Assembly: GCA_009773205.1 (NCBI GenBank)
Contig: WPAE01000007.1
Coordinates: 62,001 to 126,000 of the forward strand
Origin: Ignavibacteria bacterium
Lineage (GTDB): Bacteria > Bacteroidota > Ignavibacteria > Ignavibacteriales > Melioribacteraceae
Direction of reading: 5' to 3'
Length of the DNA stretch: 64,000 bases
The position numbers and the translations under genes were made by a program. Numbering within the stretch: position 1 is the stretch's first letter; each line of letters begins with the position of its first letter. This document shows, in pieces, positions 1 through 64,000 of this stretch. Below the pieces are notes generated by a model. It ran no database searches, had not been told where the DNA came from, and saw only the letters and a program-made list of their open reading frames with translations.

Positions 1-697
1 ACAACGCTCCAATACCTACATCATCAATTCCAGCTTCTAAAGCTCTATCCATTGCATACAACCGCCATGCATAATCGCTCTTTGGCCCATCTGGATGCAT
101 TTGCCTGTATGTATTGTAGTGATATGTTTCTTGAAAACATTGATATGTTCCAATTCCAAAAGTTTTTAGAGTTTTAAAATTTTCTACACTCATTGGAGCA
201 GTATTTACATTAACGCGGCGTATGTTTCCTCCATTAACATTTACATTGTAAATGGTGCTTACGCATTCACCAATAAAACTCATTTTTGCTTTTTGTGGAT
301 GCTCGCCGCAAACAAGCAATACTCGTTTATGCCCTTGTCCAACTAAGTATTCAGTTTCATTTCTCACTTCATCAACTGTAAGGCTTTTTCTAGTAAGTTC
401 TTTATTATCTCTTCTGAAAGCACAATACATGCAGTTGTTGACACAAAGATTTGTAACATAAAGCGGCGCAAAAAGAACTAATCGGTTTCCATAAATTTTT
501 TCTTTAACGTCTTTAGCAGTATTGTACATCTCTTCCAAAAGAACAGTATCTGTAATATTTAACAAAGCAGCGCTTTCTTGTAGTGTTAAGCCTTTTGCTT
601 CTTTGGATTTATACAGAATTTCTCTCTGAAGTTCTACGCTGCAATGATTTTTATCTTCAATCAGCGAAAAAATCTTCAATTCATCTATAAATTCCAT
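1..697 (-). CDS. hydG: [FeFe]-hydrogenase H-cluster maturase HydG, N-terminal part (cut by window edge)
   Basis: Radical SAM enzyme that cleaves tyrosine to supply CO and cyanide ligands for the hydrogenase H-cluster. I read 232 codons from an ATG whose first base is 697, preceded by a GGAAG ribosome-binding site. The frame stays open to base 1, so the C-terminal half is missing. The radical SAM cysteines are C85, C89 and C92 (CVNNCMYC), preceded by the stretch LFAPLYVTN that is typical of HydG and its paralogue ThiH. ThiH (thiamine synthesis) is the main alternative. HydG is favoured by the LFAPLY-NxCVNNCxYC context and the early sequence, but the diagnostic C-terminal CxxC extension lies outside the window. 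Confidence 0.85.
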   Translation of the reverse strand, partial: MEFIDELKIFSLIEDKNHCSVELQREILYKSKEAKGLTLQESAALLNITDTVLLEEMYNTAKDVKEKIYGNRLVLFAPLYVTNLCVNNCMYCAFRRDNKELTRKSLTVDEVRNETEYLVGQGHKRVLLVCGEHPQKAKMSFIGECVSTIYNVNVNGGNIRRVNVNTAPMSVENFKTLKTFGIGTYQCFQETYHYNTYRQMHPDGPKSDYAWRLYAMDRALEAGIDDVGIGAL

Positions 698-851
698 TTT
701 TCTTCCATTTTGAGATTACACTAATTTTGTCAATAATTATACCACTTGTACAATACTGAATTTTGTTAAAAACGAAGCGAAAGGGCTGGTTTTTCTTAAA
801 AGAGAGAAGGTTTAATGTTATTCTTCCAAAACTGGAAAAAAGAACAAGAAA

Positions 852-873
852 AGCGGTTGCTTAACTAACCGCA
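852..873 (-). terminator. Hairpin terminator at the end of the LD-carboxypeptidase gene
   Basis: On the minus strand GCGGTTAG and CAACCGC form a stem around TTAAG, followed by TTTTCTTG. The stem overlaps the stop codon of the upstream S66 peptidase gene, so termination is coupled to the very end of that reading frame. Confidence 0.6.
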
Positions 874-1805
874 CTTTCTGTTATATCAATTGTTCCTAAA
901 GAGGCATTTAGAGTGCATTGAACGCCAAATGGAACTGTGATGTTGTCTTTAATGTGTCCATGCTTAACATTGTACAGCACCGGAAGTTTTAATTGCTTTT
1001 GGAAGTACTCAATAACCACCTCATTTAGTGAGAATGTGCTCTTTGTTGGGTCCATTTCAACACAATCTACAAAATGACCAAGTATTACACCATTTAACTG
1101 CTTAAATACTTTTAATAGTCTAAGTTGATTGAGCATTCTATCAATTCTGTAAGGAGCTTCATTGATATCTTCCAGCATTAAAATAGAATCTTTCATTTTG
1201 GGAAAGAATTCTGTTCCAATTAACGATGAAAGGACAGTCAAATTTCCGCCTAATAATCTGCCTGAACCTCTTCCCTTGCACAAAGTAAAGAATTTTTCAT
1301 TGCGAGGGTTTTTGAGTTTACCAATTTTCTTATCGGATGTTATCGTTCGCCAAAAGATTTCTTCAGTAAAGGGGCTTACTTCATCATAAAAATCTACGGC
1401 TACCATTGGCCCAGCGAAAGTGATTAACCCTGCCTTAGTATAAAAAGCAGTTTGAAGCGATGTAATATCGCTGTAGCCGACAAAAATTTTGGGGTTCTTC
1501 CTAATTAGATTATAATCAATTTTATCAAGGAGTCTTCCTGAACCATAACCACCTCGGATGCAGAAAATTGCTCTAATCTCTTTACGCTTAAACATATAAT
1601 GTAGATCATCGAGCCGCTGTTGGTCTGAACCTGCTAAATAACCTTCTTTAGAGCCGGCATTTTTGCCAACTTCAACTCTGTAGCCGAGTTTTTGTAAGTA
1701 ATTTACACCGCGTTCAATTCTGGAAAGGTCTTCAGGTGAGGATGCCGGAGAAATTATTCCAATTACATCTCCGTTATTCAGTTTTTGGGGTTTTAATATC
1801 GCCAT
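861..1805 (-). CDS. ldcA: Muramoyltetrapeptide LD-carboxypeptidase (peptidase S66, LdcA/MccF family)
   Basis: Serine peptidase that removes the terminal D-alanine from tetrapeptide stems during peptidoglycan recycling. It has 314 residues, the normal family length. The nucleophile is Ser112 in GYSD, Glu212 sits in MLEDINEAPYR, and His284 lies eight residues before VPFG, matching the Ser-Glu-His triad spacing of the family. There is no signal peptide, so it is cytoplasmic. It appears monocistronic, with its own terminator and about 115 bp separating it from phoU. A MccF-type microcin immunity role is possible for the family, but nothing nearby suggests it. Confidence 0.88.
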   Translation of the reverse strand: MAILKPQKLNNGDVIGIISPASSPEDLSRIERGVNYLQKLGYRVEVGKNAGSKEGYLAGSDQQRLDDLHYMFKRKEIRAIFCIRGGYGSGRLLDKIDYNLIRKNPKIFVGYSDITSLQTAFYTKAGLITFAGPMVAVDFYDEVSPFTEEIFWRTITSDKKIGKLKNPRNEKFFTLCKGRGSGRLLGGNLTVLSSLIGTEFFPKMKDSILMLEDINEAPYRIDRMLNQLRLLKVFKQLNGVILGHFVDCVEMDPTKSTFSLNEVVIEYFQKQLKLPVLYNVKHGHIKDNITVPFGVQCTLNASLGTIDITESAVS

Positions 1806-1922
1806 TATTACTCTTTAGAACGTTCTTGTTCACAAGATAATAAATGCACTAAAAGGAAGCAAAATTTTGACAATTCAAATGTGAAAATTTTCGAAAAATT
1901 AATTTTCTTAATCGGATTGCAG

Positions 1923-2600
1923 CTATTCTTTTGCTGGTTTGTTTAATCTTTTATAGTGCGTAACTACTCTTGCCTCAATAAAAAAGACCAAGTTTTCTGC
2001 AATGTTAGTTGCGTGATCTGCTAATCTTTCAATCTGCCTTGTAAGAATTAAAAGGTGCGCTCCGGCTTCAATAACAGAACTATCGGCTTGCATTTTAGAA
2101 ACCAAAAATTTGAAATTTTGTTTATTAAGACGATCAACTGCTTCATCGCTATTTAAAACTTCTTTTGCCAGTTCATTATTATTATGAATAAAAGAATCAA
2201 TTGCCTTTTTTAGCATATCTCTTGCGCGTTGTGCTTCTTCCAATATTTGCGATTCTTTTATCAAGTCGCTATAAGCAGTAGTTTTTTTTACTCTCTGGGC
2301 AATGTTTACGGCAATATCTCCGCATCGTTCTAACTGATTGTTTATCATAAGAACGGACATAACAAAACGTAAATCGCTTGCAAACGGAGTAAACAAAGCT
2401 AATGTATTCTCGCATTGAGTTTGAATTAGATTATCGTAAGCATCAACTTCTAAATCTTTTGCTTTGATTCCTTTGCAATGCTCAATATCTCCAGTTTCAA
2501 GAGCAGTAATTGCGCTTTCAACCATTTCATCTACAACAGAAGCCATTCTGATGAGATTAGTTTTGAGATTTTCGATTTCTTGTCTAAAACGTTCTTGCAT
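1923..2600 (-). CDS. phoU: Phosphate transport/signalling regulator PhoU
   Basis: PhoU links the Pst transporter to the sensor kinase and keeps the Pho regulon off when phosphate is plentiful. The 225-residue protein is all-helical by composition, with two repeated PhoU domains. Each carries an acidic metal-binding motif; ERCGDIAVNIA in the first and ERLADHATNIAENL in the second are clear. It is the last gene of the pst cluster, 11 bp after pstB, the standard order. No two-component kinase or regulator is visible beside it. Confidence 0.93.
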   Translation of the reverse strand: MQERFRQEIENLKTNLIRMASVVDEMVESAITALETGDIEHCKGIKAKDLEVDAYDNLIQTQCENTLALFTPFASDLRFVMSVLMINNQLERCGDIAVNIAQRVKKTTAYSDLIKESQILEEAQRARDMLKKAIDSFIHNNNELAKEVLNSDEAVDRLNKQNFKFLVSKMQADSSVIEAGAHLLILTRQIERLADHATNIAENLVFFIEARVVTHYKRLNKPAKE

Positions 2601-2611
2601 AATTTCCTCTC

Positions 2612-3373
2612 TTATCCAAATCTTCCTCGGATGTAATCTTCGGTTTGTTTTTTATCCGGGGCAGTAAACATTTTTTTGGTGTCGGATAATTCAATTAAAT
2701 CGCCCATATAAAAGAAAGCGCAGAAATCGCTAACACGTGCCGCTTGCTGCATATTATGTGTAACAATAATTATGGTGTAATTATTCTTAAGCTCAAAAAT
2801 TAAGTCTTCAATCTTAGTTGTAGAAATGGGATCGAGCGCGCTGGCAGGTTCATCCATCAGCAGTATTTCCGGTTCAACAGCCAAAGCACGTGCAATACAT
2901 AAACGCTGCTGCTGCCCGCCGCTTATGGCAAGTCCGCTTTTGCCTAAATCATCTTTAACTTCGTTCCATAATGCAGCGCGGGTTAAACTTGTTTCTACAA
3001 TTTCATCTAATTTACTTTTTTCTTTTATGCCATTAATTTTTGGACCGAATGCAACATTTTCGTAAATGGATTTGGGAAAAGGGTTAGACTTCTGAAAAAT
3101 CATTCCAACTTTTTTTCTGAGTTCAACAACATCTATTTCGGAAGAATAAATATCGGTGTCATCAATTAAAACTTTACCATTAATCTTAACTCCGTCTATC
3201 AAATCGTTCATTCTATTCAAAGAACGCAAGTAAGTAGATTTACCGCAGCCGGAAGGTCCAATTAAAGCAGTTACTTTGTTTGGCAGAATTGAAAGAGTAA
3301 TTCCATTAAGTGCCTGCTTGGTTCCGTAATAAAGATCCAGATTTTCTGTAATTATTTTTGGCGCTTCTATCAT
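2612..3373 (-). CDS. pstB: Phosphate ABC transporter ATP-binding protein PstB
   Basis: ATPase of the high-affinity phosphate importer. In 253 residues it shows Walker [10 protein letters not shown] (39-47), the Q-loop in [10 protein letters not shown] (91-100), the signature SGGQQQR (151-157), Walker B ILLMDEP (170-176) and the H-loop in [30 protein letters not shown] is typical of PstB rather than other importers. It lies 9 bp after pstA and 11 bp before phoU in one transcription unit. Confidence 0.96.
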
Positions 3374-3382
3374 TAAAAAATC

Positions 3383-4285
3383 CTAAGAAGTTAATTTTTT
3401 TCTAAATCTATATCTAATAACAATGGCAGTAAAGGAAAGTGAAAACGTGCATAATAATAAAACGAAAGCAGTAGCGTACTGAATTCCTCTTGTAGCTTCA
3501 ACATTAGTGGATTGAGTTGTCATCACATAAATATGGTAGCCGAGATTCATAAACTGATCTGTAAGTTCGCTTGGAAGGTGAGGAAGAAAGTAAGCAGCAC
3601 CAGTAAATAAAATTGGAGCAACTTCGCCGGCCCCTCGTCCAATTGCCAAAATTGAGCCTGTTAGAATTCCGGAAAGTGAGTTAGGAACAACAACTTTTCG
3701 AATTGTTTGCCATTTTGTAGCGCCCAGGGCTAAACTTCCCGCACGCAAATCATCTGGCACAGCTTTTAATGCTTCTTCTACAGAAACAATAACGATTGGA
3801 ATAGTTAAGAAAGCCATAGTCATACTTGCCCAAAGAATATTAGGCTGCCCCCAATTTAACTCTCCATCTGGAGTAAAGATTTTATCCATACCAGAACCAA
3901 CAAATTGGATGAAGAAACCTAAACCAAATAAACCAAAAACAATAGATGGAACCCCAGATAAAGTATTTACAGCAAAGCGAATCATTCTTGTAAAAACAGA
4001 TTTTTTGTTTGAATACTCATTAAGGTAAATAGCAGTAATTGTACCAATTGGTATGCAAGCAACAGACATAATAATAACAAGTAAAACAGTTCCAACAATA
4101 GCCGGAAAAATTCCACCGGCGGTCATTCCCTCTTTAGGCGGCTGAGTTAGAAACTCCCAAGTTAAAAAAGATCTTCCGCCGAGATAAATTTCTAATAGCA
4201 TAAAGACTAAAGCAGAAATAATTAGAACTACAGATAGAAAAGAAAAAATGATCAGAGATTTACCGAGTAATTTATTGTTCATCAC
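3383..4285 (-). CDS. pstA: Phosphate ABC transporter permease PstA
   Basis: Inner-membrane permease that pairs with PstC. It has 300 residues with about six hydrophobic helices and the coupling-helix region ALGATKWQTIRKVVVPNSLSGI that contacts PstB. FGLFGLGFFIQF and GEVAPILFTGAAYF are characteristic PstA stretches. The start codon overlaps the pstC stop by four bases, implying translational coupling. Confidence 0.95.
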   Translation of the reverse strand: MMNNKLLGKSLIIFSFLSVVLIISALVFMLLEIYLGGRSFLTWEFLTQPPKEGMTAGGIFPAIVGTVLLVIIMSVACIPIGTITAIYLNEYSNKKSVFTRMIRFAVNTLSGVPSIVFGLFGLGFFIQFVGSGMDKIFTPDGELNWGQPNILWASMTMAFLTIPIVIVSVEEALKAVPDDLRAGSLALGATKWQTIRKVVVPNSLSGILTGSILAIGRGAGEVAPILFTGAAYFLPHLPSELTDQFMNLGYHIYVMTTQSTNVEATRGIQYATAFVLLLCTFSLSFTAIVIRYRFRKKLTS

Positions 4286-5331
4286 TCACCTCTAAACCTT
4301 TTCATCAGTTTAGCGCGTACATAAAACTCGGCAATTGCGTTAATTAAGAAAGTAACAATGAAGAGTAACGAACCAATTAGAAATAAAACCGTATAGTGAG
4401 TATCTCCAAAAACAACTTCTGCCATTTCTGCGCCAATAGTTGCAGAAAGAGTTCTCACAGGTTCAAAAGGATTTAGTGAAGATAGTGGAGCGTTTCCGGT
4501 TGCCATTAAAACAATCATTGTTTCACCAAAAGCTCTACCAAAACCTAATAGTAATGCGGCAAAAACACCAGGAGTTGCAGCAGGTAAAATCACAAACAAA
4601 GCAGTTTGCCATTTGTTAGCGCCTAAGGCAAAGCTTGCTTCTTTCATATACTTTGGTACAGCCGTTATTGCATCTTCAGTTACGGTGTAAATAATTGGAA
4701 TAACAGCAAGAGCCATCGCAAGCCCGCCTACAAAAGAATTTAGCCGGAATGTCCACCCAAACATATCTTGTAAAAAAGTTGCAAGAGTAACTAAAGCAAA
4801 AAATCCAACAACTACGGAAGGAAAGCTTGCTAAAAGTTCTACGGCAGGTTTAATTAACTCTTTAATTTTCTTTGGTGCAAACAAAGCCGAGAAAATAGCA
4901 GCAAGAATTGCTAATGGAGCGCCAATAAATACAGCTATCAAAGTTACTTTCAAGCTGCCCATAATTATTGGGAGTAAACCGTATTTAGGAACTTCGCCAA
5001 CCGGCTGCCATTCTTTTCCCGTTAGGTTGTCTAAATCGGCTATATCTCTTTTCACGCTAAGCAGGGATGAGTATTCGCTTATCTGTTGTTCCGGCGAAGT
5101 TGAGCCTGGTTCTTCTCCGTAGGTTTCTGATTGAAGAAATTCTTGATTTGATTTTGTTTCTTGCTGCGGAGAAAATATTGGAAGCGTTTCTTTGAATACG
5201 AATACAAAGATCAGTATAATCATTGCAAAAGATAAAAACGCAACACTTTTAATTACGTACTCTGCAAAAAACTCACTCAGCCGAAACTTTCGGCGGAGTG
5301 AGTTTTTTTGTGCAATCTCTTTTTCTGTCAT
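4282..5331 (-). CDS. pstC: Phosphate ABC transporter permease PstC
   Basis: Second permease of the phosphate importer, 349 residues. After the first membrane segment (about 28-49) there is a hydrophilic, probably periplasmic, insert (about 50-120) rich in Glu, Gln and Ser that is longer than in the E. coli protein. The rest shows the BPD permease fold with the coupling loop ALGANKWQTALFVILPAATPGV. It starts 3 bp after pstS ends. A strong terminator-like hairpin is encoded in codons 9-21 (listed separately) and may reduce expression of pstCAB relative to pstS. Confidence 0.94.
   Translation of the reverse strand: MTEKEIAQKNSLRRKFRLSEFFAEYVIKSVAFLSFAMIILIFVFVFKETLPIFSPQQETKSNQEFLQSETYGEEPGSTSPEQQISEYSSLLSVKRDIADLDNLTGKEWQPVGEVPKYGLLPIIMGSLKVTLIAVFIGAPLAILAAIFSALFAPKKIKELIKPAVELLASFPSVVVGFFALVTLATFLQDMFGWTFRLNSFVGGLAMALAVIPIIYTVTEDAITAVPKYMKEASFALGANKWQTALFVILPAATPGVFAALLLGFGRAFGETMIVLMATGNAPLSSLNPFEPVRTLSATIGAEMAEVVFGDTHYTVLFLIGSLLFIVTFLINAIAEFYVRAKLMKRFRGE
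5265..5309 (-). promoter_or_regulatory. Terminator-like hairpin inside the 5' end of pstC
   Basis: On the minus strand AACTCACTC and GAGTGAGTT enclose a second stem, GCCGAAA with TTTCGGC, making a nearly continuous stem of about 16 pairs that runs straight into TTTTTTGC. On the plus strand the same palindrome is also followed by a T run. It lies entirely inside codons of pstC, just after the pstS-pstC junction, where partial termination or mRNA processing would raise PstS over PstCAB. The structure is read directly; the function is inferred. Confidence 0.55.
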
Positions 5332-5334
5332 CTA

Positions 5335-6159
5335 TTATCTTATTGGGAAATAACCAACTTTGGAAACTATTGACTGCCCTTCCGAGCTTAAAATCCAATC
5401 AATAAATTTTTTCACTTCTCCGGTAGGTTTAGTCTTTAAGTACAAATAGAGAAACCGGGTTATAGGATAATTACCATTTTTAATGTTTTCTTCTGTTGGT
5501 TCAAATGCTTTTGAATTAGCGTCTTTTTTAACAGCTACCATAGTAATTCCTTTAGCAAAAGCAGCACCGCCAAAACCTATCGAATTGACATCTTTAACCA
5601 CTGCATTTACAACCGCAGAAGTACCTGGCATGCTTTGCATTTTTGAAGTGAAATCCTCTCCGCCTAAAACATTATCCTTAAAATAGACATAAGTACCCGA
5701 ACTGTTTTCGCGCCCATAAATAATAATTTTGGTATCTCTGCCGCCTAAGGATTTCCAGTTGGTAATTTTACCAGTGTAGATATCCTTAATCTGCTGAATG
5801 CTTAATTCTCTTACAGAATTTTTATCATTAACATAAATGCTTAAACCGTCTTTAGCAGTTTTAACTTCTACACCTAAAGAATTGTAACGTTGTTTAAGTT
5901 TCTCTCTCTCGGAAGGCTTCATTGGGCGCGATGCTTTTGCAATATCTGTTGATCCGTTTATAAGTGCAGCAATACCAACACCAGACCCGCCGCCGGTAAT
6001 CTGAATTGTAACTTCGGGGTGAGTTTGCATATATTTTTCTGCCCAGCGTTGAGCCAAAATTACCATAGTATCCGAGCCTTTTACAGTGATAACCTTATTA
6101 TCGCTTTGAAAGCCAAATGACAATGCAGCAATTACTAACAATAAAATAATTTTTTTCAT
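5335..6159 (-). CDS. pstS: Phosphate-binding periplasmic protein PstS
   Basis: Periplasmic binding protein that delivers phosphate to PstCA. It has 274 residues with an N-terminal signal peptide (residues 1 to about 17, no lipobox cysteine). Phosphate-loop motifs are visible: GSDTM near residue 30, GGGSGVGI near 58 and ENSSGTYVYF near 150. It is followed after 3 bp by pstC and preceded by its own small Pho-box-like repeat set overlapping the end of the porin gene. Confidence 0.93.
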   Translation of the reverse strand: MKKIILLLVIAALSFGFQSDNKVITVKGSDTMVILAQRWAEKYMQTHPEVTIQITGGGSGVGIAALINGSTDIAKASRPMKPSEREKLKQRYNSLGVEVKTAKDGLSIYVNDKNSVRELSIQQIKDIYTGKITNWKSLGGRDTKIIIYGRENSSGTYVYFKDNVLGGEDFTSKMQSMPGTSAVVNAVVKDVNSIGFGGAAFAKGITMVAVKKDANSKAFEPTEENIKNGNYPITRFLYLYLKTKPTGEVKKFIDWILSSEGQSIVSKVGYFPIR

Positions 6160-6194
6160 TCTTTCCTCTTTTTCTATTTCAAAATTGATAAATA

Positions 6195-6235
6195 TTAAAA
6201 CAAGTTGATGTTAACAAACTGTTAAGTTTGCTTAA
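6195..6235 (-). promoter_or_regulatory. Short Pho-box-like repeat set upstream of pstS
   Basis: TTAA tetramers occur at 6211, 6222 and 6232 (spacing 11 and 10), with a further one at 6195. On the minus strand two read as TTAACA, like the larger array upstream of the porin. The rightmost unit overlaps the porin stop codon. Direct repeats with 11-bp period upstream of pst genes are the known form of PhoB/PhoP binding sites, so an internal PhoB-responsive promoter for pstS is likely. Confidence 0.5.
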
Positions 6236-7545
6236 AATTTATACTGAATTCTAAAAGTAAGAACATTGTCTTTCAAATCGGAATTGAAGCCTGCTAATTT
6301 TGTAGTTGTTTCGTTACTAACACTGTCATAATAAAGCACAAATTTAAGATTATCATCCAAATAGTGAATTAAGCCGATGCCCATAGTTGAGTATTTAATA
6401 TCTCCTGAACCGAGCTTTGCAGCAGCAGCAGCACCAATCTGATCGCCTTCAACATCAATATTAGGATCATAAACATCATACTTTATCACAAGCTGATTTT
6501 TATCACCTAAATTCTGGACATAGTTTAAATAGTAGCCTGCAAAGTTTCTCATAAAAAGATCGCCGGTTTGTAAAGATGTTGGAGAAGTAGAGCTTGCAGA
6601 ACTGCCGCTAGGCTGCTTTCCGCTAATATACTCGCCGCGTAAAGAAAAATTACCTAATAATGGCATTGCATAGTATAACTGTAAATCAAATCCTAAATAG
6701 TTTCTATCGGCAAAAGAAGACTTAACATTTGCCGATGCAGCATTGGAATTATCTACCGTAAAAATTGATTTGCCGGCTGCCAGCTTAACACCGCCTCTGT
6801 ATATTGAAACGCCTCCATCTATCGCAAGATTTTCTTCATAAAATGGGAGCGAAAATCCCAACCGACCAATAAAGTCTTTTTTGTTATCTACTTCAACGCT
6901 TGAACCGTTTCCAGCAAAAAAGCCTGCTTTAAAATTGAAGTAACCTAAAAAGTTTTCAAATGGTGAATAAGGGGAATATTCGACGCTTATGCCTAAGTCT
7001 CTTTCGCCAGGGAATAATGTTTGAAACATTCTGGAACGCTCAGGAGTTTCTCTGCTTGATGAACTATAACCAATTTCAAAACCGAATGGGCGATCGAAGA
7101 CACCGCCTTTTAGCCCAAATGATTTTAACCAAGGTTCTTTTAAAAATAGATATGCGTCTTTTAATCCTAGACCTCTTTCTGTTGCATCAATTTGCAAAAC
7201 TAAGTTTGTTAAGTTATTATCATAAGTTAACTTTAGTCTTCCGCGGCGTACCATAAATCGGTTATGCATATTTGCAGCAAAATTCCCACCTGCAAAAGTT
7301 GCTGCACCATCAACTTCTGCAGATTGGAACTGTGTTTGAATGTAACCGGAAAACTTGATTTTTTTCAAAGCATCAACAGTAGCTTTTGTCTCCAAATAGG
7401 ATTCGTTCAATCCCTCAATATGACCTTTCAGCTCTTCTATTTTTGCTTTCAAATCGTCCGGTGTAACTTTAGATGTGTCTTCCTGAGCGGTAATGTTAAT
7501 CATAAAAATTAGCAGTAACACAGATAATAAAATGCTTCTCTTCAT
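6232..7545 (-). CDS. Phosphate-selective porin (OprP/OprO-like outer-membrane channel)
   Basis: Outer-membrane porin with a cleavable signal peptide, a short coiled-coil-like segment rich in Lys, Glu and Leu (about residues 22-60), then an OprP-type beta-barrel ending in the aromatic-terminated strand FRIQYKF. GYIQTQFQ and FMVRRGRLKLTYDN at the barrel start are typical of phosphate-selective porin O/P. I choose ATG 7545 (MKRSILL) because GGAG lies six bases upstream and the signal peptide begins there; an upstream in-frame start would add eight residues. Its position ahead of pstS and the Pho-box array support uptake of phosphate or polyphosphate across the outer membrane. Confidence 0.85.
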   Translation of the reverse strand: MKRSILLSVLLLIFMINITAQEDTSKVTPDDLKAKIEELKGHIEGLNESYLETKATVDALKKIKFSGYIQTQFQSAEVDGAATFAGGNFAANMHNRFMVRRGRLKLTYDNNLTNLVLQIDATERGLGLKDAYLFLKEPWLKSFGLKGGVFDRPFGFEIGYSSSSRETPERSRMFQTLFPGERDLGISVEYSPYSPFENFLGYFNFKAGFFAGNGSSVEVDNKKDFIGRLGFSLPFYEENLAIDGGVSIYRGGVKLAAGKSIFTVDNSNAASANVKSSFADRNYLGFDLQLYYAMPLLGNFSLRGEYISGKQPSGSSASSTSPTSLQTGDLFMRNFAGYYLNYVQNLGDKNQLVIKYDVYDPNIDVEGDQIGAAAAAKLGSGDIKYSTMGIGLIHYLDDNLKFVLYYDSVSNETTTKLAGFNSDLKDNVLTFRIQYKF

Positions 7546-7580
7546 ATAAATCTCCATTTTTGGGTACACAAGTATATCGA

Positions 7581-7635
7581 GAAATTGTTAAGGATATATT
7601 AAGAAAATATTAAGCTATTGTTAAGTAATTGTTAA
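7581..7635 (-). promoter_or_regulatory. Five-unit Pho-box array, exact 11-bp period
   Basis: Read on the minus strand, the five consecutive 11-mers are TTAACAATTAC, TTAACAATAGC, TTAATATTTTC, TTAATATATCC and TTAACAATTTC. The period is exactly 11 bp with no gaps, and the last unit ends 36 bp before the porin start codon. Tandem TTAACA-like repeats on an 11-bp period are the known binding architecture of PhoB/PhoP response regulators, and the downstream genes are phosphate uptake genes. Confidence 0.8.
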
Positions 7636-7696
7636 GAGTTGGCGGTAAATCCAATTAAGAAGGAAAGAGCAGATTCATGTTTTAGTTGAATTGCAG

Positions 7697-8506
7697 CTAT
7701 TTTACAACTAAATCACTTCTTCCCCATTCAATCAATTTATTTGAGATAAAATCAATTACCTGTTGATGCTCTGCTGCACCATTGCCTTTTACATCTATTG
7801 GGCTGCCAAAACAAATTCTTACAGTCTTTTTGGTGTCAATTTTTCCAAAATCTTTTATTAATTTCCCTTTTCCCCAAGCATCGGTTAATAATGCAATCGG
7901 AACAACAGGCACACTGCTTCTTTTTGCCAATTTCACTCCTAATGAATTGAAAGAGGAAGAATCAATGATTTGACTTCTGGTTTTCTGCGGGAAAATAATG
8001 ACAGATTTTCCATTAGATAGTTTCTCAGAGCCTTCTTCCATTACAATTCTTAAATCTTCTCTCGGATTTTCTCTTCCTACCAAAATTGGATCTCTTGCTA
8101 AAGCTACAGGACCAAACAAAGGATATTCTGCCAATTCTTGCTTAATAACATAAACTACTTTTCTGTAAGGATGAATCAAACAAGGCAGAACCATAGTTTC
8201 AAGTGTACTCATATGATTGCCGATAAATACAACAGGTCCATTTAGATTCCTTAAAATATCAACACCTTCAAAATGTAATCTAACACCAGCCTTTTCAATA
8301 CTTCTTACAACATCAGCAGACGAAAAAGTCCAGCGCTCACCATTATAAGTTCCCAGTTTTGCCTGGCGGTTGCTATATGAAATTATGCGGAATAAATGAG
8401 AAAAGAAATACAATGTTGGAAATAACTTTGGTCTAAAATTTACTTCGTTAGTTTTGTACTCGTTTTGAGCTGAATAAATATTGAAATTAGGGACGTTTTC
8501 TTTCAT
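7697..8506 (-). CDS. Lysophospholipid acyltransferase-like protein (PlsC family) with altered active-site motifs
   Basis: Related to 1-acylglycerol-3-phosphate acyltransferases of phospholipid synthesis. Numbering from the longest frame (TTG at 8551), the catalytic block reads NHMSTLE (His113 to Glu118), so the usual H-x4-D is H-x4-E. The usual FPEGTRS motif reads FPQKTRS (187-193), losing the Glu-Gly. I favour ATG 8506 (MKENVPN), 15 residues downstream of the TTG; neither start has a clear ribosome-binding site. It stands alone between the porin and a repeat-rich gap. It may be an acyltransferase with unusual chemistry or a weakly active homologue. Confidence 0.75.
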   Translation of the reverse strand: MKENVPNFNIYSAQNEYKTNEVNFRPKLFPTLYFFSHLFRIISYSNRQAKLGTYNGERWTFSSADVVRSIEKAGVRLHFEGVDILRNLNGPVVFIGNHMSTLETMVLPCLIHPYRKVVYVIKQELAEYPLFGPVALARDPILVGRENPREDLRIVMEEGSEKLSNGKSVIIFPQKTRSQIIDSSSFNSLGVKLAKRSSVPVVPIALLTDAWGKGKLIKDFGKIDTKKTVRICFGSPIDVKGNGAAEHQQVIDFISNKLIEWGRSDLVVK

Positions 8507-8574
8507 AGAGTTTTTTTGTGTGGAAAATAATAAAAGAGAATCGTGTTTCAAAAGGTGAGTTAATGCTTTGATTC

Positions 8575-8787
8575 ATGAGCCTACTCTAAAAAACCCCTGA
8601 TCATTATTAAAAAACATTGTTTTCGACTTACCCGCCATATTTGGTCTAAAGAGGCAGGCGGGTTAGATTCGGCTCATTCATAAATGAGCCTACTGTAAAA
8701 AGGTATTTCGGATGAAAAAAATGCTTTGATTATTGCTCAAATTCAAAGTGCAAAAACTCAATTTGAGGCTTTTTAGAGTAGGATCAT
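8575..8787. repeat. Palindromic dispersed repeat, family A, compound copy
   Basis: Starts ATGAGCCTACTCTAA at 8575, and its complement-like end TTAGATTCGGCTCAT finishes at 8677. Immediately after, a second half-unit runs from ATGAGCCTACTG (8684) to TTTTAGAGTAGGATCAT (8787). The core contains CCCGCC, GACCAAATATGGCGGG (on the complement) and the string TTTTTTAATAATGATCA also found in the copy at 53433-53582. It fills most of the gene-free stretch between the acyltransferase and the tRNA cluster. Confidence 0.75.
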
Positions 8788-8890
8788 AAATACGATAACT
8801 TATTTTGTTCTTAATTTTGCGATTAATCTTAATCCCACAAAAAAAAGATTATGATCAAGAAAAACCATAATAATTAAGAACAGGTGAACT
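8788..8890. other. Intergenic remainder before the tRNA cluster
   Basis: This AT-rich remainder contains an inverted pair GTTCTTAATT and AATTAAGAAC that could form a long-loop hairpin downstream of the tRNA-Glu genes (minus strand). I see no coding potential here. Confidence 0.4.
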
Positions 8891-8965
8891 TGGTGACCCC
8901 AACGGGATTCGAACCCATATTACCGCCGTGAAAGGGCGATGTCCTAACCGTTAGACGATGGGGCC
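8891..8965 (-). tRNA. tRNA-Glu (TTC), copy 2
   Basis: A cloverleaf of 72 nt plus an encoded CCA. The anticodon loop is CTTTCAC, giving anticodon TTC, with T-loop GGTTCGAATCC. It is identical to the neighbouring copy over all 75 bases, indicating recent duplication or gene conversion. Last gene of the four-tRNA minus-strand cluster. Confidence 0.96.
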
Positions 8966-9003
8966 AGAAAGATTTGAAATGACTGTTAAATTATGCAGCT
9001 GAT

Positions 9004-9078
9004 TGGTGACCCCAACGGGATTCGAACCCATATTACCGCCGTGAAAGGGCGATGTCCTAACCGTTAGACGATGGGGCC
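9004..9078 (-). tRNA. tRNA-Glu (TTC), copy 1
   Basis: Same 75-base sequence as the copy 38 bp downstream, with CCA encoded. The acceptor stem GCCCCAT pairs with the 3' strand ending GGGGTC. The spacers flanking the two copies differ, so only the tRNA body is conserved. Confidence 0.96.
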
Positions 9079-9108
9079 AGCATTTCAAACTTCTGGGTGA
9101 CCAACTTT

Positions 9109-9185
<77 letters not shown>

Positions 9186-9216
9186 ATAACACAACGTCAA
9201 ATAACACAAGATATTG

Positions 9217-9291
9217 TCGGGGAGACAGGATTCGAACCTGCGACTTCTTGGTCCCAAACCAAGCGCTCTAGCCGGGCTGAGCTACTCCCCG
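9217..9291 (-). tRNA. tRNA-Pro (TGG)
   Basis: First gene of the cluster. The anticodon arm CTTGG-TTTGGGA-CCAAG gives anticodon TGG. The acceptor stem CGGGGAG pairs with CTCCCCG and the discriminator is A. CCA is not encoded (the following bases read CAA), unlike the other three tRNAs here, so it must be added enzymatically. Confidence 0.95.
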
Positions 9292-9424
9292 ATTAGGGAA
9301 TAGAAAACATTTTTCAAAATTGGGCTTCAAAGATATATTTTCTGTTTTGAAATGTCAATGAAAACGATATGTTTTCGCTTCTTGTGGATTATTCCTATTT
9401 TAATTGTAACAATTACCTTAAGTG

Positions 9425-10648
9425 ATGAATCTCCTTCTACTGATAATAAAGCGATTCTTAAGTTCTAACAGAAAAATAGGTATCGTTTCTACTGTTTCCA
9501 AAATTACAATTAGTGGTATTGCACTTGGTACTTCTGTAGTAATTCTTGCTCTTACAATTTTAGATGGATTTGAAAAAGTTGTTTCCGACAAAATAAACGA
9601 ATTTAATGCACAGATTAAAGTAACTGGTTTTGGTAACAGAAATTTACCCGAAGCAGAGTTTGTTCAACAAAAGATTAATGAAGTTTTTACTAAAGAAATA
9701 TCTTCTGTAGATCCATTTTCGAGTAAACTTGCAATTATCAAATCGAAAAATAATACTGATGGGATTAATCTTACCGGAGTTAAAACTGATTTTGCCGCTA
9801 AATCATTTACTAAATTTTTAGCAGAAGGTGAAATTTTTTCGAACCAAGAATCTGAAAAGGAAATTTTGGTTGGTAAAAATCTCGCTCTTAAAATGGGAAT
9901 TAATCTTAAAGATAAAATTACAATCTTTTGTCTAAAAGGAAACGCTCCCCCTTCGTTAGAAAACCCGCCTGCAATTGAACAATATTTGGTTAGCGGTATT
10001 TATGAAACCGGCATCTCGGAATATGATGATGGGAACGCATTTATAAATTTAATTGAAGCGCAAAACCTTTTTGGAATGTCTAACGAAGTTTCCGGTTATA
10101 ATATTACAATAAAAGACCATTCAGAACTAAATTCGATAACTAACAAACTACAAGACTTTCTTGGCTATCCTTTTTATGCACGTACAATATTTCAAGTCCA
10201 TCAAAATATTTTTACTTGGATTGAACTACAGAAAAAACCGATTCCAATTGTACTTGGATTAATAATTATTGTTGCTCTTTTTAATATTGTTGGCACAATG
10301 CTGATGATAGTCCTTGAAAAAACTAACTCGATTGGTGTTTTAAGATCATTAGGAACGAAAAGAAGCTTTGTGTTAAAAATCTTTCTTGGTAATTCTTTGT
10401 ATTTGATTTTATGGGGCTTGAGCATTGGTATTTTGCTTTCGCTCGTTTTAAGCATTCTGCAGAAAGAATTTAATATAATTGCACTGCCGGGCGGAGTTTA
10501 TTTTGTAACAAGTGTTCCAATCTCTATTAATTTTTGGAATTACTTTTTTGTTGCTGTTATAACTATTTCAACGGCGTTTTTTTCATCACTCATTCCGGCT
10601 TATGTAGCAGCAAAGATTTCGCCAACTAAAGCGCTTAGGTTTGAATAA
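9425..10648 (+). CDS. lolC: Lipoprotein-releasing ABC transporter permease (LolC/LolE-like)
   Basis: FtsX-type permease of the complex that extracts lipoproteins from the inner membrane for sorting to the outer membrane. About 407 residues: a first membrane helix near residues 25-50, a large MacB-like periplasmic domain (about 50-270), then three helices in the last 140 residues with the conserved LEKTNSIGVLRSLGTKRSFVLKIF coupling region. I use ATG 9425; a GTG lies directly before it. It is followed by a paralogous permease and an ATPase, so this is a two-permease Lol system rather than a LolF fusion. Confidence 0.85.
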   Translation: MNLLLLIIKRFLSSNRKIGIVSTVSKITISGIALGTSVVILALTILDGFEKVVSDKINEFNAQIKVTGFGNRNLPEAEFVQQKINEVFTKEISSVDPFSSKLAIIKSKNNTDGINLTGVKTDFAAKSFTKFLAEGEIFSNQESEKEILVGKNLALKMGINLKDKITIFCLKGNAPPSLENPPAIEQYLVSGIYETGISEYDDGNAFINLIEAQNLFGMSNEVSGYNITIKDHSELNSITNKLQDFLGYPFYARTIFQVHQNIFTWIELQKKPIPIVLGLIIIVALFNIVGTMLMIVLEKTNSIGVLRSLGTKRSFVLKIFLGNSLYLILWGLSIGILLSLVLSILQKEFNIIALPGGVYFVTSVPISINFWNYFFVAVITISTAFFSSLIPAYVAAKISPTKALRFE

Positions 10649-10649
10649 A

Positions 10650-11864
10650 ATGATTGAGTTTTTCGTAGCTAAAAAATATTCGAGAGCTAAACACAAACTA
10701 AGTTTTATAGGAATTTTATCTGTTATTTCAACATTAGGAATAACAATTGGAGTTGCAGCTTTAGTAATCGTACTTTCAGTTTTTAATGGGTTTAGCTCTA
10801 TTGTAACCGAAATTTTAGTAAGCTTTGATCCGCACATTAAGGTTATACTCGCAGAAAAAATTTCGGAACAAAATTTAACTGAGCTGCAAAGCCGCTTTCA
10901 ATCTTTAACCGAGGTCGAATCAGCCTATCCTTTTTTTGAAGGAAAAACTCTTTTCATTACCAATAAAACTTACGAGGTTGTTAATTTTAAAGGAGTAGGC
11001 ATTTCTACTGCCGATAAATGGAGTGTTTCTACAAAAATTATCAGCGGAGAAAACGATTTAAGTGAGAACAAGATTATAATTGGATTGGCTTTAGCCCTGA
11101 AACTGGGCATTCGTGTTGGAGATACTATTACTGTAACTTCAGCTTATGATATAGAAAGAACAATTGCCTCTCTATCTTTGCCTCAAACTAAAAGCTTTGT
11201 AGTTAGCGCACTGTTTGAATCAAACAACAAAGATTATGATGCTGCCTATGCTTTTAGCTCTTTAGCTTCGGCCAAAAAATTATTTGGAGCAAAGAAAAGT
11301 TTATCTGGCGTTGAAATTCGTTTGAATGATTTTCAAGATGCAGAAAAGGTTAAAGTACAAATAGAAAAAATTGTAAACTCAAATACAGCATCCATTCAGA
11401 CTTGGTACGATCTCCACAAACAATTGTACAATGTTATGCTTATAGAACGCTGGGCAGCTTACATTATATTGTGTTTAATTATTGCTGTTGCTAGTTTTAA
11501 TATTTTTGCCTCGCTAAGCATGACAGTAATTGAAAAAAAACGAGATATTGGAATACTTCGTTCTTTGGGTGTCAAACAAGATTCCGTTCAAAAGATTTTT
11601 ATGTTAAGTGGATTAATGATTGGCGTTGCCGGAACGATAACCGGGTTAATAATTGGGTTGTTGGTCTGTTATCTACAGATTAATTACAAGTTTTATTCTC
11701 TTGATCCTATGAAATACATAATTGATGCGCTGCCAATTCAAGTGAAATTTTCGGATATACTTGTAATTAGCCTTATGGCATTATTTCTTTCTTATATAGC
11801 AGCATATTTTCCGGCTAAACAAGCTGCAAAGACTGTAATTATTGATTCAATTAAGTATGAGTAA
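10650..11864 (+). CDS. lolE: Lipoprotein-releasing ABC transporter permease (LolE/LolC-like)
   Basis: Paralogue of the preceding permease with the same layout: one N-terminal helix, a periplasmic domain and three C-terminal helices, with EKKRDIGILRSLGVKQDSVQKIFMLSG as the ATPase-coupling region. The ATG at 10650 begins one base after the previous stop codon; a TTG nine bases earlier would overlap that gene. Pairing with a downstream LolD-type ATPase makes a role in lipoprotein release likely. A MacB-type export function cannot be excluded from sequence alone. Confidence 0.85.
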   Translation: MIEFFVAKKYSRAKHKLSFIGILSVISTLGITIGVAALVIVLSVFNGFSSIVTEILVSFDPHIKVILAEKISEQNLTELQSRFQSLTEVESAYPFFEGKTLFITNKTYEVVNFKGVGISTADKWSVSTKIISGENDLSENKIIIGLALALKLGIRVGDTITVTSAYDIERTIASLSLPQTKSFVVSALFESNNKDYDAAYAFSSLASAKKLFGAKKSLSGVEIRLNDFQDAEKVKVQIEKIVNSNTASIQTWYDLHKQLYNVMLIERWAAYIILCLIIAVASFNIFASLSMTVIEKKRDIGILRSLGVKQDSVQKIFMLSGLMIGVAGTITGLIIGLLVCYLQINYKFYSLDPMKYIIDALPIQVKFSDILVISLMALFLSYIAAYFPAKQAAKTVIIDSIKYE

Positions 11865-11866
11865 CT

Positions 11867-12556
11867 ATGAGTAATATAATATTATCAGCGAAAAATATTT
11901 CAAAATCTTTTCTTAAGACCAATAGCGAAAAACTCGAGATACTAAAAAATGTTTCGCTTGAAATTGAGAAGCAAAAAATAAGTATGATTGTAGGAGCTTC
12001 TGGCGCAGGCAAAAGTACATTGCTGCATATAATAAGCGGATTAGACAGAGCTGATTCCGGCTCTGTAGAAATTTCATCTACAAATATTTTTTCTTTAAGC
12101 GATGATAAACTTTCTAAGTTTAGAAATAAGCATATAGGTTTTGTATTTCAATTCAATCATTTACTTCCGGAGTTTGATGCGCAAGAAAATGTTGCTATTC
12201 CAATGATGATAGGCGGTGAATGTTTAGCTAAATCGAAAAAGAAAGCCGCCGAATTGTTAGAGTTAGTTGGTTTGAGTGAAAGACTTACACACCGCCCTTC
12301 CGAACTCTCTGGCGGCGAAGCTCAACGTGTAGCCGTTGCAAGATCTTTAGCTAACAATCCCGATATTATTTTTGCAGATGAACCAACCGGAAATTTAGAT
12401 TCTGCCAACAGTACGATGCTTCATAAAATTATTTTTGATTTGAGAGATCAACTTTCTGCTACGTTTTTAATAGTTACTCATAATCCAGATTTAATTAAGC
12501 TTGGCGATGTAGTTTTTGAAATGAAGGATGGTAAAATTTCAAGACAAGAAGAATAA
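11867..12556 (+). CDS. lolD: Lipoprotein-releasing ABC transporter ATP-binding protein LolD
   Basis: Cytoplasmic ATPase of 229 residues. Walker A is GASGAGKST, the signature LSGGEAQRVAVARSLANNP, Walker B IIFADEPTGNLD, and the H-loop LIVTHNPDL. The FADEPTGNLDS form and the size match the LolD/MacB/FtsE group. It starts two bases after the second permease stop, completing a lolC-lolE-lolD operon. Confidence 0.9.
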   Translation: MSNIILSAKNISKSFLKTNSEKLEILKNVSLEIEKQKISMIVGASGAGKSTLLHIISGLDRADSGSVEISSTNIFSLSDDKLSKFRNKHIGFVFQFNHLLPEFDAQENVAIPMMIGGECLAKSKKKAAELLELVGLSERLTHRPSELSGGEAQRVAVARSLANNPDIIFADEPTGNLDSANSTMLHKIIFDLRDQLSATFLIVTHNPDLIKLGDVVFEMKDGKISRQEE

Positions 12557-12601
12557 CAATATATATGTTACACATCGAAATAATTTCGTAAGATATTAAT
12601 T

Positions 12602-12687
12602 GTAGAGACTTGTCCCGTATTTTTTGGGGAGCAAGTCTTTACGCTTTGTTTCTTAAACCCAAATTTTCCATTAGGAAAATTTGCCAT
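12602..12687. repeat. Two small inverted repeats in the lolD-pepA gap
   Basis: GTAGAGACTTG (12602-12612) pairs with CAAGTCTTTAC (12632-12642) with one wobble. Then AAATTTTCC and GGAAAATTT form a perfect 9-bp stem (12661-12682) next to CCCAAATTT. A sequence close to the second unit's complement, TTTTCCTAA then GGAAATTTGGG, recurs near 55743-55768, so it is a dispersed element. The rest of this 266-bp gap shows no gene. Confidence 0.6.
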
Positions 12688-12791
12688 ACGGGCCGACAAG
12701 CATTAAGTCATTTATAGTAAATAACTTATGTAAGATTTTTAATTTATAAAGACAAATGTTTAGAAATAACATTTTACTTTCGGCCTTCGGC

Positions 12792-12819
12792 AAAAAATTC
12801 AGTTTCTAATGAATTTTTT
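12792..12819. terminator. Bidirectional AT-rich hairpin between convergent lolD and pepA
   Basis: AAAAAATTC and GAATTTTTT form a 9-bp stem with a 10-base loop. The A and T runs on the two arms give a T-rich 3' flank on either strand, and it lies immediately after the pepA stop codon on the minus strand. Confidence 0.55.
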
Positions 12820-12822
12820 GGG

Positions 12823-14316
12823 TTAAATGTTTTCCAAATAGTCTAACATTAATCTAACACCAAAACCTGTATCCCAATTTTTAGTGTAATTGTTGAAATC
12901 ATGTTTAAGTGCTGGACCGGCTAAATCAATGTGTGCCCAATTAATTTTTTCATCAATAAAATGCTCTAAAAATTTTCCTGCTGTAATAGCTCCGCCCCAT
13001 CTTGGACCTAAATTGGAAACATCAGCAATTTCACTTTTTATCATGGACTTATAATCATCGCTAAATGGCATTCTCCATAAACGCTCAAAAGTTTTATTGC
13101 CGGATTCATACAAGCGGTTTGCCAAATCATCATTCTTTGTGAACAATCCGGCCATAATAACTCCTAAAGCCACAGCAATAGCACCGGTTAAAGTAGCGAA
13201 ATCAATTATCTCATCCGGTTTTTGTTTAGAAGCAAAGTGCAAAGCATCGGCAAGAATAATTCTCCCTTCGGCATCCGTATCTTTTACTTCAATAGTTTTG
13301 CCGGAAGCAGAAACAATAACATCGCCCGGTTTATACGAAGAACCATTTACCATGTTTTCAACGCAGGGAACAATACCAATAATTTCTACAGGCATTTTTA
13401 GCAAAGCAGCAGCTTTAATTACACCTACAACAGTACCGCCGCCAGCCATATCTGCACTCATCTCAAGCATACTTTGCGTAGGTTTAATTGATAGTCCGCC
13501 GCTATCATAAGTAACTCCTTTCCCAACTAATGCAATTTTCTTTTTAGATATCTTCGGTTTGTACTCAAGCACAATCATTAATGGATGATGTTCGCTTGCG
13601 CCGCCAACTGCAAGAATTGCATTCATTTTTCTCTTTTGCAATTCCATTTTATTCATAACTGTTACCTTTACTCCAAGTTTGCTTAGCTCTGCTTTAGTTC
13701 TTTTTCCAAACTCTTGAGGAGTTAATGTGATTGCCGGCTCATTAACTAAATCTCTTGTAAAATGAACTGCCGACATTATATGATTGGTTTTATCAATTAT
13801 ATTTTGGACAAGCGTTTTGTTGGAATAATGAAGAACGAATTGTAAATCTTCAGTGTTTTTCTTTTCTGATTTATACTTATCGAAAGAATAGTTCCCAAGA
13901 TGAATGCCTTCAACAATAGTTTGAATTAAATATTCATCGCTGTTAAAATGACCCGGGAAGTGGCTAAAAGCCGGAACTACAAGATGAATAGTTTTTATTT
14001 GTTTACCTTTTAGCGTTTGAACCAACCCCGCCATGTAATCGCGAAAAAAATCAGCTGTAAAACTTTTATCAACCTTAATTTTTTTCAAAAATACTACCGA
14101 GGGTTCTCCAAAAGAAGAATAATAAGTTAGCTCACTGTTTTTCTTATCGAGAAAGAATTTCTTTTGGGTCAAGTTTTGTGGAAAGCTGAAAGAAGCAAAA
14201 AAGTCATCAACTAATTTTTCTAAATTGTCCCCATCAATAAAAAACTTAACTAAAGCTGATTCATAATTAAACTTAAGAATATCCTTTTCTGCTTTAACTT
14301 TAAGATTGAAATGCAT
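12823..14316 (-). CDS. pepA: Leucyl aminopeptidase (M17 family)
   Basis: Cytosolic two-metal aminopeptidase of 497 residues, normal length. The metal and catalytic motifs are present: GKGVTYDSGGLSIKP (Lys and Asp ligands, catalytic Lys) and DTDAEGRIILADAL (Asp/Glu ligands, catalytic Arg). The first residue of the family signature NTDAEGR is Asp here. The N-terminal half is the variable domain. It follows nrnA by 8 bp, forming a two-gene operon of peptide and nucleotide turnover. Confidence 0.92.
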   Translation of the reverse strand: MHFNLKVKAEKDILKFNYESALVKFFIDGDNLEKLVDDFFASFSFPQNLTQKKFFLDKKNSELTYYSSFGEPSVVFLKKIKVDKSFTADFFRDYMAGLVQTLKGKQIKTIHLVVPAFSHFPGHFNSDEYLIQTIVEGIHLGNYSFDKYKSEKKNTEDLQFVLHYSNKTLVQNIIDKTNHIMSAVHFTRDLVNEPAITLTPQEFGKRTKAELSKLGVKVTVMNKMELQKRKMNAILAVGGASEHHPLMIVLEYKPKISKKKIALVGKGVTYDSGGLSIKPTQSMLEMSADMAGGGTVVGVIKAAALLKMPVEIIGIVPCVENMVNGSSYKPGDVIVSASGKTIEVKDTDAEGRIILADALHFASKQKPDEIIDFATLTGAIAVALGVIMAGLFTKNDDLANRLYESGNKTFERLWRMPFSDDYKSMIKSEIADVSNLGPRWGGAITAGKFLEHFIDEKINWAHIDLAGPALKHDFNNYTKNWDTGFGVRLMLDYLENI

Positions 14317-14324
14317 GAGTACTC

Positions 14325-15311
14325 CTATTTAATCAAGTAGTGTTGTGTTTTAGCAATCACTTTATTTTTTACTTCATCTATTGTTGTGTTAAATAATCTC
14401 GTTCCGGAAGCATTGCTATGACCGCCTCCGCTAAACTCTGCTGCTAATTTGTTTACTGCAATTTCCCCTTTGGATCTAAAGCTTATTTTGATTCCATCTT
14501 TCAGTTCATAAAAGAGGATTCCAATTTCTACGCTGCTTATAGTTAAGCAATAGTTAACAAACCCATCAACATCGGCTTCGCTAGTATTGTTTCTTTCCAA
14601 CATTTCTTTTGTAACAACCATAAAAGCTATTTGCTTGGTTTCATCTAATTGAATTGTACTTAATGCCTCGCCAAGCAATCTAACTCTTCCAAAGTTAAAT
14701 TGATTATAAACTTGATCATAAACTAAAGTGGGATTTACGCCGCGAGTAATTAACTTTGCAGCAATGTGATGAACTTCTGCTGTTGTTCTTTCAAAACGAA
14801 AAGAACCTGTATCGGTCATAATTGCAACATACAGCTGCTTGGCAATAAAACTGTCAATCTCAACAATATTCGTTTCTTTTATAAACTTGAAAAGAATTTC
14901 ACCGGTGGCTGAGTAATCTGTTCCGCCAACAATAAGATTAAATATTTCCTCCGGATCTAGATGGTGATCTATACAAATCTTTATTCCTTTGAAAGCTGTG
15001 ATTGATTTTTCCATAGTTACAGTTCGCGAAGCATTATTTAAATCTAGAACAACACAAACATCAACTTCTTCAAACAAATTATTATGAATTATTGGATCAA
15101 ACTTTTCAATCACACGAGTTTCATCCATAAACTCAAGGTTGTACGGTGTTGAGCTATGGTTTACTATTCTAACCAACTTGCCAAGCTTTTTAAGAATTGA
15201 ATAAAAAGCCAATTCTGAGCCGAGTGCGTCTGCATCTGGGTTTACATGCGTTGTTAACAGAAACGATTTATTCTCTTCTATAATTCTTTTTAATTCAGAA
15301 AAAGTATTCAT
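14325..15311 (-). CDS. nrnA: DHH/DHHA1 phosphoesterase, NrnA-type oligoribonuclease / pAp phosphatase
   Basis: Degrades short oligoribonucleotides to mononucleotides and dephosphorylates 3'-phosphoadenosine-5'-phosphate. 328 residues. The metal-binding motifs HVNPDADALG (about 20-30), the Asp in CVVLDLNNASR, DHH in CIDHHLDP and a later MTDTGSFR fit the DHH domain. GGGHSNASG near residue 295 is the DHHA1 substrate-binding motif. The same family includes cyclic-di-AMP/pApA hydrolases (soluble GdpP-like enzymes), so exact substrate preference is uncertain. Confidence 0.87.
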   Translation of the reverse strand: MNTFSELKRIIEENKSFLLTTHVNPDADALGSELAFYSILKKLGKLVRIVNHSSTPYNLEFMDETRVIEKFDPIIHNNLFEEVDVCVVLDLNNASRTVTMEKSITAFKGIKICIDHHLDPEEIFNLIVGGTDYSATGEILFKFIKETNIVEIDSFIAKQLYVAIMTDTGSFRFERTTAEVHHIAAKLITRGVNPTLVYDQVYNQFNFGRVRLLGEALSTIQLDETKQIAFMVVTKEMLERNNTSEADVDGFVNYCLTISSVEIGILFYELKDGIKISFRSKGEIAVNKLAAEFSGGGHSNASGTRLFNTTIDEVKNKVIAKTQHYLIK

Positions 15312-15332
15312 TAAATTTTGCCATATTAGTAA

Positions 15333-15361
15333 TAAAAAAGAGGCGAAGAAAACTTCGCCTC
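15333..15361 (-). terminator. Intrinsic terminator of the korA-korB operon
   Basis: On the minus strand GAGGCGAAG, loop TTTT, CTTCGCCTC, followed by six T residues. It is a perfect 9-bp GC-rich stem 37 bp after the korB stop codon. Confidence 0.9.
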
Positions 15362-15397
15362 GAAAATGCTAACCTAAATTGAAAAAATCAAAAAGGA

Positions 15398-16435
15398 TTA
15401 ATTAACTTCCCAAGTACCTGTTTTGAACATTAACTTCTCGTATGTTCCCTCTCCTTGTTTCTGTTTTACATCTTCAATCTGCTTTACGTAGTCAATATCG
15501 TAAGTCGCTTTATTGAACTGACGGAAAACACCAACCGGAGTTGGGAAACCCGGAATATCTGTAAAGCGGGCAAGTAAAAATACGCGTGTCGGGTTGTCAT
15601 CAAACTCATCATGCACCCAACAATCATTAATTGAGTGAACGCCGTCGTTCAAATCAATTATCACCGGATTCAATCCATCTAACTTTACGCCTTTATCTTT
15701 ATTAGCTCCAAAAACAAGCGGCTTGTTGTGTTCTAATAAAATAATATTATCGGCTTTAGTTTCTTTTTCTGTTAATGGAAAGTAAGCGCCATCATTAAAG
15801 ATTGGGCAATTTTGGTAAATCTCAACGAATGCAATTCCTTTATGATGAGCTGCTCTTGTAATTATTTCTTGCATGTGTTTGGGGTCGCGGTCTAAAGAAC
15901 GGGCAACAAATGAAGCACCCGAACCTGTTGCAACTTTAATTGGATTGAAAGGCCAATCAACTGTTCCGTACGGAGATGATTTAGTGTGTTTACCTCTTTC
16001 GGAAGTTGGCGAGTATTGCCCTTTTGTTAAACCGTATATCTTGTTATTGAACATCACAATTTTCATGTTTATGTTTTTTCTGCAGGCATGAATAAAGTGA
16101 TTACCGCCAATGCTCATCATATCGCCATCGCCGGTTGCTACCCAAACTTGCAGTTTAGGGTTTGCAAGTTTAACACCGGTTGCAATTGCCGCTGCTCTTC
16201 CATGAATGCCATGAAAACCATATGTATTCATATAGTATGGAAACCGGCTCGAACAACCGATACCCGAAACCCAGACTATGTTTTCCCGCTTTTCTCCAAA
16301 ATCTGGAGAAGTTTTTTGTACCTGAGCCAAGACCGAATAATCGCCGCAACCCGGACACCATTTAACATCAATGCCGGACGAAAAATCTTTAGCCGTGTAT
16401 TTCACTTCTTGTACTTGATCTATTCTATTTTCCAT
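15398..16435 (-). CDS. korB: 2-oxoacid:ferredoxin oxidoreductase, beta subunit (KorB)
   Basis: Thiamine-diphosphate and [4Fe-4S] subunit that oxidatively decarboxylates a 2-oxoacid to its acyl-CoA, reducing ferredoxin. 345 residues. Iron-sulphur ligands appear in WCPGCGDY and GIGCSSRFPYY; the ThDP/Mg motif is GDGDMMSIGGNH followed by NNKIYGLTKGQYSPTS. The two-subunit arrangement matches the 2-oxoglutarate enzyme (KorAB) of bacteria such as Mycobacterium and of reverse-TCA organisms. Pyruvate or branched-chain 2-oxoacids are alternative substrates. One base separates it from korA. Confidence 0.9.
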   Translation of the reverse strand: MENRIDQVQEVKYTAKDFSSGIDVKWCPGCGDYSVLAQVQKTSPDFGEKRENIVWVSGIGCSSRFPYYMNTYGFHGIHGRAAAIATGVKLANPKLQVWVATGDGDMMSIGGNHFIHACRKNINMKIVMFNNKIYGLTKGQYSPTSERGKHTKSSPYGTVDWPFNPIKVATGSGASFVARSLDRDPKHMQEIITRAAHHKGIAFVEIYQNCPIFNDGAYFPLTEKETKADNIILLEHNKPLVFGANKDKGVKLDGLNPVIIDLNDGVHSINDCWVHDEFDDNPTRVFLLARFTDIPGFPTPVGVFRQFNKATYDIDYVKQIEDVKQKQGEGTYEKLMFKTGTWEVN

Positions 16436-16436
16436 T

Positions 16437-18266
16437 TTATGCTCCTAACACTTCATAAATTTTCTTTTCAATTTCTGCAATTTTGAATGGCTGCCCTTGC
16501 ATTTTATTCAACTGAATTAATTCTTTCATGTATTTGTTGCGCAGCAGCATCGAAAGCTGCCCCAAATTCATTTCCGGCACCAAAACCTTTTTGAATTTAG
16601 ATAGAATAGCAGAAAGATTTTTAGGGAAAGGATTTAAGTATTGAAGGTGAACGTGAGAAACATCTTTACCTGCCTTGCGAACAACTTTTAGCGATTCTTT
16701 AATCACGCCATAAGTGCTTCCCCAACTTATAATAAGCAGCTCACCTTCTTCAGCGCCATCAACAACTACATCGGGAATAATTGTTACAACCTGCTCAACT
16801 TTTTTCTCTCTATTTTCAGTCATTACTTGGTGGTTTTCCGGTTCATAACTGATGCCTCCGTAAACATCTTTCTTTTCCAAACCGCCAATGCGGTGTTCTA
16901 AACCGGGTGTTCCAGGAATTGCCCATGGGCGCACAAAATTTTCATCACGCATATAAGGATAAAATCCTTCCGGCTCTGTTCTAAACTTTACTGTAATTTC
17001 CGGAATTTCTTCAAACGTTGGTATTCTAAGAGGTTCACTGCCAAATGCTAAATAGCCATCGGTTAGCAGAATTACAGGCACCATAAATTTGAGAGCAATT
17101 TTAGATGCTTCGATTGCCATAAAGAAACAATCAGCAGGACTCTGAGCAGCTAACACTACAACTGGAGCTTCTCCATGCCTTCCATACATCGCTTGCAGCA
17201 AATCTGATTGTTCAGTTTTTGTAGGAAGTCCTGTACTTGGTCCGCCGCGTTGCACATCTACTATAACAAGAGGCAGTTCAGTCATAACACCTAAGCCAAT
17301 TGCTTCTGCTTTAAGTGAAAGACCTGGACCGGAAGTGGTTGTTAGAGCAAGATTACCTGCAAATGCAGCGCCAATTGCAGATGCTATACCTGCAATTTCA
17401 TCTTCTGCCTGAAATGTAACAACGCCATAATCTTTATATTTGCTTAACTCTTGTAAAATTTCGGATGCAGGCGTAATGGGATATGAACCTAAGAAAAGTT
17501 TTAATCCGCTTTTTAAAGATGCAACAACCATTCCAAGTGCAACTGCTTCGTTGCCAGAAACGTTTCTATAAATTCCTTTAGGAAGTTTTGCAGGTTTTAC
17601 ATCATAACGGGTTGTAAAAATTTCTGTTGTTTCTCCGTAATTATATCCAGCATTCAAAACTCGTTTGTTTGCTTCAAGTAATTCGGGCTTTTTAGCAAAT
17701 TTAGTTGCAAGCCATTTCTCGGTAATTTCAAGAGGTCTGTTATACATCCAGTATAATAAGCCAAGAGCAAAAAAGTTTTTGCACTTCTCCTTTTCTTTTA
17801 AAGAAAGAGAAAGGTCTTCGAGTGTAGCCATTGTAACTTTAGTCAACTCAACTGGAATTACATTGTAACCGGAAAGCGTTCCATCTTCGAGCGGATTAGT
17901 AGAGTAGTTAGCGAGTTTAAGATTTTTAGTATCAAAAGCGTTGGTATTAACTATGATAGTAGAATTCCTTTTTAGGTCTCTCATATTCACTCTTAATGCT
18001 GCCGGGTTCATAGCAACAAGAACATCGAGTGCATCGCCAAGAGTTTGGATATCACTGCTCGAAAAATGAAGCGAAAAACCAGATACCCCAGCAAGCGAAC
18101 CAGCAGGTGCGCGTATTTCTGCAGGGAAATCTGGGACTGTACTTAAATCATTTCCAACTATTGCAGTAGTATCGGTAAATTGTGTCCCGGCCAACTGCAT
18201 ACCGTCACCGGAGTCTCCGGCGAAACGGATTGTTACATCATCAACTACTTGAACTTGTTTTGCCAT
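16437..18266 (-). CDS. korA: 2-oxoacid:ferredoxin oxidoreductase, fused gamma-alpha subunit (KorA)
   Basis: 609 residues: the N-terminal third is the gamma domain (IRFAGDSGDGMQLAGTQFT and the FPAEIRAPAGSLAGVSGF region), followed by the alpha pyrimidine-binding domain beginning GNEAVALGMVVASLKSGLKLFLGSYPITPASEI and a transketolase-C-like end. SGPGLSLKAEAIGLG and VDVQRGGPSTGLPTKTEQSDLLQA are characteristic of the 2-oxoglutarate type. It pairs with KorB. There is no ferredoxin or delta subunit here, so electrons go to a separate ferredoxin. It could run in the TCA cycle oxidatively or reductively. Confidence 0.92.
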   Translation of the reverse strand: MAKQVQVVDDVTIRFAGDSGDGMQLAGTQFTDTTAIVGNDLSTVPDFPAEIRAPAGSLAGVSGFSLHFSSSDIQTLGDALDVLVAMNPAALRVNMRDLKRNSTIIVNTNAFDTKNLKLANYSTNPLEDGTLSGYNVIPVELTKVTMATLEDLSLSLKEKEKCKNFFALGLLYWMYNRPLEITEKWLATKFAKKPELLEANKRVLNAGYNYGETTEIFTTRYDVKPAKLPKGIYRNVSGNEAVALGMVVASLKSGLKLFLGSYPITPASEILQELSKYKDYGVVTFQAEDEIAGIASAIGAAFAGNLALTTTSGPGLSLKAEAIGLGVMTELPLVIVDVQRGGPSTGLPTKTEQSDLLQAMYGRHGEAPVVVLAAQSPADCFFMAIEASKIALKFMVPVILLTDGYLAFGSEPLRIPTFEEIPEITVKFRTEPEGFYPYMRDENFVRPWAIPGTPGLEHRIGGLEKKDVYGGISYEPENHQVMTENREKKVEQVVTIIPDVVVDGAEEGELLIISWGSTYGVIKESLKVVRKAGKDVSHVHLQYLNPFPKNLSAILSKFKKVLVPEMNLGQLSMLLRNKYMKELIQLNKMQGQPFKIAEIEKKIYEVLGA

Positions 18267-18391
18267 AATTATTTCTCTTTGTTAACCTTAAATTATCTTT
18301 TGATGCCGAGTAAAATAACGAATTGGGAAATATTAAACGAATGTATTTGAAATGCTTTTTCCTATGATCTTTTTCAATTTAATTTGAAACA

Positions 18392-20038
18392 TTACCTTAA
18401 AAAGCTCCAGCCCTGAATTATAGGGAACCTTCTTCCATATCCAAAAGCCTTTGTTGAAACACGTAATACCGGGGCTGCCTGCTTACGTTTGAACTCGTTT
18501 ATATCTACTAATCGTAAAACCTTTTTTACCAAACTTTCGTTCCCAATTTTTTTTGCTATTTCCGAATACTCTTTTTGTTCTTCCAAATACATTTTCAAAA
18601 TTGAGTCTAATAAATCATAAGGCGGAAGTGAATCTTGATCGGTTTGGTTCGGTCTTAACTCAGCCGATGGTGCTTTTTCGATAATCTCACTCGGAATTAT
18701 TTCCTTTTCTTTGTTTATGTATTGAGCTATTTGGTAAATCTGAGTTTTGTAAACATCGCCAATAACAGCAAGAGCGCCACACATATCTCCATAAAGCGTT
18801 GCGTAGCCAGTTGCAATTTCAGATTTATTTCCGGTTGTGCAGAGTAAATAACCGTGTTTATTGCTAAGAGCCATCAGATACATTCCGCGAACTCTTGATT
18901 GTAGGTTTTCTTCTGTTACATCTTCTTCCTTTCCGTAGAAAGATTCGCTTAGCATTTCAAGTGTTTTATCTACAACCTCTTGTATTGAAATTTTATCTGA
19001 TGAGATGCCTAGATTTTCTATTAGTTTCTCAGAATCTTCAATGCTGCCTTCACTTGAATACTTTGAAGGCATCATTACAACATGAACATTTTCTTTACCG
19101 AATGCTTTTACGGCTAAGTATGCAACTATCGCAGAATCAATTCCTCCGCTTAACCCAATCAATGCTTGTTTGAATCCGGTTTTTCGAGCGTAATCTCTTA
19201 ATCCTAAAATCAGCGCTGCTGTAACTTCTTCAGCAAAATTACCCTCAACATTTTTAATTGATTCGTAGTTCTTGTTCGTATCGAAAACGAAATAATCTTC
19301 TTCATACTTTTTGCCAAGTATGCAAAGCTGCCCATCTTTATCAAAACACATACTTGCGCCGTCAAAAATCAATTCTGTTTGAGCGCCAACACCGCACGCG
19401 TAAACCAAAGGAAGTTTATCATCGCTTGTAAGTTTGGAAAGCATTTTGAATCTTTCTATGCGTTTACCGTAAGCGTATGGACTTGCAGAAATGTTTATTA
19501 AAATTTCTGCACCATCATCGTAAAGTTTCTTTATTGGATCTACCGGATAGCGAAGATGCTTCCAATAATCTGCATCGTTCCAGATGTCTTCGCAGATCGA
19601 AATTCCTAACTTTTTGCCCTTGAACTCAAAAACAGAAATATTCTTTGCTGGTTCAAAATATCTTACTTCATCAAACACATCATAGTTAGGTATCAGAGTT
19701 TTGTGTTGTACAAACTGAATCTTTCCATCAAAGCATAACAAAGCCGAGTTGTAAACATTTGTTCCAATATTGTCTTCAAATGTTTCTGTAATTGAACCGA
19801 AAAGTAATCCAACTTCTATAGTATCAGAAGCAATTTCTTCAGCAGCTAATTTAACCGCGCTTCTAAATTCTTTCTTTTCTACCAAATCTAAAGGTGGATA
19901 GCCGCACAAAAACAATTCCGGGAGGACAACCAAATCTGCCTTATTATTTACTGCTAAATTGTAACCGTTAAGAATTTTATCTTTGTTACCTTTCAAATCC
20001 CCAATAATTGGATTGTACTGACAGACCGCAATTTTCAT
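18392..20038 (-). CDS. nadE: Glutamine-dependent NAD+ synthetase
   Basis: Last step of NAD synthesis: amidation of deamido-NAD with ammonia from glutamine. 548 residues with two domains. The N-terminal nitrilase-type glutaminase (1 to about 260) has Glu in VVLPELFLCGYPP, Lys in HKTLIPNY and the Cys nucleophile in GISICEDIW. The C-terminal synthetase has the P-loop LSGGIDSAIVA and later TTGNKSEIATGYATLYGDMCG. It stands alone, divergent from pspC across 130 bp. Confidence 0.94.
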   Translation of the reverse strand: MKIAVCQYNPIIGDLKGNKDKILNGYNLAVNNKADLVVLPELFLCGYPPLDLVEKKEFRSAVKLAAEEIASDTIEVGLLFGSITETFEDNIGTNVYNSALLCFDGKIQFVQHKTLIPNYDVFDEVRYFEPAKNISVFEFKGKKLGISICEDIWNDADYWKHLRYPVDPIKKLYDDGAEILINISASPYAYGKRIERFKMLSKLTSDDKLPLVYACGVGAQTELIFDGASMCFDKDGQLCILGKKYEEDYFVFDTNKNYESIKNVEGNFAEEVTAALILGLRDYARKTGFKQALIGLSGGIDSAIVAYLAVKAFGKENVHVVMMPSKYSSEGSIEDSEKLIENLGISSDKISIQEVVDKTLEMLSESFYGKEEDVTEENLQSRVRGMYLMALSNKHGYLLCTTGNKSEIATGYATLYGDMCGALAVIGDVYKTQIYQIAQYINKEKEIIPSEIIEKAPSAELRPNQTDQDSLPPYDLLDSILKMYLEEQKEYSEIAKKIGNESLVKKVLRLVDINEFKRKQAAPVLRVSTKAFGYGRRFPIIQGWSFLR

Positions 20039-20171
20039 TAATCTAATCTATTCTTTTAATTTAGCGAAAGTTAGCAAGAAGGTTAGTATTTTCAAATGCA
20101 GTGTAATTAGTTTTGTAAAACATTTTCCTTATTATAACGTCTTAATAACCGAACAGCTAAAAGGTGGAGTT

Positions 20172-20621
20172 ATGAAAGAAAGATTATTCCGTTCAAGAAA
20201 ATCAAGAGTGATAGGCGGAGTTGCAGGCGGATTGGCTCAATATTTCAGTATTGATCCTGTAATTGTTAGAATACTTTTTGTTGTACTAACAATAATGCAT
20301 GGTATGGGTTTAGTAATTTATATCATACTTTGGATTGCCGTTCCAGAAGAACCATTTGCTCAAGCCTACGGCATTAATCCAGAAGGCGCGGATAAACCCG
20401 ATGGCTCTGATGTAAAATTTGAAAACTTAAATACCGATGCTCTTCAAGCCGAGCCTAAAAAGTCCGGAAACGGGAGAATTATTGCAGGTTCAATCTTAAT
20501 TTTAATTGGAGTAATTTTTTTCTTGGAAAGATTTGTTACTTCTTTTGATTTCGGCGATATATTCCCGTTCGTTTTTGTAATAGTTGGCATTGCATTGATA
20601 TTGAACTCAATTAAAAAGTGA
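20172..20621 (+). CDS. PspC-domain membrane protein
   Basis: 149 residues. The N-terminal PspC domain (1-60) starts with basic RLFRSRKSRVIGGVAGGLAQYF and a membrane helix ending in WIAVPEEP. A hydrophilic linker (about 61-100) precedes two short helices at the C-terminus. PspC proteins act in envelope-stress responses, but no PspA or PspF gene is adjacent. The ribosome-binding site GGTGGAG is strong. It is immediately followed by a gene with a LiaF-like layout, a common bacterial pairing. Confidence 0.8.
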   Translation: MKERLFRSRKSRVIGGVAGGLAQYFSIDPVIVRILFVVLTIMHGMGLVIYIILWIAVPEEPFAQAYGINPEGADKPDGSDVKFENLNTDALQAEPKKSGNGRIIAGSILILIGVIFFLERFVTSFDFGDIFPFVFVIVGIALILNSIKK

Positions 20622-20629
20622 GGCTTGAA

Positions 20630-21529
20630 ATGAAAAGCGGACAAATGTTTTGGGGCTTTTTTCTTTTAACTCTTGGAGCATTGTTTTTATTAGTTAAATA
20701 CGATGCTATAGTTAGTTCGTTCGATTTTATTTGGGATATTTGGCCATTGATTTTTGTTTTCTGGGGCGCAATGGTAATTTTCAAACAAACTGTTGCGCGA
20801 CCAATTATCAACGCAGCGTTCGGTATTTTTCTAGCTCTGTTAATCTTTGGATTATTTAACAATCTTTTTGGCTGTTTCAATTTCGAATTTGATGAAACCG
20901 ATAGATTTGCAGAAACTTACAGCCAAGAATATGATGCCTCAATTAAAACAGCAAACTTGCAAATTGATGCCGGTGCCGGAATGTTTACAATTAATGATAC
21001 AACTTCAAATCTGGTAGATGCTAAAGCGCACGGTATTTTGGGCGAGTATGATTTTCATTGCGAGCAGGCTGATTCGGTTGCAAATATTGATTTTCATATG
21101 CATACAAAGAATTTTAATCTTTTCAGGAATAAAATCCGAAATCAGTTGAATGTACGGCTAAACCCTAAAGTTGCGTGGGACTTTGATATTAATCTTGGCG
21201 CTTCAAAATCTAAGTTCGATCTTACACAATTTGATGTAAGAAGTTTTAGTTTAGAAACCGGCGCTACTAGCACAAAAATTAAATTTGGTGATAGAAGCCA
21301 AGAAACTAATGTTGATATTAAAATGGGCGCTGCAAGTTTAACTTTGGAAATTCCTCAAACTGTAGGTGCAGAGATTAACTCCAGCATGGCTTTGGTTGCA
21401 AAAAGTTTTGACGGCTTTAACAAAAAAAGCAACGGATATTATTCAACAGATAATTTTGATTCAGCAAAAAAGAAAATTAAAATTAATGTAGATGGTGGAG
21501 TTTCTTCGTTTAATATTTACCGCTACTAA
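20630..21529 (+). CDS. Membrane protein with C-terminal toastrack/LiaF-like beta domain
   Basis: About 299 residues. Three to four hydrophobic helices occupy residues 5-85 (DUF5668/LiaF-TM-like, with FWGFFLLTLGALFLL). A long beta-rich segment (about 95-299) follows with regularly alternating residues and Gly turns, as in DUF4097/LiaF 'toastrack' adhesin-like domains. I use ATG 20630 because GAGG sits six bases upstream, inside the previous stop region; a GTG at 20618 overlaps the pspC stop. Probably an envelope-stress sensor or modulator acting with the PspC protein; the specific role is unknown. Confidence 0.65.
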   Translation: MKSGQMFWGFFLLTLGALFLLVKYDAIVSSFDFIWDIWPLIFVFWGAMVIFKQTVARPIINAAFGIFLALLIFGLFNNLFGCFNFEFDETDRFAETYSQEYDASIKTANLQIDAGAGMFTINDTTSNLVDAKAHGILGEYDFHCEQADSVANIDFHMHTKNFNLFRNKIRNQLNVRLNPKVAWDFDINLGASKSKFDLTQFDVRSFSLETGATSTKIKFGDRSQETNVDIKMGAASLTLEIPQTVGAEINSSMALVAKSFDGFNKKSNGYYSTDNFDSAKKKIKINVDGGVSSFNIYRY

Positions 21530-21542
21530 GACTTTTTGTTGG

Positions 21543-21884
21543 TCACTTTTTTTTTGAAAGCACTTTTGAAGGAATCCAAAGGTGCTTTTTCAATTCAACG
21601 TAACCTTCCTTATCAAAGGTAATGCCTTCGGATTTCAATAAGTTTTCCATCAACATAGGATCGCCAAAATGAACTTTACCTGTAAGTGCGCCGAATCTGT
21701 TTACAACTCTGTGACAAGGAAGGTTTGATGCACTTGCCCCATTTAACGCCCACCCAACTGTTCTAGCCGCAGATTTAATACCGCACGCTTCTGCAACTAA
21801 ACCATAAGTTGTAACTTTCCCTTTTGGAATCGTTGCAACTAATTTATATACTCTATCAAAAAAATCTTGTTTCTTCTTCACCAA
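21543..21884 (-). CDS. MGMT-family DNA-binding domain protein (alkyltransferase-like, catalytic Cys present)
   Basis: 113 residues, corresponding to only the C-terminal domain of O6-methylguanine-DNA methyltransferase. The helix-turn-helix and arginine-finger region (GKVTTYGLVAEACGIKSAARTVGWALNG) and the active site PCHRVVN are visible. Alkyltransferase-like (ATL) proteins of this size usually have Trp in place of the Cys; here the Cys is kept, so genuine dealkylation is possible. Last gene of the minus-strand group ending with yjbQ, 34 bp downstream of it. Confidence 0.85.
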   Translation of the reverse strand: MVKKKQDFFDRVYKLVATIPKGKVTTYGLVAEACGIKSAARTVGWALNGASASNLPCHRVVNRFGALTGKVHFGDPMLMENLLKSEGITFDKEGYVELKKHLWIPSKVLSKKK

Positions 21885-21918
21885 TTCTCAACTCACAATT
21901 TTCAATTCAAAAATTCCT

Positions 21919-22332
21919 CTACTCGCCCATCACTTTAATTACAAGTCTCTTCCTTCTTTGCCCGTCAAACTCTGCATAGTAAACTTGCTGCCAAGGACCA
22001 AAATCGAGCTTACCATTTGTAACTGGAATAATCACTTCGTGATGAATAAGCAGACTCTTTAAATGTGCGTCGCCATTATCTTCGCCTGTTCTGTGATGTC
22101 TATAATCTGCTTTGAATGGAGCGAGCTTTTCTAACCATTCATCAATATCTTGAATCAACCCGTTTTCAGCATCGTTTACATAAACGCCTGCTGTAATGTG
22201 CATAGCAGAGACTAAAATCATTCCTTCTTTAATTTCACTTTTCTGCAAAGATTTTTCTACTTCAAGAGTAATATTGATATACTCTCTCTTCTTTGAAGTA
22301 TTAAACCAAATATATTCAGTAAGCGTTTTCAT
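21919..22332 (-). CDS. YjbQ-family protein (UPF0047, secondary thiamine-phosphate synthase type)
   Basis: About 137 residues. The conserved histidine/acid pocket is present: [26 protein letters not shown] and [28 protein letters not shown]. The family forms small trimers and has weak thiamine-phosphate synthase activity in E. coli; its true physiological role is unsettled. I use ATG 22332, preceded by GGAG six bases upstream; its A overlaps the TAA stop of the broken gene upstream (TAATG), so the two were once translationally coupled. Confidence 0.85.
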
Positions 22333-22667
22333 TAATGACTCCAAAAATTTTCTGTTGCAATAGCTAACCGCTCTCCATGCGTTTTAATCAACTTCTTAGA
22401 AATATCGGGATACATTCTGATATTTCATCCAACTCACCGGGAATAATTAACAAACTAGAATCTGCAAGTGCTTTAATATCGGCAGTTCTTGGTTTTTTCA
22501 AAATTAAGCTCATTTCTCCAACAATTTCGCCGGGTTTCTTAAACTGTCAATCTTATTTCCATTCTTGTAGATGCCTATTTTCCCATCAACAAGCACAAAA
22601 AACATTTTGCATTCTCACCTTCTTTAGCAATCATTTCGCCGGAAATAAAGTGCTTCATCGAAGACAT
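22332..22667 (-). pseudogene. Broken cyclic-nucleotide-binding domain protein (three frameshifts)
   Basis: Reading three frames in turn on the minus strand gives a coherent cNMP-binding (cupin) domain: KHFISGEMIAKEGENAK, then MFFVLVDGKIGIYKNGNKI, then PGEIVGEMSLILKKPRTADI followed by ALADSSLLIIPGELDEIS, then [18 protein letters not shown]. Frame changes fall near 22605, 22545 and 22407. The order GEMIAKEG, FFVLVDGKIGIY, PGEIVGEMSLI, RTADIKA is the canonical CRP-fold order. Its stop overlaps the yjbQ start, so it once belonged to this operon. Sequencing errors could cause single shifts, but three in 330 bp suggest a true pseudogene. Confidence 0.85.
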
Positions 22668-22678
22668 AATTAACCAAG

Positions 22679-23780
22679 TTAGTTATGAGAGAACTTTAGC
22701 AAAAATTCTCTAATAAAATTATTTAACTCGCCACCCATTACACCTTGAACATCGGAAGTTTCCCAGTTTGTTCTATGATCTTTAACCATATTGTAAGGAT
22801 GAAATACATAAGAACGTATCTGGCTTCCCCATTCAATTTTCATTTTACCTTTTTCTATTTCGTTAGCTTCAGCTTGCTGCTTCTCTAATTCTATCTGATA
22901 AAGTTTCGACTTTAGCATCTTGAACGCATTAGTTTTGTTCTGAATTTGAGAGCGTTCTGATTGACATGCAGCAACAGTATTTGTTGGGATGTGGGTAATT
23001 CTTACAGCAGTTTCTACTTTGTTTACATTCTGTCCCCCTTTTCCACCAGCTCGGTAAGTATCAATTCTTAAATCTGCAGGGTTAATCTCAATTTCAATTG
23101 TATCATCAACTTCCGGTATAACAAATACCGAAGCAAAAGATGTATGCCTTCTTTTGTTTGCATCGAAAGGAGAAATTCTTACTAAACGATGAACACCATT
23201 TTCCGCTTTCATGTATCCGTAAGCAAAATCCCCGGATACTTCTATAGTAGCACTTTTAATTCCAGCACCGTCTCCGTCAAGCCAATCAACGACATTCATT
23301 TTGTAACCGTTCTGTTCGCCCCAGCGCAAATACATTCTCATTAACATTTGCGCCCAGTCTTGGGCTTCAGTTCCACCTGCACCAGAGTGAATTGTAAGAA
23401 TGCAATTTTTATCATCATCTTTGCCCGCAAGCATGCTCTTCAATTCAAAATCAATGTAAGATTTTTCGAGCAATGAAATTTCCGTCTCAATTTCGGAAGT
23501 TAAACTTTCATCCTGGTCTGCTTCAGCTAACTCAATAAACTCAATCAAATTTGTGAGTTGCCCGTTTAATTTATTCCAGGCATCAACCCACACTTGTAGC
23601 GATTTTGATTTTTGCAGTAATGATTGTGCGGCTCTTTGGTCGTTCCAGAAATTTGGCGCTTCCGATTGAAGTCTGGCAGATTCTATCTCTTTTTCTTTAT
23701 CATCTAACTTAAAGATAACCTCGTAGATTGGTAATCTTAGTTCCGAAATCTTTGACACGCTTTAATTGTTCTTCAAACAT
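22679..23780 (-). CDS. prfB: Peptide chain release factor 2, with programmed +1 frameshift
   Basis: Recognises UGA/UAA stop codons. The main frame carries the stop-reading motif SPF ([15 protein letters not shown]) and the catalytic GGQ ([17 protein letters not shown]). Its annotatable start at GTG 23758 is misleading. Upstream, ATG 23780 with GGAG begins a 23-codon frame [23 protein letters not shown] that stops at TAA (23709-23711). A +1 slip at CTT-TAA-G continues as [10 protein letters not shown], giving 366 residues, the usual RF2 length. GAGGT three bases upstream of CTT is the stimulatory Shine-Dalgarno-like element, as in E. coli. The in-frame stop here is UAA rather than UGA. Confidence 0.93.
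23709..23722 (-). promoter_or_regulatory. RF2 +1 frameshift site (GAGGT-TAT-CTT-TAA-G)
   Basis: The minus strand reads CGAGGTTATCTTTAAG. CTT is codon 23 and TAA codon 24 of the frame starting at 23780. The sequence immediately 3' continues as the conserved RF2 coiled domain in the +1 frame. In known systems the slow decoding of the stop when RF2 is scarce allows slippage, giving autoregulation. Confidence 0.85.
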
Positions 23781-23829
23781 CTTTTCTCCATTTTTATATA
23801 AACGTGGGTACAAATTTACACTTATCTAA

Positions 23830-24753
23830 TCAGACTTTGAAACTCCCAGCAATTTCAGAAGCAATTTTGTCAATATCTTCGCTTCCTTCAACTTGAAGCC
23901 AATTTATTTTAGAACATGCTCTAAACCATGTCATCTGCTTTTTCGCGTAACGGCGTGTGTTCCTTTTTATTAGCTCAACGGCTCGTTCCAAATCAAATTC
24001 TCCATCTAAGTAAGAAATTATTTCTTTATAACCTACAGTATTAAGCGCGTAAAGTTCTTTTGAAAATCCCAACTTTAAAATTTCTTTTACTTCTTCAACC
24101 AAACCGTTTTCTACCATTATATCAACGCGTTTGTTGATGTTGTGGTAAAGCATTTTTCTTTTCCAGCTTAACCCAAATTGCACAAATTCAAAATCAATTT
24201 TTCTCACAAACTCTTTTTGATGCACCCAGATCGGTTTCCCGGTAAGATGAAATACTTCCAAAGAACGGATAACTCGTTTCCAGTTCTGAGGCAGCATTTC
24301 TTCAGCGCTTTTGGGATCAACCTTCTCTAGATTTTTATACAAATATTCGTTACCAAACTTTTCCCGCAACGCGTAAAGCTCGTTTCTGTATTCGAAATCT
24401 GTATCAACATTATTCATTATCCCATCAACTAAAGCTTTGATGTATAACCCGGAACCTCCTACAACTATTGGCGTTTTTCCTTCATCAAAAATTTTATTGA
24501 TCTTTTCTATTGCTCCCAGTTCAAACTTGCTTGCATTAAACACAACATCCGGCTCAAGTTCACCTATAAAATGATGTTTTACTTTTCCTAATTTCTCCTT
24601 GCTCGGTTTTGCAGTTCCAATATTTAGGTGCTTAAATACTTGCCTGCTGTCGGCAGAAATTATTTCCCCGTTTAGTTTTTGAGCGAGCGAAATTCCAACA
24701 TCCGTTTTACCGGCACAAGTTGGCCCTGCTATTATGCAAACTACTCTTTCCAT
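23830..24753 (-). CDS. miaA: tRNA dimethylallyltransferase
   Basis: Adds the dimethylallyl group to N6 of adenosine 37 in tRNAs reading UNN codons. 307 residues. The P-loop GPTCAGKTDVGISLA, the catalytic and substrate loops SADSRQVFKHLNIGTAKP and VGGSGLYIKALVDGI, and the C-terminal NTVGYKEI and RRYAKKQMTWFR motifs are all present. The start overlaps the end of pcm by 13 bp, and prfB begins 49 bp downstream, so the cluster groups translation-quality genes. Confidence 0.95.
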   Translation of the reverse strand: MERVVCIIAGPTCAGKTDVGISLAQKLNGEIISADSRQVFKHLNIGTAKPSKEKLGKVKHHFIGELEPDVVFNASKFELGAIEKINKIFDEGKTPIVVGGSGLYIKALVDGIMNNVDTDFEYRNELYALREKFGNEYLYKNLEKVDPKSAEEMLPQNWKRVIRSLEVFHLTGKPIWVHQKEFVRKIDFEFVQFGLSWKRKMLYHNINKRVDIMVENGLVEEVKEILKLGFSKELYALNTVGYKEIISYLDGEFDLERAVELIKRNTRRYAKKQMTWFRACSKINWLQVEGSEDIDKIASEIAGSFKV

Positions 24754-25376
24754 CCCTCTTTACCTATCAGTGGAACAAAAGCAAAGTAAGGTGCTTCCTT
24801 CACATCAAAATCATCTTCACTAAACTTTGTAATAATTTTCATTGTCTGCGTTGTTTTATCACCAACCGGAATTATCATCTTTCCATTAAGCACTAATTGT
24901 TTCATTAAATTTTGTGGAACTGCTGGCCCGCCGGCTGTAACAATAATTCCATCATAAGGAGCAAATTCGCTCCAGCCAATTGTACCATCGCTGCAGCGTG
25001 AAGCAATTTTATAACCGAGTTTATCAAATAATTTTAAAGTTTGGTTATACAAATCATATTGCCTCTCAATAGTAAAAACACGCGCGCCAAGTTCGAACAA
25101 AACCGCCGCTTGAAAGCCAGAGCCGGTCCCTATTTCTAAAATTTTTTGTCCAGGTTTCGGGTTTAATGCTTCTGTCATATATGCTACAGTGTACGGCTGT
25201 GAAATTGTCTGTCCTTGCCCAATTGGCAGGGCAACATCTTTGTAAGCGTTAAATCTCATTACCTCGGGAACAAACAAATGCCGCTCAACTTTTCTAAATG
25301 CAGCAAAGATGTTTTCGTTTTTGATTCCACGTGTTTTTAAAATCTGTATTAGTTCTTCTCTTTCTTTTTCAAACAT
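24741..25376 (-). CDS. pcm: Protein-L-isoaspartate O-methyltransferase
   Basis: Repairs isoaspartyl residues in aged proteins using SAM. 211 residues. The PCMT hallmarks are visible: PIGQGQTISQPYTVAYMTEAL, the SAM-binding motif ILEIGTGSGFQAAVL, the later VFTIERQYDLY and a C-terminal FVPLIGKEGW. First gene of the pcm-miaA-prfB-yjbQ-MGMT operon, divergent from the DUF2179-type gene. Confidence 0.94.
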   Translation of the reverse strand: MFEKEREELIQILKTRGIKNENIFAAFRKVERHLFVPEVMRFNAYKDVALPIGQGQTISQPYTVAYMTEALNPKPGQKILEIGTGSGFQAAVLFELGARVFTIERQYDLYNQTLKLFDKLGYKIASRCSDGTIGWSEFAPYDGIIVTAGGPAVPQNLMKQLVLNGKMIIPVGDKTTQTMKIITKFSEDDFDVKEAPYFAFVPLIGKEGWKE

Positions 25377-25446
25377 CTTTTTTCTTTTTAATTTTGCGAT
25401 GCAATTATAACGAATGTAATAGAATTTTATACATTGAGGCTAAAAA

Positions 25447-25965
25447 ATGATTGAGACCTTAGGCGGTGCGCTGTTGATAGCTATTATGAGAATTGCCGAT
25501 GTAACTATTGGCACTTTCCGAACAATTATGGTTGTACAAGGAAGAAAATATCAAGCAGCGGTGGCGGGATTTTTTGAAGTGTTAATATGGATTTTTGCTA
25601 TGCGCTTCATAGTTCAACATATGGATAATATGTACAACTTGCTTGGGTACGCAATTGGTTTTGCACTCGGAAATGTTCTTGGTATTTCGCTGGAACAAAG
25701 AGTAGCTCTTGGCTATGTTCAGGTGAATATAGTTTCTCAACAAAAAACAGATTCAATTGCTGCTACGCTTAGAGAAAAATGTTTTGGAGTTACAATTCTT
25801 CCCGGCGAAGGTAAATCTGGTGAAATTTCTATTTTGATTGCCATTATTAAACGAAAATTTCTAAAAGACTTAATGATTACTGTCGAATCAATTGATAAAA
25901 GAGCTTTCATTACAGTGCAAACTTCACATCCGTATCGTGGATTTATGCATGGTTCAAGAGTGTAA
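25447..25965 (+). CDS. DUF2179/UPF0316-type membrane protein (YebE-like)
   Basis: 172 residues: three hydrophobic helices (about 5-25, 40-55 and 65-80) with the family motifs RIADVTIGTFRTIMVVQGRK and AGFFEVLIWIF, then a soluble C-terminal domain containing GEGKSGEISILIAIIKRK (DUF2179). Family function is unknown; the C-terminal domain resembles that of YitT-type proteins. Monocistronic, followed by tRNA-Gly. Confidence 0.8.
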   Translation: MIETLGGALLIAIMRIADVTIGTFRTIMVVQGRKYQAAVAGFFEVLIWIFAMRFIVQHMDNMYNLLGYAIGFALGNVLGISLEQRVALGYVQVNIVSQQKTDSIAATLREKCFGVTILPGEGKSGEISILIAIIKRKFLKDLMITVESIDKRAFITVQTSHPYRGFMHGSRV

Positions 25966-26047
25966 AATTTTTAAGGCTAATTTGCTTGGAAATGGCAACA
26001 GTATTATATTTCGCCCGTCAAAAAATTGTTCATAGATAGTATGATTT

Positions 26048-26120
<73 letters not shown>

Positions 26121-26125
26121 CTCCT

Positions 26126-26152
26126 AATCCCGATCTGTTCGGGATTTTTTTT
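26126..26152 (+). terminator. Intrinsic terminator after tRNA-Gly
   Basis: AATCCCGA, loop TCTG, TTCGGGATT, then a run of T. It sits five bases after the tRNA 3' end and would separate tRNA-Gly from tRNA-Cys. Confidence 0.85.
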
Positions 26153-26242
26153 CTTTGCTCTATATATTACACTCTCAATTGTGAATTCCTCGCCTCGCTA
26201 AAGACGCGAGTCGAAGCGGGTCAATTTGCAATTACTTTACAA

Positions 26243-26316
26243 GGCGCTGTACCCAAGTGGCTTAAGGGGAAGCTCTGCAAAAGCTTTATTCGTCGGTTCG
26301 AATCCGACCGGCGCCT
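26243..26316 (+). tRNA. tRNA-Cys (GCA)
   Basis: 74 nt. The anticodon arm AAGCT-CTGCAAA-AGCTT gives anticodon GCA. Acceptor GGCGCTG pairs with CGGCGCC with one G-T wobble and the discriminator is T, as expected for Cys. T-arm GTCGGTTCGAATCCGAC is intact. A rearranged copy of its 3' half occurs about 304 bp downstream, after a broken GIY-YIG gene. Confidence 0.94.
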
Positions 26317-26337
26317 CAACTTTCCTAAACACATTCT

Positions 26338-26566
26338 ATGTACACCGTTTACATTCTTCTTAGTGAAAAGGACAAAAAAAAGATACATCGGCTTTACTAA
26401 CGATATCGAAAAGAGATTAACTCAACATAATTCCGGTCTTGTAACTTCTACAAGACATCGCCGACCTCTTAATTTGATCTACTCTGAAACTTTTGAAAGC
26501 AAAACTGATGCAATGAAACGGGAAAAAGAAATAAAGAATAAAAAAGGGAAATTTATTATAACTTGA
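26338..26566 (+). pseudogene. GIY-YIG endonuclease-like gene, copy 1 (frameshifted)
   Basis: The ATG at 26338, 22 bases after tRNA-Cys, opens VYILLSEKD, the GIY half of a small single-domain GIY-YIG (URI/UPF0213-type) protein. An 8-A run (26374-26381) shifts the frame; the other frame continues as RYIGFTNDIEKRLTQHNSG and LIYSETFESKTDAMKREKEIK to a TGA at 26566. The second copy has seven A residues at this spot and reads through, so the extra A is the lesion. The intact product would be about 76 residues. Slippage on the A run during transcription could still give some full-length product. Confidence 0.8.
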
Positions 26567-26616
26567 GGGGAAGCTCTGCAACCCCGAAACGAAGTTTCGG
26601 GGCGAATCCGACCGGC
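26567..26616 (+). pseudogene. Partial, rearranged tRNA-Cys copy
   Basis: GGGGAAGCTCTGCAA matches the D-arm end and anticodon stem-loop 5' part of tRNA-Cys, and GAATCCGACCGGCGCCT matches its T-arm and acceptor 3' part. In place of the middle portion stands a hairpin, CCCCGAAAC then GAAGTTTCGGGG. No cloverleaf can form, so this is a non-functional tRNA fragment carried in the duplicated unit. Confidence 0.8.
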
Positions 26617-26641
26617 GCCTCAACTTTCCTAAACATATTCT

Positions 26642-26839
26642 ATGTACACCGTTTACATTCTTCTTAGTGAAAAGGACAAAAAAAGATACATCGGCTTTAC
26701 TAACGATATCGAAAAGAGATTAACTCAACATAATTCCTGACTTGTAACTTCTACAAGACATCGCCGACCTCTTAATTTGATCTACTCTGAAACTTTTGAA
26801 AGCAAAACTGATGCAATGAAACGGGAAAAGAAATTAAAA
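26642..26839 (+). pseudogene. GIY-YIG endonuclease-like gene, copy 2 (nonsense mutation, interrupted)
   Basis: Nearly identical to copy 1 but with seven A residues, so GIY (VYILLS) and YIG (RYIGFTND) are in one frame. A TGA at 26738-26740 replaces the Gly codon seen in copy 1. The frame after it matches copy 1 until KREK, where the inverted repeat of an inserted element begins at 26840 and cuts off the end. Both copies are therefore dead, by different lesions. Confidence 0.8.
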
Positions 26840-27248
26840 ATCACTACTAACCGACTAATTTTTTTCAGAAACGATAAATGAGCCGAATCTAGCCCGCCTG
26901 CATCTTTAGACCAAACATGGCGGGTAGGAAAGGTCATTTTGACAATTTCTGGTTACGATTTCCTGCCCGCCAAGATTAGACTGATGAGGCAGGCGGGCTT
27001 GTCCGCCATCTTGCCCGCCCGCCGTTTTAGAGTAGGCTCATAAATCACTTGTTATTACTATCGTTTAATCATTTTAACAGATAGATTGGGTGGCTTAACC
27101 AAATCAAAAAAAATGGAACATGCATGTGGTAGGCGCAGATTTTTATTACCCCGAGCATTCGGGGTGATTTTCGCTGATAATCAGATCTTAATAAATCATA
27201 ATAATTAGTGTTATCAGCGCTCTATTTTTTTAGTCGGTTAGTAGTGAT
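26840..27248. mobile_element. MITE-like element with 19-bp perfect terminal inverted repeats
   Basis: ATCACTACTAACCGACTAA (26840-26858) is repeated exactly inverted at 27230-27248, bounding 409 bp with no reading frame for a transposase. It has replaced or displaced the end of the second GIY-YIG copy. Inside are a family A repeat (26878-27040), an inverted pair CGCTGATAA/TTATCAGCG (27173-27219) and a small CCCCGAGCATTCGGGG hairpin. I see no clear target-site duplication beyond A-rich flanks. It looks like a non-autonomous element assembled around other repeats. Confidence 0.65.
26878..27040. repeat. Palindromic dispersed repeat, family A, nested copy
   Basis: Begins ATGAGCCGAATCTAG and ends TTTTAGAGTAGGCTCAT, the inverted form of the 8575 copy, with the shared core TAGACCAAACATGGCGGG. 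It contains extra CCCGCC/GGCGGG palindromes. Confidence 0.75.
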
Positions 27249-27278
27249 AAAAAAAGCAAATCAATTGATTCGCTTTAG
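27249..27278 (-). terminator. Terminator of the pseudo-receiver/HDOD gene
   Basis: On the minus strand AAAGCGAATC, AATT, GATTTGCTTT then further T residues. An 8-9 bp stem with a T tail lies about 20 bp after the stop codon at 27299, directly beside the 409-bp element. Confidence 0.7.
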
Positions 27279-27298
27279 TTCCCAACTAAAAAATAATT

Positions 27299-28474
27299 TT
27301 ATTGTTCTTCAATCTGCTCTGGAATAAACTCGAACCAGCTATCAACTTTTTCTGCGCCATAAACATTCTTAATCTGCTCAATTACAGTATCAGAGGAATT
27401 AATTAGAGCGTTAGCAATATAAACTACTTGGCTAACTCCTAACTCACCATTCTTAATGATTTCTGGTTGATGATGTAGTGCAATTGCTTCAATCAGATTT
27501 TCTGGAAAATTCCAAGTGCTTAGCAAAAATGCGCCTGCATTAACATGAGAAACTCCAAATTTCTCAAATTCATTTTCCAATTGCTTTTCACCATTTATAT
27601 GTTCTTTTACAAATGCAAGTCGTTTAACTTTATCATCGCATTGAACAAGTATAATTTTCCCTATATCGTGAAGCAACCCTGCTATATAAGCAGCATCTAT
27701 CAGCTCTCTATTTCCAGATTCCAAATTCATTATTGCTTTAGAAACTTTAGCAACATCAATCGAATGATCTCGAACCTTTTTTAGGTAGTTCTGTAGTTCC
27801 AACGGCTGGTTTTTAATGATGAAAACTTTAATGTAAAGGACTAAACTTTTAATAATATCTAAACCTAAAAAATTGATAGCATGAACCAGATTAACAATGC
27901 TTTTAGATATATTATAAAAAGAAGAATATACGATGTGCATTATTTTAGCTACAACAAGAGGATCGTTAGAAATGATATCGGCAATACGGCTTATAGAAAC
28001 TTCTTGGCGGTTAATTTCCCTTTCTAACCGAACATAAACTTCCGGTAAAGTTGGTATAACACCAATTCCAAGTATAGCTGAAACTAATTTAGAATCTAAC
28101 TCATATTTAACAAGATTTTGAAAATATGTTAAAGATTTATCAAACTCGCTATTTTTCAATGGCTTATTAATGAATCTATGAGCGTCACAAGTTGAATAGA
28201 CAGCGCGTTCTCTTTCCGAAGAATCTGTAAACAATATTCGAAACGTCTTGGGATACTTCTCTTTTACAAAACCTAAAAATTCAATTCCATTGGTAATTTT
28301 AGAGCTATACTCAACGCCAATAATTTGAAATGTTGATGTACCCAATAATCGCTTTGCCTCGTCCTCTGAAACAGCAAACTCAAATTCAATAATGTTTGGA
28401 AATCCGGCTTTAGTATTTATTATTTCATTCTGTAGATTTTCGTCATCTGTAATTATTAAAACTTTCGTATTCAT
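27299..28474 (-). CDS. Pseudo-receiver / HDOD domain signalling protein
   Basis: 391 residues. The N-terminal 125 residues fold-match a response-regulator receiver: acidic pair D10-D11 and Lys104 in INKPL are kept, but the phospho-acceptor position is Glu55 (eight residues before Gly63), not Asp, so it probably cannot be phosphorylated normally and may mimic the phosphorylated state. The rest is an HDOD domain starting VIPTLPEVYVRLEREI, with HDIG in AGLLHDIGKI and HHQPE. HDOD proteins regulate motility, stress and cyclic-di-GMP-linked outputs without necessarily being enzymes. It lies downstream of nuoF on the same strand but 188 bp away. Confidence 0.75.
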   Translation of the reverse strand: MNTKVLIITDDENLQNEIINTKAGFPNIIEFEFAVSEDEAKRLLGTSTFQIIGVEYSSKITNGIEFLGFVKEKYPKTFRILFTDSSERERAVYSTCDAHRFINKPLKNSEFDKSLTYFQNLVKYELDSKLVSAILGIGVIPTLPEVYVRLEREINRQEVSISRIADIISNDPLVVAKIMHIVYSSFYNISKSIVNLVHAINFLGLDIIKSLVLYIKVFIIKNQPLELQNYLKKVRDHSIDVAKVSKAIMNLESGNRELIDAAYIAGLLHDIGKIILVQCDDKVKRLAFVKEHINGEKQLENEFEKFGVSHVNAGAFLLSTWNFPENLIEAIALHHQPEIIKNGELGVSQVVYIANALINSSDTVIEQIKNVYGAEKVDSWFEFIPEQIEEQ

Positions 28475-28662
28475 ATCTTCACCGTAATGGATTTATAATT
28501 ATTTGAGCAGAATTTACTTACAACACATATTATTATCGGATAATAACAATGATTTTAAATATCCGCCTTTGATTTAACACTACTTAATTATACGGGTCTG
28601 TCTCTCGGTGGGATTAATTCTGCGAAAAATCTTTCGATGCAGCACGCAAGGTTAAAGGCATG

Positions 28663-29988
28663 TTATTTTCTAAGATCAATAAGAGGAATTGCTGTACCTC
28701 TCATTGAATGAACTTTGTTTGGAACAGGTAATGAAACTTCTTGACTTACAAACTCTTCAAACTCATCTCTAAATCTTTGTATCATAAACTTAACAGGCCA
28801 AGCTGCTGCTTCGCCTAGTGCACAGATAGTATTTCCTTCTATATGGTTTGCTACATCGCACAATAGATCTAAATCTTTTGAAGTTCCACTTCCTTGCTTT
28901 ATTCGCTTTAGTGTTTTTTCCATCCAGCCTGTTCCTTCACGGCAAGGTGTACACTGCCCGCAGCTTTCGTGATGATAAAAATGTGCGATGCGGATTAATA
29001 CATCAAGAAGATTTGTATCTTCATTCATAACCATTACGCCGCCTGTTCCAATAGCCGAGCCAACATCGCGTAAAGATTCGGCATCCATCTTAACGCCTTC
29101 GAGCTGATCGCCGCGTAAAGGAGGCATTGAAGAACCGCCAGGTATAACACATTTAATTTTTTTACTGCCTAAAACACCACCAGCAACATCATTTATTAAT
29201 TCTGTAAGCAAAATTCCAGATGGGCGTTCATAAACGCCAGGCTTGTTTACGTGCCCGCTAATTCCAAAAAGTATTGTACCCGGGTGTTTTGGCGCTCCAA
29301 TTTTAGAAAACCATTCCCAGCCATTTTTAATAATTGCCGGAATGTTAGTTATTGTCTCAACGTTGTTAATTGTAGTTGGATTACCCCATAAACCATTTTG
29401 CGCAGGAAACGGAGGTTTAACTCTTGGGTATCCTCTCTTTCCTTCAATCGAGTTCATTAAAGATGATTCCTCCCCGCAAATGTAAGCTCCAGCTCCTTTG
29501 TGAATAAAAAGATCGCAACTGAACTCGGAGCCAAAAGTTGATTTCATCTTTTCGCCGAGTAAACCTTTTTCATAAGCTGTATCAACTGCGGCTTGCATCA
29601 TCTTAATCCACTTGTGGTATTCTCCGCGAATGTATAAGTAAGCTACTTTAGCGCCAATTGCATAGCATGCTATTATTGTACCTTCAATCAACTGAAAAGG
29701 ATTATCCTCAAATATCTGTCTATCTTTAAACGAGCCAGGCTCGCTTTCATCTCCGTTTATACAAAGATATTTTGGCTTTGTAGTAGTCTTTGGCATGAAG
29801 CTCCATTTTAGACCGCAAGAAAATGCAGCTCCTCCTCTTCCACGCAAACCGGATTTCTTTACTTCATCAATTATTTCATCCGGGGTTTTAGCTAAGGCTT
29901 TTTTCGCTGAATCGAATCCGCCGTTAGCAAGATAGACATTTATCGTATTGTAATTTTCTATTTGAGGTAAAACAATTCTTTCTATCAC
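28663..29988 (-). CDS. nuoF: NADH-quinone oxidoreductase subunit F
   Basis: NADH-binding flavoprotein subunit of complex I. 441 residues with the FMN/NADH region SGLRGRGGAAFSCGLKW, GDESEPGSFKDR, GAYICGEESSLMNSIEGKRGYPR, and the N3 [4Fe-4S] ligands CGQCTPCREG plus the later Cys in NTICALGE. Its start overlaps the nuoE stop by four bases. It is the last nuo gene in this cluster; nuoG and the membrane-arm genes are not here. Confidence 0.95.
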   Translation of the reverse strand: MIERIVLPQIENYNTINVYLANGGFDSAKKALAKTPDEIIDEVKKSGLRGRGGAAFSCGLKWSFMPKTTTKPKYLCINGDESEPGSFKDRQIFEDNPFQLIEGTIIACYAIGAKVAYLYIRGEYHKWIKMMQAAVDTAYEKGLLGEKMKSTFGSEFSCDLFIHKGAGAYICGEESSLMNSIEGKRGYPRVKPPFPAQNGLWGNPTTINNVETITNIPAIIKNGWEWFSKIGAPKHPGTILFGISGHVNKPGVYERPSGILLTELINDVAGGVLGSKKIKCVIPGGSSMPPLRGDQLEGVKMDAESLRDVGSAIGTGGVMVMNEDTNLLDVLIRIAHFYHHESCGQCTPCREGTGWMEKTLKRIKQGSGTSKDLDLLCDVANHIEGNTICALGEAAAWPVKFMIQRFRDEFEEFVSQEVSLPVPNKVHSMRGTAIPLIDLRK

Positions 29989-30458
29989 TTTAGAGAGTCC
30001 AAAATTTCTTCAACTTTTTCTTTAGTTAGATTTTCAAAATAATCTTCGTTAACAGCAAGCATAGGCGCATAACCGCAAGCGCCCATACACTCAACTTCTT
30101 CAAGAGAAAAGTTTCTGTCCTCGGAAACTTGCATGTGGTCTAAGCCGAATTTCGCTTTTACTTGATCCCAAATTTTGTAGCCGCCGCGAAGCATGCAAGA
30201 TACATTTGTGCAAACTTGAATGTGATACTTACCCATCGGTTTTGTATGATACATTGTGTAAAATGTAACAACACTTAGTACGTTCACTTTATCAATGCCA
30301 AGAACAGAAGCAATTTCTTCCATAGCCTCGCTGCTTAAATATCCGTTCTGCTCCTGAGCAATATAAATAACTGGCATAACAGCAGCTAAAGCTGTAGGAT
30401 ATTTTTTTCTTTCTTCTTCTATTCTTTTAAGATTTTCTTCAGAGAACTTAAAACTCAT
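29985..30458 (-). CDS. nuoE: NADH-quinone oxidoreductase subunit E
   Basis: [2Fe-2S] subunit of the NADH dehydrogenase module. 157 residues with ligands in CTNVSC and CMGACGYAP (two plus two cysteines, standard pattern). It sits 65 bp after nuoD and overlaps nuoF. The same pair is found in [FeFe]-hydrogenases and formate dehydrogenases, but the nuoABCD context assigns it to complex I. Confidence 0.95.
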   Translation of the reverse strand: MSFKFSEENLKRIEEERKKYPTALAAVMPVIYIAQEQNGYLSSEAMEEIASVLGIDKVNVLSVVTFYTMYHTKPMGKYHIQVCTNVSCMLRGGYKIWDQVKAKFGLDHMQVSEDRNFSLEEVECMGACGYAPMLAVNEDYFENLTKEKVEEILDSLK

Positions 30459-30523
30459 TTTCTACCATAAATTTTATTTAAACTAAGGCACTTAGGCGAT
30501 CAGTTACTTAGTTACACAGTTAC

Positions 30524-31774
30524 TTATTTATCAGCTTCTCCCATCACCGGGTCAAGCGAACCAATAATAGCAATTACATCAGAAATCATTGCACCTTCGC
30601 AAAGTTTTGAGATTGCTTGCAAATTGCAGAAAGATGGAGAGCGGATTTTCATTTTCCATGGATTGCCTTCGCCGTTGCTTACAATATAGAAACCTAATTC
30701 GCCTTTTGGATTTTCGGCTGAGAAGAAGGAATCGCCAACAGGCGGGTTGATTCCAAAGTTTACAAGCATAAAATCGTGAATCAGTTCTTCCATGCGTGAA
30801 TAAATCTCAGTCTTATGTGGCAAAACTTTTTTAGGATCGTTTGCCATTATTTCGCCTTTAGGAATTTTATCCAAGCATTGATATAAAATTTTTACGCTTT
30901 CTCTTACTTCGTCGCCCCTTACAAAATAACGAGCTAATGAGTCCCCTTCGGCATAAATTGGAATCTTGAAATCAACTTCACTGTAAAACAAATAAGGGTT
31001 TGCTCTACGAACATCATATTCAACACCGCTTGCACGCAGGTTAGGTCCAGTAATCCCAAGAGAAATTGCATCTTGCTTAGAAAGAATTCCAATCCCTTCT
31101 AATCGTTCAATAAAAATTCTGTTATGAAGAACAAGATTATCCATATCCTTCAATACCGGCTCGAATGAATCTAGAAAATCTTTAATCATTTTAATTGTTA
31201 CTTCATCAAGATCAGCAGCAACTCCGCCAATACGGGTGTAGCTTGTTGTAAACCTAGCGCCTGCAAGTCGATCAAAAATTTCTTGAATTCTTTCACGCTC
31301 GCGAAACGTCCACATCACCATTGTAACAGCGCCAACATCCATTGCAAACGTACCTATGGCAACCATGTGTGCGGCTATTCTTGCAAGCTCAGCAACAATC
31401 ATTCTAATCCATTGTGCGCGCTTAGGAGCTTCAATTCCGGCAAGTTTTTCAACAGCCAAAACATAAGCTACGTTGTTGCAAAGTGTAGCAGTGTAATCCA
31501 ATCTATCTGTGTGAGGAATGAACTCAATGAAACTCATATCCTCTGCCATCTTCTCGTAACCACGGTGCAGATAGCCAAGTTCCGGAACGGCTTTTAAAAC
31601 AGTCTCTCCATCTAAACGTAGAACAATACGAAGCACGCCGTGTGTAGCCGGGTGCTGCGGACCCATATTGATAATCATTTCGTTATCAAGAGCGTCATCA
31701 ACGGTTACATTCTTGTCTTCAAGAAGTTTTTTATAAATTTTTTCGTCTGAATAAACGTTGTGTACTTTTTCCAT
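30524..31774 (-). CDS. nuoD: NADH-quinone oxidoreductase subunit D
   Basis: Quinone-site subunit homologous to the hydrogenase large subunit. 416 residues with NMGPQHPATHGVLRIVLRLDGE near the start and the quinone-pocket His in GPQHPATHG. The active-site cysteines of hydrogenases are absent, as in all NuoD. It lies one base after nuoC. Confidence 0.95.
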   Translation of the reverse strand: MEKVHNVYSDEKIYKKLLEDKNVTVDDALDNEMIINMGPQHPATHGVLRIVLRLDGETVLKAVPELGYLHRGYEKMAEDMSFIEFIPHTDRLDYTATLCNNVAYVLAVEKLAGIEAPKRAQWIRMIVAELARIAAHMVAIGTFAMDVGAVTMVMWTFRERERIQEIFDRLAGARFTTSYTRIGGVAADLDEVTIKMIKDFLDSFEPVLKDMDNLVLHNRIFIERLEGIGILSKQDAISLGITGPNLRASGVEYDVRRANPYLFYSEVDFKIPIYAEGDSLARYFVRGDEVRESVKILYQCLDKIPKGEIMANDPKKVLPHKTEIYSRMEELIHDFMLVNFGINPPVGDSFFSAENPKGELGFYIVSNGEGNPWKMKIRSPSFCNLQAISKLCEGAMISDVIAIIGSLDPVMGEADK

Positions 31775-31775
31775 A

Positions 31776-32270
31776 CTACTCTGGCTTCTGTGGAAGTGGC
31801 AGTGAACCCGGAATTCCCATTACAGGGAAATCTTTTCTAAGCGGATAATATTCAAATCCTTCGGGCATGTACATTCTTCTCAAATCCGGATGATTTACAA
31901 ATTCAATTCCGTACATATCGAAGGTTTCTCTTTCGTACCAATTTGCACTCTCCCAAATTGATGCTACACTTTCAACTTTGTACGGTTCTACAACAAGATT
32001 TGTTTTTACTCTAAGGGTAAAATTCAGCTTAAAAGAATAAACATGATAAACTGTTGAGAATCTTTTCTTTCTTGTTGCCCAATCAATTGCTGTTACATCT
32101 TTACACATTACAAATTCTAGTTCGGGGCTTTCTTTTAGAAACTTGGCAAGTTCAAATAGTTTTTCTTTTTTAACTATAATTGAAAAATCTCCAATTGCAT
32201 CAACGAACTCAATGTTAGCTTCGCCAATGTTTTCTTTTACTTTGTTAATGATTAATTCTTTTACTTCCAT
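31776..32270 (-). CDS. nuoC: NADH-quinone oxidoreductase subunit C
   Basis: 30-kDa-type subunit of the peripheral arm, 164 residues. The family signature ESANWYERETFDMYGIEFVNHPDLRRMYMP and YPLRKDFP is present. It is separate from nuoD, not fused as in E. coli, and lies 3 bp after nuoB. Confidence 0.95.
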   Translation of the reverse strand: MEVKELIINKVKENIGEANIEFVDAIGDFSIIVKKEKLFELAKFLKESPELEFVMCKDVTAIDWATRKKRFSTVYHVYSFKLNFTLRVKTNLVVEPYKVESVASIWESANWYERETFDMYGIEFVNHPDLRRMYMPEGFEYYPLRKDFPVMGIPGSLPLPQKPE

Positions 32271-32273
32271 TGA

Positions 32274-32792
32274 TCAGTTATTCGCTATTTCTATTTTGGG
32301 TTGGATAATATCTTGAAAATCGCGAGCGCGTGTCTTGCCGATTTTTTCTTGAATTGTTATCAAAGCATTCAGCAGATTTTCGGGGCGAGGCGGACAGCCA
32401 GCAGCGTAAACATCAACCGGAAGGAACTGATCTATTCCTTGAACAACGCTGTATGAACGGTACATTCCACCTGATGAAGTACAGGCGCCCATTGCAATTA
32501 CCCACTTTGGTTCTGGCATCTGGTCGTAAATTCTTCTAACAACTTGTGCCATTTTATAAGTTACAGTTCCGGCAACAATCATCAAATCGCACTGGCGAGG
32601 TGTAAAGCGCATTACTTCGGAACCAAAACGAGCTATATCATATTTGGGATCGGCAGCGGCAATCATTTCAATTGCGCAGCAAGAAATTCCCATTGGCATT
32701 GGCCAAACAGAACTTTTACGCGCCCACGCAACTACTGCATCTATAGTTGTAGTTATAAATCCATCTTGAGTTAATTTTGCTTCTAATCCCAC
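32274..32792 (-). CDS. nuoB: NADH-quinone oxidoreductase subunit B
   Basis: Carries the N2 [4Fe-4S] cluster that passes electrons to quinone. 172 residues with the tandem cysteines in GISCCAIEM, a third in MGACTSSGG and a fourth in [10 protein letters not shown]. Its start overlaps nuoA by 10 bp. Confidence 0.96.
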
Positions 32793-33151
32793 TTCAAGCC
32801 TCCTTTCATCAGAACATATAAGAATCCAAGCTCAAGCACAATCAAAAAAATTAACATTGGCAAAAACGCAAACATCCCATAACCGGCATAAAGAGATTTG
32901 AATTGAACAGCCCACGGATATACATAAATAACTTCGATATCAAATACTATAAAAAGCATTGCAACTAAATAATACTTGATGGAAATTCGTTCGTGAGTTG
33001 TTCCGATTGGGTCTTTGCCGCTTTCATAAGGCATTGTTTTAATTTTGTTTGGGCGTTTGGGGCCAAAAATAACCGAAGAAAACACAACTGCACCACCGAA
33101 AATTGCAGCTACAAGAATTACTAAAAAAACCGGTATATAATCAACTATCAT
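32783..33151 (-). CDS. nuoA: NADH-quinone oxidoreductase subunit A
   Basis: Small membrane subunit with three helices, about 122 residues. [22 protein letters not shown] and the acidic helix [19 protein letters not shown] are diagnostic. I use ATG 33151 (MIVDYIPV), which gives the family length; a start 22 codons upstream would add a non-conserved, Phe-rich leader. First gene of the nuoABCDEF group, preceded by a family B repeat. Confidence 0.93.
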
Positions 33152-33279
33152 ATAAAATTTTGCTTTTAGGTTGTCGAAAAATAAGGCAAACGTTGTTACG
33201 AAGCAAAGAAAGTGCAAAGTTTAGAAAGAAGAGCGTAAAACTTTATTATTCTACACTCTATACTCTACGTTCTATACTT

Positions 33280-33370
33280 CTTAAGGGCACCTCTAAAAAC
33301 TTTTGTTTTAAAATATTTCATCCCGCAAAGCGGGACAAAGGAAATTGATATTTTTAGAGACGTCCTTAAG
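33280..33370. repeat. Palindromic dispersed repeat, family B, copy 1
   Basis: CTTAAGGGCACCTCTAAAAA at the left and TTTTTAGAGACGTCCTTAAG at the right are imperfect inverted ends. The core TCCCGCAAAGCGGGA is a hairpin shared with the copy at 51177-51261. The right end contains the lysJ stop codon, TAA within the terminal TTAAG. Confidence 0.75.
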
Positions 33371-34571
33371 ATAGAACTTCTGCTAAGACAGTAACGGCTT
33401 TATCCAACTCTTCATAGCTAATTGTAAGCGGTGGAAGAAGTCTTAAGACAGTTGTACCAGCCGGAAGTGATAGAATTCCTTTTTCGAGCAATTCAACAAT
33501 AACAGGCTGAGCTTTATCTTTTAGCTCAATGCCAATCATCAAACCTATTACGCGGATATCTCTAACTTTGCTTAATTGAAAAGCAGATAATTTTTCTTTG
33601 AAATATTTTCCTTTAGCTTCAGCTTGTTCCCATAGTTTATTTTCAACCATAAATTCGATAGAAGCTGTTCCAGCAGCACATGCAAGAGGATTTCCTCCAA
33701 ATGTAGAGCCGTGCTTTCCTTTTTCAATTTGAATTTTATCAGAGCAAAGCAGCGCGCCCATCGGGAAACCGCCGGCAATTGATTTGGCAACTGTAATCAT
33801 ATCGGCTTCTATTCCAAACTGCTCTATTGCAAACATAGTTCCAGCACGGCAAAAGCCGGTTTGTATTTCATCAATTATAAGCATAATTCCTTTTTCATTG
33901 CACAACTGTCTAACTTGTTGAAAATATTCTTTTTGCCCTATGTTAATTCCGCCTTCACCTTGAACTAATTCCAAAATAATTCCGGCTGTTCGATCATCAA
34001 CTGCTTCAGCAAGTTTTTCAAAATTATTAAATGGAACAAAAGAAAAACCGGGTACAAGCGGTTCAAAATTTTCTCTGTATTCTTTTTTATAAGTTGCACT
34101 CAACGCACCAAAAGTTCTTCCATGAAAACCTTTCATTGCAGAAACGAAATTTGTTTTCCCCGCCTGCTCGTTTCTCTTCTGCGAGAGCGAAGCGGACCGG
34201 TCGGGCTGGTTTGTGATAGCTCGTGCAAATTTAATTGCAGCTTCCATTGCTTCGGTACCGGAATTTGTGAGAAATGCGTGAGTTAAATTCTTTGGTGTAA
34301 TACTAAAAAGTTTTTCGAGAAAAATTGCCTTAGCATCATTATAAAAAGTGTTAGCGCATGTAATCAATGTAGATGCTTGCTTTGTTATTGCTTCAATAAC
34401 TTTATCATTGCAATGGCCAATGTTTGCTACTGAAATGCCTGAAGCTAAATCAATGTACTCTTTTCCTTGTTCATCCCAAACTGTTGAATTTTTTCCTTTA
34501 ACCAGAACAACATCTCTTCGTGGATAAACATCTAATTCGTATTGTTGAATTAAAGATTTGTAATCTTTCAT
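33366..34571 (-). CDS. lysJ: [LysW]-aminoadipate semialdehyde / ornithine-type aminotransferase (LysJ, ArgD family)
   Basis: PLP aminotransferase that converts the LysW-bound semialdehyde to LysW-lysine (or LysW-ornithine). 401 residues. [27 protein letters not shown] and the PLP Lys in [14 protein letters not shown] are present. Residues about 122-139 ([16 protein letters not shown]) are an insertion relative to the usual 'ARAITGRxxIVxMxxxFHGRT' spacing; the DNA there (34155-34208) is GC-rich and repeat-like. The stop codon lies in a family B repeat. Last gene of the LysW operon, 10 bp after lysZ. Confidence 0.85.
34155..34208. repeat. Repeat-like GC-rich insertion inside lysJ
   Basis: About 54 bp with CCCGCCTGC at one end and GACCGGTCGGGCTGG at the other, in frame, within AT-rich coding sequence. 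CCCCGCCTGC also begins a repeat near 53376 and recurs in family A repeats. It adds about 17-18 hydrophilic residues between two conserved blocks of the aminotransferase. Confidence 0.6.
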
Positions 34572-34581
34572 TTAATCTCCT

Positions 34582-35373
34582 TTATAAAATTATAGTGCCA
34601 TTTCCATTGAGCGCATCTAAAATTGGATGTTCCGTTCTGCCATCCGAAATAATTACAGTTGTATTTCCACCATCAAACAACTTTCTAATTGCAAGAATTT
34701 TTCTTTTCATTCTTCCCTCTACTTTCTCTTCCATAGTTTCAAGTTCGGCTTTAGACATTTTTGAAACAAGTGAAGCCGGATCGTTTTTGTCTAAAAGAAA
34801 CCCCGGAGCTTCAATCAGCGAAATAACTTTTTCTGTCTTTAATTCTGTTTGAAGAAGCGCAACAATATCATCGTTCTCGGAGTTTATAGCGAAATTGTTT
34901 TCATCAATTAGAGGAACACTCAAAACTGGGATGTAACCGTTATCAAGCAGCAATTCTATCAGTGCTTTATTAATTGCCTTTGGCTTACCGGAAAAATCCC
35001 GCAGCAACAAAGTCTTTCCACCTTCACGCACTTTAATTCCGGTGTTGCGTTTTCCTTGAATTACTTTTCCATCTAAACCGGAAAGCCCAACTGCATTAAT
35101 CCCATTTTGTTGACATAGTTCAACAATGCGTTTGTTCTTTAAACCTGCATAAGCCATCATCATCAAATCAATGGTCTCTTCATTACTCAAAACAGAATCG
35201 TAACCTGAAATAGAAGTAACAACTTTTTTCTGATAATTTAATTTCGCTGCTAATTCATCGCGCAAAGTATTTGCTCCGTGTACTATAATGAATTTTTGAT
35301 TGAGTGTAGCGAGATCAGAAATAATTCCTTTTAGGTTAAGTTCTTTTCCTCCGCCAATTTTAACTATAAACAT
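34582..35373 (-). CDS. lysZ: [LysW]-aminoadipate / glutamate kinase (LysZ, ArgB family)
   Basis: Phosphorylates the side-chain carboxylate of the amino acid carried on LysW. About 263 residues of the amino-acid-kinase fold: VKIGGGKELN at the start, IVHGANTLRDELA, GLSGLDGKVIQGKRN and NSENDDIVALLQ near the nucleotide site. I use ATG 35373 (MFIVKIGGG), preceded by GGAG at six bases; this overlaps the end of the amidotransferase gene by 10 bp. A longer frame to 35412 would add a non-conserved leader. Confidence 0.88.
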   Translation of the reverse strand: MFIVKIGGGKELNLKGIISDLATLNQKFIIVHGANTLRDELAAKLNYQKKVVTSISGYDSVLSNEETIDLMMMAYAGLKNKRIVELCQQNGINAVGLSGLDGKVIQGKRNTGIKVREGGKTLLLRDFSGKPKAINKALIELLLDNGYIPVLSVPLIDENNFAINSENDDIVALLQTELKTEKVISLIEAPGFLLDKNDPASLVSKMSKAELETMEEKVEGRMKRKILAIRKLFDGGNTTVIISDGRTEHPILDALNGNGTIIL

Positions 35374-36008
35374 TGAAGCTCCGTTAAAGTGTTGTTTTGT
35401 ATCGGCTGCCAATTGTTTTCTCCAACAAAAGGATCAGAACAAACGACAACAATGTTTGCCTCTTTTTTCAAACACATTGTAAAGTATTCTTCATCTTCGT
35501 TAAAATGAGAATAAACAAAAGTTGTGTTCTTGTCAGTAACAATAATATTCATTGCACGTATATATGAAGATTTCTTTTTAATAATATCAGTTCCTTTTCT
35601 TATGGCTTCGCAAAAATTTCCTTTGTCAAAACGTTTGATATAGTTAAAAATTTTTTCGGCTCCAATTCTTCCTGTTTCTCTAATTTTTACACCTCTGAGT
35701 TCGCCGTTAAAAACAAAGATATTTTTATAATCGTAAAAAGGCATATTGTTTTCAACTACAATACCCTCGTCATTAAACGCGCTGCGAGCGTGAGCAATTA
35801 TTCTTGCAGAATTTCCAAACCTGGTTAAATCATCTTCCCAAATAGGAATAACATTTTTGTAATAATTCCATTTGTTATTTTGCCAATAAGCAAAACCCCA
35901 GCCGTGTCCTTGAAATTCCTTACTGTTCTTAGAAATCTCTGCAAACTTTGTCAAGTATTCGCTAATGCTAAAATCTTTTTTTGAGTTTACGTAAAGTAAT
36001 CTGCACAT
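35364..36008 (-). CDS. Class II glutamine amidotransferase-like Ntn hydrolase in the LysW operon
   Basis: 214 residues. After Met removal, Cys2 (MCRLLYV) would be the N-terminal nucleophile. GHGWGFAYW (34-42), AHARSAF (72-78), ENNMPF (86-91) and FVFNGEL (98-104) are the glutaminase-site motifs of the YafJ/EgtC/GATase-II group. There is no second synthetase domain. It overlaps lysZ by 10 bp and follows lysY by 37 bp, so it is co-translated with the LysW pathway. Its role is not known to me. EgtC relatives hydrolyse gamma-glutamyl amide bonds, and the LysW-amino acid linkage is of that kind. Product release from LysW is therefore a plausible but unproven function. Confidence 0.8.
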   Translation of the reverse strand: MCRLLYVNSKKDFSISEYLTKFAEISKNSKEFQGHGWGFAYWQNNKWNYYKNVIPIWEDDLTRFGNSARIIAHARSAFNDEGIVVENNMPFYDYKNIFVFNGELRGVKIRETGRIGAEKIFNYIKRFDKGNFCEAIRKGTDIIKKKSSYIRAMNIIVTDKNTTFVYSHFNEDEEYFTMCLKKEANIVVVCSDPFVGENNWQPIQNNTLTELQCL

Positions 36009-36045
36009 TTTCTATTCTTGCTCGTAATCTTATTCTTAATCTGCG

Positions 36046-37092
36046 TTAAATTGGGTGCAAGCCCGGAAATTCAAGTCCGGCTCTTTCATCAAAACCATAC
36101 ATAATGTTAAAAGCCTGCAGTGCTTGCCCGGCGGCGCCTTTCATCAAATTATCTATTGCACTAACAACAACTAACCGATTAGAAAATTCATCTTTCTTAA
36201 AACCAATATCGCAATAATTTGTACCGCTCAAAAGCTTTGGTTCGGGGTAACGGTAAATCCCATCGTTCTCTTTCACAATACGTATAAATGGTTCGCTGCC
36301 ATAAGCATCGCGGTAAACTTTCCAGATTTCTTTTTCTTGTAAATCATTTTTCAAGAAAACATGGCAAGTTGCTAAAAGTCCACGAACGATATCAATAGCT
36401 GTTGCAGAAAAATGTATATGAATATTCTTTCCGAATGAAAGCTCTTGATGCATCTCAGCAGTATGTCTGTGCTTAGTCGGCATGTACGAACGAACAACGC
36501 CGCTTCTTTCCGGATGATGCGAGCCATCGTTTACTTTGTTACCGCCTTCACTTGAACCAGCTTTAACTTCAATAACTGTTCTGTCTTCTTCAACTAAGCC
36601 AGCTTTAAAAAGCGGATACAAACCAAGAATGCTTGCAGTAGCATTACAGCCTGCGCTCGAGATGTAATTAGCTGTTTTCATTTCTTCACGATAAAGTTCT
36701 GGAATACCGTAAACAAATTCTTTCAATAGCTCTGGATGAGCGTGTTTATGACCGTACCACTTTTCATATTCAGAGGAATCGTTTAAACGGAAATCAGCGC
36801 TCAAATCAATAATCTTGGGAGCTAATGATTTGTAGTGGTCAATCTTATTTTGAGAACTGTTATGCGGAAGGCACAAAAATACAAGATCACAAGTTTCGAG
36901 TTCGGAAGCGGAAACAAATTTCATCTGAGTAGTTTTGCGCAAATTAGGATGAACTTTGTGCACAAACTTTCCGGTATAGCTTTCTGATGTAACTTGCTTC
37001 ACTTCAACAAATGGATGAAATAACAAAAGGCGAAGTAACTCTCCTCCTGTATAGCCCGAAGCGCCAACAATAGATACTTTTACTTTATACAT
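36046..37092 (-). CDS. lysY: [LysW]-aminoadipate / glutamyl-phosphate reductase (LysY, ArgC family)
   Basis: NADPH-dependent reduction of the LysW-bound acyl phosphate to the semialdehyde. 348 residues. The nucleotide-binding GASGYTGGELLRLLLFHP is at 10-27, the catalytic Cys149 is in SSAGCNATA, and the loop HRHTAEMHQEL is conserved. The ATG overlaps the lysX stop as TAATG, a coupled arrangement. Confidence 0.9.
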   Translation of the reverse strand: MYKVKVSIVGASGYTGGELLRLLLFHPFVEVKQVTSESYTGKFVHKVHPNLRKTTQMKFVSASELETCDLVFLCLPHNSSQNKIDHYKSLAPKIIDLSADFRLNDSSEYEKWYGHKHAHPELLKEFVYGIPELYREEMKTANYISSAGCNATASILGLYPLFKAGLVEEDRTVIEVKAGSSEGGNKVNDGSHHPERSGVVRSYMPTKHRHTAEMHQELSFGKNIHIHFSATAIDIVRGLLATCHVFLKNDLQEKEIWKVYRDAYGSEPFIRIVKENDGIYRYPEPKLLSGTNYCDIGFKKDEFSNRLVVVSAIDNLMKGAAGQALQAFNIMYGFDERAGLEFPGLHPI

Positions 37093-37967
37093 TAAATTCT
37101 TCCTTCGGCAACTTGTAAAATATATTCAACCATTTTCTGTGGGATGTTAACTCCAGTTGTTGCAATACTATTTTTGTATTCCATAGTGTAGTTAACTTCG
37201 TTAACCATCAATCCATGTTCAGATTCAAAAACATCAATAGCAACAATACCGCCGCCAACAGCTTTAGCGGCACGTACAGAAATATCATTAAGCTCATCTG
37301 TTACAATACAGTTAGTTGCTTTACCGCCGCGGGCAGTGTTTGTAATCCAATGCGGAGAGGTTCTATAAATAGCAGCAATACACTTGTCGCCAACTACAAA
37401 ACTTCTAATATCTCTTCCCGGAAGTCTTTCACCATTTTCAACTCTTGTCTTTTCCACATACTTCTGAATGTAGAAAATTGAATGATGATAAGAACCAAGT
37501 ACAGTCTTGTGTTCTAAAATCGCTTCCGCCGAATCTTTATCATTAATTTTAGAAAGTAATCTTCCCCAAGAACCAACTGCTGGTTTTAGAACAACCGGGT
37601 AACCCATTTCCTCAATTGTTCTTAAAGCAGATTCTTCAGTAAAAGCAACTCTTACTTCAGGTTGAGGAACGTTGTGTTCTGCAAGCGCACAAGAAGTTAA
37701 TAGCTTGTCGCCGCAAACTGTTGCTACTTGATATGTGTTAACTGTTTTTATTCCAGCAGTGTCAAATAGCTTTAATCCGTGTAGTGCACGAGAGTGATTG
37801 ATGCTGCGCTCAACAACAACATTAAAATCATAACTATCCCTGCCAATGTTAAAAGAAACTTCTCTGTCATCAAGCATAACGAGCTCAACACCTTTTACAG
37901 CGTTAAACTCATCAATAAGGTATTTTTCATCTTTACGAATTAAAGAATGAAGTAATCCAATCTTCAT
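37092..37967 (-). CDS. lysX: LysW-amino acid ligase (LysX, ATP-grasp)
   Basis: RimK-type ATP-grasp ligase that joins the C-terminal Glu of LysW to the alpha-amino group of aminoadipate (LysX) or glutamate (ArgX). 291 residues with [27 protein letters not shown], the ATP-grasp stretch [29 protein letters not shown] and metal ligands in [12 protein letters not shown]. The homocitrate-synthase-like neighbour favours aminoadipate. Distinguishing LysX from ArgX by sequence alone is uncertain. Confidence 0.9.
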
Positions 37968-38023
37968 AGTTGTATCTCCGTTTATTAATTATTTAGTTTA
38001 CAGTTTTATAAAGTGAGCAAGGC

Positions 38024-39181
38024 TCACTTAGTGTAAGTTTGATGATGCTTTACAGCATCTACGATATGCTTTAGTTCGGCGAGTTCAACAGTTCTTCCGC
38101 GTTGACCTACAGATTTGACTTCTCTTAAAACATCATGCTGCAATTCTTCTTCAAGAGAACTCTCATCAATAAGTGCAAGTGCATACCGTAATGATGCAAT
38201 ACCCGACATATGATCGAGAGAAAAAGTTCTTGTGCGTCCAAGCAAATCTGGATTCAGGCTTTCGTAATGCATTGGATTAACCGATGCTGCGTGAGTATGA
38301 ACCCCTGCGCAATGAGTGAATGCGTTCTTTCCCGTTATTGGGAAGTTAGCCGGAATCGGTATTCCAGAATGAAGACTTACAAGTTCATATAGCTCTACTA
38401 ACTTACTTAAATTCCATCTGTTCTCTTTGTAATCAACTGTTAGAACTGTAAGAAGTTGTGCGAGATCAACAATTCCCGCTCTTTCACCTAATCCTAATGC
38501 AGCAGCATCAATAATATCAACACCGGCGCGGTAAGCATCTAAAGCATTAGCTAATGCGAGACCACGATCGTTGTGGCAGTGAACAGCAACTTTAGGTGAA
38601 AGATTTCTTTGTGCAAATTCATCTTTTAATCTTGATATATAATCATACATACTTCGTTCGGTACCGGGCACCATATATCCAGTAGTATCAGCGACACTAA
38701 TGATATCAGCTCCAGCATCAACTGCCGCTACCGCTGCTTTAACAACATTTTCAAATTGTGAGCGAACAGTGTCTTCAGGTGTGTAACGAATCAGAATATC
38801 TGGTTTTTGAGACTTTGCATATTTAATAACGTCAGTAATTAACTGGCACGCAGAATTTAAATCTTTTTTGAAAACTGTTTCCAATCTTTCATCGGAAACA
38901 CAGTAAAATATTCCAATGAAACCAACGCTGCATTCAAGCGCAAGATCAACATCTGATTTAAGCGAGCGGGAATGAGCGCCAACAATACTCTTGAATCCTT
39001 TCTGAGCAATAGATTTAACTGCTGCGTGGATTTCATGAGTAACCATAGGATGCCCGGATTCAATAATATCCACTCCAACTTCATCAAGCAAGTTTGCAAT
39101 TGCAAGTTTTATGTGCTTATCGAAATAAACACCTGGAGTTTGTTCACCTTCGCGTAATGTTGAATCTAAAACCCAGACCAA
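38024..39181 (-). CDS. Homocitrate synthase-like enzyme (LeuA/HCS family)
   Basis: Condenses acetyl-CoA with a 2-oxoacid; 2-oxoglutarate (homocitrate, first step of aminoadipate lysine synthesis) is most likely from context. 385 residues with DSTLREGEQTPGV (6-18), metal ligands in VAVHCHNDRGLALANALDA, GERAGIVDLAQLL and a short C-terminal end without the LeuA regulatory domain. The start is TTG 39181, one base after the lysW stop, with GGGGAGAG upstream. 2-Isopropylmalate and citramalate synthases share the fold and are alternatives. Confidence 0.82.
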   Translation of the reverse strand: MVWVLDSTLREGEQTPGVYFDKHIKLAIANLLDEVGVDIIESGHPMVTHEIHAAVKSIAQKGFKSIVGAHSRSLKSDVDLALECSVGFIGIFYCVSDERLETVFKKDLNSACQLITDVIKYAKSQKPDILIRYTPEDTVRSQFENVVKAAVAAVDAGADIISVADTTGYMVPGTERSMYDYISRLKDEFAQRNLSPKVAVHCHNDRGLALANALDAYRAGVDIIDAAALGLGERAGIVDLAQLLTVLTVDYKENRWNLSKLVELYELVSLHSGIPIPANFPITGKNAFTHCAGVHTHAASVNPMHYESLNPDLLGRTRTFSLDHMSGIASLRYALALIDESSLEEELQHDVLREVKSVGQRGRTVELAELKHIVDAVKHHQTYTK

Positions 39182-39182
39182 G

Positions 39183-39368
39183 TTACTCTCCCCAATCTTC
39201 TTCTTCTTGTGGAGCTTCTTTTACTTGAGGCGGGTTTACTGAAACAACTTCAAGTTCCGTTCCGCAATCAGTGCACTCTATTAATTCACCTTGAATTGCA
39301 TCTGCAGCAAGTTGAATTTGAATTCCACAGACAGGACATTCCGCCGTGGCGGATAAATCAGCATTCAT
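39183..39368 (-). CDS. lysW: Amino-group carrier protein LysW
   Basis: 61-residue acidic carrier protein. A zinc ribbon is formed by C11, C14, C32 and C35 (CPVC and CTDC), and the C-terminus is EDWGE, the strictly conserved tail whose final Glu carries the growing amino acid through its gamma-carboxylate. First gene of the operon lysW, HCS-like, lysX, lysY, amidotransferase, lysZ, lysJ. Acid-rich residues 51-58 provide the docking surface for LysX, LysY and LysZ in known systems. Confidence 0.95.
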   Translation of the reverse strand: MNADLSATAECPVCGIQIQLAADAIQGELIECTDCGTELEVVSVNPPQVKEAPQEEEDWGE

Positions 39369-39528
39369 TATTTTTCATTCCTTGAATTAAAAAGTGATGC
39401 AAAAGTAAAAAACAAAAATTAGTTGCGCAATAAAGGATGGAATGATAGAGGTATTATATTTTTATATTTTTTTGCTGAAATATTGAGTGTATAACTATTC
39501 AATAATATGGAATATTATGCAAGCGGAT

Positions 39529-40740
39529 TTAGGAGGATATATCAAGCCGCTGTTTAAATTTTTCTGCAACGTTCTTAAAATCGTTTAGATGTTTTTTGTT
39601 CAAAGGAGTGGTTGCATTGCCTTTTTCTTTAAAAGGATCTACTTGCTTTCCATTTTTCCAAAAACGGTAACATACGTGAGGACCAGTTGCTAATCCGGTA
39701 GCGCCAACGTAACCAATTATTTGTCCTTGAGAGACTTTAACACCTCGTCTAATTCCCTTAGCAAATCTTGACATATGTAAATATTGTGTTGAAAATGTTG
39801 CGTTATGTTTAATCTTCACATAATTACCATTACCGCCATTGTAACCAACTTCTGTAACTACTCCATGAGCAGTTGATTGAATTGGCGAACCATGCGGCGC
39901 CGCAAAATCGGTTCCTAAATGAGCTTTTCTTCTGTGAAGCACAGGATGCAATCTGCTTTTAGAGTATCTTGATGAGATTCTAAACCGTAGCTTTAGCGGT
40001 GCTGTTAAAAACATTCCAACTAAACTTTCCCCTTTTTCATCGTAATAACTATTAGGTTTTTCTTTATCGTATAAAAATGCATAATAGTTCTTTTTGTTAT
40101 GGTTCATTTTAGCAGCATAAACCTTTCCAACTTTTACCGGCTTACCTTCAACATAATACTGATCAAAAATAATATCAAAGCCATCACCATCTTGAAGACG
40201 CATAAAATCTATTTTGCTTTCAAATACATCTGCGGTGTTATAACCAACATCTTCATGAAATCCAAGTTCTTGTAAATCCTGAATCAATCCGCTTTTTATT
40301 TTGCCCCTTGCTTCCACTTGTTTAACATCATGCTTTCGCTGGCTTTTATAAATTTTTATTGAATCTCTTAAATCAAATACTACTTGTTCAATTTCATCAA
40401 TAACATAAACCATATATTTAACGGTTTCTACAGAATCCCACTTAGCATAAATGTACAATTCCTTTTCGGCTCTAAACTGGCTTAGAGGAAATACTTTCAA
40501 GGCTTTCAGTTCAATCTCATGAATTTTTTGCGGAGTTACACTGTGCGGTGTTAAAATATCACTAACTGTTTCATCTGCTTCAATAGTATCGCGCACTACT
40601 ATTAAATCATCAATCAGTTCCAGATTAAATGGATTCGGTTTTGGTTCTACTTTTGCTACGTTTGTTTCGTTTTTTTTGCACGAAAAAGTAACAACTGCCA
40701 GTAATAGAAGCAGTAAAGCTTTGTATATAGAATTAAGCAT
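39529..40740 (-). CDS. M23 (LytM) peptidase lipoprotein, MepM-like
   Basis: Probable cell-wall endopeptidase anchored as a lipoprotein: a signal peptide ends at Cys21 (VTFSC, a relaxed lipobox). The 403-residue protein has a middle domain of unknown type and a C-terminal M23 domain, HLGTDFAAPHG (ligands H274, D278), H322 in YLHMS and GPHVCYRFW. The usual HxH is H355-V-C357, so one zinc ligand would be Cys. It lies 6 bp after moxR at the end of an envelope operon. Confidence 0.85.
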   Translation of the reverse strand: MLNSIYKALLLLLLAVVTFSCKKNETNVAKVEPKPNPFNLELIDDLIVVRDTIEADETVSDILTPHSVTPQKIHEIELKALKVFPLSQFRAEKELYIYAKWDSVETVKYMVYVIDEIEQVVFDLRDSIKIYKSQRKHDVKQVEARGKIKSGLIQDLQELGFHEDVGYNTADVFESKIDFMRLQDGDGFDIIFDQYYVEGKPVKVGKVYAAKMNHNKKNYYAFLYDKEKPNSYYDEKGESLVGMFLTAPLKLRFRISSRYSKSRLHPVLHRRKAHLGTDFAAPHGSPIQSTAHGVVTEVGYNGGNGNYVKIKHNATFSTQYLHMSRFAKGIRRGVKVSQGQIIGYVGATGLATGPHVCYRFWKNGKQVDPFKEKGNATTPLNKKHLNDFKNVAEKFKQRLDISS

Positions 40741-40746
40741 TATTAA

Positions 40747-41733
40747 TTAATGTTGAGCTAATTTGTTGATAATATCCACAGACGTAATCCCTTCGGCTTC
40801 AGCCGAAAAGTTTGGAATAATTCTGTGGCGCAACACGGGCTGAAGAAATGATTTTACATCATCAATAGATGGAGTGAATCTACCATCCATAACTGCTTTA
40901 GTTTTAGAAGCTAATATTAAATACTGCGAAGCTCTTGGTCCAGCGCCCCAAGCAACACGTTCTCTTACAAATTCATTTTTGTTGTTCTTAGGTCTGGTTG
41001 ATTCAACAACCTTAACGGCATATTCAATTACATTTTCTGCAACAGGAACACGTTTAATTAATTTTTGAAAATCCACTAATTGACCAGCAGACACCACTTT
41101 GTTTAATACCGGAGCGTAATCACTCGTAGTAGATTGTATTATTTTGATTTCTTCATCAAACTTTGGATAATCTAACCAGAGATTAAACATAAAACGGTCT
41201 AACTGAGCTTCGGGTAATGGATAGGTTCCCTCTTGTTCAATTGGGTTCTGAGTTGCTAAAACAAAGAATGGCTCATCTAAAATATGAGAAATACCAGCAG
41301 CAGTTACTTTATGCTCTTGCATAGCTTCCAATAACGCAGCTTGTGTTTTAGGTGGAGTTCTATTTATTTCATCAGCAAGAATAATATTAGCAAAAATTGG
41401 TCCTTTTATAAATCTAAAACCACGCTTTTTAGAAATTGGGTCTTCATCAATAATTTCTGTTCCTGTAATATCGCTCGGCATCAAATCGGGTGTAAATTGA
41501 ATTCTACTGAATTTCAGATCTAGTACTTCCGAAAGTGTTTTAATTAAAAGTGTTTTGGCAAGTCCAGGTACTCCAACTAAAAGACAATGTCCCTTTGCCA
41601 CTAAGCTAACAAGTAAATCATTCACAACTTGATCTTGCCCAACTATTACCTTAGCGATTTCGTTTTTAACTTTTATAATTGCTTCGGAAAGCTGCTCTAC
41701 CGCTCTTATATCACTCATCGAATTATTTTTCAA
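40747..41733 (-). CDS. MoxR-family AAA+ ATPase
   Basis: Chaperone-like ATPase, 328 residues, with Walker A GVPGLAKT, Walker B IILADEINRTPPKTQAALLEAMQE and the sensor region FVLATQNPIEQEGTYPLPEAQLDRF. A TTG start at 41733 has GGAG four bases upstream; ATG 41718 (MSDIRA) is the alternative. MoxR proteins usually pair with DUF58/VWA partners, but here the neighbours are parvulins and an M23 peptidase, with no DUF58 gene visible. Confidence 0.9.
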   Translation of the reverse strand: MKNNSMSDIRAVEQLSEAIIKVKNEIAKVIVGQDQVVNDLLVSLVAKGHCLLVGVPGLAKTLLIKTLSEVLDLKFSRIQFTPDLMPSDITGTEIIDEDPISKKRGFRFIKGPIFANIILADEINRTPPKTQAALLEAMQEHKVTAAGISHILDEPFFVLATQNPIEQEGTYPLPEAQLDRFMFNLWLDYPKFDEEIKIIQSTTSDYAPVLNKVVSAGQLVDFQKLIKRVPVAENVIEYAVKVVESTRPKNNKNEFVRERVAWGAGPRASQYLILASKTKAVMDGRFTPSIDDVKSFLQPVLRHRIIPNFSAEAEGITSVDIINKLAQH

Positions 41734-41760
41734 TACACTCCTATTAACAAGTCTTAAAAG

Positions 41761-43023
41761 TTAAGAACGAATTTCCCAAAATATTTTTTCTTTAATCTCT
41801 TTAATCCATTTTGCATATAATTTTTGTTTTTTAGCATAATCTGCAAGCCGTTTAATTTCAGAGTAATCCAAATCAAGATTTGCTTTATGCTCAGGAATTC
41901 TTTTTGCCAGCTTTACTATATGATATCCATACGAATTACGATCTATTTCAATTCTCTTTGGATAACTGATATCACCTTCTTTCAATTTAAAAACAATATC
42001 AGAAAGTGATTTATCTAGCTGACTGCTTTCAAAAATTCCAATCTCACCGCCAAAACGAGCATTCTCTTTGTCATCGCTATATTTTTTTGCGTAGTGTTCA
42101 AATGTATTTACTTTGCGAACAATACTGTCTCGTAAATCATTTAAGAACTCGATACTTCTCAAATCTGCTTCATCATCAGCTTTAATTTTTATTAAGATAT
42201 GCCGAGCTTGAATTGCGTCACCTCTTCGTGCCATTAATTGAATTATGTGAAACCCAAAGGGTGACTCTACAACATTAGAAAGCTGATTTGGAGCTAAAGC
42301 GTATGCGGCTGCTTCAAATTCTGGGACAAGCACACCGCGTTTCTGAAATCCTAAGTCTCCGCCGTTTGCCTGGCTGCCAGGGTCATCTGAATATTTTTTT
42401 GCTAACTCAGCAAAGTCTTTTCCGGCTTTTATTGAATCTATTAATGACTTAGCAAAATCCCGGGCTTTTTGCTTTATTCGTTCGCCTGTCTTAGGATTTT
42501 GAAAAATGTGGTAAATATGAAATTTTTGTTGAACAACCGGTAAAGAGTCTTTAATTGATTCAAAAAATTCTTCAACTTCTTTTCTAGACGATTCAACCTG
42601 ACCAAATTTTTTCTGCTGAAGCATCTGTGCCATTATGTTTTTTCTAGTATCATCTTGTAATGATCTTTTAATTTTTTCCAATGGCATTCCGTAAACTTGT
42701 TCAAGTTTTTCTCTTGAACCATACTGCTGAATAAAATAATTAATCTGGTACTCAAGTTGCTGCGTTACTTGTTCATCCGTAACTTTTATTGTATCCATCT
42801 CAGCTTGAGCATACATTAATTTTTCTTCGATGAGTGAGTTCAAAATCATTCTGCGCAAAGTAGTGTCGGCAGGATTTATGTTTCTCTGAGCAGCTTCCAT
42901 AGCCACTCGGAAATCGAGTTCGGATTTAAGAACTATTTCATTATCAACAACTGCAATAATTTTATCTAATACTTGAGCGTTGAGCGAAATTGCTACTAAT
43001 AAAAGCAAAAATACTTTTTTCAT
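41761..43023 (-). CDS. SurA-like periplasmic peptidyl-prolyl isomerase, two parvulin domains
   Basis: 420 residues with a signal peptide (1-16, ending LNAQ). The N-terminal SurA chaperone region (about 20-165) is followed by two rotamase repeats: FHIYHIF through GGDLGFQKRGVLVPEFEAAAYAL and FGFHIIQL, then QARHILIKI through GGEIGIFESSQLDKSL and YGYHIVKL. Its role would be folding outer-membrane proteins. Overlaps the preceding lipoprotein gene by four bases. SurA is the best functional analogue. Confidence 0.87.
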   Translation of the reverse strand: MKKVFLLLLVAISLNAQVLDKIIAVVDNEIVLKSELDFRVAMEAAQRNINPADTTLRRMILNSLIEEKLMYAQAEMDTIKVTDEQVTQQLEYQINYFIQQYGSREKLEQVYGMPLEKIKRSLQDDTRKNIMAQMLQQKKFGQVESSRKEVEEFFESIKDSLPVVQQKFHIYHIFQNPKTGERIKQKARDFAKSLIDSIKAGKDFAELAKKYSDDPGSQANGGDLGFQKRGVLVPEFEAAAYALAPNQLSNVVESPFGFHIIQLMARRGDAIQARHILIKIKADDEADLRSIEFLNDLRDSIVRKVNTFEHYAKKYSDDKENARFGGEIGIFESSQLDKSLSDIVFKLKEGDISYPKRIEIDRNSYGYHIVKLAKRIPEHKANLDLDYSEIKRLADYAKKQKLYAKWIKEIKEKIFWEIRS

Positions 43024-43835
43024 TCTGTGTACCTCTCGATTTCCAAATTATGTTCTTCTACTAATTTTTTGATATGTTCTTTAACAAATTCCTTTTGCTG
43101 TAAAGCAGTTAAAAGGTTTTTCGCTCTTTCCTTAGCAACTTCAAAAGGAGGAATAGAATCCGCTGCAAATTTTTCTTCAATTGATACTATGACAAAAATT
43201 CCGGGTTCTGTTTCAAGGATGATGCTGGTTTCATTAGTAATTAGTGAATTAATTACTCGAAGTAAAACTACAGGTTCAATTTCACTTTTATACAAATTTA
43301 CTGAGCTGAATGTCAAAGTTGAGTCGGTTCTAAAAAAATCTTTGGTTTTGTTCCAGCCGCTTTCAAGTATTTTAGTTCTTGCCTGCACTGCTTTTTCAAA
43401 AAATGAAGTTCTCAAAAAGAACAGCTTGTACAAATCCTCTTTGAGTTTAAAATCCTCTTTGTAATTATTAAAGTATTCCTCAACTTCATTATCAGACGGA
43501 ATCAACTCATTATCCGCGACAAGCTTTTTAATATAAAGAGTTCCTGCAAGCTCCTTCTTACTTCTATTTACCAGCGAAATATATTCGGTATTATCTTGAA
43601 TTCCTTCATTTATAGCTTCACGGTAAAGTACTTCCGTCTCAATCCAATCGTTTATAAATTCTTCTTTTAACTTAGCGCTATTGGCACTAGAAGATAAAGC
43701 AGAATCTAACATTGTTTTTGTTAATACGGATTCTTTTAGCTTAACAACAATCTTATCGCTCTTTTGTTCTTCTCTGCATGAGTAAGAAAAAAGCAGCGCT
43801 AAAAAAACAAAACCAAGTCTATTTTTTGAATGCAT
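43020..43835 (-). CDS. Parvulin-associated lipoprotein (SurA N-domain-like, no rotamase motif)
   Basis: About 271 residues. The signal peptide ends at a lipobox-like FSYSC. The body resembles the SurA/PrsA N-terminal helical module (LNDWIETEVLYREAINEGI-like EEFINDWIETEVLYREA, then DNEVEEYFNNYKEDF), but the conserved HIL...F.GG motifs of a parvulin domain are not apparent. I use ATG 43835 (MHSKNRL); an ATG 15 bases earlier is also possible. Both overlap the end of the upstream 660-residue isomerase. Probably a chaperone partner of the flanking isomerases. Confidence 0.7.
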   Translation of the reverse strand: MHSKNRLGFVFLALLFSYSCREEQKSDKIVVKLKESVLTKTMLDSALSSSANSAKLKEEFINDWIETEVLYREAINEGIQDNTEYISLVNRSKKELAGTLYIKKLVADNELIPSDNEVEEYFNNYKEDFKLKEDLYKLFFLRTSFFEKAVQARTKILESGWNKTKDFFRTDSTLTFSSVNLYKSEIEPVVLLRVINSLITNETSIILETEPGIFVIVSIEEKFAADSIPPFEVAKERAKNLLTALQQKEFVKEHIKKLVEEHNLEIERYTE

Positions 43836-45801
43836 GCTCAAGATTTTCATAGTACAATTTTGGTTTATACAATTTTTGTAGCTTTTTCATGTATTCTTCA
43901 TCAAGTCTCTTGCTTTCTAATTCTTGAAGCATACTTGCAGCTTCTGGTTTTGCTTCTTCGTAAGTTTTTAGTCTTGCCGGATCTTTCTTAACTAATTTTA
44001 CAAATGACCAGCCATCTTCAAATTTGAACGGCTCGGAAACAGATCCAACTTTGATTATTTCGTTAGCTTGTCTTGCCAATTCGTTTACTGTAATTTCAAC
44101 TAACCCAGAGTAGCCAAGTTTATTTTCAAAACCAGTGCGCATGTTGTACTTTACATAAAGCGTGTCAAACGATTCACCAGAAGCTAATCCAGAAGCAACT
44201 TTGGCTTGTAAAGAATCTTGATTTACATAAATCTCTTTAAATTCTACTCGGTTTCCCCATTTGAATTTCTCTTTGTTCGCTTCCCAGAAATTCTTTGTCA
44301 TTGCAGAATCTATATTTATTTTCTGCCATACTTCTTCTTCAAGAATTTTAAATAAGTACATTCCGTTTTTGTATTCAGCCATAAGGTTTGCAAATTCAGC
44401 ATCTTGTTTATCATAATTCATCGCTTTTTCTTTCACAGATAAATCACCAGCATAAAGAGCAATGCCATCATCAATAGTTCTTTGGTCTATATCTCTACCA
44501 ATGTAGTTAGCATTTTTTAAAAGATGGTTAAATAAACTATCTACGCTAAAAGATTTACCTGCTAATGTAAAAAGAACTTCATTGCCAACATACTTGGCAA
44601 TTTTGCTGTCAGGGTAACCTTGAGTTATTTTAGTTGTATCTGCATTGGCAACAATTTTCTTAGCAACTTCATAATTTAAAGTATAGTCAAATTCCTTCTT
44701 CAAATTCTCAACAAATTTATCATACTCAATCTTGTAACGTCCTCTATGAACCAAATCACGAAGTTCATCTTTATCTTCCTCGTAAGGCTTGTGCTGTGTT
44801 TCATCTGTTAACTTTATTAAGTGATAACCAAACTGAGTTTTCACAATTGGAGAAATTTCACCAACCTTTAGATTAAATGCTGCTTGGTCAAACTCAGGCA
44901 CCATTCTTCCACGGTCAAAGAAACCAAGATCACCTTTCTTTTCTTTACTGCCAGGGTCTTCCGAAAGCTGAAATGCTAACTCATTAAAACTTTCGCCTTC
45001 TTGAATTCTCTTTTCAATATCCTTTATTTTACTTAGTGCATTCACTGTATCAACTGCGCCGCTCGTATCACGCGAAGATATCAAAATATGATCTGCACGA
45101 ATAGAAATTCTTCTTGGGCGCATCTCGGTAGCTTTCAGAATATGAAAACCTTGACCGGAAAAGAGCGGTTTCTGGAAAACTTCGCCAACCTTTAGACTGT
45201 AAATAGCGTCTTCAATTGCAGGAAGGTTTATCATTCCGGCAGTAAAGAAGTAAACATCTCCGCCTCTTTGAGCAGTATTAACATCTTTAGAATATTCGGC
45301 TGCTAACTTAACAAAATCTTCACCTTTGTTTATTCTTGCAATAAGCTCATTAGCAAACGATTCTGCCTGCTCTTTGTTTCTTAAAGTATCAACGGGAATA
45401 AAAATATGACTTGCTCGGTATTCAATTTTTCTACGATCGTAAAGCTGTTTCATGCTCGGATCATTAATTATTTTTTCGAGCATTAGAGCTGTACCTATGT
45501 TTGCTTTGTAATCATCATACTCTCGGTTCATATCAAGATCAGCAGCAAATCCGCGAACCTCGCCATCACGAAGTTTCATTCTGTAGTTTACATATAGATC
45601 GAGAAACTTCTTATAAGCAGCAATCGAATCCTTTTTAGCTCTTTCAATGCCTCCGGAATTCTTTGCATAAGCTTTTTCAAATTCATCAAGATAAACTCTG
45701 TCTTTTCCATATTCAGCAACAACAATTTTTCCGTTTTGTGCGGAACAAGAAATAAAAACCACTATTGCGGTAAAACACATTAACAGCTTTACAAAACGCA
45801 T
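43819..45801 (-). CDS. Large parvulin-type peptidyl-prolyl isomerase lipoprotein (PpiD/SurA-like)
   Basis: 660 residues, signal peptide with lipobox-like VFISC near residue 19, so likely membrane anchored. Two rotamase domains are clear: RASHIFIPVDTL through GGDVYFFTAGM and GFHILKATEM, then RADHILISSRD through KKGDLGFFDRGRMVPEFDQAAFNL and GYHLIKL. A long C-terminal helical region follows with a weaker third foldase-like module (WGNRVEFKEIYVNQD through FKFEDGWSFVKLV). GGAGG precedes the ATG. First gene of the operon with the lipoprotein, SurA-like protein, MoxR and M23 peptidase. Confidence 0.87.
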   Translation of the reverse strand: MRFVKLLMCFTAIVVFISCSAQNGKIVVAEYGKDRVYLDEFEKAYAKNSGGIERAKKDSIAAYKKFLDLYVNYRMKLRDGEVRGFAADLDMNREYDDYKANIGTALMLEKIINDPSMKQLYDRRKIEYRASHIFIPVDTLRNKEQAESFANELIARINKGEDFVKLAAEYSKDVNTAQRGGDVYFFTAGMINLPAIEDAIYSLKVGEVFQKPLFSGQGFHILKATEMRPRRISIRADHILISSRDTSGAVDTVNALSKIKDIEKRIQEGESFNELAFQLSEDPGSKEKKGDLGFFDRGRMVPEFDQAAFNLKVGEISPIVKTQFGYHLIKLTDETQHKPYEEDKDELRDLVHRGRYKIEYDKFVENLKKEFDYTLNYEVAKKIVANADTTKITQGYPDSKIAKYVGNEVLFTLAGKSFSVDSLFNHLLKNANYIGRDIDQRTIDDGIALYAGDLSVKEKAMNYDKQDAEFANLMAEYKNGMYLFKILEEEVWQKINIDSAMTKNFWEANKEKFKWGNRVEFKEIYVNQDSLQAKVASGLASGESFDTLYVKYNMRTGFENKLGYSGLVEITVNELARQANEIIKVGSVSEPFKFEDGWSFVKLVKKDPARLKTYEEAKPEAASMLQELESKRLDEEYMKKLQKLYKPKLYYENLEHAFKK

Positions 45802-46219
45802 TAAAATTCCTCCAAATTGGTATTTTTTAGTGTGCTATTTTATCCAAAGGTGCCATGAAAATCAACTAATGTCTTTGACCTTGAGCTTGTTTCTACTACA
45901 TTAATCTAAAGTTTGTTTCAATGAGCGTATAATAATCTATCCCAATTTTTCAGTTCGAAATTTAACTGGAAATAAAAGTTGAACATTACACAACACAAAT
46001 GCTCCCGGCAATATTCTTACAGTTTAGTAAAGAACTTTCCCTTAACTTTCTAAATTCTGATTCTCCTATAAATAATGAAAACATTCGCTTTGGTGCCTGT
46101 TAAACTGCGAATCAAAAGTTAAGTTATAGAAAAAAGCAGCTTATTTTGTTTGCGATATTATTGATTTATTAAGCGGCTATTTTTGCAATCAAGAATTTCT
46201 CAGCACACGGAGCTACAAT
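45802..46219. other. Gene-free gap (418 bp) between metG and the parvulin operon
   Basis: AT-rich with stops in all frames. I see no tRNA, riboswitch or strong hairpin. It must hold the promoter of the parvulin operon (right to left); GGAGG for that gene lies at its left edge. The remainder is featureless to my reading. Confidence 0.5.
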
Positions 46220-48265
46220 TTATTTTGCAGTCTTGCCAAGTTCTATAGCTTCATCTATTTCGATAAGTCTTACTTTTCCTTCTTCATGTGTATCAAGCGC
46301 TAAGACCATGCCTTGTGATTCAATTCCAAACAATTTTGCCGGTTTTAAGTTTGCAACCATTAAAATTTTTTTGCCAATCAAATCTTCTGGGTTATAACTT
46401 TTGGCAATTCCCGCAACAAGCTGGCGTTTTTCAGTTCCCAAATCTATTTGCAGTTTCAAAAGCCTGTCACTCTTCTTTACGTTTTCTGCTGCAATTATTT
46501 TACCAACTTTTAGTTTTACTCTTTTGAACTCATCAATAGTAATTTCTTCAACTGCTTCGGTTGCAGCCAAATCAATTACTTGCGGAAGTTTATTAATTTG
46601 TTCTTCAATGATTTTGTCTTCCAGTTTGGCGAAAAGAATCTGTGGCTCGTTTAGAATATTACCTTCAACTAAATTTGTTTTTCCCGAGTTCAGCCATTGA
46701 GTTGGTTTTGCGTTCAGCATATCAAAAATTTTTGCACTAGTAAAAGGAATCACCGGTTCAAAAATTTCTGCTAAAGTGTAAATAATGTTTAAACATATAT
46801 TGATTGTTGAAGCGCATTGTTCTTTGTTTGTTTTGGAACTTTTCCATGGTTCAGAATCATTGAAATACTTGTTCCCCGCGCGGGCAAGATTCATCATTTC
46901 AAAAATTGCATCTTTTATTTTGTAGCGCTCAATAAGTTCTGCAGCTTTAACCGGCACCTCTTTCAAATACTCTAAAATATCTTCATCAATCTTTGCAAGA
47001 GTTCCTCTTAGAGGAACTTTTCCTTCAAAATGTTTATGAGCAAAAGTGAAAGTTCGGTTAACAAAGTTTCCTAATATATCTGCAAGCTCACCATTAGTAC
47101 GAGATTGAAATTCTTTCCAAAAAAAGTCTGTGTCTTTTCCTTCAGGCAAATTAGCGCCAAGAGTATAACGAAGAGTATCAGCCGGGAATAATTCCAAAAA
47201 TTCGCGAACATCAATTCCCCAGCCTCGAGATTTAGAAAACTTTTTCCCCTCGAAATTTAAGAACTCATTTGCAGGCACATTTTGAGGAAGGCAATACTTT
47301 GTTTCGTTAGCATCATTCCAAGCCATTAAAATTGCAGGGAAAATTATAGTGTGAAATACAACATTATCTTTACCAATAAATGCAATGTATTTTGTGTACT
47401 TATCTTGCCAATATTTTTTCCAAAGTTCTGGTTCGCCGCGTAACTCAGATAATTCTTTAGCAGCAGAAATGTACCCGAGAACAGCCTCGAACCAAACGTA
47501 AAGCACTTTATTCTGAACATCCTCGAGAGGAACTTTGACGCCCCAATCCAAATCACGCGTAATTGCACGGTCTTTTAATACTTCGTTAAACCAGCCCCTG
47601 CAGTACTGAAGCACATTGTCTTTCCATTTGTAGTTTGCATCCATCTCATTAACATACTTTTCCAACCGTTCTTGAAACTTACCAAGCGGAAAGTACCAGT
47701 GAGAGGTTTCTTTCCAAACAGGCGTTTCTCCTGTCATTTTACTTTTTGGATTTTTTAATTCAGTCGGGTCATAAAGTGAGCCGCACTTTTCACATTCATC
47801 GCTTCTTGCTTCTTCGTTCCCGCATTTTGGGCAGGTGCCTTCAACATATCTATCTGGCAGAAACTTGTTAACTTTCTCATCAAAGAATTGCATAGATTTT
47901 TTTTCAACAAGCAATCCTTGATCATAAAAGCACTTAAAGAATTCTTGAGCAGTAGAATGATGAACTGGGATGCTGGTTCTAGAATAAACATCAAAAGTCA
48001 TTCCAAAATTTTGAAAAGCCTTCTTATTAGCTTCGTGAAATTTATCAACAACTTCTTTAGGGGTAATTTTTTCTTTATCGGCTGTAACTGTAATTGGAAC
48101 CCCATGCTCATCTGAGCCACAGACGTAAACTACATCATCTCCGTTTAATCTTTTGTATCGAACATAAATATCAGCAGGAAGGTAAGCTCCGCTCAGATGC
48201 CCAAGATGGATATTGCCATTTGCATAAGGCAAAGCTGATGTTACTAAAACTTTTTCTCTTGCCAC
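46220..48265 (-). CDS. metG: Methionyl-tRNA synthetase
   Basis: 681 residues. Class I signature HLGH in PYANGNIHLGHLSG, the KMSKS loop as KFSKSRGW, and the zinc-binding knuckle CPKCGNEEARSDECEKCG of the MetG1 (two-knuckle) form. The last about 110 residues are an EMAP-type tRNA-binding and dimerisation domain (VGKIIAAENVKKSDRLLKLQIDLG through GIESQGMVLA). No T-box leader is visible in the 95 bp upstream. Confidence 0.96.
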   Translation of the reverse strand: MAREKVLVTSALPYANGNIHLGHLSGAYLPADIYVRYKRLNGDDVVYVCGSDEHGVPITVTADKEKITPKEVVDKFHEANKKAFQNFGMTFDVYSRTSIPVHHSTAQEFFKCFYDQGLLVEKKSMQFFDEKVNKFLPDRYVEGTCPKCGNEEARSDECEKCGSLYDPTELKNPKSKMTGETPVWKETSHWYFPLGKFQERLEKYVNEMDANYKWKDNVLQYCRGWFNEVLKDRAITRDLDWGVKVPLEDVQNKVLYVWFEAVLGYISAAKELSELRGEPELWKKYWQDKYTKYIAFIGKDNVVFHTIIFPAILMAWNDANETKYCLPQNVPANEFLNFEGKKFSKSRGWGIDVREFLELFPADTLRYTLGANLPEGKDTDFFWKEFQSRTNGELADILGNFVNRTFTFAHKHFEGKVPLRGTLAKIDEDILEYLKEVPVKAAELIERYKIKDAIFEMMNLARAGNKYFNDSEPWKSSKTNKEQCASTINICLNIIYTLAEIFEPVIPFTSAKIFDMLNAKPTQWLNSGKTNLVEGNILNEPQILFAKLEDKIIEEQINKLPQVIDLAATEAVEEITIDEFKRVKLKVGKIIAAENVKKSDRLLKLQIDLGTEKRQLVAGIAKSYNPEDLIGKKILMVANLKPAKLFGIESQGMVLALDTHEEGKVRLIEIDEAIELGKTAK

Positions 48266-48360
48266 AACTTAACTCTTTATGTTTTTAATTGGCGCAAATA
48301 TAGGAAATTTTCAGCTTTAGGATTCACACCGTTAGAACCTACTACATTGGCAAATTAAGT

Positions 48361-49167
48361 TTAATAAACCGGAAATCTTGAATTAAACTCTCGATGCAAT
48401 GCTTTATCCAAATATTTATCCTCAGCGGAATCTAATTCTAATTCTGTATAGCCGGAATGAATGTATTGAACAATTACCTTTCGAATTTTTTCATTAACTT
48501 CAAATACAATACGCCAAGTACGGTAAGCCAATGCAAAATTGTCTTTGTTGTCTGTAATTCTCTTTCGACTGACATCGGTTGGATAAAATTCTAACTGTAA
48601 GCGAGCAAAATTAGTAAGATTAATATTAGCTGTTTCTTTAAGCCAACTTGTCTGCTTCGCGGCTAAAAAGCTAAACTCCACGTTATATTTTTCATCACAA
48701 TTGTTTTTTGCCCAGCCGGTTGCTGCTTCGGGAAATGAATCTGAATATGGTAAATATGGTTTTATATCGAGGACTGGCGAGCCATCCAGAATATCTGACT
48801 GTGAAAAATAGATTTTGAGTCCTTCTACTTTTATAAGTTTAACACAGCTAATTCCTATTTGGTTAGGGCGGTACGGTGCACGAGATGCAAACACACCAAC
48901 TTTCTTTGTTGTGTGGCGGGGAGGATTAACAAGCGGCTTCCAGTTCTTGTTAAGATGGAATTGGTATATGATCCAAATCCGCTCGAATCCATCAAGTTTA
49001 GAAACCGCTTGCTCAAAATTATTATTAGATAATAACTCAATAATTGATATTTCTTCGCCGGAAAGAATTCCCTGCCTTGGAGTTTCGTAACGGTATGCTA
49101 AATCAGATTTTACAAAACCAATTGGTCGAATAATAATTTCGCCAGCAGAGTTAGAATTCTTTTTCAT
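48361..49167 (-). CDS. trmO: tRNA (adenine37-N6)-methyltransferase TrmO (TsaA/UPF0066)
   Basis: Methylates N6-threonylcarbamoyladenosine at position 37 of some tRNAs. 268 residues. IRPIGFVKSDL at the start, FERIWIIYQFH, the SAM-site motif ASRAPYRPNQIGIS and SPVLDIKPYLPY are diagnostic. A C-terminal domain of about 100 residues, ending HREFNSRFPVY, matches the longer TrmO form. Confidence 0.92.
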   Translation of the reverse strand: MKKNSNSAGEIIIRPIGFVKSDLAYRYETPRQGILSGEEISIIELLSNNNFEQAVSKLDGFERIWIIYQFHLNKNWKPLVNPPRHTTKKVGVFASRAPYRPNQIGISCVKLIKVEGLKIYFSQSDILDGSPVLDIKPYLPYSDSFPEAATGWAKNNCDEKYNVEFSFLAAKQTSWLKETANINLTNFARLQLEFYPTDVSRKRITDNKDNFALAYRTWRIVFEVNEKIRKVIVQYIHSGYTELELDSAEDKYLDKALHREFNSRFPVY

Positions 49168-49284
49168 CCACTTCTATTTGTTTTCTTCAAATCAAAATCT
49201 TACTACTCTTACTATAAATCATAATCGCTTTTACTTTTAGACAAAGACAACAACCAAGAGTAAATAATAATAATAATAGAAAGA

Positions 49285-51108
49285 TTAGCCTTCAAGACCT
49301 TTGTACATATCTTCAATCAAATCTTTGTAACGCTCTTCAATTACTTTACGCTTTATTTTAAGCGAAGGAGTTAATTCGCCTGTTTCAATAGTAAAAGGTT
49401 TATCAAGAATTGCAAATTTACGAACGCGCTCAAAGTTGGCTAACTTCTTTTGGAATTGATCGAGATCTTTTTCAAGCAATTCATAAATTTGCTTCATCTC
49501 AACTAATTCTTCTACATCTTTATATTGAATTCTGTTTGCATCGGCATATTCTTTAAGCGCTTCATAATCGGGTACAATTAATGCGCTTAAAAACATTCTT
49601 CTATCGCCAATGAGGATAAATTGATCAATAAATTTGCTTGCAAGAAACATATTTTCAATTGGAGTAGGAGCAATATATTTTCCGCCGGAAGTTTTAAATA
49701 AGTGTTTTTTCCTATCAGTTATAATCAAGAAACCTTCGGCATCAAAAACGCCTATATCGCCTGTGTGCAGCCAGCCGTCTTTAATTGTTTCTTCGGTTTC
49801 CCTTTTATTTTTGTAATAACCTTGCATAATATTTGGACCGTAAGCGAGAATTTCTCCGTCCTTCGCAATTTTAATTTCAACACCTGGATAAGGTTTGCCA
49901 ACAGTTCCAAACTTATAATCATTTAGTCTGTTACAAGAAAGAACCGGCGAAGATTCTGTTAATCCATATCCTTCAATAATTAAAATGCCTACAGCTTCAA
50001 AGAACTGACCTAATTCTCTAGAAAGTGCCGCTCCGCCAGAGATGAAGAAACGCAGATTTCCGCCTGTTGCTTCACGCAGTTTATGGTAAACTAACTTATC
50101 AGCCAATTTTCTTTTTAGTGTTAGAAAAATTGGAACAGGATGCCCCGATTTTCTTGAAACTTGATATTCTTTTCCAAGTTCAATTGCCCAGTTAAAAATC
50201 TTCTGTTTTTTCTCTGGCTGGCTATCAACATTGCGTTTAATTTTAGAATAAATGCGTTCAAATAAACGCGGAACTGCCGTCATTATAGTTGGCTGAACCT
50301 CTTTCAAATTCTGAGCAACTTTTTCAATGCTTTCAGCGTAAGCTATCATAGAACCTGCCGAGAATGCCGTATAATAACCTGCCATTCTTTCAAAGATGTG
50401 GCAAAGAGGAAGAAATGAAAGGAAAGAATCGCTTTCGCCGATATCGAAAACTTCGTGCGCACCTTTTACGTTAGAAATAATGTTCTTATGAGTAAGAACA
50501 ACTCCTTTTGGTTCGCCCGTTGTGCCAGATGTATAAATTATCGTACACAAATCATTTTCTTGGCAAAGATTCATGCTCTCAACAAAATGAGAAGAATTAC
50601 TCTTCTGGAATTCTATGCCTTTAGCTTGAAGATCTGCAAAAGTAAAAACATCCTTTTCGCTGCCTCTTTCGTCATTGTTCATTACAACAATAAAACGAAG
50701 TGTTTTACAATTGCCTCTTACCTTTAATACTTTGTTCAACTGAAATTTATTTGAAACAATAATTCCGACCGATTCGGAATTATTCACACAAAATTCAATA
50801 GTTTCTGAAGTAGATATAGGATAAAGCGGAACATCTGCTGCGCCAAGTCCTAAAACAGCAAAATCCGAATAAGCCCATTCCGGGCGGTTTTCTGCTATAA
50901 TTGCAATTTTGTCACCGCGCTTTACACCCATCGAGGCTAAACCAAGAGCTAATAGTTCGGTTTGTCTCAATAGTTCATCGTAAGAAACACCAATCCATTG
51001 TTCGCCGGATTTATATTTCAGCGCCGGGCGTTCCTTCCCCTTTCCAAATTCCATAGTCATTATTTGGAACAACTGCGAAATTGTTTTGAAGTCTTTATAT
51101 ATTCCCAT
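49285..51108 (-). CDS. fadD: Long-chain fatty-acid-CoA ligase (AMP-forming)
   Basis: Activates fatty acids to acyl-CoA via acyl-AMP. 607 residues with the P-loop-like TIIYTSGTTGEPKGVVLTHKN, FLPLCHIFERMAGYY, EGYGLTESSPV and GWLHTGDIG followed by ITDRKKHLFKTSGGKYIAP. It is of the FAA/FadD15 long type with a C-terminal extension. Monocistronic. A simple AAT repeat sits just downstream and a family B repeat upstream. Confidence 0.92.
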   Translation of the reverse strand: MGIYKDFKTISQLFQIMTMEFGKGKERPALKYKSGEQWIGVSYDELLRQTELLALGLASMGVKRGDKIAIIAENRPEWAYSDFAVLGLGAADVPLYPISTSETIEFCVNNSESVGIIVSNKFQLNKVLKVRGNCKTLRFIVVMNNDERGSEKDVFTFADLQAKGIEFQKSNSSHFVESMNLCQENDLCTIIYTSGTTGEPKGVVLTHKNIISNVKGAHEVFDIGESDSFLSFLPLCHIFERMAGYYTAFSAGSMIAYAESIEKVAQNLKEVQPTIMTAVPRLFERIYSKIKRNVDSQPEKKQKIFNWAIELGKEYQVSRKSGHPVPIFLTLKRKLADKLVYHKLREATGGNLRFFISGGAALSRELGQFFEAVGILIIEGYGLTESSPVLSCNRLNDYKFGTVGKPYPGVEIKIAKDGEILAYGPNIMQGYYKNKRETEETIKDGWLHTGDIGVFDAEGFLIITDRKKHLFKTSGGKYIAPTPIENMFLASKFIDQFILIGDRRMFLSALIVPDYEALKEYADANRIQYKDVEELVEMKQIYELLEKDLDQFQKKLANFERVRKFAILDKPFTIETGELTPSLKIKRKVIEERYKDLIEDMYKGLEG

Positions 51109-51176
51109 GCAACTCTCCTTAGAAGTTTAAAGCCAAGATAAGGCTGGTGTGAAAAAGAAGCAACTATTTAGATTCT

Positions 51177-51261
51177 ATAGGACACCTCTAAAAATTAGTA
51201 TTTCAAAAATTTTAATCCCGCAAAGCGGGACAAAGGATATTGATATTTTTAGAGGTGCCAT
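51177..51261. repeat. Palindromic dispersed repeat, family B, copy 2
   Basis: TAGGACACCTCTAAAAA on the left and TTTTTAGAGGTGCCATA on the right are inverted ends around a TCCCGCAAAGCGGGA hairpin and CAAAGGATATTGATA, matching the copy at 33280-33370. Lies between two minus-strand genes. Confidence 0.8.
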
Positions 51262-51268
51262 ATAATTT

Positions 51269-51598
51269 CTATTTTCCAAAAACTTTACCATCTACAACTG
51301 GAGTAACACAAATTAGCGGCTGCTGTAGAACTTTGAACTTTTCAAAAATTTCTTCAAATAGCTGGTACTGCATTCCTTGTTTTTCGAGTTTAGAAAAACT
51401 CTTGTATGTCATAAACTCTCCCTTTTTGTTTTTAGGTGAATCAAAAACAAATGCAGAGTCAAAATCGTTTTGCGCTTTTTCTTTCAAGAAACTAATCTTC
51501 GAGGAATCATCGCCTTCCATTTGATATGACTTAGCTCTAAATGCTGTAACACTGCCTCTTTCAATTACTAAATAAATATTCAGAATAGTTTCATTCAT
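51269..51598 (-). CDS. Hypothetical protein (109 residues)
   Basis: Small soluble protein, mixed alpha/beta by composition, with no signal peptide or motif that I recognise. It overlaps the 7TM protein gene upstream by 8 bp, so the two are probably co-expressed. It ends just before a family B repeat. Confidence 0.6.
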   Translation of the reverse strand: MNETILNIYLVIERGSVTAFRAKSYQMEGDDSSKISFLKEKAQNDFDSAFVFDSPKNKKGEFMTYKSFSKLEKQGMQYQLFEEIFEKFKVLQQPLICVTPVVDGKVFGK

Positions 51599-52268
51599 GT
51601 TTATCCTTTGCCTTTATATTTTTGTTCTTCATAACGAAGATAAAAGAAAAAGTTGCGAGTATGAACCCCATTTTACAAAGTAAACTTTCAACTGCGGTAA
51701 CAAACAGTGGGACAAACAATGCAATTACCATCGAAGGTAACAATGTAAAAAGATAGCCAAAAAACAATAAACGTGTTTGCGCCTTCTTTTTCACGTCTAA
51801 TTCTGCACCCCATTTTTTATTTAGAATAAGAATAGAACCAATTATTGGCAGGTAATAAAATGTGGCATACAAGTGACCAAGTGGATAACTGTAAACTACA
51901 TAAAGAACACTGCATTTAGTAACAGCAATTTGATCTATCGTAAAAAAATAGTAAACAATAAAAAATAGTGCCGGAATAAAAATTAGTTTATGATGTCTGC
52001 CAAGTTTACCAGAAAATGCAAGAACAGAGTACAATCCGAGCGGAGGTAAAAGTGTAATATCCAAAAAGGCAATATAAACTACATATTGGCTTTTCAATCC
52101 TGCAAAACAGATTAAAAATTCGAAAAATTGGTAACCAAACAAGAGAATAATTGTACCAAGTATAAGTTTATTTACAAAATTCTTTTCTGCAAAAATTAAG
52201 ATGTTAACAATGTAACCTAATTCTAAACAGGCAATGAGCAACGAAATAATTCCATCGAATGAATTCAT
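51591..52268 (-). CDS. Predicted seven-helix membrane protein
   Basis: 225 residues with about seven hydrophobic segments, for example SLLIACLELGYIVNILIFA, FLDITLLPPLGLYSVLAF and IPALFFIVYYFFTI. The PLGLYSVLAFSG stretch and layout resemble bacterial 7TM sensor modules, but no kinase or output domain is attached. It starts 6 bp after the D-cysteine desulfhydrase-like gene. Function unknown. Confidence 0.6.
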   Translation of the reverse strand: MNSFDGIISLLIACLELGYIVNILIFAEKNFVNKLILGTIILLFGYQFFEFLICFAGLKSQYVVYIAFLDITLLPPLGLYSVLAFSGKLGRHHKLIFIPALFFIVYYFFTIDQIAVTKCSVLYVVYSYPLGHLYATFYYLPIIGSILILNKKWGAELDVKKKAQTRLLFFGYLFTLLPSMVIALFVPLFVTAVESLLCKMGFILATFSFIFVMKNKNIKAKDKHE

Positions 52269-52274
52269 ATAACC

Positions 52275-53261
52275 TCAGGTTAGTTCTTTTGAATATGAAA
52301 AAAGGGAAGGAGCGCCGCCAGTATGCCAGAACAAAATTGTTTCATCTTTCGAAAATTCTTTGTTCTCAATCATTCTTATAAGTCCGCCAAAAACTCTTCC
52401 GGTATAAACCGGGTCAAGAAGAATTCCTTCTTTTTCTGCAAGCAATTTTATTGCGTTTCTTTCAAGATAGCCAACAACTCCATAATCACTCTCCATAAAA
52501 TCATCACGGAGAGTAACATCCTTTTGAGTAAATGTTTTATCAAGCTCAAGCTCGGATGAGACTTCGTTTGCAAGCTCAATTATATTTCTGGCAAAAGGTT
52601 TATCGCCGGCTTCCTCTTTATCTATTTGCACCCCAATTAAACCCGAACTGAAATTGTAAAGAACTTTGCCGGCAATCATTCCAGCATGAGTTCCGCCAGA
52701 GCTTGATGCGAATACTGTATGATCAATTTTTATTTTTTGTTCACTCAGTTGTTTGGTTATTTCATTAATAGCTTCAACATAACCAAGCGCGCCAATTTTA
52801 TTTGAACCGCCATAAGGAATAATGTATGGATTCTTTCCAGAGGCTTTAAGTTCTTCGGCAATAGTATAAATATTTTCTCCTTTACGGTATAGTTGCGACC
52901 AATGAATCTTGGCATTAAAAAGTTTATCGAGCAAAAGGTTGCCGGAATATTCCTCTGGTTCTTCGCCGCGCAATGCTAAATGGCATTCAAGTCCGCTCAT
53001 AGCAGCGGCTGCAGCAGTTTGTCTGCAATGATTTGATTGTTCAGCGCCGCCGGTAATTACACAATCGCAATTTTGAGCAAGCGCATCACCAATCAAATAT
53101 TCAAGTTTGCGTGTTTTATTTCCGCCAAGTGCAAGTCCGGTCTGGTCATCGCGCTTAATATAAATTTGCAAACCGCCAAAGTAACGTGTTAAGTTTTCTA
53201 GTTTTTGTACAGGTGTTGGGAAAAAGCCCAACTGTTTACGAGGGATTTCAGAATTATTCAA
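52275..53261 (-). CDS. dcyD: D-cysteine desulfhydrase / ACC deaminase-family PLP enzyme
   Basis: Fold-type II PLP enzyme of 328 residues. The PLP lysine is in LALGGNKTRKLEYL, followed by ITGGAEQSNHCRQTAAAAAMSG, YIIPYGGSNKIGALGYVEA and SSGGTHAGMIAG. This pattern fits D-cysteine desulfhydrase and ACC deaminase; the length and NKTRKLE favour the desulfhydrase side, but substrate is uncertain. First gene of a small operon with the 7TM and 109-residue proteins; a repeat-rich gap lies upstream. Confidence 0.82.
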   Translation of the reverse strand: MNNSEIPRKQLGFFPTPVQKLENLTRYFGGLQIYIKRDDQTGLALGGNKTRKLEYLIGDALAQNCDCVITGGAEQSNHCRQTAAAAAMSGLECHLALRGEEPEEYSGNLLLDKLFNAKIHWSQLYRKGENIYTIAEELKASGKNPYIIPYGGSNKIGALGYVEAINEITKQLSEQKIKIDHTVFASSSGGTHAGMIAGKVLYNFSSGLIGVQIDKEEAGDKPFARNIIELANEVSSELELDKTFTQKDVTLRDDFMESDYGVVGYLERNAIKLLAEKEGILLDPVYTGRVFGGLIRMIENKEFSKDETILFWHTGGAPSLFSYSKELT

Positions 53262-53595
53262 TTTTCACCGGAATATATATTGTTCATTTTAATCCGCCAG
53301 AGGCGGACGAGGATCAAATTCCCCGCCTCTTGAGGCGAATAAATAAAATTTGGTTCAGAAACCTCGCTGCCCCGCCTGCCAAAGCAAAGCGGCGGGCAGG
53401 TTGCGGCGAGGAGATTCATTTCTTTTATATCAATGAGCCGAATCTAATCCGCATGCCTCTTTAGACCAAACATGGCGGGCTTGTCCGCCATCTTGCCCGC
53501 CCGCCGTTTTATGGAGGGTTGGGCTGGTAAGTCGAAAACTATGTTTTTTAATAATGATCATCGCTTTTTATAGTAGACTCATCAATGAGTTCTAT
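53262..53595. repeat. Repeat-rich gap including family A, copy 3 (53433-53582)
   Basis: The family A copy begins ATGAGCCGAATCTAA at 53433 with TAGACCAAACATGGCGGG and ends TAGTAGACTCAT. It shares AAGTCGAAAAC and TTTTTTAATAATGATCA with the 8575 copy. To the left, 53293-53410 holds shorter palindromes (TCCGCCAGAGGCGGA; CCCCGCCTGCCAAAGC with GCGGCGGGCAGG). No coding potential found. Confidence 0.7.
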
Positions 53596-53696
53596 ATGGG
53601 CAACTCTAAAAATATCAATATTCTTTACGGACTTTGCGTTTTCTTTTCGAACTCTGCGTTAAAATTTTATAAATACTTATTTTTAGAGGTGCCCAT
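53596..53696. repeat. Palindromic dispersed repeat, family B, copy 3 (overlaps a gene end)
   Basis: ATGGGCAACTCTAAAAAT and its inverted partner ATTTTTAGAGGTGCCCAT bound about 100 bp. The internal sequence (TTTACGGACTTTGCG, CGAACTCTGCG) differs from copies 1 and 2, so the ends define the family. It covers the last nine codons and stop of the small lipoprotein gene that follows. Confidence 0.75.
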
Positions 53697-53969
53697 AATT
53701 ATTTCCAACATATGAAAACTAACCAGATCGTTCCTCTCTCTAAATGTAAATTGTATCCGTTTCCCTTCAGAACAAAATTCTTTTTGAAGATTTAGCGGAT
53801 CATAATTTTTATTGTTATCGCCGTAGATTGCCCAAAATCCGCCTTCAAGAGAAACATACTTAACAGTTCCGGTTAGATATTCCATTTCGAAAAAGGCTGC
53901 AACTCTATCAACACAGGCTAATAATAGAGCTGAAATAATTAGAACAAGCAAAACAATGCGGAATTTCAT
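53667..53969 (-). CDS. Small lipoprotein of unknown function, C-terminus supplied by a repeat
   Basis: 100 residues with a signal peptide ending in the lipobox LLLAC (Cys19). GTVKYVSLEGGFWAIYGD, YDPLNLQKEF and RNDLVSFHM fit a small beta-rich family of bacterial and archaeal secreted proteins whose function I do not know. That family usually continues HMxGxxIEI; here the end is HMLEII followed by MGTSKNKYL, which is translated from the family B repeat inverted end. The original tail seems to have been replaced. Confidence 0.65.
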   Translation of the reverse strand: MKFRIVLLVLIISALLLACVDRVAAFFEMEYLTGTVKYVSLEGGFWAIYGDNNKNYDPLNLQKEFCSEGKRIQFTFRERNDLVSFHMLEIIMGTSKNKYL

Positions 53970-53989
53970 GCTTTTATTTTTAGTGAGAA

Positions 53990-54150
53990 TTCAACGTCAC
54001 ACTGAGCGCCCGCTTCTTGCCTCGTCTTGCGTCTTCGGCAAGGCTGGCGACTCGCGTCGAGCGAGACGAGGAGTCGAAGTGTGACACTATTAAATTTTCA
54101 TTTCTCGACTACGCCCCGCATAAATCGCGGGGCAAGCTCGAAATGACTGT
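53990..54150. repeat. Palindromic intergenic repeats downstream of fumC
   Basis: GTCACACTGAGC on the left pairs with TCGAAGTGTGAC about 75 bp to the right, enclosing CGTCTTGCG and TCGAGCGAGACGAGG segments. A second palindrome, GCCCCGCATAAATCGCGGGGC, follows. These GC-rich units contrast with the AT-rich surroundings and look like dispersed repetitive palindromes, possibly acting as a terminator after fumC. Confidence 0.6.
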
Positions 54151-54161
54151 AAACATTATAA

Positions 54162-55553
54162 TTATCCTTTTGGACCAACCATCTTTTCCGGGCGAACCAC
54201 TTCATCAAATTTTTCAGAAGTAAGCAGGCCAAGTTCCATTGCTGCTTCTTTAAGAGTTTTGTTTTCTTTGTGAGCTTTCTTGGCAACTTTAGCTGCATTA
54301 TCGTATCCAATAACCGGATTTAGCGAAGTTACAAGCATCAAAGAATTTTCGAGATGTTTCTTAATATTGATTTCGTTAGCTTCAATACCAACAACGCAAT
54401 GATCAGAAAAACTTTCGCAAGAATCTGCAATTAATTTAATTGATTGTAGAATGTTAAACGCTATAACAGGCATAAAAACATTCAGCTCAAAATTTCCGCT
54501 GGCTCCAGCAAAGTTAATTGTAACATCGTTGCCAAACACTTGAGTGCAAACCATAGTCATAGCTTCGGATTGTGTTGGATTAACCTTTCCGGGCATTATA
54601 GAACTTCCGGGTTCATTTTCCGGTAAAGAGATTTCACCAATACCACATCTCGGACCGCTTCCAAGCCAGCGGGCATCGTTTGCAATTTTCATTAAAGATG
54701 CGGCTATTGTTTTAAGTACGCCGCTCATTTCTACTAAAGCATCTTTACCAGCCATGGCTTCAAATTTATTTGGAGCTGTTTTAAACTGCTTGCCGGTTAG
54801 TTCAGAAATCTTTGATGCAACTTTAGCGGCATATTCTGGATGTGCATTTAATCCCGTGCCTACAGCAGTTCCACCAAGAGGAATTTCGCTCAAGCGTTTG
54901 AGAGCATCGTTAATTCTTTCCAATCCATTTGTAAGCTGCTGTGCGTAACCGGAGAATTCCTGTCCAAGTGTAAGCGGTGTTGCATCCATCAAGTGAGTTC
55001 TGCCAATCTTGATAATGTCTTTGAACTCATTTGCTTTTGCTTCAAGAGCATCGCGCAGTTTTGTTACCATTGGTATTAACCTGCAGTAAATTTCCATTAC
55101 ACTAGCAACATGAATAGCAGTGGGAAAAGCATCATTTGTTGATTGAGACTTGTTCACATCATCATTCGGGTGAATAGGTTTTTTGCTGCCAATTACCCCG
55201 CCTGCAATTTCAATTGCGCGGTTGGATATAACTTCATTCACATTCATGTTTGTCTGAGTGCCGCTTCCCGTCTGCCAAACAACTAACGGAAAATGATCGT
55301 TGAGTTTTCCTTCAATCACTTCATCTGCTGCTAAAAGAATTAGCTCAAGTTTTTCTTTTGGAAGTGTTCCAAGCTCATTATTAATTATTGCGGCGGCTTT
55401 TTTTACAATTGCCATAGAGCGGATAAACTCTGCCGGAAATCTTTCTCCGCCAATCTTAAAATTCATTAATGATCTTGCAGTCTGAGCGCCGTAGTATTTG
55501 TCTGTTGGAACTTGTATTTCGCCCATACTGTCGGTTTCGATGCGGTATTCCAT
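54162..55553 (-). CDS. fumC: Class II fumarate hydratase
   Basis: Reversible hydration of fumarate to malate in the TCA cycle; iron-free homotetramer. 463 residues with [30 protein letters not shown], the signature [16 protein letters not shown] and a C-terminal [10 protein letters not shown]. The class II length and IMPGKVNP separate it from argininosuccinate lyase and aspartase; aspartase remains a weaker alternative. Confidence 0.94.
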
Positions 55554-55833
55554 TATGTCTCCAAGAAAATTTTATTTCGTGGACAAATTAGGACAAAGGC
55601 ATTTTATTTTCAAACGGAGAATTGATATAACGAAGGTACAGTGTACTTGATGTTAAGCTGGGTCTATACTCATTCATAAAAAAATCAACTCAATGTCAAG
55701 CGAAAGGTTTATCAAGAATAGAATTTTTTCGGTGATCACAGATTTTCCTAAAGGGAAATTTGGGTTAAGTTTTCAGCCGGCTTTTCATACTTCACCGAAT
55801 ATTGGTAAATTCATATTGTAAAAATTAAGTGCG
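55554..55833. other. Divergent promoter region between fumC and the Lpt permease genes
   Basis: 280 bp carrying promoters for both directions. It includes TTTTCCTAAAGG with GGAAATTTGGG (55743-55768), a variant of the repeat near 12660. No gene or strong hairpin otherwise. Confidence 0.45.
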
Positions 55834-57195
55834 ATGATATTAGTTAAGTACATACTTAGAAATCACTTTTTGCCATTTATTTTTTCCACGTTTATTCTAA
55901 TTGCTGTTTTCTTGCTCCAATTTCTGATGAAAGTAGCAGATAAACTTGTTGGAAAAGGATTGGGAACTTGGGTAATCATTAAACTGATTGGTTTAAGTTT
56001 AGGCTACATTTTAGTACTCGTAATTCCAATGGCTGTTTTAGTTGCAACTCTAATGGCTTTCGGAAATATGTCTCAAAACAACGAAGTTACAATTCTAAAA
56101 GCCACCGGAATTAGTATGTACAAGATGATTATTCCACCTTTAATTGCAAGTATTTTTGTGGCTGTTGGTTTGGTTTACTTCAACAATAACATTTACCCGG
56201 ATGCAAACCACGCGTTAAGAATTCTTCAAGAAGATATAACAAGAAAGAAGCCAACGCTTTCTTTAGTACCCGGAGTTTTTTCTCAAGAAGTTGCTAATTA
56301 TGCAATTCTGGTTAGAGAAATTAATCAGACTACAAACGAACTCAAGCAAATAACTATTTACGATTATTCGAGTCCTCCCAAAGTTAATATTGTTACAGCC
56401 GAAGAAGGGAAAATATATTTTACTCCTACTCAAAAAAAACTGATAATGGATTTGAAGAATGGCGAAATACACGAATCTGACAACTACGAGCAGGATGTTT
56501 ACAGAAAATTAAGATTTGCACATCATAAGATTGCAATGCCTGCTGAACAATTTACTTTTGAGCAGAGTGCGCCCGGCGGGCCGCGCGGCGATAGAGAAAT
56601 TGGCGCACCAGAAATGCAAGTAATTGTTGATAGTCTAAAAAAAATTCAACAAACTTATTACACTGAGTTCAAAAAGAAGATTAGTTCTATAACTAATCTC
56701 GACTCGAATTCGTTGCCAGTTAATGAAAGCGGGAACCTATATGTATATGTAAAAGTAGAAGAACGGCTCCGATCTAACCAAGCAACTATTTCCGACGTAC
56801 TTTCCCGCATAGAATATAATAGAAAAGAGATAAACCGCTACTTAGTGGAAATTCACAAAAAGTATGCACTACCGGTAGCATGCATAGTCTTTGTATTAAT
56901 TGGCGCTCCTCTTGGCACTATGACACGCAAAGGGGGCATTGGGATGGCCGCAGGAATAAGTTTGTTCTTCTTCATAATCTACTGGGCATTTTTGATTGGC
57001 GGCGAAAAATTAGCTGACCGTGATTTGCTTTCGCCTTTCATTGCTATTTGGAGCGCAAACTTTGTACTTGGAATTTTCGGAATCGCCATCCTAGTAAAAA
57101 CTGCAAGAGAAAAAGTAACACTGAGTTTCGACTTTGTTACTAAATACATACCTCAATCTTGGAAAGCGCAAGAAGATAAAGATGAAAATTCTTGA
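55834..57195 (+). CDS. LptF/LptG-family permease, first paralogue
   Basis: Inner-membrane component of the lipopolysaccharide export bridge (YjgP/YjgQ family). 453 residues: three N-terminal helices (about 10-35, 55-80, 100-125), a large periplasmic beta-jellyroll region (about 135-340) and three C-terminal helices, with PVACIVFVLIGAPLGTMTRKGGIGMAAGIS as the conserved turn. Longer than E. coli LptF/G because of an insert near residues 235-310. The ATPase LptB is not here. Confidence 0.85.
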   Translation: MILVKYILRNHFLPFIFSTFILIAVFLLQFLMKVADKLVGKGLGTWVIIKLIGLSLGYILVLVIPMAVLVATLMAFGNMSQNNEVTILKATGISMYKMIIPPLIASIFVAVGLVYFNNNIYPDANHALRILQEDITRKKPTLSLVPGVFSQEVANYAILVREINQTTNELKQITIYDYSSPPKVNIVTAEEGKIYFTPTQKKLIMDLKNGEIHESDNYEQDVYRKLRFAHHKIAMPAEQFTFEQSAPGGPRGDREIGAPEMQVIVDSLKKIQQTYYTEFKKKISSITNLDSNSLPVNESGNLYVYVKVEERLRSNQATISDVLSRIEYNRKEINRYLVEIHKKYALPVACIVFVLIGAPLGTMTRKGGIGMAAGISLFFFIIYWAFLIGGEKLADRDLLSPFIAIWSANFVLGIFGIAILVKTAREKVTLSFDFVTKYIPQSWKAQEDKDENS

Positions 57196-58264
57196 TAAAT
57201 ATTTAGTTAAACAATTTTTACAAACGCTGCTTTTTGCGCTTCTATCATTCACTTTGATTTTTGTTGTTTTAGATGCGATGGAAAATCTCGATGATTTCAT
57301 TGATGAAAGCGTAGAGGGCAAATTAGTCTTTCAGTACTACTTAGTATTCATTCCAGAAATGATCCGAATCATTCTTCCAATTTCGGTTTTACTTGCCAGC
57401 TTATTTACTGCCGGAAAACTTGCTAACCTAAATGAACTAACAGCAATAAAAGCAAGCGGTGTAAGTTTATACAGATTGATGATTCCATTACTTATTACTG
57501 CTGTTTTAATTAGTCTGTTTACAGTGTATTTCAGCGGCTATCTTGTTCCAATGGCTAATAAGCACAAAGTTTTTATAGAGCAGGCTTACATGAAAAAAGG
57601 ACTTGTTCATTTTGGCAGCAACATTTTCTTTCAAGATACAGAAAGCAGAATTGTTACTATAAATTACTTCGATGTTTCGATAGGACAGGCAAATCAAATA
57701 AGTATTCAAGAGTTCGATTCGAAAGACAAAACCAAAATTATTTCTAGAACCGACGCATTTCGTATGACTTTTGATTCCACAAAAAATATTTGGCAGTTAT
57801 TCAGCGGTTCAACAAGATTTTTCTATGAAGATTCTGAACAGCTTGAAAAATTTTTGTCGAAGGAATTTCCTTCTCTACATTTCAAACCGGAGGATGTAAT
57901 AAAGAAGCAGCGCAAACCTGAAGAAATGACTTTGAGCGAACTTAGTAATTTTAGCCAAGAGCAAATAAGAACTGGAAACGATGCAACAAGAACAGACATA
58001 GCTTATCATTCAAGAATTGCTTTCGCATTTTCTAGCATTATTGTAGTGATGTTTGGCTTGCCTATTTCTGCAAACAGAAGACGCGGCGGTTTAGCTATTC
58101 AATTTGGTATTAGTATGGCTGTTACTTTTCTTTATCTTGTTTTCATGAAAATAAGCCAAGCTTTTGGCAACAACGGTGTGTTTAACCCAATTTTTACTGC
58201 TTGGTTAGCAAATTTTATATTTCTGATTGTTGCATTAGTGAATTTGAAACGCGTGATGAAGTAA
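57182..58264 (+). CDS. LptF/LptG-family permease, second paralogue
   Basis: About 360 residues, same layout as its neighbour: MKILDKYLVKQFLQTL at the start, FIPEMIRIILPISVLLASLFTAGKLANLNEL, a jellyroll segment and FAFSSIIVVMFGLPISANRRRGGLAIQFG near the end. I use ATG 57182, 14 bp inside the upstream gene, because the conserved family start follows it; longer starts overlap the first gene more. The pair gives the heterodimer needed for LPS transport. Confidence 0.86.
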   Translation: MKILDKYLVKQFLQTLLFALLSFTLIFVVLDAMENLDDFIDESVEGKLVFQYYLVFIPEMIRIILPISVLLASLFTAGKLANLNELTAIKASGVSLYRLMIPLLITAVLISLFTVYFSGYLVPMANKHKVFIEQAYMKKGLVHFGSNIFFQDTESRIVTINYFDVSIGQANQISIQEFDSKDKTKIISRTDAFRMTFDSTKNIWQLFSGSTRFFYEDSEQLEKFLSKEFPSLHFKPEDVIKKQRKPEEMTLSELSNFSQEQIRTGNDATRTDIAYHSRIAFAFSSIIVVMFGLPISANRRRGGLAIQFGISMAVTFLYLVFMKISQAFGNNGVFNPIFTAWLANFIFLIVALVNLKRVMK

Positions 58265-58265
58265 A

Positions 58266-60479
58266 TTACTTTGCCTTTATAATAAATACACCATCCCAAT
58301 TTTCTTCCGGCGGATTTTCAATATAAGATTTGCAGCGGTCCAAATACACTTTAGAAGTGTAATCGTTGTTTTTAGAAAAGCAATATTCGAATAAGACAGA
58401 AGCCTCAGCAAACTTTTTCTGTTTGTATAATTTTAATGCAGAGTTATATTCATGTAAAGAACTTAGTTTGAGCTCGGCATCAGAATCGCCCGCCATTCCA
58501 ATCAGTTCGTAAACTTTAGCTGGTTTAGACTTTCCTTTCACTTTTATCGAATCCAATTCTCTTACTAAAGCAAATTCCTTAGCCGCTTCGTAAGTAAATT
58601 CGCTAATCATTATTTGCGTACCGTATTCTTTATTAGCTCCTTCAAGCCGCGAAGCCAAGTTTACACAGTCTCCCATTACTGTGTAATTTTTATGCTTTTC
58701 ACCGCCAACATTACCAACGATAACATTACCTGTGTTTAAGCCGATTCTAATGTGCAGAGGCTTCTCTCCTTTTTCAATCCATTCACGCGAAATCTGTTCA
58801 ACTTTCTTTTGCATTTCAACCGCAGTTTTGCAAGCACGATAAGCATGATCTTTTAATTCAAGTGGTGCGCCCCAAAATGCCATTACTGCATCGCCCAAAT
58901 ATTTATCTAAAGTTCCGGTATTGTGCATTATCAGCTCTGTCATTTCGTGCAGCAATCCATTTATAAATTTTACTAACTCTTCCGGTGATTTGCTTTCAGC
59001 AAAAGTAGTAAAGCCTGCCATATCGCTGAAAAGAATAGTTACATTTTTCTTTTCGCCGCCAAGTTTAAGTTTATCCGGATTGTTTAACAGTTCCTGCACA
59101 ACTTGCTTATTAACGTACTGCGAAAACATTCCTTTAATTAAAATGTTTTGCTTTCTCTCTTTGAGAAAGTGAAACGCTGTGCTTCCAAAATATCCAAACA
59201 CAATTCCAATTGCTGGATTTACTACTGATGTTATAATATTATGATTTATGAAATAATAAATGCTTAACCGATAAACACTATAGATTAGAAATAGTGTCAG
59301 CAAAAGATTTAGTATTTCAATAAGTGTTCCATAGCGCAGCTTTAGTTTTCTGAGCAGTGAAGTAGCAGCAAAAATGAATCCGGTGAAAAGTATGAGAAAA
59401 ATAATTTCTGCCGTTCTAGATTGTTTTTCTAAAAAATCATTGCTAATAACATTCTGAATTGCATTAGCATGAAACTCAACACCGTACATTTGGTTATCCC
59501 CGGCTTTATCTCCTTTAGAAAAAGAAACATTCAACAAATCTCTGTCTTCCGGCATTGTTGAGCCGATCAACACAATTTTGTCTTTTAACTTTCCACTCTC
59601 TAAAATTCCTCCAGCGCTATCCCAAATATTTAACTCAACACCATCAACTTCGTCAACTGTATCAAAATCTTTATCATCTAACACATCAATCAAGGGAACT
59701 CTTTTAAAAGTGCCGCTGGCGCCATAAAAATTTACTAAGGAACTATATCTATCAAACTGAGGTATTATTTTGTTTTGAAATACAAATACATCTTCCATTC
59801 TTTGAGCTGTAAAATCATTTGTTAGATTGTAATACTTATTCAAAACAGCATAACCAAAACTTGGAATGAGCTTATTTACTGTTGTTACCCACGCATAAGG
59901 TATGTAACGCCTGTAAACTCCATCATAATCGGAAGGTGTATTAACAATGCCAATAGAGCTATCTGCAAAGAAAAATATATTTTGAAAGTGTTCGTTAATT
60001 TTGTCAATATTGGTTTGTCTTGCTAATTTTTTCTGTTCTTGGCTTTCATCAACTTTCCCGGCAACAACAACTTTTCCAGATTTTCTTATTGCATTAATTA
60101 ACATGCTGTCATTCAAAACAGAAAATTTATCTGCACTTGACATAACAATATCAAGTCCAATAGCTTTAACACCTGCTTCGGTTAAGTTTTCAATTACAGC
60201 AGCAAAGACGGAACGAGGTAATGGCCACTTATTGTAAGGCGCAGGAATTTGCTCATAGGTTTCTTGGCTAATCTCAAGAATAATTACTTTGGATGAATCA
60301 GAAATATTAACTTCGCCTCGCTGACGAAATCTATCGTCTATGAGTTTTAATTCTAATTCCTTTACTGGAGTAATTGTAAATAACCACTCTTGTGTTAATA
60401 CTGCTGAAAAAGCAAGAACAGATAGAAATACGGAAACGGGAAGGACAAATCTGTTCCATTTTATTTTATATTTGATCAT
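58266..60479 (-). CDS. Adenylate/guanylate cyclase with CHASE2 sensor domain
   Basis: 737 residues. An N-terminal helix (about 12-30), an extracytoplasmic CHASE2 domain (about 35-345), three membrane helices (about 350-435) and a class III cyclase domain (about 470-655): VTILFSDMAGFTTFAE and GDAVMAFWGAP carry the two metal Asp residues, and NTGNVIVGNVGGEKHKNYTVMGDCVNLASRLEG carries the later binding residues. A short TPR-like tail follows. The product (cAMP or cGMP) cannot be fixed with confidence. It lies 3 bp after the beta-barrel gene in a group with a FecR protein. Confidence 0.87.
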   Translation of the reverse strand: MIKYKIKWNRFVLPVSVFLSVLAFSAVLTQEWLFTITPVKELELKLIDDRFRQRGEVNISDSSKVIILEISQETYEQIPAPYNKWPLPRSVFAAVIENLTEAGVKAIGLDIVMSSADKFSVLNDSMLINAIRKSGKVVVAGKVDESQEQKKLARQTNIDKINEHFQNIFFFADSSIGIVNTPSDYDGVYRRYIPYAWVTTVNKLIPSFGYAVLNKYYNLTNDFTAQRMEDVFVFQNKIIPQFDRYSSLVNFYGASGTFKRVPLIDVLDDKDFDTVDEVDGVELNIWDSAGGILESGKLKDKIVLIGSTMPEDRDLLNVSFSKGDKAGDNQMYGVEFHANAIQNVISNDFLEKQSRTAEIIFLILFTGFIFAATSLLRKLKLRYGTLIEILNLLLTLFLIYSVYRLSIYYFINHNIITSVVNPAIGIVFGYFGSTAFHFLKERKQNILIKGMFSQYVNKQVVQELLNNPDKLKLGGEKKNVTILFSDMAGFTTFAESKSPEELVKFINGLLHEMTELIMHNTGTLDKYLGDAVMAFWGAPLELKDHAYRACKTAVEMQKKVEQISREWIEKGEKPLHIRIGLNTGNVIVGNVGGEKHKNYTVMGDCVNLASRLEGANKEYGTQIMISEFTYEAAKEFALVRELDSIKVKGKSKPAKVYELIGMAGDSDAELKLSSLHEYNSALKLYKQKKFAEASVLFEYCFSKNNDYTSKVYLDRCKSYIENPPEENWDGVFIIKAK

Positions 60480-60482
60480 TTG

Positions 60483-62861
60483 CTAAATAGTAAATCTTGT
60501 TATCAAACCAAGTATAGAGTTTGTTGATTTACCCGGAAATCTATACAAGCGTGTTTGAAAAGCTAAATTCAAATTCTTCAAAACACTGTAATCTGCAACA
60601 AACTCAAATGCTTGTCTATTAAAATTACCAAAGCTTGGACTAAGTGTTGCGGTAAGAGTTAATTTATTTTCAAGCATTCTATATCTTCCGCCTGCTGTAA
60701 AAGTAAAATAGTTGAAAGGAATGTTGCTAATTTCGCTTGAGCTGTACACAAACCCGAATACAGACATTAAATCTTTATCCCAAAAACTATTTAGATTAAG
60801 AGAAAGGTTATTGAACTGCGCATCTGAATTAGCTGCACCGTTATCTTCTCTATCTGATTTTGTAAAAGAAACTGATGAACTATGTTTTATCCCGGCAGAA
60901 AAATCATAGCTAAGCTGAACTAAAATTCTGTTTGTCTGATCATCGATAGCGTATTTGCCTTCTTTGGGATTTGTAACAACTATTCCATTACTGTTGGAAA
61001 AACGATTATAGCCAACAGTGATGTTAGGAAAATCAGCACGCGGAAAAAGTGAAACAGACGCGCTTACTGTTCTAAACTTTGTTGTTGCAATTTTTGTGTT
61101 CTGCAAATTGTCTTGTAAATCTTCGTAACCAAGCGAAATAAAAAGTTTGTTATCTAACATTCTTATCCTATCTACAATGTTTATACCCCGAACATCAGTA
61201 CGCAAAAACGATTGACCGAATGAATGAAAATCATTTCCGCGGTAAATGTAAGACGCTTTAATATTGTTGTTAAGATAGTTCAAACTTAGCGCCGCCTCAG
61301 CTCCAAACGAAGCTAACTCTTGCGGGTTCCAAGGACCGAGATATTGGTTAACAGTGATGAATTTATCAATGTAATCTCTGTACTCTTTTACTTTCTCTGG
61401 ATCAACATCAAAACTGCTGCCGGGACCAAAGATGGAATCAATTTGGGCGTTGGTTAGCGAGCCTGATGAAATATCTTTGTTAAGAAAACTTATTGCTGCT
61501 TGAGAAGTAAGCATAATATTTTTTTCATCGAAGGCAAGCATCAAATCAGAACCAATTACAATATTCTCTTGCGGGCGCGCTCCATATTTAATTGAGTTTA
61601 CTTCATCTTTTCCGTAGAGAGAAGAAAAACCCAGTTGAAAATTCTCGCCGCTGCCAAAAGAAGGGCGCACAACAAAAATCTTACGTTTGTAAGTTCCCAG
61701 CTTAACCTTAGCGTATGGAGTGTTAAGATCGTTTATTTTAATTATATCAGAACCAAGTATTACATCTTTAGCTGTGTACTTTCTAAGTATATTTCCTTCA
61801 ACATCTCTTGCTGTTTCTCCAAAGGCAGCTTGAAAATTAAAAAAACCTAAATTCAATGCACCGCTAAAACCACGCAAACGCTTGCCTTCCATAATAAGAT
61901 TTGGAAAACGTGGATATGAGTCACCAGCTTTTATACTAAGCCAATCGCCGGCATCTAAAGAAGCAGAATACCTGTTGAATGGTTGTTTATCAGATTTTTC
62001 TTCTGAGGTAACGTAGCCATACGCAGAAACTTGTAAACCAGAACCAGAAGCATTAAAATTTGCCGAAGCATTATTGTACCAAGTATTCAGCCTGTTAAGA
62101 TTTTCACTTCTGGATTCTCCACGAAGATTGCCGAAGAGTTTCCATTGAGATTCAATTGCAGCAGCAACTTCCGCCGTTACTACAATGAATTTTCTATTTA
62201 TAGTATGATAAAGATTTCCTTCTCTATCATAGACTTCTATTAACAAATTTCTTGCTGAGCCATCGAAATCAACGGGAATATTTTCTCCTGCAAGAACAAT
62301 TAAATCCCCAGCTATTACAGCTAATTCCGAAACATTTATTCCATTCAAGTAGAATTTAGTTTTTGCTACATCTACACTTTCCGGGGCTCTAACAAAAGAG
62401 ACAGAAATTAATTGTTCATCTTGAGATAGCGTTTCATTTTCAGATGGACTAAGCACTAAAATTTCCTTCTCCTTTTGAGAAACTCCAGCTACAGAAATCT
62501 GTAAAGGATTAACTCCTTCGTCAATTCCCATCGGGTAAGTTTGCTGCTCGCCAGATTTTAAGTTAATAATCAGATAATACTCAATGTACGGAGGCAGAGC
62601 TATTTCCTTTGGTATTGCAGCCGAAGCAGTGTTCCCGACAATGAGCATTTCCATTTTCAGAAACTCAGTTTCTCCAAACGCTTTGTAAGCAATAAAAACT
62701 TCCGAGATATTTTCAGTCGAAATTAATTCTGCTGTAATTGTAATCGGGGTTTTTTCTTTTGCAGTTCCAGCTTTAACTTCGGAAACATAATTACTTACTT
62801 GAGCAACAACACAAACATTAAGCAAAGCAATTAAGAAAAAAATTAATAAAAACTTTTTCAT
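60483..62861 (-). CDS. Large outer-membrane beta-barrel protein of unknown function
   Basis: About 792 residues. The signal peptide (ends VVAQ) is followed by an Ig-like beta-rich N-terminal region (about 20-235) and a long series of alternating beta strands (about 245-792) with a final LGLITRFTI, as in outer-membrane barrels. I use ATG 62861 (MKKFLLIF), with GAGGG just upstream. No TonB plug or porin signature was recognised. The gene precedes the CHASE2 cyclase and follows a FecR protein, so it may be exported structural or sensory machinery linked to that signalling. Confidence 0.6.
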   Translation of the reverse strand: MKKFLLIFFLIALLNVCVVAQVSNYVSEVKAGTAKEKTPITITAELISTENISEVFIAYKAFGETEFLKMEMLIVGNTASAAIPKEIALPPYIEYYLIINLKSGEQQTYPMGIDEGVNPLQISVAGVSQKEKEILVLSPSENETLSQDEQLISVSFVRAPESVDVAKTKFYLNGINVSELAVIAGDLIVLAGENIPVDFDGSARNLLIEVYDREGNLYHTINRKFIVVTAEVAAAIESQWKLFGNLRGESRSENLNRLNTWYNNASANFNASGSGLQVSAYGYVTSEEKSDKQPFNRYSASLDAGDWLSIKAGDSYPRFPNLIMEGKRLRGFSGALNLGFFNFQAAFGETARDVEGNILRKYTAKDVILGSDIIKINDLNTPYAKVKLGTYKRKIFVVRPSFGSGENFQLGFSSLYGKDEVNSIKYGARPQENIVIGSDLMLAFDEKNIMLTSQAAISFLNKDISSGSLTNAQIDSIFGPGSSFDVDPEKVKEYRDYIDKFITVNQYLGPWNPQELASFGAEAALSLNYLNNNIKASYIYRGNDFHSFGQSFLRTDVRGINIVDRIRMLDNKLFISLGYEDLQDNLQNTKIATTKFRTVSASVSLFPRADFPNITVGYNRFSNSNGIVVTNPKEGKYAIDDQTNRILVQLSYDFSAGIKHSSSVSFTKSDREDNGAANSDAQFNNLSLNLNSFWDKDLMSVFGFVYSSSEISNIPFNYFTFTAGGRYRMLENKLTLTATLSPSFGNFNRQAFEFVADYSVLKNLNLAFQTRLYRFPGKSTNSILGLITRFTI

Positions 62862-62890
62862 GGTACCCTCAAAATTAGATTTCATTTTGT

Positions 62891-63586
62891 TTACTTTTGA
62901 TCCGATGTGTAGTACTCAACTTCAACATCGCCATGAGCCGTTTTAATAATTATCTTCTTGGTAGTTTGGAGCTTGGCTTTATCAATAATAATTTTATCTT
63001 CGTCAGTTAATGCCGCAACAACAATGTTACCATCCTGATCAACTGATATTTTCTCGCCGCCAACAATTTTTCCATTCTTTGTAGGATCAGTTGTAGATTC
63101 AATATAAAGTTCGCCATTTTCTAAGTACACTCTTGTAACTGTAGTATCGCAAAAGATTAAACCATCTGTCCCCCGAATAGCCGCAACAGCAGTTGGCGTA
63201 GTAAACCTAAACTCATCATCACCCTGTTTTTGAACTTCAAACTGAACAGCTCCTTTGTCTATATATGTATTGCTTATAACTTTCTTACCTTCTTTCTTTC
63301 CGTAAATATTTAGAATGCTGTTTTCTCTAACACGCAATAATGAACCTTCTAAAAATTTTACAATAGCTAAGGATTTAGCGCCGGTTTTTACTTGTCCTCC
63401 ATCTGGTAAAGGTGTCGCAATTTTTGCGCCTGCCCACACTTCTTTATCACTATTCCTTTGCTCAACAATTTTCACAATTTTTTGTACATACGCTACAGCA
63501 TTAATATCAGATTTTTTTTGTGCCTGTAAAAAAGTATTTATCCCAAAAGATATCAAAGCCGCAAAAAGCACAATGTGATTCTTCAT
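62891..63586 (-). CDS. FecR-domain periplasmic protein
   Basis: 231 residues with a signal peptide (1 to about 22). The FecR domain (about 30-165) contains AKIATPLPDGGQVKTGAKSLAIVKFLEGSLLRVRENSILNIYG and the core motif FTTPTAVAAIRGTDGLI. It lacks the N-terminal anti-sigma helix of classical FecR, being exported as a whole. FecR domains of this type are common next to CHASE2 cyclases and probably sense or bind envelope components. Confidence 0.8.
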   Translation of the reverse strand: MKNHIVLFAALISFGINTFLQAQKKSDINAVAYVQKIVKIVEQRNSDKEVWAGAKIATPLPDGGQVKTGAKSLAIVKFLEGSLLRVRENSILNIYGKKEGKKVISNTYIDKGAVQFEVQKQGDDEFRFTTPTAVAAIRGTDGLIFCDTTVTRVYLENGELYIESTTDPTKNGKIVGGEKISVDQDGNIVVAALTDEDKIIIDKAKLQTTKKIIIKTAHGDVEVEYYTSDQK

Positions 63587-63597
63587 CGTTATTCTCC

Positions 63598-64000
63598 TTA
63601 TGGTTTTGGAATAAATGTTTTTGAGATAATCAGCGGGTTATTTGCTTCGAGGAAAGAAAGAATAAGCATAAATGAATCAGAAGAGACAGGCTGATTATTT
63701 TCATCTACAATCTGAACATCGCTTAACTTAATTGTGCCATCCTTAAGTTTTTTAAGAAATTCTGAGGAAACAGCATCTTGAAGAACATCGGCTAATCTAA
63801 CCATATTAGCATCCGGTTTAAGAGTTGTTTTGCTCGTTAATGCAGCACCTCCGGGTTGAACCAATTCAAAAGTAACCGGCTCGCTGTTTAGTTCTTTTTC
63901 TCTGCCAGATTCAGAAATAACAGCTTTAACAATTACAACCACTTTTTGTCCGCCATACCACTCTCGTGTTTTAGTAACAGTTGCTAGATTGATGCTCGTT
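63598..64000 (-). CDS. Hypothetical protein, C-terminal part (cut by window edge)
   Basis: The frame is open from the right edge (codons reading INLATVTKTREWYGGQK) to the stop at 63598, so at least 134 residues are visible and the start is outside. Internal GTG/ATG codons could be mistaken for a start. A regular beta-strand pattern (WYGGQKVVVIVKAVI, FELVQPGGAAL) suggests an Ig-like or secreted domain. It lies 11 bp before the FecR gene and probably belongs to the same operon. Confidence 0.6.
   Translation of the reverse strand, partial: TSINLATVTKTREWYGGQKVVVIVKAVISESGREKELNSEPVTFELVQPGGAALTSKTTLKPDANMVRLADVLQDAVSSEFLKKLKDGTIKLSDVQIVDENNQPVSSDSFMLILSFLEANNPLIISKTFIPKP

Follow-up and report, generated by a model that had tools for sequence, protein, structure and literature searches.

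The window, a stretch of 64,000 nucleotides from an Ignavibacteria bacterium (assembly GCA_009773205.1, contig WPAE01000007.1, forward-strand positions 62,001 to 126,000), contains an intact tRNA-Cys(GCA) gene at 26243-26317 (+), identified by both ARAGORN and Rfam, that is the only full-length tRNA-Cys match found in this genome. A tRNA-Gly(GCC) gene at 26048-26121 (+) is its conserved upstream neighbour in relatives, and the spacer between the two (26155-26235) holds a dispersed repeat of about 50-60 bp found many times in the genus. The tRNA-Cys gene is followed by two tandem units, spaced 303-304 bp apart and 97% identical, each containing a small GIY-YIG gene. A short tail at 26318-26337 (+), repeated in the second unit, separates the tRNA 3' end from the first GIY-YIG gene (26338-26566, +; about 76 codons), the stop of which is overlapped by a copy of tRNA-Cys positions 19-38 (26562-26581, +; D arm 3' side to anticodon loop). 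This copy is followed by a 21-nt perfect hairpin, CCCCGAAACGAAGTTTCGGGG (26582-26602, +), that replaces tRNA positions 39-56, and then by the displaced tRNA-Cys 3' end, positions 57-75 (26603-26621, +). The second GIY-YIG gene occupies 26642-26838 (+). PF01541 was detected in both window copies, and the assignment was confirmed by Pfam on an intact relative (4e-20).

Both gene copies are broken. Copy 1 is frameshifted by a run of 8 A instead of 7 at 26374-26381, whereas copy 2 has an in-frame TGA at 26738-26740 (codon 33) and loses its 3' end at about 26838, where a neighbouring 409-bp block (26840-27248) begins. This block, which is not part of the element, has perfect 19-nt terminal inverted repeats and is a mosaic of dispersed repeats with 68 partial matches in the genome. 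The arrangement is not due to chance, as a sister genome (G005) has the same two-unit array at the same tRNA with both frames open. In place of CCCCGAAACGAAGTTTCGGGG, G005 has a hairpin with the same stem and another loop. Thus, the original prediction of a tandemly repeated tRNA-Cys/GIY-YIG unit, with a hairpin in the middle of the downstream tRNA fragment and two differently broken nuclease genes, is confirmed, with the refinement that the tRNA piece is not only a 3' part but starts at position 19.

Association of small GIY-YIG genes with tRNA genes

A search with PF01541 found nine places in the 4.14 Mb genome. Among the small genes, two more sit 40 bp or less from an intact tRNA and have a hairpin-bearing piece of it on the other side (tRNA-Arg and tRNA-Ala), and one lies beside tRNA-Ser at a contig end. 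In six genomes of the genus, two kinds of small gene were distinguished. Kind A has the tRNA arrangement in nine tRNA types, except where a contig end cuts it and in one inverted-repeat case (locus L030). Kind B has no tRNA and lies among REP-like palindromes such as GTCATCCTGAGCCTGTCGAAGGATGAC, with further palindromes inserted in the loops of some of these. One of the genomes, G001, has three near-identical kind-A units behind tRNA-Leu.

When an alignment of nine kind-A proteins was used to search the family (Ignavibacteria, near Melioribacter), 52 of 57 genomes had hits, up to 17 per genome and many in tandem. Of 81 kind-A loci read, 67 have an intact same-strand tRNA, and 63 of 65 measured distances are within 100 bp (median 23 bp). 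Fifty of these loci are of a 3' form and 17 of a 5' form, 17 tRNA types are represented, and most loci have a broken piece of the same tRNA on the other side of the gene. Of the 14 loci without an intact tRNA, eight lie at contig ends, where a tRNA piece is visible at two and the other six were not read base by base, and three belong to an inverted-repeat kind by their place in the tree. In contrast, only 1 of 16 kind-B loci is near a tRNA, and that one is a truncated gene whose score overlaps both kinds. In the complete genome G013, all seven kind-A places are beside one of 43 tRNAs, which we estimate to have a probability of about 1e-15 by chance. The association extends beyond the family: in the phylum, 22 of 23 best-per-genome loci have the tRNA, and in a scan of named genomes about 35 of 80 loci, from Patescibacteria, Elusimicrobiota, Fidelibacterota, Bacteroidota and Ignavibacteriota, have a tRNA close by, most of these with broken tRNA pieces.

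A tree of 91 GIY-YIG proteins groups by tRNA type, with 31 changes of label against 58.8 in shuffles and none of 200 shuffles as low, although many forks are weakly supported. The protein is under purifying selection, with dN/dS of 0.05-0.18 in the pairs where dS is not saturated; many other pairs are saturated. Clean empty sites were found at tRNA-Cys in G001 and G003 and at tRNA-Arg(CCT) in G001 and G002, the latter carrying the element in G000 and G004 with similar downstream DNA. G022 and G045 lack the element while their tRNA-Cys is identical to that of carriers G013 and G043. In addition, G002 has a hairpin-bearing scar without a GIY-YIG gene, and G054 and G036 have gene relics. This is the pattern of gain, decay and loss that is established for homing genes and is inferred here.

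Hairpins in the loops of broken tRNA pieces

Exact insertion points were obtained by aligning each broken piece to its intact tRNA. Of 42 insertions that lose no tRNA base and form a hairpin, 41 lie in or at the edge of a loop, against about 53% expected (p about 1e-10, although related loci are not fully independent). Recurrent points are the D loop at 21/22 (18/19 in other phyla), the anticodon loop at 35-37, and the T loop after GTTC. The 22-nt T-loop inserts are two adjacent hairpins of 4 bp and 3 nt. Across 11 such sequences from Ser, Pro, Glu and Cys tRNAs, 98.9% of pair cells hold and 15 cells are changed on both sides, but none on one side only, and G-T pairs are rare overall (21 of 678). 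The stems therefore look swapped whole or kept at the DNA level, as if whole perfect palindromes had been put in, rather than evolving base by base as a conserved RNA structure; selection on RNA is not shown.

A possible homing-type element of tRNA genes

These observations suggest that the window holds a decayed tandem pair of a minimal selfish element of about 300 bp, whose only gene is an 80-residue GIY-YIG nuclease and whose home is a tRNA gene, a reading to which we assign a probability of roughly 0.65. The element comes in two mirror forms. In the 3' form, as in this window, the order is intact tRNA, GIY-YIG gene, and tRNA piece with one or more hairpins at or ending at the T loop; in the 5' form, a tRNA piece with one or more hairpins, usually in the D loop, precedes the GIY-YIG gene and the intact tRNA. 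We propose that the nuclease cuts the tRNA gene in a loop and that repair copies in the element, which carries the tRNA end lost at the break, so that one working tRNA is rebuilt and the old end is left behind next to the hairpin. An element that destroyed the tRNA-Cys gene, the only full-length match in this genome and in most relatives, would be expected to be lethal. Because the rebuilt tRNA is again a full target, repeated events or unequal recombination would give tandem arrays, such as the three units in G001 and G178 and the eight in G106. The latter array (locus L284, positions 689-3452, contig C34) has hairpin-bearing pieces that look like tRNA-Met 3' ends, and no intact tRNA was found at its head. 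The suggestion in the original prediction of spread by homing or repair at tRNA genes is supported, but cleavage, transfer and the role of the hairpins are inferred, as neither cutting nor movement has been observed. Several features do not fit readily with this model. The rebuilt tRNA is uninterrupted and its sequence is the same in carriers and non-carriers, so that the element does not appear to block its own presumed target as classic homing genes do. Recoding of the tRNA in carriers as self-protection was rejected, since tRNA-Cys is identical in the carriers and non-carriers named above and also in carrier G011 and relic-bearing G054. Moreover, the protein is little more than the catalytic domain, with no separate DNA-binding part to give specificity, and at least one hairpin class is also dispersed elsewhere in a carrier genome, so that the hairpins may be separate elements.

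The alternative that survives best, though we consider it unlikely, is that the hairpins and the GIY-YIG genes are separate things, with dispersed mobile palindromes (REP-like) landing in dead tRNA copies because these are neutral and the genes merely preferring tRNA neighbourhoods. Consistent with this view, the Leu hairpin CCTGTCTACCGACAGG occurs at 12 other intergenic places in G001 (0 for a reversed-pattern control), and hairpins can be nested or tandem. However, this alternative is at odds with the placement of insertions in tRNA loops, with the presence of hairpins in the broken copies of all nine tRNA types seen in the genus, and with the recurrence of a two-hairpin architecture with different stems in different genomes and tRNA types. 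Plain tandem duplication, in which a GIY-YIG gene was caught between tRNA copies and the spare copy decays, is more doubtful still. Arrays of up to 8 units are common, and T6 SegB arrays arise by amplification between short homologies (PMC13096335), but in most single copies the similarity between the flank of the intact tRNA and the outer flank of the broken piece stops within about 0-14 bp of the tRNA, although the piece itself is mostly 90-100% identical, which a random tandem duplication would not give. In addition, the GIY-YIG gene is on the strand of the tRNA in all 67 loci counted and tracks tRNA type, and decay would not give perfect hairpins in loops. A domesticated function, such as tRNA supply under attack by tRNA-cutting defences, is very improbable despite the purifying selection and the joint amplification of tRNA and nuclease in T6 (PMC13096335), because the array multiplies broken tRNA pieces rather than working tRNAs, presence is patchy with scars and relics, and both window copies are broken.

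The proposed logic equals that of the mobile ORFs (mORFs) of fungal mitochondria (Allomyces atp6; Glomus atp6, atp9, cox2 and nad3; PMC3630166), in which an endonuclease gene sits in a conserved host gene, with a complete, working gene rebuilt with an inserted end on one side and the displaced native end on the other. Those elements invade protein genes of mitochondria, with a LAGLIDADG gene in the atp6 case, whereas here the presumed target is a bacterial tRNA gene, the nuclease is a bare 80-residue GIY-YIG domain, either end of the gene can be the one presumed rebuilt, and the presumed displaced end carries hairpins in tRNA loops. SegB of phages T4/T6, a free-standing GIY-YIG homing endonuclease near tRNA genes, likewise forms tandem arrays of tRNA plus nuclease gene (PMC13096335), but the T6 array repeats tRNA-Tyr with segB, where here only a broken tRNA piece is repeated, and no favoured tRNA isotype is reported across phages. 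We saw no broken tRNA pieces with hairpins in loops in either system. By sequence profile, the nearest solved relatives are the small UPF0213/YhbQ-like GIY-YIG proteins (PDB 1zg2, 1ywl) and SLX1 structure-specific nucleases, the latter having further domains; phage homing endonuclease PHROGs were hit weakly. Double-hairpin or repetitive hairpin elements of mitochondrial DNA (PMC2800124) and bacterial REP-RAYT systems (PMC2817692) also include short perfect hairpins that look mobile, but no nuclease gene is linked in the mitochondrial cases, and RAYTs are tyrosine transposases rather than GIY-YIG proteins. Integrative elements with att sites in tRNA 3' ends keep the tRNA whole and leave a partial tRNA repeat, yet only a GIY-YIG gene and no integrase lies between the repeats here, the unit is only about 300 bp, and the piece is interrupted by hairpins. 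A group I intron was also rejected, as the tRNA is uninterrupted and no intron family was found in the window. We found no earlier description of the bacterial element in the open-access literature searched.

Genes of this type are found in genomes of many bacterial phyla and carry only a generic nuclease name. If our reading holds, a large share of them are selfish elements specialised on individual tRNA genes, which explains where they sit, why they come in tandem and why broken, hairpin-spiked tRNA pieces litter these genomes. It would also give bacteria a counterpart to fungal mobile ORFs, what looks like one of the smallest protein-coding selfish elements, and a direct test of how a bare GIY-YIG domain finds one tRNA gene among forty. 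A more speculative and rather unlikely possibility is that the hairpin-bearing half tRNA is itself a working part that, as folded DNA or RNA, directs the nuclease to its own tRNA type, or is the substrate pasted into cut loops; small GIY-YIG genes of bacteria in general (tRNA type, inverted-repeat type and REP-associated type) would then be a large class of palindrome-using mobile elements. The inverted-repeat type, seen at 12 loci including L030, is framed by TTCACCCYGTTARATAAT ... ATTATYTAACRGGGTRAA at about -38/+40, is similar in Patescibacteria, Bacteroidota and Balneolota, and looks like a separate mobile unit of about 300 bp that is not at tRNAs. In G005, the tRNA-Arg(CCT) 5' half and its leader are duplicated on two contigs, as a conventional integrase att site would be. 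Finally, at two loci a nearly full-length tRNA-Cys copy with the hairpin lies just upstream of the intact tRNA-Cys without a GIY-YIG gene between them, perhaps representing a 5' form that lost its gene.
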